In this document: positions 1 through 41,634 of the stretch, piece after piece
Position numbering within the stretch: position 1 is the stretch's first letter
Layout: every line of letters begins with the position of its first letter
Assembly (NCBI GenBank): GCA_014859735.1
Contig: JACUTR010000004.1
Location: 1 to 41,634 of the forward strand
Reading direction: 5' to 3'
From: Candidatus Methanophagales archaeon
Lineage (GTDB): Archaea > Halobacteriota > Syntropharchaeia > Alkanophagales > Methanospirareceae
Length of the DNA: 41,634 bases
Translations under genes and position numbers: made by a program
Notes under the pieces: model-generated
What the model saw: only the letters and a program-made list of their open reading frames with translations
The model's database searches: none
Told to the model about the DNA's origin: nothing

Positions 1-52
1 CAGGGAGAAGTTTATGAAGATTAATTCGTGCTGCTAAACAGTAAAGGATAAT

Positions 53-427
53 TTAGTATTCTTTCTTCCAGATCGGCACTCTCTCCTTCAACTCATCGAT
101 CAGGTACTCACAAGCCCGGAACGCTTCTTTTCGATGCTTCGCCCCCACGAGGATGACAACGATGTTCTCACCTACTTTCAGCGGACCCTCTCGATGGACA
201 ATTTCCACCGCTTCGATATTAAACTTCTCACGAGCTTCACGCTCCAGTTTATTCAGCTCCTCTTCCGCCATTTTTTCGTAGACCTCCACGTTCATCCCTT
301 GTATCCCCCCTTCTGCTCTCACCACACCTAAAAAGGTCACGATAGCACCGATCTCCGGCTTCTTCATCTTCCTTACAAGCTCATCAATCGGGAAATCCTC
401 TTTCGTAATCATTTTCTTATCCTCCAC
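53..427 (-). CDS. moaE: Molybdopterin synthase catalytic subunit MoaE
   Basis: ORF translation: IGAIVTFLGVVR...EEELNKLEREAREKF...VEIVHREGPLKVGENIVVILVGAKHRKEAF...RVPIWKKE is MoaE-like; overlaps the moaD ORF upstream. Confidence 0.93.
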   Translation of the reverse strand: MEDKKMITKEDFPIDELVRKMKKPEIGAIVTFLGVVRAEGGIQGMNVEVYEKMAEEELNKLEREAREKFNIEAVEIVHREGPLKVGENIVVILVGAKHRKEAFRACEYLIDELKERVPIWKKEY

Positions 428-671
428 TCACCGGTGGAAAAACAGCAACCTCGTCATTTTCTTTTACGTTCGCATTGAGAGGAGCATATTTATGATTCAG
501 CGATATTATCAATTTCTCTTTCTTCAATTCTGGATACGTTGTTAGGAGCAGGTCTATAAGATCCTGTATCTTCATGCCCTCCTCCACCTCCACTTCCTTT
601 ATCTTCTCACCAACAATCTCCCGGCATCGGGCAAAGAACTTCACTTCAACCTTCATATCAATAATCTCCAC
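417..671 (-). CDS. moaD: MoaD/ThiS-type sulfur carrier (molybdopterin synthase small subunit)
   Basis: 84 aa beta-grasp-like sequence ending in VAVFPPVSGG (C-terminal GG); overlaps moaE. Confidence 0.9.
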   Translation of the reverse strand: MEIIDMKVEVKFFARCREIVGEKIKEVEVEEGMKIQDLIDLLLTTYPELKKEKLIISLNHKYAPLNANVKENDEVAVFPPVSGG

Positions 672-690
672 TTTCTCTCCTCTACTTTAC

Positions 691-710
691 TATACTATAC
701 TATACTATAC
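691..710. repeat. Pentanucleotide tandem repeat (TATAC)x4 beside the moaD TATA box
   Basis: tatac tatac tatac tatac followed by tatatataaa; read directly. Confidence 0.9.
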
Positions 711-811
711 TATATATAAATGGAACCTTTGTTATATACCCTCTTTTTTTCCTTCTTTTATTCCCGTGTCAAAAATGGCTCTGACTGAATAGCTCACACG
801 ATACATTCAAT

Positions 812-2173
812 TCAGTCTTCAACGCCAACTCCGTACTCCTCCGCAATCCGGTTAAATGCTTCCCCAAGATACTTGATTTGATACCAATTTAGCCCGTATG
901 TGTTCAGCTTGAACTCCTTCGTTGCCCCTGGAAAGATGCCCGTAATCTTTCGCTTGCTTAACTCATCATAGAGGAAATATCCTCGTCTCTTATGCGTTTT
1001 GGCGATCCTATCAAATGACTCGGTTGTATCCACCTTCGTCAATGTATGCTTCCTCGGCATCTCAGATGAGACCCTGTTCCCTTTTATCTTCAAGAACTGG
1101 GCTATGAAAAAATTGGATTTATCAACCTCTTCATCCCAATGCTTCACCCGCTCCTTCACCTTCGGGAATGAAGCCATCATCGCTACCAGAGGAGCACCCA
1201 TCACCGTGCATCCGAGCAAATAATGCTCTTTAATCCCAAATTTGCGTCCGGTAACATCTCCTTTTAACTTTGTTGTAGCAAATACGGTATCCACAAATTC
1301 TTCGGTCGTCGCAAGCACTCCAGTCGGTGCGGGAGAAGCCATGCTCTTATGACCAGAGCCAACGACGAAATCAGCTCTGATTCTTTTCCCATCAACAGGT
1401 ATCACTCCTACCGTGTACGCCCCGTTATATAAGAAAGGAATCTCATATTCGCGGCATATTTTCGCAATTCCATAAACATCGTGCTCATTCCCGAGCAGGT
1501 AGTCGAAGTGAGAGATCGCCACGAGTTTTGGCAGCTTTCCCGTCTCCTCCTTCACCTCTTCTATCTTCGTACCCGTGTTCTCTCCGGTTATGATGTTATC
1601 TTCACTTAAAGGAACTTCTTTCCAGATCGCACCCACCGATTCTATTGCAAGGCACAGTGAATAGTGTGCCAACGAAGAGACTAGGACAATGTCCCCTTTC
1701 TCAAGAAGGGCATTTGAGACAATCTGAAAACCATTTCGAGCTCCTCTCACCACACGAGCAGCATCCATGCCAACAAATTCGGCAAGCTCATCAATAAATT
1801 CATTAATTGGCGGTCTTTTGATGTAATCGATTCTAAATGGTTTGAAGCAATAGTCGCAGGTTGAATACCCATCGCCATAAGCGATTAACGCCTTCCTCGC
1901 CTCCGCTGTCAGTCTTCCAGCCGCCTGGATAGGGGCGATGTTTATGAACTCCTCCTCTCTCGTTCGCAGTTCGATCTCGTCCACCACGTATTTTATCTTC
2001 GCATCCGATCTTTTGTCACCTAAAATCATCTTGATCTCATTCAAGATGCTTCCAAACCTCTCCCGCTGCTCATCACTAAGACGATGTTCTGGAGCAGTCT
2101 CTCTCAGGATTTCTCTCAGGTCTTCAAGGCAAAACAGCGCTCTGTATATCTTTTCAATCATCTCAACCACCAT
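812..2173 (-). CDS. pscS: O-phospho-L-seryl-tRNA:Cys-tRNA synthase (SepCysS)
   Basis: PLP enzyme with INIAPIQAAGRLTAEARKAL, CDYCFKPFRIDYIKRPPI, VVGSGHKSMASPAPTGVLA (PLP lysine); typical archaeal SepCysS. Confidence 0.92.
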   Translation of the reverse strand: MVVEMIEKIYRALFCLEDLREILRETAPEHRLSDEQRERFGSILNEIKMILGDKRSDAKIKYVVDEIELRTREEEFINIAPIQAAGRLTAEARKALIAYGDGYSTCDYCFKPFRIDYIKRPPINEFIDELAEFVGMDAARVVRGARNGFQIVSNALLEKGDIVLVSSLAHYSLCLAIESVGAIWKEVPLSEDNIITGENTGTKIEEVKEETGKLPKLVAISHFDYLLGNEHDVYGIAKICREYEIPFLYNGAYTVGVIPVDGKRIRADFVVGSGHKSMASPAPTGVLATTEEFVDTVFATTKLKGDVTGRKFGIKEHYLLGCTVMGAPLVAMMASFPKVKERVKHWDEEVDKSNFFIAQFLKIKGNRVSSEMPRKHTLTKVDTTESFDRIAKTHKRRGYFLYDELSKRKITGIFPGATKEFKLNTYGLNWYQIKYLGEAFNRIAEEYGVGVED

Positions 2174-2381
2174 GCTTAACCCCTATAATCTTTAATTCGT
2201 CATCATTCCCCACCATCTCATCTTCAGGAACGATTTTACCATTCTTTGCGATGATCACCTCAACGGGATTAATCCCGAGTTCTTCTAAAAGATCTTCAAT
2301 CGGCATTTCGGTTATCTCCATCTCTTTTACTCTCCCGTCTTGATAGATCACCCTCACTTCAACCACCTCTTTGATTCTCAA
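2163..2381 (-). CDS. ThiS/MoaD-like sulfur carrier, C-terminal GG
   Basis: 72 aa ending in LKIIGVKHGG; overlaps the SepCysS start by 11 nt and the rSAM 3' end by 23 nt. Confidence 0.85.
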   Translation of the reverse strand: MRIKEVVEVRVIYQDGRVKEMEITEMPIEDLLEELGINPVEVIIAKNGKIVPEDEMVGNDDELKIIGVKHGG

Positions 2382-3438
2382 ATATATCCAGAGCGGAGCA
2401 AGCGCGGCACCTTACACATCCTGCCTTGCTTCTCTTCCACGAAAGGCCTCGATCTTTTAGGATCATCGAAACCTCTTCATAGATCCTCTTCATTCTATCA
2501 AACCGTGGTGGAATTTCATTCTCCAAGTCGCTTCCCGGTATCGGTCTCAATGAAAGAACGAAGGGATACACACCCAGATCCGCTAAAATTCTGCTCCCTT
2601 CTAAAATTGAGCTATCATCTTCACCCAATCCAACGATGATGAAACTGCTCACCTGATTCTCACCGAAGAGCTCAACTGAGCTTTCCCATGCCTCTATGAA
2701 CCTTTGGACCCCTATTCTCGCCTTTGCGGGAACGACCTCCCCCAATACCCGCTCATCAAAGCTCTCGATGTGCACTCCCACGGTATCCACACCATGTGCG
2801 TAGAGATCCTCGATAAACCTCAAATCATCGGGCGGTTCAAACTGCGCATGAACGGGAAGTCCAGTTCGATCTTTGATCGCGGATGCACACCTCGACAATA
2901 CTCTTATTCCCTTATCCGGCCCTTTCATCGTTCCTATGGTGAGTGTCACGTGAGTAACCTTATCAAGCCTCTTTGCCGCATCTGTAACCTCAGCAAGCTC
3001 TTCCGGCCTCTTTACTGCGGTCGTTGTCCCTTTCCTCCGGGATAGCTCGATCCCGCAGAATTTACACCTGTCCGGTGTGTTCCAGTAGATGCAGGTCTGT
3101 ACTGGGGTGCTCGCGAGGCAATCCATGCCATGAAGAAGTGCGATCTGATTGTACGGTATTCCAGCCTTGGTCTTGAGCCCATAAAATTCGGGAATAGGAG
3201 ATTCAAGTGCTATAATCTCTTCATCATGTCGCCTCAGGATACCGTTCTCCCCTTCCAATTCGACGCTGTACGGGGAATTCACAACAAATTTGCTCGTCGT
3301 CGGGACATTTGCCACGGTATCCTCAAATACAAATATCTTTGCCCCCGCAGGTCCTGCACCGCCTAATCTTCCTTTATCTCCTTTTAAGACCCTTATTCCC
3401 TCGCTTTGTAAGTCCACTTTCAGGTATTTCAGGTTCAT
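2359..3438 (-). CDS. Radical SAM protein resembling the MSMEG_0568 family (paralog 1)
   Basis: [16 protein letters not shown] cluster motif; [25 protein letters not shown]-terminal [11 protein letters not shown]; close paralog at 9803-10888. Confidence 0.8.
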   Translation of the reverse strand: MNLKYLKVDLQSEGIRVLKGDKGRLGGAGPAGAKIFVFEDTVANVPTTSKFVVNSPYSVELEGENGILRRHDEEIIALESPIPEFYGLKTKAGIPYNQIALLHGMDCLASTPVQTCIYWNTPDRCKFCGIELSRRKGTTTAVKRPEELAEVTDAAKRLDKVTHVTLTIGTMKGPDKGIRVLSRCASAIKDRTGLPVHAQFEPPDDLRFIEDLYAHGVDTVGVHIESFDERVLGEVVPAKARIGVQRFIEAWESSVELFGENQVSSFIIVGLGEDDSSILEGSRILADLGVYPFVLSLRPIPGSDLENEIPPRFDRMKRIYEEVSMILKDRGLSWKRSKAGCVRCRACSALDIFENQRGG

Positions 3439-3444
3439 ATTATC

Positions 3445-4215
3445 TTAGCTCCTCCAATATCTTCCACAATCCATGCAATCAGGATTTCTCTCAACAGCAA
3501 ACTCTTCCATTCTCGTATCCAATCCGTCCCATATCAGAAGTCTATTAGTCAATAACCCTCCAAATCCAACGATATATTTCACCACCTCGGTTGCCTGGAT
3601 GAGACCGATAACGCCAGGTGTAACTCCAATCACGGGAAAAGTTTCTGGCCGAGGAGCTTGAGGGAAGATACACCGTAAGCAAGCGGTCTTCCCGGGGATA
3701 ATCGTTGTAACCTGCCCCTCGAATCCATAGATCGCTCCGTGAAAGAATGGAATCTGCTTTGCTAGAGCAGCTCTATTCAAGAGATACCGTGTGGGGAAAT
3801 TATCCATCGCATCTATGATCAAATCAGCATTATGCACAAGTTCACAAACATTGGTTTCGGCTATCGTTTCTGATATTACCTCGACTTCGATATCAGGATT
3901 TATCTCTTTGAGTTTCTCTTCAGCCGATTCTGCTTTCCTCTTCCCTATATCTCTATTCCAGTGTAATATCTGCCGGTTAAGATTGCTGAGTTCTATCGTA
4001 TCGTGATCCACCATTCTTATTTTCCCAATGCCTGCAACTGCCAGGTAGATAGCAATAGGAGAGCCAAGACCTCCCGCACCTGCGATGAAGACCTCTGCAT
4101 TCTTCAATTTCTCCTGCCCTTCTTCTCCGAATATTCGTAGCTGTCTATTATACCTCTCCAATTCTTCACTTTTAAGCATCTCAACCGCCCAAGAAGGACC
4201 TTTAACGGGGTTCAA
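3445..4215 (-). CDS. ThiF/MoeB/HesA-type E1-like adenylyltransferase
   Basis: RYNRQLRIFGEEGQEKLKNAEVFIAGAGGLGSPIAIYLAVAGIGKI...NLNRQILHW; CLRC and CMDC zinc pairs. Confidence 0.92.
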   Translation of the reverse strand: MNPVKGPSWAVEMLKSEELERYNRQLRIFGEEGQEKLKNAEVFIAGAGGLGSPIAIYLAVAGIGKIRMVDHDTIELSNLNRQILHWNRDIGKRKAESAEEKLKEINPDIEVEVISETIAETNVCELVHNADLIIDAMDNFPTRYLLNRAALAKQIPFFHGAIYGFEGQVTTIIPGKTACLRCIFPQAPRPETFPVIGVTPGVIGLIQATEVVKYIVGFGGLLTNRLLIWDGLDTRMEEFAVERNPDCMDCGRYWRS

Positions 4216-4252
4216 TCGGTATGCCGCGGCCTTCGCGCGTTATCTCCAGCCT

Positions 4253-5764
4253 TCATGGTCTTCTCCTCCCACCGACCAATCTGCTTATCACCTCGCTTGT
4301 TACCAGTCCGCAGACTTTTCCCTTCCGGTCTATGACGGGTAGTGCGGAGATATTGTAGCGCTCCATCTTCCTGATGACGATCGCGAGAGGCTCATCGAGA
4401 TCTGCAGTGATCACTTTCCTCGTCATGATCTCCTCCAACTTCCTGTACTTCTTTGCCACTGCCTTCGAGATGTCCCACGCAGTTACAATGCCCACCAGCT
4501 TCTCCTCATCAGATATGACCGGTAGATGCGTGAATTGCCCTTCTATCATTACCTGTGCAGCATCTTCAATGGCGGCATCCCCTTGAATCGTCACGACCTT
4601 CTCCCCGCTTATCATTACATCCTTCACCAGTGGTAGCTCATGGGTCTGCTTCATCGGTTTAAACATAGTATCTCTCGGCAACCGCTCGACTGGTTGAGTA
4701 AGCATAAACTCTCCCTTTTCTAGCCAGGCTTTCAACTCATCCGCGACTCTCTTTGCCATGAAGTAACTTGAGAGGGGGGAGGTGCGTACCTCTTTGCCGT
4801 TTATATCGATGCTCCCCGATTTGAGCTCTTCATACGAGACTTTTCTCAATACCGGACGAGACCTTCTGGCCACACCATAGTCGAGCACCTCGGTGATGAT
4901 ATCCGCATCGCTAATTCCCGTTCTCTTCGCAATCTCTTCGTTCAACACCGGTATTGGAATCCCAATGCCGAGATATAATGTCGTGCCGTATTTCTGAAAA
5001 ATAGCAGCTCTGAGAAATTCAGTACGCATCTCCTTCAGATTCCCTTGTATCATTATCGTCCCTAGATTATTTACTGGCTCATGCTGCGTGCCCTCACCTA
5101 TGACATACCCCTTTGCACCACAGAGAAATATCCGTGTCCCTATGCCAATAGTCTCGAAATCAGGGTCGTTAAAAAGAGGAGAGAGACTTCCTGCACCACA
5201 ATAGGTCGCGTTCCGATATTCTGGGAGAAGTGTTCCCATGTAGGTGTACAAAGTCCGATCCGATGAGTTCGTCGCCACCCGGTACCTTTGATACGCATTC
5301 CTCGGATTGATCATAGTTGCTTGGTTCAAATCCTCGATGGTAATTGCGGTCTCGATCTCCTTACGGGGATAGCAGTCCGTGCCGTATGCGGTAGCTCGCA
5401 CCTCTACGGGCTTTCCAGACGCTAAATCTTCTATCACATGAGCGCCACCATAGTCCATCCCTCGCTCTTCTGACAATTGTGTCGCCCCAATATAAGCATC
5501 TACCGCCGCTACCCCCGTATATGCTTCGACATTGTTTAACCACACCTTTTGCATCTTTATCGGTGGATCTGCATGCCCGAAATTCATGAAGACACCAGAG
5601 GAGCACATCGCACCAAAAGTCCCTGTCGTGACGACGTCAACCTTCCTTGCCGCTTCCTCCGGTCCCAATTCATTCACAATCTCCGTCATTTTATCTGCAG
5701 TGACGACCCTCACGCTTCCATCTTTTATCCGTTCGTTTATCTCCATCACGCTTTTCTCGATCAT
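4253..5764 (-). CDS. COG1900/DUF39 homocysteine biosynthesis protein with C-terminal CBS pair
   Basis: DUF39-type sequence (MCSSGVFMNFGHADPPIKM, CGAGSLSPLFNDP, GEGTQH) followed by two CBS motifs ([46 protein letters not shown]). Confidence 0.88.
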   Translation of the reverse strand: MIEKSVMEINERIKDGSVRVVTADKMTEIVNELGPEEAARKVDVVTTGTFGAMCSSGVFMNFGHADPPIKMQKVWLNNVEAYTGVAAVDAYIGATQLSEERGMDYGGAHVIEDLASGKPVEVRATAYGTDCYPRKEIETAITIEDLNQATMINPRNAYQRYRVATNSSDRTLYTYMGTLLPEYRNATYCGAGSLSPLFNDPDFETIGIGTRIFLCGAKGYVIGEGTQHEPVNNLGTIMIQGNLKEMRTEFLRAAIFQKYGTTLYLGIGIPIPVLNEEIAKRTGISDADIITEVLDYGVARRSRPVLRKVSYEELKSGSIDINGKEVRTSPLSSYFMAKRVADELKAWLEKGEFMLTQPVERLPRDTMFKPMKQTHELPLVKDVMISGEKVVTIQGDAAIEDAAQVMIEGQFTHLPVISDEEKLVGIVTAWDISKAVAKKYRKLEEIMTRKVITADLDEPLAIVIRKMERYNISALPVIDRKGKVCGLVTSEVISRLVGGRRRP

Positions 5765-5776
5765 CCTTCATCACGG

Positions 5777-5796
5777 TAATTAACAATTGTTAATTA
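5777..5796. promoter_or_regulatory. Operator A: TAATTAACAATTGTTAATTA (perfect 20-bp palindrome) in the COG1900-CBS/thiF/rSAM/thiS/SepCysS promoter
   Basis: Read directly; TATATAAA at 5803-5810 on the + strand puts it between the TATA box and the start of the minus-strand gene. Confidence 0.85.
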
Positions 5797-5838
5797 AATG
5801 GGTATATAAAGCTTTATGCAGTGCATCGTTGACGGGGT

Positions 5839-6819
5839 TCATATCCTTAAACGTGCAATTTCATCTTCATCGGGAAGTAAAACAATTATCGATTTTATGT
5901 GCTTTTCATTTCCATACCTCACTAATATCTCTCCTCCCCCGGCATCACTATAGCGTGCCGTTAATTTTGCCGCAATTACAACCGCATCCTTCCCCTTTGG
6001 ACCTTGCAAAATCGTTATCGGGCTTCCGCACCCGAAGACCTCGAAGCTATAATCCTCAGGATACTTCAAGAGCAGAAGACGCTTATTCTCTTCTTCGTTC
6101 CTCCCAACTATCATCTTATTCCGTGCGAACCGGAAATGCCTCCCGATTTTCAGCAGCACGGTATCCCTCATCGAGATCCCTTCCGCATGCTCAACCAAAT
6201 CTCTAACCTTGGAAGCAAATTCCCTGTATGTTAAGAGGCAACCTCCGGAGGGACAAGGATAATCGTTGATAGAAAACTTCGATGCAAGTTCGATCTGAGG
6301 CTTTCTGCTTCTGCCTTTTATTCCCAAGAGCTTGCTCCTATCAACCCACCCCCTCTTCTCAGGAATTGTTTCTGGTAAGAATTGAGCGGATAGCGGTCTT
6401 AAAACCATGTTCTCCAGACCGGATTCCTTTTCTATAATCTCCAACGCTCTCCTGTGCTGGCTCATCGGTCTCTCACCAAGAACCTCGCCCGTGAAGATGA
6501 AACTGGCACCAATCTTTTCTGCTACTTCCTTTGCTTTTTTGAACATGAAAATCCTGCAATCGATACAAGGATTCATTCCTGAGCCATATCCAAATTTAGG
6601 ATTTCTTATCACGTTCAGATATTCTTCACCCTTCTTCATGATTATGAGTGGTATCCCAAACCTTTCAGCCACATCAGCCGCATAGCATTTGCCCTTCTGG
6701 TCACAAGTACAGAAAGGAGAAGTGAATTTCAACGCTATAACGTCTATACCTTGATCCAAAATGAGCCTGGTTGCCAATGTCGAATCCAAGCCACCAGATA
6801 GCAATCCCAATGCTTTCAT
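5839..6819 (-). CDS. ThiI/MnmA-like PP-loop ATPase (tRNA thiolation or sulfur transfer)
   Basis: LLSGGLDSTLATRL PP-loop; CTCDQKGKC, NPCIDCRIFMF, CPSGGCLLT cysteine motifs. Confidence 0.8.
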   Translation of the reverse strand: MKALGLLSGGLDSTLATRLILDQGIDVIALKFTSPFCTCDQKGKCYAADVAERFGIPLIIMKKGEEYLNVIRNPKFGYGSGMNPCIDCRIFMFKKAKEVAEKIGASFIFTGEVLGERPMSQHRRALEIIEKESGLENMVLRPLSAQFLPETIPEKRGWVDRSKLLGIKGRSRKPQIELASKFSINDYPCPSGGCLLTYREFASKVRDLVEHAEGISMRDTVLLKIGRHFRFARNKMIVGRNEEENKRLLLLKYPEDYSFEVFGCGSPITILQGPKGKDAVVIAAKLTARYSDAGGGEILVRYGNEKHIKSIIVLLPDEDEIARLRI

Positions 6820-6877
6820 AGCTTCAAAACAAGTTTTTCATGCCTCTCAATCCACATTGCTCGTCATTAGTATAAAT

Positions 6878-6891
6878 GTAACAATTGTTAA
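6878..6891. promoter_or_regulatory. Operator B: GTAACAATTGTTAA in the divergent thiI-like / regulator 1 promoter
   Basis: 13 of 14 match to TTAACAATTGTTAA, between two divergently transcribed genes. Confidence 0.8.
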
Positions 6892-6928
6892 TATAATAAA
6901 GAGACTATATATAAAAAGGTGCGGTTAA

Positions 6929-7291
6929 ATGAAAGCGCCATGTGAAATAATAATCTGGTATATCCTGCCAAGCATACGGTCAGAACTGGTCAAAAAACTC
7001 ATCGAATGTGGAATGTCTCAAAAAGAGGTCTCTGAAAGGCTTGTGATAACAGAGGCTACAGTTTCGCAGTATGTAAATAAAAAAAGGGGGTCTAAGATAG
7101 AATTTAAGCAAGATACCACCAGTGCGATTGAAACGCTTGCGGAGGATGTGATAAAAGGAGATAATAATGTCAACCTGACATACCGAATCTGTGAGATATG
7201 TATGATGCTTAAGAAAGATAAAACAGTATGCGAGTTGCACAAAGATCACGATTTAGTCCCTGCGGCTTGCGAGGCTTGTTTTGAGTTGTGA
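6929..7291 (+). CDS. HTH transcriptional regulator with C-terminal Cys cluster (regulator 1)
   Basis: HTH MSQKEVSERLVITEATVSQYVNKKRG; C-terminal CEICMMLKKDKTVCELH...ACEACFEL; paralog of 31676-32047. Confidence 0.85.
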   Translation: MKAPCEIIIWYILPSIRSELVKKLIECGMSQKEVSERLVITEATVSQYVNKKRGSKIEFKQDTTSAIETLAEDVIKGDNNVNLTYRICEICMMLKKDKTVCELHKDHDLVPAACEACFEL

Positions 7292-7311
7292 AGGATAAGC
7301 TGAGATATAGA

Positions 7312-8337
7312 TTACACCCCAATATACCGCGCATACAATGACCTTGCAATCTTTTCATCATCGGTACCCTTGATGATCGCCCTTCCATCCTTGAATATCG
7401 ATATCTCTTCTCTTTCTGTCTTGAAGATGACGATGAAATCGTTAAATCGCACATCACCCAATCGTTCTAATTTCGATGCCAAATCATTCAACGAGATTTT
7501 CTTTGCATCTGCTGGCGTTATCTGGATGGCATTCCTCCCGCAAAGCGAAGTTACGATCTCTTTCTTCTCTACATTCAAGGAATCGAACTTGTGCTTGGCA
7601 CAGCACCTGCATCCTTTATCTCGCATCATCGTGAGATTCTCGAACGTGTTGCTCCAGGCATCGTAAACTATCAGATTGCTCTCTCCATCTGTGGTCGTAT
7701 TCTTCCCGAGCAGTATCTTTATTGCTTCTGTGCTCTCGATCGATGCGATGATGCTCGTAATTGTGTTAAGCACCCCGACGGTATCGCAGGTTGGAAGCGA
7801 ACCGGGCTCCGGGGCATCGGGCAAGAAACACCTGAGGCAAGGTGTCGTCCCCGGTATGATGGGCATCGTCATCCCATGGGTTCCAACCGCACCTGCGTAT
7901 ATCCAAATGATCCCGTTCTTCACGCAGACATCGTTTACCAAAAATCGTGTTTGCATGTTGTCTGTCCCATCCAGTACGAGATCCATGCCGCTCATGATTT
8001 TTTCAGCGTTTATGTGGTTTAAATCCTTAACAATATCTTCTATCTCCACATCAGAATTTACCCTCCTCAGCTTCTCCGAAGCGGCAATTGCCTTCGGCAC
8101 ACCTACGTCATCCTCGTCGAAGAGCATCTGCCTTTGTAAGTTGTTTGGCTCAACAAAATCCCTGTCTATAATTAAAATTTTCCCGATGCCTGCTCTTGTA
8201 AGGTTGTTTGCGACTACGCTGCCTGTTGCACCACATCCAATGATAGCTACAGTACTTTCCAATAATCTTTTCTGACCCTCCTCTCCTATCTCTCTCAACA
8301 GTATTTGCCTGCTGTATCTTTCCTTCATCTTCATCAT
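7312..8337 (-). CDS. ThiF/MoeB/HesA-type E1-like enzyme with extra C-terminal domain
   Basis: RYSRQILLREIGEEGQKRLLESTVAIIGCGATGSVVANNLTRAGIGKILIIDRDFVEPNNLQRQMLF; CLRC and CRCC cysteines. Confidence 0.9.
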   Translation of the reverse strand: MMKMKERYSRQILLREIGEEGQKRLLESTVAIIGCGATGSVVANNLTRAGIGKILIIDRDFVEPNNLQRQMLFDEDDVGVPKAIAASEKLRRVNSDVEIEDIVKDLNHINAEKIMSGMDLVLDGTDNMQTRFLVNDVCVKNGIIWIYAGAVGTHGMTMPIIPGTTPCLRCFLPDAPEPGSLPTCDTVGVLNTITSIIASIESTEAIKILLGKNTTTDGESNLIVYDAWSNTFENLTMMRDKGCRCCAKHKFDSLNVEKKEIVTSLCGRNAIQITPADAKKISLNDLASKLERLGDVRFNDFIVIFKTEREEISIFKDGRAIIKGTDDEKIARSLYARYIGV

Positions 8338-8349
8338 CCTACACGACGG

Positions 8350-9144
8350 TCATTCGTGTATAATTTCATCCATACTCCCACTCCGGTATCCTTCCAAATC
8401 CACGGTGATATAATCGAATCCTATTCCTCTCAGTTCTTTAATGACCTTCTCTTTCAGTTCGAGGAGCTTTTTCATCTCTTCTTCCACTAACTCTATACGT
8501 GCAATATCGCCGTGCTTTCTTACCCTGATTTGAGAAAAACCTAACGACTTCAACACCTCTTCCGCATCTTCAATCATCTTAAGTTTTTCACCGGTGATCC
8601 GCTCTCCGTAGGGTATTCTCGATGATAAGCAGGCAGAAGATGGTTTAGTCCAGAATGAGAGCCCAAGATCCTTTGATATCCCTCGAATATCTGATTTTGT
8701 AATCCCAACCTCAACGAAGGGATGCCATATACCCTCTTCATCGCACGCTTTAATCCCGGGACGGTATTCATCGTAATCAGAGAGATTGACACCGTCTGCT
8801 ATGCATTCCATCTCCTTACCCGCTGCTATCTGCTTCAAAATCCTTGCAGATTCTTTTTTACAATAATAACAACGGTTTAGTGGATTTTTAACAAATTCTT
8901 CATTCTGGAGTTCAGAGGAAGGAATTATCATGTGCTTGATGCCGATAGCCTTTACAAATTTCTTCGCATGCTCCAATTCGCTCCTCGGAAGTGTTTCAGA
9001 ATCTAATGTCACCGCTAACGCTTTTTCACCCAGCACATCATAAGCTACCTTGGTAAGGAGCCCGCTGTCAACGCCTCCAGAGAATGCAATCAAGATATTT
9101 TCTTTTTGTGCTATCTTTTGTTTGAGCTTTTCGAGTTTATGCAT
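8350..9144 (-). CDS. larE: ATP-dependent sacrificial sulfur transferase LarE
   Basis: LIAFSGGVDSGLLTKVAYDVLG; NRCYYCKKE; GVNLSDYDEYRPGIKA; KPSSACLSSRIPYGERIT. Confidence 0.92.
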   Translation of the reverse strand: MHKLEKLKQKIAQKENILIAFSGGVDSGLLTKVAYDVLGEKALAVTLDSETLPRSELEHAKKFVKAIGIKHMIIPSSELQNEEFVKNPLNRCYYCKKESARILKQIAAGKEMECIADGVNLSDYDEYRPGIKACDEEGIWHPFVEVGITKSDIRGISKDLGLSFWTKPSSACLSSRIPYGERITGEKLKMIEDAEEVLKSLGFSQIRVRKHGDIARIELVEEEMKKLLELKEKVIKELRGIGFDYITVDLEGYRSGSMDEIIHE

Positions 9145-9245
9145 AATTCCTCTATCTTTCCTTCTTCCTCCAATGCCCGTATATCTATCTTAATATTTCC
9201 AAGGCTATACCGTTCTCCTTCATTTTGTACCTCAGAACTTATTTC

Positions 9246-9572
9246 TTAATGCACTTCTAACCCTACAACTTTGAGTTTCTTTTTAAAAAATCCTCCTACG
9301 TCTATTTCTACTGGCTTGCTTTCTATTTGCGATTTTAGCTTCTCATCACTGGTAATACCAACTCCTTCATAGGATGCAATCTCAGCGTTTTTGACCCACG
9401 CCTTATCTTTTAGCGATACTTCTATTACTTTAAAGCTTCGACACTCTCCCGGACAACAACCCTCTACTATTTTATTCACTACGTTAATATCTATAACGGG
9501 ATCTTTAATCCCCCGTATTCCCTGTTCCTCCTTTATATACCCAAGTGCTCTTTCTTTTATCCTTACTGGCAT
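9246..9572 (-). CDS. Small protein of unknown function with CCPGEC motif
   Basis: 108 aa ORF in an operon, between larE and a YHS protein; KIVEGCCPGECRSFKV. Confidence 0.65.
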   Translation of the reverse strand: MPVRIKERALGYIKEEQGIRGIKDPVIDINVVNKIVEGCCPGECRSFKVIEVSLKDKAWVKNAEIASYEGVGITSDEKLKSQIESKPVEIDVGGFFKKKLKVVGLEVH

Positions 9573-9591
9573 AATAATATCCTCCTCATCC

Positions 9592-9780
9592 TCAATGACC
9601 CATCGAGTGGGTACGCTTTCCTTTCAAATACTTCTCCGGCTCTTCTTCAAACGCCTCTTTGCACCCTGCGGCACAGAAGTAATACGTCGCTCCCTTGTAA
9701 TCCATCTTGTGCTCAGTTGTCTCCTTATCTACTTTCATCCCACATACCGGGTCTACTGCCTTCTTTTTAAATATCCCCAT
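9592..9780 (-). CDS. YHS-domain metal-binding protein
   Basis: VDPVCGMKVDKETTEHKMDYKGATYYFCAAGCKEAFEEEPEKYL. Confidence 0.88.
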   Translation of the reverse strand: MGIFKKKAVDPVCGMKVDKETTEHKMDYKGATYYFCAAGCKEAFEEEPEKYLKGKRTHSMGH

Positions 9781-9802
9781 TTTTTATCACCTCCTTTTGG
9801 TT

Positions 9803-10888
9803 TTACTTCTCAAACACATCCAAAGCGGAACAAGCGCGGCACCTTACACATCCTGCTTTGCTTCTCTTCCACGAAAGGCCGCGATCTTTTACGATCATCG
9901 AAACCTCTTCATAGATCCTCTTCATCCTCTCAAACCCCGGTGGAATTTCGTTCTCCAGGTCGCTTCCCGGGATCGGTCTCAAGGAGAGAACGAGTGGATA
10001 CACCCCCAAATCCGCTAAAATTCTGCTCCCTTCTATGATCGACTGGTCATCCTCGCCCAATCCGGCAATGATGAAACTGCTCACCTGATTCTCACCGAAG
10101 AGCTCAACAGACCTTTTCCATGCATTCATAAATCCATCAACTCCTATTCTTGCCTTTGCTGGTGCAATCTTCCTCAATACATCCTCATCAAAGCTCTCGA
10201 TATGCACTCCCACGGTATCCACACCACTGGCATGTAACTCCTCAAGGTAACGAAAGTCATCAGGCGGTTCGAATTGTGCATGGATTGGAAGTCCAGTCAA
10301 ATCCTTGATCGCAGATGCGCATTTGCAGAGGACCTTGATGCCCTTGTCCGCTCCTTTTAGCGTTCCTATGGTGAGCGTCACATGGCTTACCTTATCGAGT
10401 CTCTTTGCCGCATCTGCAACCTCAGCAATCTCTTCCGGCCTCTTTACTGCGGTCGTTGTCCCTTTCTTCCTAGATAGCTCAATCCCACAGAATTTACACC
10501 TATCAGGCATGTTCCAATAGACGCAGGTTTGTACCGGGGTGCTCGCGAGGCAATCCGTGCCATGAAGAAGTCCAATCTGTTTGTAAGGTATTCCCTCCTT
10601 CGTTTTGAGCTTATAAAATTCGGGCATTGGAGATTCTATTACTGCGACCTCATCATCATAGCGCTTTAATATGCCTTTTCCACCCTCAAGCTCGACACTG
10701 TATGGGGAGTTTTCAACAAACGTGCTCATGGTGGGAACATTTGCAACGGTATCTCCAAATGTAAATATTTTTGCACCTGCAGGGCCTGCACCGCCTATTC
10801 TTCCCTTATCTCCTTTTAACACCCGTATTCCATTGCTTTGTAAGTCCACTTTCAGGTATTTGAGGTTCGTCTCTTTTGATAATCTCAT
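9803..10888 (-). CDS. Radical SAM protein resembling the MSMEG_0568 family (paralog 2)
   Basis: Near full-length paralog of 2359-3438 with the same Cys motifs ([24 protein letters not shown]). Confidence 0.8.
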
Positions 10889-12363
10889 TCTAATCCTCCT
10901 GCCATCAGTTTACTTATGCAATCACTGGTTACCATACCGATAACCCTTTGGTTCTCATCTATTACAGGTAAGGCTGAGATCTCATATCGTGCCAATTTTT
11001 TTGCCGCGCTACCTATTGGTTCATCTAATTCTGACGTTATAACGCCTTTGGTCATTATCTCATCTATGTGATCATACTTAGTTGCAACTGCTTTAGATAT
11101 GTCCCACGCAGTTATGATGCCTACTAACTTACTATCTTTTGAAATCACTGGTAAATGTGTAAATTGTGTTGTTATCATCATTCTGGCTGCATCTTCTATG
11201 CTGGAGCCTTCTCTTATCAACGGAACATCTCGTAACATAACATCCTTTACCAATACATTCGAGAGAAAGTTTTTAATGATATAGGTCAACTGTCCACTCT
11301 CCAGTAAAAAAGCATCATGTCCATAATTTGACGCCATCTCATAATATTCGACTTCTATATTGTTTGCGCTCAGCGCCCTCACGATCTCTTCTGATTGATA
11401 TGGAGGATAAAGCCAGTCGGAAGTGATTGCGATTACCAGGAATTTAGCTTTCACATCCCTGAAACCCTCGGCCAGAGAACCTTCTTTTGTCAGGTCAAAG
11501 TAGTCCATTGCTTTCGTTATATACAGATAGGAGTTGGCATCAAACCTCTTAACGAAAGAGTCCCCCTTATAGTGAAGATAGCTCTCCACCTGAAAATCAG
11601 TAGAAAAGTCGAAACTATACTTCTCCTTATCCTGAAGCCGCCTTCCAAACTTCTGGTACATCGAATCATCGCTGAGGTATGTGATGTGTCCGACCATCCT
11701 CGCCAGAGCAAGCCCGGCTTTTGGAGATTCTCTATTGTAATAATCGCCATTATTCCAATTGGGATCTGACATAATGGCTCTCCTTCCGACTTCATTAAAG
11801 GCTATCTGCATGGGGCTCGATCGTGCTGTTGTCGCGATTGGAATCGCCAGACGAACCATATCAGGATAGGAAACACACCATTGCAGGACCTGCATGCCTC
11901 CTGACGACCCCCCTGCAACTGCGAAAAGTTGTTTGATGCCCAGATAATCGATTAATCCCTTCTGAACGTTTACCATGTCCGAGATCGTGATCACGGGAAA
12001 ATCCAATCCATAAAGCTTTTCAGTCTTTGGATTAATCGAGGAAGGTCCGGTTGTTCCTTTACAGCCACCAAGAACATTAGAGCAGATGACAAAATATTTC
12101 TCCGTATCAAATGCCTTTCCTGGGCCAATTTCGATATCCCACCAGCCGGGCTTTTTATCCCCTTCATGCCAGCCAGCCGCATGAGCATCTCCAGATAGAG
12201 CGTGGCATATCAAGATCACATTGCTCTTGTCTCTGTTTAGTTTACCGTATGTTTCATACGCTATCCTAGCGGTGGGCAGCTTTTCACCACTATCTAAGAC
12301 TAATTCATCGAATTCATAGTAATTGGTCTTCACGACTCCTGCCGAACCTTCTTGTTTAACCAT
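10885..12363 (-). CDS. metX: Homoserine O-acetyltransferase MetX with C-terminal CBS pair
   Basis: Alpha/beta hydrolase [54 protein letters not shown] pair like that of 4253-5764. Confidence 0.93.
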
Positions 12364-12371
12364 TTTTCGGC

Positions 12372-14452
<2,081 letters not shown>

Positions 14453-14467
14453 ACTATCTATCACCTC

Positions 14468-14485
14468 AATTAACAATTGTTAATT
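14468..14485. promoter_or_regulatory. Operator C: AATTAACAATTGTTAATT upstream of the thi4-like/metY/metX/rSAM/... operon
   Basis: Perfect 18-bp palindrome; TATATAAA at 14492-14499. Confidence 0.85.
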
Positions 14486-14503
14486 AAAGGGTATATAAAA
14501 CGT

Positions 14504-15643
14504 TCAAACGTTCGCATTGCGCAACCCCCTATCCAAATCCTCAATCAGGTCGTCAACATCCTCCAATCCCACGGACAATCGAATGAGATTATCCGTAATT
14601 CCCACACTTCTCCTCACATCCTCTGGCATCGAGGCATGGCTCATCGTCGCAGGATGCTCAACGAGCGAATCTGCTCCTCCGAGCGATTCTGCCAGCGAGA
14701 ATATCTCAAGTTCTCTCAAGAAGGAAGTCACATCACTATTTATCCTGAAGGATACGACACCTCCAAATCCACGCATCTGCCTTTTAGCGATTCCATGCCC
14801 CGGATGCGATAGAAGACCGGGATAGAAGACCTCGTCAACCTTTGGATGTTCGTTCAGATACTCGGCTATCGCAGTCGCATTCTTTTCATGCCGCTCCATC
14901 CGAACTGGAAGTGTCTTTATACCACGCAGGACGAGCCAGCAATCAAAGGGCGATGCACAAGTCCCCATCCCGTTCAGCAGGAACTGTATCTCTTCTGCAA
15001 GATCATCCGTGGTTGTTATTACCGCACCGCCGATAATATCGCAATGCCCGTTCAGATACTTTGTTGTGGAGTGAACAACGAGGTCAACCCCATATTCGAT
15101 CGGTCTTAAGAAATAAGGGCTTGAGAAGGTATTATCCGCAACCGTGAGCAAGTCATGCTCCTTTGCAACCTCCACGACCATCTCGAGGTCCATGATGTTC
15201 AGTAATGGATTTGATGGCGTCTCTATCCAGATCATCCTCGTATTCGGTTTTATTGCATTCTCGATTCGCTCTCGATCGCTCAGTCTCAGGAATGTAAATT
15301 CCTGCCCAAACTTCGTCATTATATTTGTAAAGAGCCGGTATGTGCCGCCATAGATGTCATCACCAGAGATCACATGGTCACCTGCTTTCAGAAGATGCAT
15401 TATCGTTGTCTCCGCAGCCATACCGCTCGAAAATGCAAAGCCTCGATTTCCACCCTCAAGTCGTGCGAGAGCGTCTTCCAATACCTTCCTCGTTGGATTG
15501 CTCGTTCTGGAGTAATCATACCCTTTTGTCTTTCCCACGTCCTCGAAGACGAAGGTCGATGTCTGATATATCGGTGTCGCAAGCGCACCGGTCGCTGGGT
15601 CCGGCTCCCTTCCTGCGTGGATTGATTCTGTATCAAATTTCAT
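14504..15643 (-). CDS. Cystathionine gamma-synthase/lyase family PLP enzyme
   Basis: [33 protein letters not shown]...[14 protein letters not shown]...[17 protein letters not shown]. Confidence 0.9.
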
Positions 15644-16356
15644 ATCCCAGCCCCCTCACAGAATATCGCTTCAATTTGAGTTCTCTCATTATTCATGAAC
15701 CCGTATCTCATCGTGACACCACTCAACACCTCCAGTTCTCTGATTCGCTCTTCCACCTCATTCTGCCGCCTCAAAACAAAGCGAATCGCCTCTGCAACCG
15801 GATCAGGCAACTTCCCGTGCTCTAAATCGAGAACAGGCTCTCGATGCTCCGCTACAACCTTTCCTGGCACTCCAACGACCGTGGCCCCGTCTGGAACGGA
15901 TTTTACAACGACCGAGCCGCTTCCGATCTTCGCATCATTCCCAACCTTTATATCGCCGAGCACTGTGGCCCCAGCCCCGATCACGACCCGGTCACCGATC
16001 GTCGGATGTCTCTTCCCCTTACTCAGACTTGTTCCACCAAGAACCACGCCCTGATAGAGTAAAACATCGTCTCCGATCTCCGTGGTCTCCCCGATCACCA
16101 CGCCCATGCCGTGGTCAATAACAAACCGTCTTCCGATCCTTGCACCCGGATGTATCTCGATGCCGGTCAAGAAGCGGTTTATATGAGAGATGAGGCGACT
16201 AAAAAAAGGGAATTTACGGCTCCAGAACCAATGTGCAATTCGATGGAGCCACAGGGCATGGAGTCCCGGGTAGCAGAAGATCACCTCAAGTGTGCTCTTT
16301 GCCGCTGGATCCTTTGCAAATATCGTCTTTATGTCCTCTTTTACCCTTTCAAACAT
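15640..16356 (-). CDS. cysE: Serine O-acetyltransferase CysE
   Basis: Hexapeptide-repeat protein: [40 protein letters not shown]. Confidence 0.94.
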
Positions 16357-16367
16357 AATCTCCTCCC

Positions 16368-17351
16368 TTAGATCGCGAATACCTTCTCATATTCTTTGTA
16401 AATCTCCTCGAAGACCCATTTCATGCTGAGATATCGCTCGCCTGTGTCTGGAAGGATTGCGACGATCAGTTTTCCCCTGTTCTCTTTTCGTTTTGCAACT
16501 TCAATCGCAGCCCACGTTGCGGCTCCGGAGGAGATACCCGCGAGTATCCCTTCCTCTCGTGCCAGTCTTCGCATCATATGTGCGGCATCCTCATCCTTTA
16601 CCTGGATGATCTCATCAACCAGATCCCTTCTGAGCACATCGGGGACGAAACCAGCGCCAATTCCCTGAATCTTATGTGGTCCTGGCTTCCCTTTGGAGAG
16701 AACCGGAGAGGACACAGGTTCAACTGCGATTGCCTTGAATTCGGGTTTTCGCTTCTTTATCACCTCTGCAATGCCGGTGATCGTTCCGCCTGTGCCGACA
16801 CCCGCGATGAGGATATCAGCCCCGCCGTCCGTATCCCTCCATATCTCCTCTGCCGTCGTCTCCCTATGAATCTTCGGATTTGCGGGATTCTTGAACTGCT
16901 GTGGCATGAATGCATTTGGTGTCGCTTTTACGAGTTCCTCAGCCTTCCTTACCGCTCCGGGCATTCCCTCCTTACCCGGCGTCAGCACGATCTCCGTACC
17001 GAAGAGTGCCAGAAGCTGCCTCCGCTCCATAGACATCGTATCGGGCATCGTGAGGATCAATCTGTAACCTTTTGCTGCGGCAACAAACGCCAGTGCGATG
17101 CCGGTATTTCCACTCGTCGGCTCGATCAAGACGGTATCCTCCTTGATTTGCCCCGCCTCTTCTCCAGCCTCGATCATCGCGACCCCAATCCTGTCCTTTA
17201 CGCTACTCATGGGATTGAAAGATTCAAGTTTTGCAACGACCTCCGCATCTAATCCCTCCGCTATTCTATTCAACCTCACGAGGGGCGTATTCCCGATGAG
17301 TTCGGTCACGTCCCTCGCGATCCCTCTCTTCAGTTCTGGTATCTTTACCAT
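16368..17351 (-). CDS. cysK: Cysteine synthase CysK
   Basis: [14 protein letters not shown]...[20 protein letters not shown]...[20 protein letters not shown]. Confidence 0.95.
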
Positions 17352-17361
17352 CTAGTGCATC

Positions 17362-17379
17362 ACTTAACAATTGTTAAGT
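17362..17379. promoter_or_regulatory. Operator D: ACTTAACAATTGTTAAGT upstream of cysK-cysE-CGS/CGL
   Basis: Perfect 18-bp palindrome; TATATAAA at 17388-17395. Confidence 0.85.
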
Positions 17380-17422
17380 CACGGGAGTATATAAAGGTAT
17401 ATGCTTTTTGGATACTCACCAT

Positions 17423-18835
17423 TCACACACGCTTCAGCATATAATAATTACTAATTCCTGCTCCATCCTCTAAGATAACATTCAAATCCCGCAATCTGCT
17501 CCGTATATCATCTGAAAACTCCCAATCCTTTTTATCCCGAAGCTTCTGCCTTATCTCGATTATCAAATCGATCAGGTCGTCCGTCAAATCTTCTTTGCTA
17601 TCTCCCACAGAAAGCTTTAAACCCAGTATCTCCCCAAATTCTATAAATAGATGCTTTACATCACGTAATGCTTCCCTGGATACCTTCTTGTCATCTATGT
17701 AGCGATTTACAGCTCTCACCAGATCGAAAATAAGGGATAACGCAAGAGGTGTATTGAAATCATCATCCATTGCGTCTAAAAACTTATTTTTGGCATCGAT
17801 CAACTTTTCACTAAATTCCTCATCCCCCTCCATGTATTCTTCGTTCATTCCGTCCAACAGTCCATCAATCGTCCGAATCAAATTATAAATCCTTTCCAAG
17901 CTCCTTTTAGGCTGTTCCAGTGCTTCTTCGCTGAAGTTGATTGGACTCCGGTAATGTGTTGATAAAACAAAAAATCTGAATACATCTGGCTCGTATCTCT
18001 CCAGCAATTCCCTTATCGTCATGAAATTTCCAAGCGACTTTGACATCTTCTCCCCATTTACATTCAGAAATCCTGTGTGCATCCAGTATCGCACCATCGG
18101 CTTCTTTCCGGATGATGCCTCCATCTGTGCAATCTCTGCCTCGTGATGTGGAAATATCAGGTCCTTCGCACCTCCATGAAGGTCATATTGCGGTCCGAAA
18201 TAGGTATTTGCAATCGCTGTATCCTCGATATGCCAGCCGGGTCTCCCTCTACCCCAGGGCGAATCCCAGGCTGGCTCTTCTTCTCGCTTCTTCCAGAGTG
18301 AAAAGTCGCCTGGATTTCTCTTCGTTGGGTCTGGCTCTATCCGATGTTCCGTCAAATCTTCAATGGTTTGGTTTGAGAGTTTACCAAAATCCTCAAACTT
18401 CGTCTCATCGAAATAAACGCCGGTCTCGGTCTCGTATGCAAACCCCTTCTCAATCAGCGTCTTTATCTGCTCGATAATCTCAGGGATGTGTTCCGTCGCC
18501 CTCGCATAAAGATTCACGTTATGTATGCCAAGCGCGCACATATCCTCAAGGTATCTCTTCTCAAATCTTCTGGCAAGCTCTATCGGTGTAATTCCAAGTT
18601 CAGATGCCCTTCTTATGATCTTATCATCTACATCCGTGATATTTTGGAGATAAAATACACTAAATCCCCTGTATTTGAGATACCTTGCGATGACATCGAA
18701 CGCGATATATGTTCTCGCATGACCGATATGTGACTCATCGTAGACCGTGGGACCGCAGACAAAGATGTTCACGCGGTTTTTATGTATCGGCTCGAATAGT
18801 TCCTTCTCCCCGCTCAGCGTATTATAGATCATCAT
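17423..18835 (-). CDS. cysS: Cysteinyl-tRNA synthetase (class I CysRS)
   Basis: IFVCGPTVYDESHIGHARTYIAFD, HPHHEAEIAQ-like zinc region, GEKMSKSLGNF. Start set at MMIYNTLSG; the ORF-track N-terminus MRGCRPRYLGSNPNPGL is the tRNA-Cys sequence. Confidence 0.95.
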   Translation of the reverse strand: MMIYNTLSGEKELFEPIHKNRVNIFVCGPTVYDESHIGHARTYIAFDVIARYLKYRGFSVFYLQNITDVDDKIIRRASELGITPIELARRFEKRYLEDMCALGIHNVNLYARATEHIPEIIEQIKTLIEKGFAYETETGVYFDETKFEDFGKLSNQTIEDLTEHRIEPDPTKRNPGDFSLWKKREEEPAWDSPWGRGRPGWHIEDTAIANTYFGPQYDLHGGAKDLIFPHHEAEIAQMEASSGKKPMVRYWMHTGFLNVNGEKMSKSLGNFMTIRELLERYEPDVFRFFVLSTHYRSPINFSEEALEQPKRSLERIYNLIRTIDGLLDGMNEEYMEGDEEFSEKLIDAKNKFLDAMDDDFNTPLALSLIFDLVRAVNRYIDDKKVSREALRDVKHLFIEFGEILGLKLSVGDSKEDLTDDLIDLIIEIRQKLRDKKDWEFSDDIRSRLRDLNVILEDGAGISNYYMLKRV

Positions 18836-18837
18836 AA

Positions 18838-18909
18838 GGCCGGGATTGGGATTCGAACCCAAATATCGCGGTCTGCAGCCGCGCACCTAAGCCACTCGGT
18901 CATCCCGGC
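18838..18909 (-). tRNA. tRNA-Cys(GCA), third copy, between iscU and cysS
   Basis: GCCGGGA TG ACCGAGTGGCTTAGGTG CGCGG CTGCAGA CCGCG ATAT TTGGG TTCGAAT CCCAA TCCCGGC C; all stems pair; discriminator reads C. Confidence 0.9.
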
Positions 18910-19298
18910 ATACCATAGCTAGCTCTTTCTACATCACACTTTCTTTTATAACCCTCTATCGCAGCATGTAGCCCATCCGCAGCCAGATTGGAGCAGTGCA
19001 TCTTTATCGGAGGCAAGCCGTCCAATTCCTCTGCCACATCATCTCTTGTGATCTTTAAAGCATCCGCAATCGTCTTTCCCTTTGCGAGCTCGGTAATCAT
19101 CGAGGAGGTGGCAATCGCGGCTGCGCATCCAAATGTTTTGAATTTAACATCCTTTAATCGATCCCCGTCAACCTTGATGTATATGGTCATCAAATCGCCA
19201 CATATTGGATTTCCAACCGTGCCAACGCCATCCGGGTTTTCCATCTCTCCCATATTTCTCGGATTTTTAAAAAGCTCCATGACCTTCTCGCTATACAT
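18900..19298 (-). CDS. iscU: Fe-S scaffold IscU/NifU-like
   Basis: MYSEKVMELFKNPRNMGEMENPDGVGTVGNPICGDLMTIYIKV...FKTFGCAAAIATSSMITEL...HCSNLAADGLHAAI. Confidence 0.95.
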   Translation of the reverse strand: MYSEKVMELFKNPRNMGEMENPDGVGTVGNPICGDLMTIYIKVDGDRLKDVKFKTFGCAAAIATSSMITELAKGKTIADALKITRDDVAEELDGLPPIKMHCSNLAADGLHAAIEGYKRKCDVERASYGMPG

Positions 19299-19299
19299 T

Positions 19300-20559
19300 T
19301 TATCTCTTTTCCATCTCCTTTCTCCACCTTTCTATTTCAAACTCTTTCTTCCACAATGGTGATATCTCTCTTAACCTTTCTACAACTTCAGGCAGTACTT
19401 CTAAGACGTATTCTACTTCCTCATCCGTGTTTTCTCTTCCCAACGTGAGGCGTAAGGAGCCATGTGCTTCTACCTCATTTAATCCTATTGCCATGAGCAC
19501 ATGGGAAGGCTCCAATTTCTTGGATGAACATGCTGATCCAGTAGATGCGGCTATGCCTTCGTCATCCAAGCTCATGATCAACGATTCACCCTCGATTGCG
19601 GTGAATCGGAAGTGGGCATTGTTTGGGAGTCTTTCTTTTGGATGACCGTTTAAATAAGATTCTTCAATTGTATTCACCGTATTAGGTATCAATGTATCTC
19701 TGAGTTTGAACAGGTGAGGAACATCCTTATCCATCCTCTTCTTTGCAAGCTCGCACGCCTTACCAAACCCGACGATTCCCGGTATATTCTCGGTACTGCT
19801 CCTTAAACCCCGTTCATGCCCTCCTCCGTGAATTATCGGCTCTATCCTTACCCCTTTCCTTATGTAGAGCGCTCCGACGCCCTTAGGACCGTATATCTTA
19901 TGTGACGAGAGCGAAAGCAGATCGATATTCATCCTTCTCACATCGATCGGAACCTTTCCCGCTGATTGCACCGCATCGGTATGGAATGGGATACCACTCT
20001 CAGATGCGATCTTTGCGATCTCTTTTATCGGCTGAATCGTGCCTATCTCGTTATTCGCATGCATGATACTGATAAGGATCGTTTCGTCGTTTATCGCAGA
20101 TTCTACATTCGACGGATAGACTGTTCCAAATCTATCAACCGGAAGGTATGTGACCTCAAATCCTTCCCTTTCCAAAGCCCTGCATGTTTCAAGCACCGCT
20201 GGATGTTCGATCGAGCTCGTGATGATATAACCCTTCTTCTTTTTGTATGCAATACCCTTTATTGCAATATTATCCGATTCCGTGCCTCCTGCCGTGAATA
20301 TGATCTCATCGCTTTCCGCATTGATAAGCTCTGCAACATTTTTTCGCGCTTCGTCCATCGCATTGTGTGCCTCCCTACCATAAGCATGAAGGCTCGATGC
20401 ATTTCCATAAAACCTCGTGAAATAGGGTAGCATCGCATCCACTACCGCAGGATCCACCGGGGTTGTTGCTGCATGATCCAGGTATACTCGCTTTTTCGCG
20501 GATTTCATTTTCTCCTCAACACTGCCCATTTTTTCATCCTTGATTATCCTCAGGTTCAT
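19300..20559 (-). CDS. iscS: Cysteine desulfurase IscS/NifS
   Basis: VYLDHAATTPVDPAVVDAMLPYF...SSHKIYGPKGVGALY...ASTGSACSSKKLEPSHVL. Confidence 0.95.
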   Translation of the reverse strand: MNLRIIKDEKMGSVEEKMKSAKKRVYLDHAATTPVDPAVVDAMLPYFTRFYGNASSLHAYGREAHNAMDEARKNVAELINAESDEIIFTAGGTESDNIAIKGIAYKKKKGYIITSSIEHPAVLETCRALEREGFEVTYLPVDRFGTVYPSNVESAINDETILISIMHANNEIGTIQPIKEIAKIASESGIPFHTDAVQSAGKVPIDVRRMNIDLLSLSSHKIYGPKGVGALYIRKGVRIEPIIHGGGHERGLRSSTENIPGIVGFGKACELAKKRMDKDVPHLFKLRDTLIPNTVNTIEESYLNGHPKERLPNNAHFRFTAIEGESLIMSLDDEGIAASTGSACSSKKLEPSHVLMAIGLNEVEAHGSLRLTLGRENTDEEVEYVLEVLPEVVERLREISPLWKKEFEIERWRKEMEKR

Positions 20560-20561
20560 TG

Positions 20562-20620
20562 TCTCAAAACCTCTTTACGCTTAGACTCACTCACAAATCC
20601 TTAACCTCTACCACTTACCT
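20562..20620 (-). pseudogene. 5' stub of sufC between thi4 and iscS
   Basis: Minus strand reads VEVKDL*VSLSVKRF* against LEVTDLWVSVADKEVLRG of SufC at 31385; nucleotide similarity to 31332-31390 is obvious by eye. Confidence 0.7.
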
Positions 20621-21405
20621 CAACACTTCTTCAGAATTATCTCAGCAGCCTTCTTTCCGGAGAGGAGCATGCCACCAAATATCGCACCCATCCTCGGCGA
20701 GCCAAATACTGCATTAGCTGCCATTCCCGCGACGATTAGACCCGGATAGACCTCCTTCGTATTCTCGATAATCGCGCTCTCGCCAACATCTGCCCACATC
20801 GGCTTCTCTCCTATCACCTCTCCGGTCTCAGTGCTCAGTTTTGGGCCTATCTTCCTGCATACAATCCTGCATACCTCACTATCATGCCCCGTGGCGTCCA
20901 CCACGACCTTTGACCTTATCGTGAGCGGGTCAACATGGAGATTTGCGAGCCCTACCGCACTCCAGTTTAAAACGAGCCCACATATCCTATCACCTTCTCG
21001 TATCATCACATCCTCGACGCTGATCAGGTTAAATATCCGTGCACCTGCCTTTATCGTCCTTGAAGCAATGGTTGAAACTGCTTCTATGGCATCGGCAACC
21101 CAATAACCTTCTTCGTATTCCTGCGAGGGGACACCGAATTCATCTAATATCTCTCTTCCCCCTTCTTGAACGACGATTCGAGGGAACATCATCCCACCGC
21201 CCCACATACCGCCTCCGATTGAGAGTTTTCGCTCAAAAATAGCTGTTTTCACGCCTTCCTTCGCAAGGTAGTATGCCGCGGTCATGCCAGCGGGACCCGC
21301 TCCGGCAATAGCAACGTCCGTTTCGGTTACCTCGAGCAAATCCTTCATATAGGTCTCGATTATCGCTTTTGAGACCTTTATTTCATCTATTTCTGTTTTC
21401 CTCAT
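20620..21405 (-). CDS. thi4: Thi4-family thiazole synthase
   Basis: [49 protein letters not shown]...[10 protein letters not shown]...[25 protein letters not shown]. Confidence 0.92.
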
Positions 21406-21421
21406 TCTTTCACCTCCTCAG

Positions 21422-21491
21422 AGCCGATGGGAGATCTGAACTCCCATAATCCGATCTGCAGTCGGACGCGTAGCCGCTCCGCCACCTCGGC
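21422..21491 (-). tRNA. tRNA-Cys(GCA)-like, first copy; possibly degenerate
   Basis: GCCGAGG TG GCGGAGCGGCTACGCG TCCGA CTGCAGA TCGGA TTAT GGGAG TTCAGAT CTCCC ATCGGC T; 3' acceptor strand one nt short of pairing fully with GCCGAGG. Confidence 0.7.
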
Positions 21492-21496
21492 TTACC

Positions 21497-22756
21497 TTAA
21501 TGAATGGTTAAGTGTCTCCCGAGCCTCTTCGCAAGCGCCATAATGGTCAGCATCGGAGGTGCTCCCGGAGCTTCAGGCAGAACACTTGCATCGGCGATGA
21601 AGAGCCCCTCTATCTCCGTCTCAAGGTCTGATTTCACGATTTTCCCTATCGCTGCCGTTCCGCCAGGGTGTCCACCTCGCAATGACGTGGTGCATATGCT
21701 CTTTGGCTCCACTCCTGCCCGCTCCAGGATTTCGGTAGCTACAATTGTCCCTTCAAGTAAAGCAACCGAATCTCTATCAGTCATGTACTTTTCGACAGTC
21801 CCATTAGCACGCACGCGTCCACTCATCTCGTCTTTTATTTTTATCATGAGTCCGAGGATGTCCTTCCCAGTCACGTCGTAACCTTTGTGGTTGAGTAGAT
21901 CCATGGTACGTCTGGCGAAATGCGGTGACAATATGAACTTATTAAAAGAAGGGTCTGAGATCAACGCTTGCATGGTCGCTTCTTCATTGAACTTGATGCC
22001 CTTTAAAACACCTGCTACCGTGATGTAGGGGTCAATGAAGAGGTTTTTACCAACTTCGTCCGGAGCAAAGTCACTGGCGAGCAAAATTTTCGGCGTTTCT
22101 AAAGCTCCCGCGGCTAATATCACCATGTTGGATCTGAATTCTTTCCCCTTTGCCAATACCCCACGAGCACGACCGTTCTCTATGATGACCTTCTCAACTT
22201 TCGTATCAGGCTGGATCGTAACCCCTTGGCGCGTTAATTCCGCTACCCAACTCGCTGCGGTCCACTTCGCATCCGTCGGGCAACCAAAGACGCATTCACC
22301 GCAAGGCTTACGTCTGCAAGACATGCACGTATCGAAATCTATCACTTTAGGCATTGGCACCGCCTTGTAACCAAGCTCTGCACTCGCATCCACGAGTTTT
22401 TTCGTCCCTTCACCATAGCAATTCTCGGGCACCGACTTTATTCCTATCTCGCTTTCTAACTCGCTAAATTCCTGTTCTAAATCAATTCCAATAGATTTCA
22501 GTTCCTTCTCAAGGCTCCTCGGCCCGTTTCCGGCTGTAACCAGGGTGGTCCCGCCAACGCAGAGCGCCCTTGCTATCTCAATCCTCTGCTCGGATAATAT
22601 CCGGTCATAGTACGTTATCGCAGCTTCACGCTTACCGTATGGGCCAGCCTCCACTACCACCACATCGTTGCCTCTCCCTCTTTCAGCTAATTCCTTTGCT
22701 ACCACGATGCCACCGGCACCAGAACCTACTATAATCACATCTGCTTCCATCTTCAC
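21497..22756 (-). CDS. GMC-like FAD oxidoreductase (paralog 1)
   Basis: DVIIVGSGAGGIVVAKELAERG...LCVGGTTLVTAGNG...CMSCRRKPCGECVFGCPTDAKW...GGHPGGTAAIG...LFIADASVLPEAPGAPPMLTIMALAKRL. Confidence 0.82.
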   Translation of the reverse strand: MKMEADVIIVGSGAGGIVVAKELAERGRGNDVVVVEAGPYGKREAAITYYDRILSEQRIEIARALCVGGTTLVTAGNGPRSLEKELKSIGIDLEQEFSELESEIGIKSVPENCYGEGTKKLVDASAELGYKAVPMPKVIDFDTCMSCRRKPCGECVFGCPTDAKWTAASWVAELTRQGVTIQPDTKVEKVIIENGRARGVLAKGKEFRSNMVILAAGALETPKILLASDFAPDEVGKNLFIDPYITVAGVLKGIKFNEEATMQALISDPSFNKFILSPHFARRTMDLLNHKGYDVTGKDILGLMIKIKDEMSGRVRANGTVEKYMTDRDSVALLEGTIVATEILERAGVEPKSICTTSLRGGHPGGTAAIGKIVKSDLETEIEGLFIADASVLPEAPGAPPMLTIMALAKRLGRHLTIH

Positions 22757-22803
22757 TCAATCCCCTCCGTTAGATCTTTAACATCCCGACCATCTCCTCA
22801 TAG

Positions 22804-22817
22804 TTAACAATCGTTAA
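22804..22817. promoter_or_regulatory. Operator E: TTAACAATCGTTAA upstream of GMC-1/tRNA-Cys/thi4/iscS/iscU/tRNA-Cys/cysS
   Basis: 13 of 14 match to the operator; TATATAAA at 22823-22830. Confidence 0.8.
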
Positions 22818-23179
22818 GCTAGTATATAAACTTTTAAAAATTCGCAGACGGTGTCGAGATACAATGCCACCACTTTCTCGGCAACTTCCGGTGAAATTCG
22901 CGCTCCTACGAGTGAAATAAAAACCTCTGCATGGTCAGGAGGCACGCATGCCAGACTCTCCAAGCCCTTCATCACCAAATCCACGAGATAAGCAAGCTCA
23001 TCATTGGTTAAGCTCCGCAGTCTTCTCTCAAAGTCTTTCACCTCCTTTGAGAAATGGTTGGCGAGCGGCGGCAATATCGACCTGTAAGGCATCTTCGAGT
23101 GATCACACAGTATCTCCTTTAACTCAGGCGCGAGCTTCTTTAAGAGTGCTATGTCCTTTTCATCGAGCTCCCTCGGCAT
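22814..23179 (-). CDS. Helical protein of unknown function
   Basis: 121 aa ORF 15 nt downstream of the P-type ATPase gene; no family recognised. Confidence 0.6.
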   Translation of the reverse strand: MPRELDEKDIALLKKLAPELKEILCDHSKMPYRSILPPLANHFSKEVKDFERRLRSLTNDELAYLVDLVMKGLESLACVPPDHAEVFISLVGARISPEVAEKVVALYLDTVCEFLKVYILA

Positions 23180-23194
23180 TTCTACTGTGGCATC

Positions 23195-25399
23195 TTAATG
23201 ATGATATTTGTTCATCTCAAATCTTCTCAGTAGCAATGCATTTCCAACTACGGTAATATCGCTTAAAACCATGGCAATTGCAGCAAGCATGGGAGAAAGA
23301 ATAATGATGTGAAATACCGGATACAGAACTCCCGCAGCTATTGGGATAGCCACACCATTATATAGAAAAGCGAAGAACAAGTTCTGCTTGATTTTCACCA
23401 TTGTCTTCCTGCTTAATCTCAATGAACAACTTACCTCACTTAGATCCTCCTTCGTCAACACTATATCCCCTGCTTCTATGGCGATATCGGTTCCACTTCC
23501 AATGGCTATTCCTATATCTGCCTGTGTTAGTGCTGGTGCGTCATTTATGCCATCCCCTATCATGGCAACAATTTTACCTTCTTCCTGCAATTTCTTAATC
23601 GCAGTAGTCTTCTCTCCTGGCAGCAGCTCAGCAAGGACTTTGTCTATGTTTAGTTCTTTAGCAACTGCTCTTGCTGCTCTTGTATTGTCCCCAGTAAGCA
23701 TGATTATTTCCAGACCTTCTTTCTTCAATTCTTCTATTGCTTCACGAGCACCTTCCTTCAGAATGTCGGCAACAGCAATTATGCCTGTGGCTTTTCCATC
23801 TACCCCAAGGATCATAACCGTTTTGCCTTGCTCCTCCAACCTCCCTATTTTATCTTCAATATGGCTTAGTTCGATTTTATCCTCTTCCATAAGCTTCCTA
23901 TTGCCCAGGGAGATGTGATGATTTTTATACGTTGCCCTTATACCCTTTCCAGGGATGGCAATAAATGAATCTGCTCCGGATATTTCCACTCCCTTTTCCT
24001 TTGCACTTCGGATTATCGCTTCTCCTATCGGATGTTCTGACCCCTTCTCCGCGATAGAAGCAAATTTCAATATCTCATCTTCATGCAGACTTCCTACGGC
24101 GATAATATCTGTGACCACCGGCTTTCCATCTGTTAAAGTGCCGGTTTTGTCAAAGACGATAGCATCGAGCCTATGAGCTTCTTCCAGCGATGAACCACTT
24201 TTGAACAAAATCCCGTGTTCCGTGCCTTTACCTATGCCCACCATTACCGCAGTGGGTGTCGCAATTCCTAAAGCACAGGGGCAGGCAACCACGAGCATAG
24301 CAACAAAGACCGTAAGTGCAAAAAGAAATGGCACACCGATTAAGAAATACCATACCCCAAAAGCAATTATAGCTGAGAGTAATACCCCCGGGACGAAGTA
24401 GGTAACCACCTTGTCTGCAATTCTCTGTATCTTCGGTTTTGAATTCTGAGCCTCCTCAACCAATCTGATTATCTGCGCAAGCACGGTATCTCTTCCCACC
24501 TTCTTTGCCTCTATTTTCAGCATACCGCTTTTATTTATTGTTGCTCCAATAATCTCATCTCCTCTTTCCTTTTCCACCGGTATAGACTCACCAGTAATCA
24601 CGGATTCATCAACATAAGAGTATCCTTCGATGGCAACACCATCTACTGGTATTCTTTCCCCTGGTCTAACTACTACGATATCTCCAACGCAGAGATGTTC
24701 GGCGGGAATATCCTCTTCCTCTCCATCTCTTATTATTGTAGCTTTCTTGGGAGTAAGCCTCACCAGATTTTTTATCCCCTCCCCAGCTTTGCCAGTGGAT
24801 ATACTCTCCAGTAACATTCCCAGCGTTATAGTGGTGATAACAGTCGCAGAGGCTTCATAGAATGTGGGGGCGGGAATGAAAAAGGTAGCGGTGACACTAT
24901 AAAGGTATGCTGTCGTAGTGCTAAGAACCACAAGGGTATCTACGGTTGCGCTTCTGTTCCTTAAGGCACCGTAAGCTCTTCTGTAAAAAGGCGACCCCAC
25001 CACAAATTGGACTGGCGTGGCTAAGATGAAGAGCAGAATTTTATCCTGTGGGAATTCAAAGAATAGCTCTATAAGCACAATGGGGATTGTGAGAAGAAGT
25101 CCGAGGAAGAAGATCCGCCACTCTTTCCTTCTTTCTTCTTTCTCCTCTGCTTCTTTCTCAGATTCTTTAACCTTATATCCAATGCGTTCAACAGCATTTA
25201 TGATCTCTTTCAATTCTACCCGCTCTGGGTCATATTCCAGGCTTGCTTTTCTGGTAGCGAAATTGACTGCTGGATTAGAGACTCCTTTTAATCGTGAAAG
25301 AGTTCTTTCAATTGTGGCAGCGCAGCCGGGGCAATCCATTCCTCCTATTTGCAAAACGACCTTTTTCTTCACCTTTTCCACTCCCTCTTTACTCTTCAC
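23195..25399 (-). CDS. copA: Heavy-metal (Cu+-type) P1B ATPase
   Basis: HMA motif [49 protein letters not shown]. Confidence 0.92.
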
Positions 25400-25432
25400 C
25401 TCTACAAACTTTTTTATATAACGCCTTATTAA

Positions 25433-25446
25433 TTAACAATTGTTAT
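25433..25446. promoter_or_regulatory. Operator F: TTAACAATTGTTAT between copA and the ABC/GTPase/FeS trio
   Basis: 13 of 14 match; TTTATATA at 25413-25420 for the plus-strand gene. Confidence 0.8.
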
Positions 25447-25459
25447 TAAAAGGGATGGT

Positions 25460-26233
25460 ATGATGATCGAAACGATAACAATACTGGGCGGATGTAGCAA
25501 GTCTGGTGACCCAGAACCAGTAAAAGAGGTAAATCTTAAAAAGGGCGATGTTGTCAGCATCGTAGGTCCAACCGGTTCTGGAAAGACGATGTTAATAAAT
25601 GACATAGAGCTATTTGCATCCGGGGATACACCAACAAAGCGAAGAGTCCTCATAAATGGCGATGAAGTTCTGGAAGAGATAAGAAACAATCCCCATAAGA
25701 ATCCAATTGCCCGGATAACGCAGCATACAACCTTTTTATCTGACCTTCCGGTCTGCGATTTCTTAGAGCTTCACGCGAAGATCAGGCAGGATGGAGAGAG
25801 GTATCTGATAAAGAAGACCTTAGACCTTGCAAATCAATTATCTGGCGAGAATATATTACTGAGCAGTCGTATGACCGAGTTATCGGGCGGTCAAACAAGG
25901 GCTCTGCTCATCGCTGATGCGGTCGTTATCGGAAATACACCAATTATCTTGCTCGATGAGGTTGAGAACGCCGGAATATACAAGGATAGGGCATTAAAAA
26001 TTCTGAGGGGGTATCAAAAGATGATGGTATTTGTAACACACGACCCCGTGATTACGCTATTCTCTGATTTCCGGATTGTTATGCGCAATGGAGCGATGGA
26101 GAAGGTGATAAAAACGACAGAAGAAGAGAAAAAGGCTGCGGAAGAAGTTAAAAGAGTGGATAACCTCTTGATGGACTTGAGAGAGAAGATAAGGTCTGGA
26201 GAGACAATTGAGCTTAAGGAGGTGGTTGTATGA
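25460..26233 (+). CDS. ABC-type ATPase without a visible membrane partner
   Basis: Walker A GPTGSGKT, signature ELSGGQTRALLIADA, Walker B IILLDEVENA, VFVTHDPV. Confidence 0.85.
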   Translation: MMIETITILGGCSKSGDPEPVKEVNLKKGDVVSIVGPTGSGKTMLINDIELFASGDTPTKRRVLINGDEVLEEIRNNPHKNPIARITQHTTFLSDLPVCDFLELHAKIRQDGERYLIKKTLDLANQLSGENILLSSRMTELSGGQTRALLIADAVVIGNTPIILLDEVENAGIYKDRALKILRGYQKMMVFVTHDPVITLFSDFRIVMRNGAMEKVIKTTEEEKKAAEEVKRVDNLLMDLREKIRSGETIELKEVVV

Positions 26234-26931
26234 AGTTGGTCGTTTGTGCTGGACCTCCATCTTCCGGGAAGACATCTGTTTTAAAGTCTGTATGTGGAAA
26301 ACTCCTTCAAAGAGAGAATAAAATCGCATACCTCAAGATAGATACGCAGTATGCAATAGAAGATGAGATATTCAAAAAAGAGTTTGGAATACCGACAAAG
26401 AAAGTATATACCGGAGACTTATGCCCGGATCATGTGAATGTGTTGATTCTCGGCGATGGATTAAATTGGGCTGAGAAAGAAGGGGCAGATGTTCTTTTGG
26501 TTGAATCTGCTGGGCTCTGCTTGAGGTGCGCACCTTATGTGGAAGGCGGACTTGGTATTGTCGTCTTAGAGGTTACGAGCGGCATGCAGTTGCCATTGAA
26601 GCTTGGACCGATACTCTCACTTGCAGATGCTGCGGTCATGACAAAGATAGACCTCATATCGCAGGCTGAAAAAGAGGTATTTAGAGCAGGAATAAACAAG
26701 GTTGCACCAAATGTATGCGTCCTGGAGGCAGATGCGCTCCATGGAATTGGTATCAGCCCACTTGTGAAAATGATAGAAAGATGTCCAGAAATTGTGGGAG
26801 AACTTAGATTGAAGGGTGTGCCACCACTCGGCGTTTGCACGATATGTATTGGGAAGAAGGAGATCGGATGGGAGAAGCACTTTGGAATATTGCGGGCTTT
26901 AGAAGGCGATTTATTCTATCGGGGTGAATGA
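26230..26931 (+). CDS. HypB/UreG-like (G3E-type) P-loop GTPase
   Basis: VVCAGPPSSGKTSVLKSV; DVLLVESAGLCLRCAPY; AAVMTKIDL; C-terminal GVCTICIG. Confidence 0.8.
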   Translation: MKLVVCAGPPSSGKTSVLKSVCGKLLQRENKIAYLKIDTQYAIEDEIFKKEFGIPTKKVYTGDLCPDHVNVLILGDGLNWAEKEGADVLLVESAGLCLRCAPYVEGGLGIVVLEVTSGMQLPLKLGPILSLADAAVMTKIDLISQAEKEVFRAGINKVAPNVCVLEADALHGIGISPLVKMIERCPEIVGELRLKGVPPLGVCTICIGKKEIGWEKHFGILRALEGDLFYRGE

Positions 26932-27563
26932 TGAAGCGCGATGAGATATTGAAGATGCTGCCGGATAAGAACTGTGGAATATGTGGCTTTGAATCTTGCG
27001 AGCTTTTTGCAGAAGAAGCAGAAAAGGATATAGGTCTGCTTAAAAGGTGTATCTACTTAAAAGAGGGTTATGAACAGGAAAGAATTCGGCGCGTGGAGTA
27101 CGCTACAGAAGATATTCTCGGAAATGATTATGACTTCATACTGACGCCATTTCCAGATGAGAAGTCCTGCAGGGAGGTGATACTGCCGTTCAATCCGATG
27201 CTCTTGAGAGAGTTGCATATTACAAAAGGGGACATCATCGTTGGAAGACCGATGGGTCAGGGATGCCCAGTGCAGCACGTGATGGAGGTGATAGATGCCG
27301 ATAGATTTGGTGTCATAACGGTCTGGATAGTTGGACCCCTGTATTCGAGGGATAAGGAATTCAAGGAGATCGGACCCTACAACGTGATAGGATTTGAAGG
27401 TTTGGCAAAAGTGGTGAAGAGAGAGCCGATCTTTGGGCACCGACAGCGATTCTTGCCAGGATACTGTATGATGAACCTCGGACATACCGGTCTGGTGAAT
27501 TTTATAAACAAGACGAAGGATGGGATATATGTGCGATTGGAAGATATAATAATCGGCGTTTAG
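26928..27563 (+). CDS. 4Fe-4S protein with an ACS/CODH-type N-terminal FeS domain
   Basis: LPDKNCGICGFESCELFAEEAEKDIGLLKRC; ATGA overlap with the GTPase gene. Confidence 0.75.
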   Translation: MMKRDEILKMLPDKNCGICGFESCELFAEEAEKDIGLLKRCIYLKEGYEQERIRRVEYATEDILGNDYDFILTPFPDEKSCREVILPFNPMLLRELHITKGDIIVGRPMGQGCPVQHVMEVIDADRFGVITVWIVGPLYSRDKEFKEIGPYNVIGFEGLAKVVKREPIFGHRQRFLPGYCMMNLGHTGLVNFINKTKDGIYVRLEDIIIGV

Positions 27564-27568
27564 TAAGA

Positions 27569-27618
27569 TGAAATCGCTATGTAAAGTAATCGTATGTGAT
27601 GTGTTGCCGGGCATCTTT
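27569..27618 (+). pseudogene. 5' stub of a third copy of the HTH regulator
   Basis: ATGAAATCGCTATGTAAAGTAATCGTATGTGATGTGTTGCCGGGCATC encodes MKSLCKVIVCDVLPGI, against MKSPCEVIVWDVLPSI of 31676; homology then stops. Confidence 0.75.
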
Positions 27619-27744
27619 TGCTATTTCGTGCTAATGACTCTTCTTCTCCCCATTCTTCTAAAACCGGCTCAATTATGTAGCTTAATTCAGGTTCTTTCTT
27701 TTGAACTGCTTTGACAACACGAAGATTTGGAACGGCTTCGCCGT

Positions 27745-29037
27745 TTATGTTCCATTGCATCGCAATGTGAAAGAAAGTGCACTCAAATAATCAACTGGTT
27801 TTGTCAGTAAAAACTCCCCTTCTACAATCATTCTTTTCAATATCTCAGATAGCTTTTTTGCTCGTAATCTATCTGATTGCCTTAATGTTATAGGAATCTC
27901 TCTGTTATCTATCTCGATACTCCCTAGATTCCCTTTAAACGCATCGCCAAGACATGAAGATAGGCAAGTGCCACAATTAAAACATTTGTTCTTGTCAATG
28001 CCTTTCAACTTGGAAAAAGCCTTAGTGGGGCAGTACTTCTCAACGTCGCAGACATCATGCTGATAACATTTGTCAGCGTCAAAATCTATCTCTTCTAAAC
28101 CCTGCCAGACATGAGCATAGTTGCTCGCTGTAGATGGCACTCTATTCCTTATATCGGCTATTGGTAGCTTTATCTCTTCGTCTAATATTCTAAGGTTAGA
28201 AATAACTTCTTCATCCATCACTGGGATTGGAATCGCAATAGAGGTTATACACTCAGGACCACTGGAAGTGGTGAACCCTCCCATGAAGGTTGGATTCATA
28301 TCATACATATCAGCTATCACGGAGAGATTTGGTCTTTCCCTGCTGCTTCTCGTCCCCTCGCCTATTACGTATCCCACCGCACCATTCACCAGTATTTTAG
28401 TGCCCACACCGATAGTTTTTAGCATAGGATCGTTCTCTAACGGGTTAAGCTCGCCACATCCGCTCACTGAAATCTCTTTGTAAGGACCTGTTAGCCCTTT
28501 GACAGAGAATATCGTTTCAACCCTCCCCTCCACGGGATTTAAAAAGCCCATATAGTTCTTAAAACAGACTCTGATACCGAACATCCTTGCAAATTCGATA
28601 TCTTTTATCGTCACTTTCTTTTCGATTATCTTATCGCCTGTTTCTACTTTGATTGTTACCTCTTTACCCTCTACCAGTTCGCGAAACAGATGTCCACCAC
28701 CATACTCAGAATTTGCATGGGCTGTGCCATAAACGATTACATCCACAACACCCAACCTCTCATTTGGACATGGACCTGGAAAAGCCGGAACATCATTTAA
28801 CCAAATCCTTTCTGCTCTTTCAAACTCCCCTCTTCCTGTTATTGGTAATAGCATTATTGCTGCGGTCCCAGACATTATACCACAGGTAGCACATGTGACC
28901 ACATCCACGTTATCCATCGTAACGGGCTCATCATTTCGCAACATCTCCTTAAATTCTTCGGCAGTATAAACGACAGCTTCTCCTTTCTTTATTTTTTCAT
29001 TTATCTCTTCTATACTTTTATTTTCCATCTTCTTCAT
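27745..29037 (-). CDS. COG1900/DUF39 homocysteine biosynthesis paralog with ferredoxin-like insert
   Basis: DUF39 core (CATCGIMSGTAAIMLLPI, GCGELNPLENDP, GEGTRSSRERP) plus CYQHDVCDVEKYCPTKAF...DKNKCFNCGTCLSSCLGDAF. Confidence 0.88.
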   Translation of the reverse strand: MKKMENKSIEEINEKIKKGEAVVYTAEEFKEMLRNDEPVTMDNVDVVTCATCGIMSGTAAIMLLPITGRGEFERAERIWLNDVPAFPGPCPNERLGVVDVIVYGTAHANSEYGGGHLFRELVEGKEVTIKVETGDKIIEKKVTIKDIEFARMFGIRVCFKNYMGFLNPVEGRVETIFSVKGLTGPYKEISVSGCGELNPLENDPMLKTIGVGTKILVNGAVGYVIGEGTRSSRERPNLSVIADMYDMNPTFMGGFTTSSGPECITSIAIPIPVMDEEVISNLRILDEEIKLPIADIRNRVPSTASNYAHVWQGLEEIDFDADKCYQHDVCDVEKYCPTKAFSKLKGIDKNKCFNCGTCLSSCLGDAFKGNLGSIEIDNREIPITLRQSDRLRAKKLSEILKRMIVEGEFLLTKPVDYLSALSFTLRCNGT

Positions 29038-29083
29038 TCCCTATACTTACGAATACTCCCCCGGCTAAAGCTCTCTCGGCCTA

Positions 29084-30004
29084 TCACGATATCCGGAGCA
29101 TCCTTTCGATAGCCCTCCATGCTTCCTTTGCTAACTCACGCTGGACGAGTACTACCGGCTTCTCGAACTCCAACGCCTTTTCCACTTTTGTCAAGGTATG
29201 CATCTTCATCTGTGGGCATACCGCGCTTTCTGAGAGGGGGTAGAACTTTTTCCCCTGCGTCTTTGTCTCCTTCTGCAACCTGTATAAGAGCCCAACTTCC
29301 GTACCTATTAAAAATTCTTTCCCCCTCGCCTCTTTGCAGTATCTTACCATCCCACTTGTCGATGCGATATGGTCTGCTATCTCCTGTACTTCGGGGATGC
29401 ACTCCGGATGAACGACTATTTCTGCAGCCGGATGGTTCTTCTTCCCTTCCCACAGGTCCTCAACCGCAATCTGATGATGAGTGGGGCACAAGCCATACTC
29501 GGGAATAGGGATTATCCTCTTCGAAGTCCTCTTCTCCACATACCTCGCAAGATTATGGTCGGGTCCGAATATAATGGTATCCGAGTCCATAGTCTCAACG
29601 ACCTTGGGTGCATTCGCCGAGGTGCATATGCAGTCAGCCAACGCTTTGCAATCCGCGAGCGTGTTTATGTAGAGAACGACCTCTGCATCCGGGTTCTTCT
29701 CCTTTGCCTCTTCCAGCTCTTCCACGGTTAACATCTGCGCCATGGGGCAGATTGCACCAAGATCAGGAATGAGAACCTTCTTATCTGGATTGAGGATTGC
29801 CGCGGTCTCAGCCATGAAATCCACGCCACAGAAGACAATGATCTCAGCATCGGTCTCCACTGCACGTCTCGCAAGTTCAAGGGAGTCACCAACAAAATCT
29901 GCAATATCTTGAATCTCTGGCCTCTGGTAGTTATGTGCCAAAATTATTGCATTCTTACTACGCTTGAGTCGTTCAATTCTCTCTCTTGCCATAACCTTCA
30001 CCAC
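29084..30004 (-). CDS. nadA: Quinolinate synthase NadA
   Basis: AIILAHNYQRPEIQDIADFVGDSLELARRA; VFCGVDFMAETAAILNP; SAVCPQMKMHTL. Confidence 0.94.
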   Translation of the reverse strand: MVKVMARERIERLKRSKNAIILAHNYQRPEIQDIADFVGDSLELARRAVETDAEIIVFCGVDFMAETAAILNPDKKVLIPDLGAICPMAQMLTVEELEEAKEKNPDAEVVLYINTLADCKALADCICTSANAPKVVETMDSDTIIFGPDHNLARYVEKRTSKRIIPIPEYGLCPTHHQIAVEDLWEGKKNHPAAEIVVHPECIPEVQEIADHIASTSGMVRYCKEARGKEFLIGTEVGLLYRLQKETKTQGKKFYPLSESAVCPQMKMHTLTKVEKALEFEKPVVLVQRELAKEAWRAIERMLRIS

Positions 30005-30606
30005 CTAGAATGTTCGCGCGTCAGTCGGGCATTCCTCAACGCATCTCCTGCACTTAACGCATATCTCAGGAAGGGCCCCTGTCTTAAACAGCTTGAAAAC
30101 CCCGCATTGTATGCGGTATACTTGTCAAGGTTCATCGGATGAATGTGTGACCAGAGCTTCTCGATCCAGGGATATTCTCGAGCAGCCTCCTCTATCTCTT
30201 CTACCACTAAGCCATCTGGGAAGCTCTCGAGCAATTCTTTTCCATACTCCGTTAGGCCCAAGTAAGTTGTATCTTCGTCTTCTTGAAGCTTAGATCCTGC
30301 TCTATACTTCTCCTCAATGCTCTGCCCTGACTTCTCTACCTCTATTTTTGTAGCTTCGTCCAATTCCCCCAAGCCCCGCCTCTCTCGATGCTTTGGGGAA
30401 ATACCAGGTCTGTACTCGAGCAAATCAAAATCCATACCGAATCTTCCTACCGGAAATCCTTTCTCATCGAATTCCTTGAATATCCCCCTTGCCTTATCCC
30501 TGCTTCTTCTCAGCCATTCTGGAAGCTTCCGATCCTCCTCATACCCTTCATCTGAGTATTCCAGCTCCCTCAAAACCCTTCTCCTCTCCTCTTGATCCAT
30601 TATCAT
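29998..30606 (-). CDS. SufC-linked protein, possibly SufB/D N-terminus-like, with a probable frameshift before a 4Fe-4S tail
   Basis: Start overlaps the sufC stop. In the alternate frame from about 30128 to 30005 the minus strand reads VYRIQCGVFKLFKTGALPEICVKCRRCVEECPTDARTF*, stopping just before nadA. Confidence 0.6.
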   Translation of the reverse strand: MIMDQEERRRVLRELEYSDEGYEEDRKLPEWLRRSRDKARGIFKEFDEKGFPVGRFGMDFDLLEYRPGISPKHRERRGLGELDEATKIEVEKSGQSIEEKYRAGSKLQEDEDTTYLGLTEYGKELLESFPDGLVVEEIEEAAREYPWIEKLWSHIHPMNLDKYTAYNAGFSSCLRQGPFLRYALSAGDALRNARLTREHSRW

Positions 30607-31385
30607 CCGTTTACATTTGCTTTAGCAAATGGATTGCCTTCGGCAATCACAACTTCCTTCAGATGACCTTCATAGCCCAGCTCTTCTATCTTCGGTAAAA
30701 TCCTTTCCGGCTCTCCCGAGCTTATAATGCGCCCTTCATGCATGATGTGGGCTACATTCACCCTCAAGTATTGAAGGATATGCCGGTGGTGCGTTATGAG
30801 GAGCGCGGAACTGCCGAATTCTTCAATTGCCGTGCCAAGCTCATTCCCAATGAGTTTTAGCGCATCAATATCCACACCGCTATCAGGCTCATCAAGGATC
30901 ATCAATTCTGGTCTCATGGCAAATAGCTGCGCAAGTTCTGATTTCTTCTTCTCACCTCCTGAGAACCCAAGGTTGACATCTCTCTCGATGAACGACTCGG
31001 CTAATCCCACACTTCTGATAAAGGGTAGAGAAAACTCTTCTCTTTCACCAAGAAGTGGATTCCAGGGACTCTTACCTGCTGAAAACCGTATCATGTCCCT
31101 CAGTTTCACGCCCATCACCGCTGGTGGGGCTTGATATGCCAATGCGATTCCGAGCTTTTCCCGCTCGTAGATGCTTTTCCCTGCAAGATTCCTTCCCTCG
31201 AAGTAGATCGTCCCTCTCTTCACCTTATATTGCGGATAACCGATGAGTGTCATTGCCAGGGTGCTTTTTCCGCACGCATTAGGGCCCAATAGTGCGTGTG
31301 TCTCACCAACTCTTATGCTCAGATTCAACCCTCTCAAAACCTCCTTATCGGCTACACTCACCCATAAATCCGTAACCTCTAACAC
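30603..31385 (-). CDS. sufC: Fe-S assembly ATPase SufC
   Basis: LLGPNACGKSTLAMTLIGYPQYKVKRG; GFSGGEKKKSELAQLFAMRPELMILDEPDSGVDIDALK. Confidence 0.93.
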   Translation of the reverse strand: MLEVTDLWVSVADKEVLRGLNLSIRVGETHALLGPNACGKSTLAMTLIGYPQYKVKRGTIYFEGRNLAGKSIYEREKLGIALAYQAPPAVMGVKLRDMIRFSAGKSPWNPLLGEREEFSLPFIRSVGLAESFIERDVNLGFSGGEKKKSELAQLFAMRPELMILDEPDSGVDIDALKLIGNELGTAIEEFGSSALLITHHRHILQYLRVNVAHIMHEGRIISSGEPERILPKIEELGYEGHLKEVVIAEGNPFAKANVNG

Positions 31386-31386
31386 C

Positions 31387-31431
31387 CTACCGCAACACCT
31401 CCTCCAAGATTAACTCAGCCGCCTTCTCCAT
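31387..31431 (-). pseudogene. 3' stub of thi4 ahead of sufC, now a 14-codon ORF
   Basis: Minus strand reads ATG...MEKAAELILEEVLR*, against [12 protein letters not shown] of Thi4 at 20620; preceded by gagaggtgaag. Confidence 0.7.
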
Positions 31432-31447
31432 ATGCCTTCACCTCTCA

Positions 31448-31518
31448 AGCCGAGGGGGAGATTTGAACTCCCCTGATCCAATCTGCACTCGGACGCATAG
31501 CCACTCTGCCACCTTGGC
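31448..31518 (-). tRNA. tRNA-Cys(GCA), second copy, directly behind operator G
   Basis: GCCAAGG TG GCAGAGTGGCTATGCG TCCGA GTGCAGA TTGGA TCAG GGGAG TTCAAAT CTCCC CCTCGGC T; one A4-C69 acceptor mismatch; discriminator T. Confidence 0.82.
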
Positions 31519-31531
31519 GTTACCGCCATAA

Positions 31532-31545
31532 TTAACAATTGTTAA
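31532..31545. promoter_or_regulatory. Operator G: TTAACAATTGTTAA 13 bp upstream of tRNA-Cys
   Basis: Exact palindrome; TATAAAA (+ strand 31552-31558) on the upstream side for the minus-strand transcript. Confidence 0.85.
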
Positions 31546-31607
31546 CTACCCTATAAAAGGTTTAGGGTTGACATAACAAGAGAGTGCCAACCCTCGAACG
31601 CGTGTTT

Positions 31608-31621
31608 TTAACGATTGTGAA
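31608..31621. promoter_or_regulatory. Degenerate operator-like site TTAACGATTGTGAA upstream of regulator 2
   Basis: 12 of 14 match to the palindrome, just before a TATA-like cttataaaat. Confidence 0.5.
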
Positions 31622-31675
31622 TAAACTTATAAAATTACGGGCTTTAATGAATACATAAATGGGGAGAGAAGGAAT

Positions 31676-32047
31676 ATGAAATCACCATGTGAAGTAATCG
31701 TGTGGGATGTGTTGCCCAGCATACGAGCTGCACTCGCCGAAGAATTGGTTCAAAGGGGTTTATCTCAAAAAGAGATCTCAAAAAGGCTCGGAATCACACC
31801 TGCAGCAGTCTCTCAATATGTATCAAAGAAGAGAGGGTGTAAGATTGATGTTAAAGAGGTTATAAAGGATGAGATAAAAGAACTCGCAGACGAGATAATT
31901 CAGGGTAAGATAGACAACGTGGTTCTCAAAACATGTGAGATATGCATGAAACTGAGACGAAATAGAGTTGTTTGTGGATTGAACAAGTGCGATGTTGATG
32001 ATGAATGCACTATCTGTCTGAGTTTAAATTCCTTAACGGTGCAATGA
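31676..32047 (+). CDS. HTH transcriptional regulator with C-terminal Cys cluster (regulator 2)
   Basis: LSQKEISKRLGITPAAVSQYVSKKRG; C-terminal CEICMKLRRNRVVCGLNKCDVDDECTICLSL; paralog of 6929-7291. Confidence 0.85.
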   Translation: MKSPCEVIVWDVLPSIRAALAEELVQRGLSQKEISKRLGITPAAVSQYVSKKRGCKIDVKEVIKDEIKELADEIIQGKIDNVVLKTCEICMKLRRNRVVCGLNKCDVDDECTICLSLNSLTVQ

Positions 32048-32087
32048 TATGATCCATATTGACCTTCGTCTGCGTGTAAGCCTCGAT

Positions 32088-33281
32088 TCACCTCGCTATT
32101 AGCCTCGAAACGTATTTCGCCAACGCCACGATCGTGAGTATAGGCGGTGCACCGGGTGCTGCTGGAAGCACGGATGCATCCGCCACGTATAACCCGCTTA
32201 CCTCAGTCTCAAGATTTTGATCGACCGCGATACCAATCCTCGCAGTCCCGCCGGGATGCGCACCCCTTAGAGGGGTAGATACAAAAGTTGAGGGGTCAGC
32301 ACCCGCTTTCTCCAGAATAGAGCCAGCAAGAGAAGCTCCTTCTGAGAGAAGGACTGCATCCCTGTTTGTTACGCCCTTTTCCACCTTTTCATCGAGAACT
32401 CCTACCTCCTCATCTTTTATCTTCACCATTATCCCGAGGATGTCCTCTGGAGAAGCTTTTAAGCCCCTCCTCTCCATCCCATTTACGAGATGCCGTGAGA
32501 AATGAGGGGAAAGAAGAAAATCGTCAAATTTCATGACTGCATTCATAGTTACCTCCTTGTTAAACCCTATTCCCGCAAGAATCCCGCCGATTGTTAGAAA
32601 AGTGTCCACGAACAAGGACAAAGACGAGGTGGGTAATCCAATTCTTTTTAATAATCGAGGTGTCTCTAAGGCTCCCGCGGAAAGAACAACGGTGTCATCC
32701 GAAAATACCCTGTCACCGCATCGCACACCCTTCACCTCACCGCTCTTCACGAGCACCCCATCAACCGGCATGTTCGTGAGTATCCTCGCACCGTTTCTTT
32801 CAGCCTCCTTCACAAAGCTGAGAGCACTCCATTTTGCAGCCTCCGGACAGCCGAACGAGCACCTGCCGTCAGATTTGCATCTATTCGGGTCTATAAACTT
32901 AGGCATCTTCTTCACGTCTAAGCCGAGGTTCTTCGCAGCGTCCATAATCCGTCGCGTGCCTTCACCAAATAGAGAATCGGGGAGAATCCCAACCCCAAGC
33001 TCCTTCTCTACTTCCTCAAATTCCACCACGAGGTCAATCCCAACCTGTCTTAATTCATCTTCCAGGCACCTCACGCCATTCCCCGCTGATACCGTAGTGG
33101 TTCCTCCCAAACAGATCGTTCTCATAACCTTCACTTCTGAATCAACATTCGAATAGTGTTTAAATGCATCCTTGTCCTCTATCTCTGGCCCTTTTTCTAT
33201 CAGTGTCACCGCCAGACCTTTAGCAGCCAGTTCCTTCGCTACCGTTGCACCTCCGGCTCCCGAACCGACAACGATTACCAT
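32088..33281 (-). CDS. GMC-like FAD oxidoreductase (paralog 2)
   Basis: MVIVVGSGAGGATVAKELAAKG...ICLGGTTTVSAGNG...CKSDGRCSFGCPEAAKW...GAHPGGTARIG...LYVADASVLPAAPGAPPILTIVALAKYV; start set at MVIVVGSG. Confidence 0.82.
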   Translation of the reverse strand: MVIVVGSGAGGATVAKELAAKGLAVTLIEKGPEIEDKDAFKHYSNVDSEVKVMRTICLGGTTTVSAGNGVRCLEDELRQVGIDLVVEFEEVEKELGVGILPDSLFGEGTRRIMDAAKNLGLDVKKMPKFIDPNRCKSDGRCSFGCPEAAKWSALSFVKEAERNGARILTNMPVDGVLVKSGEVKGVRCGDRVFSDDTVVLSAGALETPRLLKRIGLPTSSLSLFVDTFLTIGGILAGIGFNKEVTMNAVMKFDDFLLSPHFSRHLVNGMERRGLKASPEDILGIMVKIKDEEVGVLDEKVEKGVTNRDAVLLSEGASLAGSILEKAGADPSTFVSTPLRGAHPGGTARIGIAVDQNLETEVSGLYVADASVLPAAPGAPPILTIVALAKYVSRLIAR

Positions 33282-33550
33282 GCTTTTTATGATTATTATT
33301 GATACCCAAAAAAGAAAAAAGGATAGCTTGCAATTCAAAAGGTTCTGAGTATCGCTTCAAAAAAGAGCCTGACGAATGTAGAAACCATCTGTTCCGATTG
33401 TAAAACGGGATTGCTGGATAAGAGCGTAGATGTAGGTCTATTATACGATACCGTTCACACCTTGGGTTATCCCAATGGGGTACTAGAGAGCTCCATCGAG
33501 TAGTGAAACCACGTGGAACTCTATCCTTCAGTGACCAGCATATAACTGCC

Positions 33551-34051
33551 TCACGGTCTCACCATCGTGGATCCACATTTCGGGCAGGTCTGTTGATAGC
33601 ACGGCACTCCGGCTTGGTGGGGCGTGGTATATCCACATTGTGGGCACCGGCACTCGCCACCGGGACCTAAGCCTCTGCCACCTCGATTCCGCCCTCTCAT
33701 CCAGCCAGGTGGCACTCGTGGAGGGACCTCAGGGGCTTCATCCTTAGCCCTCATTACTACGTAGTCACCTCCTTCAACCCGTATAGCTTTCCCCTCGATG
33801 AAGGCTTCTGCTATCTTTCGACGCGCTTCACTTAATATCCGGTGGAACGTGGGTTGCGAAACGCCCATTCTTTCCGCAGCTTCCTCCTGACTCAACCTAA
33901 GATAGTCTTTCAGCCGAATACTTTCCAGTTCCTCGACTTTCAATATGCTTTCCCACACATCGGTGCGAGACATCGCATCTCCTTTCCGCGGTTCGAAGTA
34001 GAGGAAATGTGGCTGAAAGCCTACGCACCTGCATCGTTTTCGACCTGGCAT
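33551..34051 (-). CDS. DUF134-family HTH protein
   Basis: GRKRCRCVGFQPHFLYFEP...LEELESIRLKDYLRLSQEEAAERMGVSQPTFHRILSEARRKIAEAF; C-terminal CPQCGYTTPHQAGVPCYQQTCPKCGS. Confidence 0.88.
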   Translation of the reverse strand: MPGRKRCRCVGFQPHFLYFEPRKGDAMSRTDVWESILKVEELESIRLKDYLRLSQEEAAERMGVSQPTFHRILSEARRKIAEAFIEGKAIRVEGGDYVVMRAKDEAPEVPPRVPPGWMRGRNRGGRGLGPGGECRCPQCGYTTPHQAGVPCYQQTCPKCGSTMVRP

Positions 34052-34106
34052 ATATGAATATATATTCGAAATCCTGATAAATTTTTGGCGCCTTGTTCAG
34101 TAAAAT

Positions 34107-34580
34107 TTACTTCACAACGGTCTCCAGGGTGGTATCGATCACCGTATCGAACTTTACCTTCTCCTCCCAACCTGCACGCTCAAACATATCCATGAAGCAC
34201 ACGCCAATGATCTTCGGTTTCTTCTCACCCGCTATATCGTCAATCAACCGATTCACATCCTCTGGCGGGCATCCGAACTTTGGCATCGCTAAGCCACCAA
34301 GCACGACAACCGCATCAGGATCCTTGGGATCGCCCTTTTCATCCACAACGCTAAACCCTATATTCGCTATCTCCTTTATCTTCCTTGCCTCCTTTGCATC
34401 TGCTCTCGGCACATAGAACATATCAAACCCTTTGTCTCTCACCGTGTAAGCGAGCAATTCGATAAATGGCGTGCATACTGCGACCGAGCCGGTAAAGACC
34501 ACCTTAGAACCTGCTTTTATATCCGCTATACTCTCCCGAAAAGTTCCGGTAAAGCCAACTATCCCACTTTTCTTCTCCAT
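34107..34580 (-). CDS. DUF2124-like protein
   Basis: GIVGFTGTFRESIADIKAGSKVVFTGSVAVCTPFIELLAYTVRDKGFDMFYVPRADA; start chosen at MEKKSG. Confidence 0.75.
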   Translation of the reverse strand: MEKKSGIVGFTGTFRESIADIKAGSKVVFTGSVAVCTPFIELLAYTVRDKGFDMFYVPRADAKEARKIKEIANIGFSVVDEKGDPKDPDAVVVLGGLAMPKFGCPPEDVNRLIDDIAGEKKPKIIGVCFMDMFERAGWEEKVKFDTVIDTTLETVVK

Positions 34581-34676
34581 TTTCTCCCCCCCCAACTATA
34601 TACTTTTAGATATATTTGCTCATATCATATAAAAGAGAGTGCAAGAAGAAGATGAACACACCGTGCGGAAAGGAGT

Positions 34677-35867
34677 ATGAACACTACAATACGAGCTGAT
34701 TTTCCTATATTGAAGGATATAATCTATATGGACAATGCAGCGACGAGCCTCACGCCTGAGCCAGTCTTAGAAGCTGTATTGAGCTATTACCGGGAATATA
34801 ATGCGAATGTGGGGCGTGGCGTTCACCGGTTAGCACGGTTCGCATCACAGAGATATAAAGACGCACACCGCAAGGTTGCTGAATTCATTGGTGCGAAAGA
34901 AGGAGAAATTATATTCACAAAGAATACGACCGAAGCGATAAATATGGTTGCGTATGGGTTACAATTTGAGCAGGGAGACGAAGTGGTAACAACCCTGCTC
35001 GAACATCATTCCAATTTCCTCCCCTGGTTGAGGTTGAAAGAGAGGGGCATCACCATGAAGATCGTGACGCCAACCAGGAAGGGGATATTTGATCTCTCGG
35101 ATTTTGAGCATGCTATTGGCCCGCGAACGAGATTGGTTGCTGTTACCCAGGTGTCAAATGTCTTAGGCACAATTTCACCCGTCAAAGAAATAGCGGCGAT
35201 GTGCAAGGAAAAGGGTAGTGGTAAGGCATTATTCCTCGTTGATGGTGCTCAGTCCGTTCCCCATATTCCTACAGATGTGGAAGCGCTTGGTTGTGACTTC
35301 CTCGCCTTTTCAGGGCATAAAATGCTTGGACCGACCGGAACAGGAGTTCTTTGGGTGAAGGATTTGTATGGACTTGAGCCTACCTTTTTGGGTGGGGGGA
35401 TGATAGAAACGGTATCTCAAGAGGATTACACATTGGCTGGTGGGTATGAGGGATTTGAGGCAGGGACACCACATATCGCTGGAGGAATCGGCCTTGGCAG
35501 AGCTGTTGATTATTTGAAGGAGATAGGAATGGGGGAGGTAAAAGCTCATGAAGAGGGATTAGTAAAGAGACTCTTAGAAGGGTTGCAGGATATTGAGAAG
35601 GTGCAGGTTTACGGCTCTGCGAATCTGAACGAACGGGTTGGTCTGGTCTCCTTTACTATTAACGGCTTACATCCCCATGATGTTGCGTTAATGCTCGATG
35701 AGGCGTCTGCTATAATGGTGCGGTCTGGACATCACTGCTGTATGCCGTTGATGACCTATTTGGGGCTGAAGGAGGGAACGGTCAGGGCTTCTCTCTATTT
35801 ATACAACACGAGAGAGGAAGTTGATACCTTTTTAGAGACGGTTGAGGAGATTGCAAAGGTGGGGTAG
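34677..35867 (+). CDS. SufS/CsdA-like cysteine desulfurase
   Basis: DIIYMDNAATSLTPEPVLEAVLSYY...ETTLLEHHSNFLPW-like region; FSGHKMLGPTGTGVLWVK; RSGHHCCMPLM. Confidence 0.92.
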   Translation: MNTTIRADFPILKDIIYMDNAATSLTPEPVLEAVLSYYREYNANVGRGVHRLARFASQRYKDAHRKVAEFIGAKEGEIIFTKNTTEAINMVAYGLQFEQGDEVVTTLLEHHSNFLPWLRLKERGITMKIVTPTRKGIFDLSDFEHAIGPRTRLVAVTQVSNVLGTISPVKEIAAMCKEKGSGKALFLVDGAQSVPHIPTDVEALGCDFLAFSGHKMLGPTGTGVLWVKDLYGLEPTFLGGGMIETVSQEDYTLAGGYEGFEAGTPHIAGGIGLGRAVDYLKEIGMGEVKAHEEGLVKRLLEGLQDIEKVQVYGSANLNERVGLVSFTINGLHPHDVALMLDEASAIMVRSGHHCCMPLMTYLGLKEGTVRASLYLYNTREEVDTFLETVEEIAKVG

Positions 35868-36656
35868 ATGTTAAAAGAGTTGGAATGCCTAAAATTCCGC
35901 GATGGTGAGTTTGTTGCCTCGAAGCATGAGGTCATAAAAGAAGAGCCGTTAGCCATCTCTATCAATGGCAGGCACTTTGTAACCGCAATGATAAGCCCAC
36001 AGATGAAGAAAGAATTTGTTATAGGACACCTCTTCGCAGAAGGGGTTATAAAAAGTATTAAAGAGATAGAATCCCTGCAGCTCGAAGAGAATACCGCAAA
36101 CGTGATAATAACTCACCCCTTAAAAGTATTAGCGGCGAGAAAAATTATTGTGAGTGGATGCGGCACTGGGTCTTCCTTCTTAGATGAATCAAAATTACCA
36201 AAGATACATTCGACCATGAAAATTGAGGCTGAGGAGATCGTTACCGGGGTAAAATCCCTTTTACATTATTCGGAGCTGCACCAGATCACCGGCGGCGTGC
36301 ATCTTGTTGGGCTCTTCGAGAGATACGTGCACAAATACGTCGCAGTTCTCATAGCTGAGGACATAGGGAGGCATAACGCACTTGATAAAGTGATAGGCTA
36401 CGGATTAATCAGGGCTATAGATTTTGAGAAGACCTTTGTAGCGTGCACCGGGCGGATATCATCAGAACTGGCGTTGAAGTGTGCGGTAGCAAATATTCCC
36501 GTCATCGCATCGCGGGGTGCGACCACGAGTTTGGCGATTGAACTTGCGGAGAAGACGGGTTTATGTATTATTGGGTTCGTGAGGGGCGAAAGGATGAATG
36601 TCTATGCGAATGCGGAACGATGCGGTCTTACTCAGGGTTATAGTGATGAGAAATGA
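35868..36656 (+). CDS. fdhD: FdhD-family sulfur carrier for molybdenum enzymes
   Basis: EEPLAISINGRHFVTAMISPQMKKEFVIGHLFAEGVI; VSGCGTGSSF; AEDIGRHNALDKVIG; GRISSELALKC. Confidence 0.92.
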   Translation: MLKELECLKFRDGEFVASKHEVIKEEPLAISINGRHFVTAMISPQMKKEFVIGHLFAEGVIKSIKEIESLQLEENTANVIITHPLKVLAARKIIVSGCGTGSSFLDESKLPKIHSTMKIEAEEIVTGVKSLLHYSELHQITGGVHLVGLFERYVHKYVAVLIAEDIGRHNALDKVIGYGLIRAIDFEKTFVACTGRISSELALKCAVANIPVIASRGATTSLAIELAEKTGLCIIGFVRGERMNVYANAERCGLTQGYSDEK

Positions 36657-37672
36657 ACGGAATCGAGGAGTGGGGAAGGGAGTTCAAGAATTGCACGCTC
36701 TGCGAATGGAACTGCGGTGTTAACCGGTTAGAAGGAGAAGTCGGGGTTTGTGGTGTTGGTATGCCCGAGATTGCCTACTGTAACCTTGCACTGGTTCTTC
36801 AGAGTTATTCGGTGACGATGCTCGGGTGCAGCTTCAAGTGCATCTATTGCAACGCGTACCGGCTCTCACAGTATCCGGGCACCGGATGGTTCTATCGTGG
36901 TTATGTTGCTCCTTCGGAGCTCGCTTCAGAGGCTGTTTTTCGGATTAATTCACGAGAGGGTAAAACGATGGGAGTTGATAAGCTGAGCTTCACGGGAGGT
37001 GAGCCGACCATTCACCTCCCCTATATAAAAGAAGTGGCAGAAGAGGCGATGAAAAAGATACCGGGGCTGGGCGTGGGGTTTGCCACCAATGGATTTGCAT
37101 CGTTAACGACACTCAAAGAGATCATACGCTTTTGTTCTTATGTCACGTTTGAGATAAAAGCGTTTAATGATGATACGCACCGAGCGATAACCGGAGCTCC
37201 GGTGGAACCCGTGTTGAGGAATGCGGAATATCTGATACGAAATGGGAGAGAGAGGATAAGGGCGATACGGACAATAGTGATACCAGAAATTAACGATAAG
37301 GAGATAAAAGAGATTGCGGAGTTCATCGCCTCGATTGACCCTTCAGTTCCGTTCCGAATTATTCCATTCAGACCTAACTACCTCTTATATTACCATCCGG
37401 GACCCACGAAGCGGAGAATGGATGAAATAGGGAAGGAGGTTTTAAAAACTGGTCTTGAGGACGTATGGTGGGCAGGGTACTATCCGGTAGAGGTGTCTGA
37501 CCATGTGAACGAGCTAGCGAAGGAGTTAAAAGGTACTGAAGGAGCAAAGATCGCCTTTGCCTACTCCAAACTGGCGGGTTGTATAAAAGAGGATAGAACC
37601 TGTGGTGACTGCCCGATGAGGTTGAATTGCCCTGCAGTCTTGAAAGAGCCATGGTTATTGGATGTGGACTAA
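36653..37672 (+). CDS. Radical SAM protein, PflA-like
   Basis: CTLCEWNCGVNR; GCSFKCIYCNAYRLSQYPG; SFTGGEPTIHLPYI; C-terminal CGDCPMRLNCPAVL. Confidence 0.85.
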   Translation: MNGIEEWGREFKNCTLCEWNCGVNRLEGEVGVCGVGMPEIAYCNLALVLQSYSVTMLGCSFKCIYCNAYRLSQYPGTGWFYRGYVAPSELASEAVFRINSREGKTMGVDKLSFTGGEPTIHLPYIKEVAEEAMKKIPGLGVGFATNGFASLTTLKEIIRFCSYVTFEIKAFNDDTHRAITGAPVEPVLRNAEYLIRNGRERIRAIRTIVIPEINDKEIKEIAEFIASIDPSVPFRIIPFRPNYLLYYHPGPTKRRMDEIGKEVLKTGLEDVWWAGYYPVEVSDHVNELAKELKGTEGAKIAFAYSKLAGCIKEDRTCGDCPMRLNCPAVLKEPWLLDVD

Positions 37673-37682
37673 AAAAGTATTT

Positions 37683-38138
37683 GTTTACCGCCGAGATCGC
37701 GGAGAGCACTGAGATGATGGAAAAAGAGAGACTCAACGGGATAACGGAAAGCATTATTGGCGCTGCTATCGAGGTACACCGCGCTCGGGGCCCCGGTCTT
37801 CTGGAATCCGCTTACGAGGCGTGCCTGACTTTCGAGCTGGTACAGCGTGGTCTGAAGGTGGAACAACAGAAGCCCATGCCCGTGGTCTATCAGGAGGTGA
37901 AGCTGGATTGTGGCTATCGCCTGGACCTTCTCGTCGAAGAAGCGGTCGTTGTCGAGGTCAAGGCGGTTGATCGCCTGGCACCAATTCATCAGGCTCAGTT
38001 ACACTCCTACCTTAGACTTTCAGGCTGCAAGGTCGGCTTACTGATCAATTTCAATGTCAAAGTCCTGAAGGACGGCATTCGCCGAGTGGTAAACGATTTT
38101 CCTGACTCTCCGTGTTCTTTGCGGGCTCTGCGGTAAAC
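37683..38138. mobile_element. Candidate mobile unit: GxxExxY gene bounded by inverted repeats and a direct repeat
   Basis: Left GTTTACCGCCGAGATCGCGGAGAGCACTGAG (37683-37713) and inverted right GTTTACCGCAGAGCCCGCAAAGAACACGGAGA (38107-38138); AAAAAAGTA outside both ends. Confidence 0.6.
37714..38136 (+). CDS. GxxExxY protein (PD-(D/E)XK nuclease-like fold family)
   Basis: ITESIIGAAIEVHRARGPGLLESAYEACLTFEL...LDCGYRLDLLVEEAVVVEVKAVDRLAPIHQAQLHSYLRLSGCKVGLLINFNVKVLKDGIRRVV; start placed near MMEKERLNG. Confidence 0.88.
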   Translation: MMEKERLNGITESIIGAAIEVHRARGPGLLESAYEACLTFELVQRGLKVEQQKPMPVVYQEVKLDCGYRLDLLVEEAVVVEVKAVDRLAPIHQAQLHSYLRLSGCKVGLLINFNVKVLKDGIRRVVNDFPDSPCSLRALR

Positions 38139-38164
38139 AAGGACAAAACAAAAAAGTACTTACG

Positions 38165-38734
38165 ATGGAGTTATTGGAGAATGAAGTCGACCTGGTGAAC
38201 GAAGTGTGTACGCGGATAAAAAGAGAAGAAGGAAAGCTTAAGCCGACGCAAAGGCTAAAGATACTGGATATTGGGTGCGGCACGGGAAAATTTGCGCTCT
38301 ATTTAAGGGAAGAAACGGGATGTGAGGTGACCGGGATTGACCCCGTGCGAGAGAAGATAGAGAAAGCACGAATGAAATCATCTTCAGTCACGTTTGTGGT
38401 TCAATCTGCCGAGGAGATGTCTTTTGCGAATAACACCTTCGATTTTGTGGCGTCACTCAAGGCGTTGCATGAGATACCCCATCATAAGGATGCCTTGAAG
38501 GAATCAAATCGTGTACTGAAGGGTGGTGGGAAGATATTTATTATTGATTGGGTGGGTGGGGTTGCCCAAACACAAAGTCATGCGCACGCGCGGAAATATT
38601 TCACCCGAGAGCAGTTAAAAGAAGCGCTATCAGAAGCCGGCTTTGATACTATACGCGTAGAAACGAATAAAAGAGGAGACTTGATGGTAGGTGAAGGGGA
38701 GAAGCTGGGAGCTAGGATCACACGATTATTATAG
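38165..38734 (+). CDS. Class I SAM-dependent methyltransferase
   Basis: LKILDIGCGTGKFALYLREETGCEVTGIDPV; SLKALHEIPHHKDALKESNRVLKGGGKIFIIDW. Confidence 0.88.
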   Translation: MELLENEVDLVNEVCTRIKREEGKLKPTQRLKILDIGCGTGKFALYLREETGCEVTGIDPVREKIEKARMKSSSVTFVVQSAEEMSFANNTFDFVASLKALHEIPHHKDALKESNRVLKGGGKIFIIDWVGGVAQTQSHAHARKYFTREQLKEALSEAGFDTIRVETNKRGDLMVGEGEKLGARITRLL

Positions 38735-38785
38735 AAATCTTAATTTGTATGAATAATATTAAATTGGTGTGAAATATGGCACCGT

Positions 38786-38827
38786 AAGCTTCTCATTTTT
38801 GGACACGCGTGAGAAAACGAAAAGCTT
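38786..38827. repeat. Imperfect inverted repeat overlapping the mcr promoter
   Basis: AAGCTTCTCATTTT (38786-38799) against AAAACGAAAAGCTT (38814-38827); the right arm runs into cttttaaatacc. Confidence 0.7.
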
Positions 38828-38902
38828 TTAAATACCTTCGTCTCTACTATATACTTACCCTGTATAATGATGGGGTAGTAAAAATGGGAGGATAAAGAAG
38901 TT

Positions 38903-40222
38903 ATGGCTAAGATAGTGGATAAAGTAGATTTATACGACGATAGAGGCAGCAAACTGGTTGGCAATGTGCCGTTAACTGCGATCAGCCCTTTGAGAAACCC
39001 AGCGATACGGAAGATCTGCAGCCTAACGGCTCGGTCAGCCGCGGTTGACTTAGCGGGACTTGAGAGTAGACTGAAAACCGGTGCAATTGCGGGAAAACAG
39101 ATGGTTATCCGAGGAAAGAGCCTGAGCTTAGACATCGTGGGGAAAGCGAAGGACATAGCGAACCAAGTGAAAGAGATGCTCGAAGTCGAGGCTGGCGACG
39201 AGACTAAAGTAGATGTGATGTCAGGTGGAAAGCGGTTATTGGTACAAGTGCCTGCGGCGAGGATCCTCGCAGATTACTCGGCTGCGAAGACAAATACCTG
39301 TGCGGCGTTGACGCATGCAGTCATTGACACATTTAAGGTAGACATGTGGCACGCGCCCGACGTGAAAGGTGCCGTTTGGGGAATGTATCCGCAGGATCCT
39401 GCCATGACTGGCAGTGTCGTAGCGACGTTGGTGGACGTGCCGATAAGTAACGAAGGGCCTGGGTATACCTTGAGAAATATCCCGGTGAACCACATTGCGG
39501 CAACCGTGAGGAAGAGAGCGATACCTGGAGCAGCCTTATCGATGATACTGGAAGAGGCGGCGTGCTACGAGATGGGAGATGCGGTAGGACCCTTTGAGCG
39601 TGGTCATCTCTTGGACCTTGCGTATGAGGGACTGAACGCGAACAACATACTGTATACCATGGTAAAGGAGAACGGACAGGACGGAACGCTTGCTGACGTT
39701 GTGTATAGTTGTGTGGAGAAAGCGAAAAAGGACGGGTTGATAAAACCAAAGCAGAAGTTGGGATCAGGTTATACGGTCTATGGCACGGATGATCTGCAGA
39801 TGTGGAATGCATACGCTGCAACGGGCATGCTCGCTGCGGTGATGGTGAATTGTGCTGCACTGCGTGCTGGACAGGCGGTTCCATCGAGCATCATGTATTT
39901 CAACGAGTTGATAGAGCATGAGACCGGGCTTCCAGGCGTGGACTATGGGAAATGTCAGGGCGCATCGGTATCGAGTTCGTTCTTCTCGCACAGTATTTAT
40001 GGCGGTGGCGGACCCGGTGTATTCCACGGGAACCACATCGTGACGAGGCATGCGAAGGGACAGTTCATACCATGCTTCTGCGCTGCGATGTGCATAGATG
40101 CGGACACGCTGTATTTCACACCGGCGAGGACATCTGCACTGATTGGAGAAGTGCTGGGCGCGATACCAGAGTTTGCGGAGCCGATGAAGGCAGTTGCTGA
40201 AGGAGCAAAGCAGATAATGTAA
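38903..40222 (+). CDS. mcrB: Methyl-coenzyme M reductase beta subunit
   Basis: [29 protein letters not shown]...[17 protein letters not shown]...[31 protein letters not shown]. Confidence 0.96.
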
Positions 40223-40235
40223 AGGAGGAAAAAAA

Positions 40236-41075
40236 ATGCCACAATTTACACCTGGAAATAGTTTAGTAGCGAAAAACAGACGAAAATTCTTGGACCCGAA
40301 ACAGAAGTTACAGAAGTTGAGGGACATTGCAGAGGAAGATGTAGTGAGATTGCTCGGACACCGTGCGCCTGGAGAAGCGTACAAGAGCATTCATCCGCCA
40401 ATTGAGGAGATGGAAGAGCCAGAATGCTCTGTTCGGGAGATGGTAAAGCCCACGCCCGGAGCAGCAGCAGGCGACCGGATACGATACGTCCAGTACACCG
40501 ATTCTATGCAGTTTGCTCCTGCAACACCGAGAATCAGACCGATGATGTGGTATAACAGATATCGAGGGATCGACCCCGGCGTATTATCCGGAAGGACGAT
40601 TGTCGAAGCGAGAGAACGAGATATGGAGAAGATAGCAAAAGAGTACACAGATAATGAGACGTTTGACACTGCGAGGACCGGACTGAGAGGACGGACTGTC
40701 CACGGGCATTCCGTTCGATTGGACGAGAGAGGCATGATGTTCGATGCACTGAGGCGATGGGCGTTTGATGAGCGCACTGGTGATGTAAGATACGTAAAGG
40801 ACATGGTCGGCGGCGCAATGGACAAGGAAGTGACGTTAGGAAAGCCACTCCCTGAGGAGGATTTGAAGAAGAGGACAACGATGTTCAGGAATGCTCAGGG
40901 TGGTGTCTGGCTGGAAGGAGATGACCCTGAAGTGGCTGATGTCATCTCAGAGATACACTGGAATAGAACCTGGGGCGGATTCCAGCCGTTCATAAAGAGA
41001 GATGCAATAAAAGGCAATAAAGGCGTCGGCGTCAAGGGAATGAAGCTGTATACTCCCCGAGGAGGAGTGGAGTAA
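40236..41075 (+). CDS. mcrG: Methyl-coenzyme M reductase gamma subunit
   Basis: LLGHRAPGEAYKSIHPPIEEMEEPEC...GLRGRTVHGHSVRLDERGMMFDALRR; strong RBS aaaggagg. Confidence 0.96.
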   Translation: MPQFTPGNSLVAKNRRKFLDPKQKLQKLRDIAEEDVVRLLGHRAPGEAYKSIHPPIEEMEEPECSVREMVKPTPGAAAGDRIRYVQYTDSMQFAPATPRIRPMMWYNRYRGIDPGVLSGRTIVEARERDMEKIAKEYTDNETFDTARTGLRGRTVHGHSVRLDERGMMFDALRRWAFDERTGDVRYVKDMVGGAMDKEVTLGKPLPEEDLKKRTTMFRNAQGGVWLEGDDPEVADVISEIHWNRTWGGFQPFIKRDAIKGNKGVGVKGMKLYTPRGGVE

Positions 41076-41094
41076 ATAAAAGGAGGTAAAAAAA

Positions 41095-41634
41095 ATGCCA
41101 TATAGAGATATACAACATAGTTACCTGAAAGCGATGTCAGATAAGTTCGCAGAGAAACCCGATAGCACCAAGACGAAGTTCTATGTGTATGGTTCAAAAG
41201 ATCCACGATATGCGACTGGAGGTCTTGCTCAGAAAGGAGCATTCAGGAAGAGGGAGTTTATAGATGATGCGGCGAAGATCGTTGCAGACCGAGTTCAGGG
41301 AACACCGGCATATAATCCAGACGTGGGGATGCCGCAAGGGCAGCGATTCTTAATGCCTTATATGATGAACCACACAGACATAATGGTTTACCATGATGAC
41401 CTGCACTGGGTGAACAATGCGGCGATGCAGCAATGTTGGGATGACATGAGACGATGCATTATCCTGGGACTGGATGATGCACATGGTATTCTGGAAACAC
41501 GGTTGGGTAAAGAGGTTACCCCGGATACCATAAACCATTACCTGGAAGTGATAAACCACGCATTACCTGGTGCAGCGTGCATCCAGGAGCACATGGTCGA
41601 GACGAAGCCCTCATTGGTCGCTGATTCTTACGCA
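41095..41634 (+). CDS. mcrA: Methyl-coenzyme M reductase alpha subunit (partial, runs off the window)
   Basis: MPYRDIQHSYLKAMSDKFAEKPDSTKTKFYVYG...PYMMNHTDIMVYHDDLHWVNNAAMQQCWDD...GAACIQEHMVETKPSLVADSYA; 180 codons open to the window end. Confidence 0.95.
   Translation, partial: MPYRDIQHSYLKAMSDKFAEKPDSTKTKFYVYGSKDPRYATGGLAQKGAFRKREFIDDAAKIVADRVQGTPAYNPDVGMPQGQRFLMPYMMNHTDIMVYHDDLHWVNNAAMQQCWDDMRRCIILGLDDAHGILETRLGKEVTPDTINHYLEVINHALPGAACIQEHMVETKPSLVADSYA

Follow-up and report, generated by a model that had tools for sequence, protein, structure and literature searches.

The window, by which we mean the whole 41,634-nucleotide stretch of a Candidatus Methanophagales genome that was analysed here, carries three consecutive genes that encode an ABC ATPase, a G3E-type GTPase and an Fe–S (FeS) protein (Table 1), which we refer to as the trio. 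The earlier note had described these genes as overlapping, and both the gene boundaries and the overlaps hold, the latter being of the ATGA type and 4 bp long at the ABC/GTPase and the GTPase/FeS junctions alike. The ATPase has the Walker A, Q-loop, LSGGQ, Walker B-E and H-loop motifs, and no gene for an ABC membrane subunit lies beside the trio in the window, which agrees with the soluble ATPase without a transporter that had been described. The GTPase carries C65-P-D-H68 (CPDH), C97-L-R-C100 (CLRC) and C203-T-I-C206 (CTIC), and the FeS protein C16, C19, C24 and C41 followed by C113-P-x-x-H117 and C180; the nucleotide-binding and Cys/His motifs of the trio are near-invariant in the more than 100 homologues compared.

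Table 1 Features of the trio and its surroundings, in positions of the window
Feature	Position	Strand	Details
ABC ATPase, soluble, no membrane partner gene	25460-26233	+	257 aa; PF00005 ABC_tran, E 2.9e-15
G3E-type (HypB/UreG-fold) GTPase	26230-26931	+	233 aa; PF02492 cobW/HypB/UreG, E 3e-11
COG2000-type Fe-S protein: CFeSP-like N-terminal 4Cys domain and beta domain	26928-27563	+	211 aa; PF04060, E 1.3e-6
Second MMP16 copy (coenzyme M synthase ComF)	27745-29037	-	TIGR03287, 526.8 bits, cut-off 363.95
NifS cysteine desulfurase	19300-20559	-	TIGR03402, 569.4 bits, cut-off 530.75
Operator, exact TTAACAATTGTTAA	5780-5793		Upstream of L-aspartate-semialdehyde sulfurtransferase (L-ASST)-like DUF39 gene
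Operator, exact TTAACAATTGTTAA	14470-14483		Gap upstream of O-acetylhomoserine sulfhydrylase/MetX genes
Operator, exact TTAACAATTGTTAA	17364-17377		Upstream of CysK/CysE genes
Operator-like palindrome TTAACAATTGTTAT	25433-25446		1 mismatch to TTAACAATTGTTAA; between divergent P-type ATPase gene and trio
Operator, exact TTAACAATTGTTAA	31532-31545		Between sufC and HTH gene
HTH protein, Cys-rich C-terminus, candidate operator reader	31676-32047	+	PF01381; flanked by operator sites 31532 and 31608

Family assignment of the trio proteins

The GTPase scores above the gathering threshold of PF02492 (43.7 bits against 20.7) and its best matches in a fold search are HypB and UreG (TM 0.62–0.68). By this score and fold it is a member of the G3E superfamily (CobW/HypB/UreG), with GTP hydrolysis and metal binding predicted from its motifs, and the earlier assignment as a HypB/UreG-like GTPase with CxxC motifs is thus borne out by profile, fold and the CLRC and CTIC pairs. 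Characterised G3E GTPases act in metal handling. With the nickel GTPases HypB and UreG the trio GTPase shares the fold, the GTP site and a similarly placed Cys/His metal-type motif, but it has two extra Cys pairs and other partners, and it falls far below the NCBIfam cut-offs for both (56.5 bits against 121.2 for hypB, TIGR00073; 25 against 204.2 for ureG, TIGR00101).

The N-terminal domain of the third protein, taken before to be an ACS/CODH-like FeS domain, does match the Fe–S domain of CFeSP (the gamma subunit of CODH/ACS), a domain that is also common to RnfB. Whereas this four-Cys domain of about 40 residues is shared, the rest of the subunit is unmatched (25.6 bits against a cut-off of 306 for CODH/ACS gamma, NF003195, over residues 6–51 only). 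The C-terminal beta domain is confidently predicted in an AlphaFold model with a mean pLDDT of 91.9, and a fold search against the PDB gave the protein no match at E ≤ 0.001 and no significant whole match. The name COG2000 that we use for it is borrowed from the available text of PMC12068725 and not from a profile score.

The trio resembles the SUF system (SufBCD with SufS) in its permease-less soluble ABC ATPase, its association with cysteine desulfurase and, on the reading developed below, in mobilising sulfur. It differs in that its ATPase is not SufC (TIGR01978 is absent from the best 25 of 145 NCBIfam matches), in that no SufB/SufD-like scaffold is part of it, the third protein carrying PF04060 alone, and in the presence of a G3E GTPase. 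None of the three proteins passes the curated cut-off of any characterised maturation family in our HMM searches, so that the earlier view of the trio as uncharacterised stands.

A sulfur gene island with a local operator

Seven sites with at most one mismatch to the palindrome TTAACAATTGTTAA start at 5780, 6878, 14470, 17364, 22804, 25433 and 31532, and a weaker one at 31608. These seven are all the sites of such quality in the 1.68-Mb genome, every one inside the 41.6-kb window and none inside a called gene; at up to three mismatches, the window holds 8 sites where 1.95 are expected, a number reached by 0 of 100 shuffles. Their neighbours are the genes for L-ASST, a ThiI-like protein, O-acetylhomoserine sulfhydrylase (OAHS)/MetX, CysK/CysE, a GMC-like protein, SufC and the HTH protein. 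The proposal that an operator ties the trio to sulfur and Fe–S supply is therefore supported, with the qualification that the site at 25433 lies between the trio and a divergent heavy-metal P-type ATPase gene and could serve either. The HTH protein is conserved in two relatives that also bear the operator (L175 and L176), and its homologue in the syntenic stretch of the sister genome G002 is 91% identical and has the same sites; it is likely a regulator and a sensor of Fe–S clusters or metal.

The window further holds NifU, SufS, LarE, NadA and a Thi4-type thiazole synthase, SufB-like and SufC genes at 29998–31385 (SufC, 30603–31385, passes TIGR01978 with 222.2 bits) and mcrBG at 38903–41075; its NifS is a possible sulfur source for the trio. 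The island also contains two MSMEG_0568-family radical SAM proteins (2359–3438 and 9803–10888) and two GMC-like flavoproteins (21497–22756 and 32088–33338), at least one of the latter behind an operator copy.

Conservation as a unit

At least 567 loci with relatives of the GTPase were found in one genome scan, and 80 of them, 58–67% identical and from many bacterial phyla and some archaea, were kept. The trio is inherited as a unit, as the earlier treatment of the three genes as a trio implied: the ABC gene is adjacent to the GTPase gene in 78 of these 80 loci, and the FeS gene lies downstream in 63 of the 64 that have room for it. Because the PF00005 match of the ATPase is generic, it might belong to an ABC importer with a permease gene in another place, in which case its neighbours would be there by chance. 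This is highly improbable, as the conserved unit includes no permease in the 80 loci or in about 25 archaeal loci, and the ABC gene stays together with those for the GTPase and the FeS protein.

The trio has no match in 35 genomes of the same genus or family, and a plasmid search returned a distant Fusobacterium paralogue (L123), without annotation, as its sole match. This locus, L130 and L132 carry a paralogous pair of GTPase and ABC genes without an FeS gene, next to DUF364/DUF4213 (‘heavy-metal chelation’) or SBP_bac_6-DUF1858 genes, and the ABC protein of the pair has 344–350 residues in L132 and L130. At L003 (about 2204–2240), an in-frame TGA in the FeS gene is followed by no ordinary start codon, which may reflect a frameshift or an unusual start.

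Many bacterial trios are linked to cysteine desulfurase

In bacteria, where the trio also occurs in cultured species such as Rhodoblastus sphagnicola and Thioalkalivibrio denitrificans, a common gene order is Rrf2, ABC, GTPase, cysteine desulfurase (NifS) and FeS; R. sphagnicola has the NifS form. The NifS gene starts between −4 and +178 bp from the end of the GTPase gene in 35 of the 80 loci, and an Rrf2 gene lies upstream of the ABC gene in 25; these Rrf2 proteins are without the conserved Cys of IscR, and are thus not IscR-like and not obvious Fe–S sensors. Near the trio are also CysK (11 loci), OAHS (9) and MetX (4). When the flanking genes were tallied by Pfam and NCBIfam family, CysD, CysN/CysC, PAPS-reductase-domain proteins and TauE came up as well, and one trio is flanked by MetN- and MetQ-like genes. 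The fetched stretches of 44 of the 80 loci contain none of NifS, CysK, OAHS and MetX, in part because many contigs are short.

These partners bear on nickel maturation of the classical kind, for hydrogenase, urease, CODH/ACS or MCR, which the fold of the GTPase and the mcrBG genes of the window would suggest. The GTPase stays below the hypB and ureG cut-offs, the trio occurs in hundreds of bacterial loci with no structural family of hydrogenase, urease, CODH or nitrogenase recurring among the flanking genes of the tally, and it has no match in the 35 related genomes. Nickel maturation is thus largely refuted and very unlikely: the trio fails the HypB, UreG and CODH/ACS gamma cut-offs and has sulfur genes as neighbours, so that it is not a maturation set for these enzymes. 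A tie to hydrogenase, CODH/ACS or MCR, as had been considered, gives way to partners that are instead cysteine desulfurase, coenzyme M synthase, cysteate synthase, CysK, OAHS and sulfate-activation genes.

Archaeal trios are linked to coenzyme M synthesis

In several archaeal families the trio heads a coenzyme M (CoM) operon of the order ABC–GTPase–FeS–MMP16–cysteate synthase–ComD–ComE, and MMP16 is at most 6 kb away for 43 of the 60 trio copies of the phylum. The two co-occur: of 247 genomes sampled from the phylum, 58 carry a trio-type GTPase together with MMP16, 7 carry the GTPase alone, 53 carry MMP16 alone and 129 carry neither (Fisher p = 1.4e-17, uncorrected for relatedness), counts that are approximate because the GTPase search takes in a paralogous group. 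Since 53 of the 111 MMP16-bearing genomes are without the trio, MMP16 can work in its absence. Conversely, G093 has the trio and CoM genes and no MMP16 match. In the complete genome G045, which has no MMP16 match, the CoM operon has collapsed (L137, 5870–7295), with a broken ABC gene and a GTPase joined in frame to what is left of ComE; this single event is what would be predicted if loss of the pathway made the trio useless.

The archaeal trio is already in print: the available text of PMC12068725 (2025) describes an ATPase, a ‘Ni2+ binding GTPase’ and a COG2000 Fe–S protein beside coenzyme M genes and leaves their role unknown. The trio of the window answers to that description, with adjacent ABC, GTPase and Fe–S genes near CoM genes, and shares with that cluster its three genes, its neighbourhood and its archaeal lineage. 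It differs in being convergent with MMP16, which lies outside the trio operon, and in lying in a cysteine/homocysteine/Fe–S island rather than a CoM operon; bacteria are not discussed in the text available. The same text reports that MA1715, the sulfur carrier of L-ASST (MA1821-1822), has a role in sulfur delivery to a COG1900 enzyme; we claim no kinship between it and the trio.

The MMP16 of the window is a second copy. The resident copy of this genome (G000), which has mcrBG and is presumably ANME-1-like, lies on contig C149 (5371–6543), in a set with cysteate synthase and ComDE and without a trio. In the MMP16 tree, all seven trio-adjacent copies outside G155 form a single clade with 100/100 support. 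The window copy and the second copy of G236, whose sampled genus-mates are without the trio, belong to this trio-linked clade, and the resident copies of both genomes to the other. G155 is the exception, with its trio in a CoM operon, yet a divergently read MMP16 of the other clade. In the trio tree, the window and G189 join the archaeal CoM-linked trios, apart from the NifS-linked bacterial ones. The window genome and G236 thus each hold a trio-less MMP16 as well as one of the trio-linked lineage. The simplest interpretation, although not a proof, is that the trio and MMP16 were transferred together. We did not rely on a possible empty site in G002, which joins the equivalents of 22883 and 29082 as if the block of P-type ATPase, trio and MMP16 were absent. 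This absence is weak evidence because the contig (C143, L175) lacks the interiors of many genes when compared with the window, which is probably an artefact of assembly. A ferredoxin cysteine that is invariant in the other clade is replaced by His327 in the window MMP16, which also has Cys263, a residue conserved in the trio-linked clade.

According to the available text of PMC12068725, the sulfur species and the electron count of the ComF reaction are undefined, and a reaction of this type needs two to four electrons per thiol formed. This need, together with an FeS domain common to CFeSP and RnfB, would suit an ATP/GTP-driven reductive activator in which the FeS protein feeds low-potential electrons to MMP16 or similar enzymes. 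MMP16 contains its own ferredoxin domain, however, and electron supply would leave the bacterial NifS linkage unexplained; we consider such an activator improbable.

A putative sulfur-delivery module

That the trio is linked to sulfur incorporation is well supported, given the conserved unit, its archaeal operon with MMP16, cysteate synthase and ComDE, its bacterial operon with NifS and Rrf2, and the local operator at sulfur genes. Since both contexts put sulfur into a small molecule and many bacterial operons include a desulfurase, our preferred, still tentative reading, held at a little under even confidence, is that the trio is a soluble ATP/GTP-driven module that mobilises and delivers sulfur. 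From these contexts we infer sulfur as the cargo, the order of transfer and the roles of ATP and GTP hydrolysis. The module would be somewhat like SUF, in which a permease-less ABC ATPase and a scaffold are fed by a cysteine desulfurase, but would have a G3E GTPase. Sulfur would be taken from the persulfide of the desulfurase or from sulfide and held on a cysteine/metal (Fe–S) site, with the COG2000 Fe–S protein as the carrier. In archaea it may be handed to MMP16/ComF, for the conversion of sulfoacetaldehyde to coenzyme M, and in bacteria to cysteine and homocysteine synthesis.

The main rival is a metal or Fe–S maturase, given that metal proteins make up the G3E GTPases and that the paralogous pair lies by putative heavy-metal chelation genes. 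Here the GTPase would deliver metal through its CPDH and CxxC motifs and the ABC protein would power an assembly step on the FeS protein, whose product would be inserted into MMP16 in archaea or another enzyme in bacteria. The HypB/UreG fold and metal-type motifs of the GTPase, the CFeSP-like four-Cys domain of the FeS protein and the DUF364/DUF4213 genes beside the paralogous pair are consistent with this, and a cluster assembler would need a NifS partner too. Against it, the bacterial trios have no recurrent neighbour that would be a client metalloenzyme, the Rrf2 partner is without IscR-type cysteines, and NifU/IscU, SufB-like and SufC genes are already in the window. Moreover, trio-less MMP16s share nearly the same conserved Cys positions, so that a special cluster is not evident. 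Of the earlier proposal of a metal or cluster insertion machine, this much survives as a possible, if doubtful, explanation; sulfur delivery fits the partners better.

Three other candidate roles were rejected. Among 40 trio genomes, 21 also have a SUF core, which, with SUF as the one system counted, bears only in part on a housekeeping Fe–S system; NIR_SIR occurs in 19, neither complementary nor obligatory, which bears on a stand-in for siroheme sulfite reductase; and PF01837 occurs in only 3 of these mostly bacterial genomes, which bears on a constant service to DUF39 enzymes.

Beyond the sulfur-delivery reading itself, and more speculatively than either it or the maturase, the trio might represent a further type of sulfur mobilisation beside ISC, SUF and NIF. 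Methanogens and many phyla of bacteria would then have in common a desulfurase-fed ABC/G3E/Fe–S complex whose task is not to build Fe–S proteins but to load biosynthetic sulfurtransferases, those for coenzyme M, cysteine and homocysteine, with activated sulfide. In the open-access literature, PMC12068725 was the sole paper found for COG2000, and none was found on the bacterial NifS form or the trio-linked MMP16 lineage. A dedicated partner system would open to direct test how methanogens and alkane-oxidising archaea supply sulfur to the final step in the making of coenzyme M. The bacterial form, which seems not to have been described before, would be a further widespread route of sulfur handling, present in many phyla without cultured members and in some cultured bacteria.
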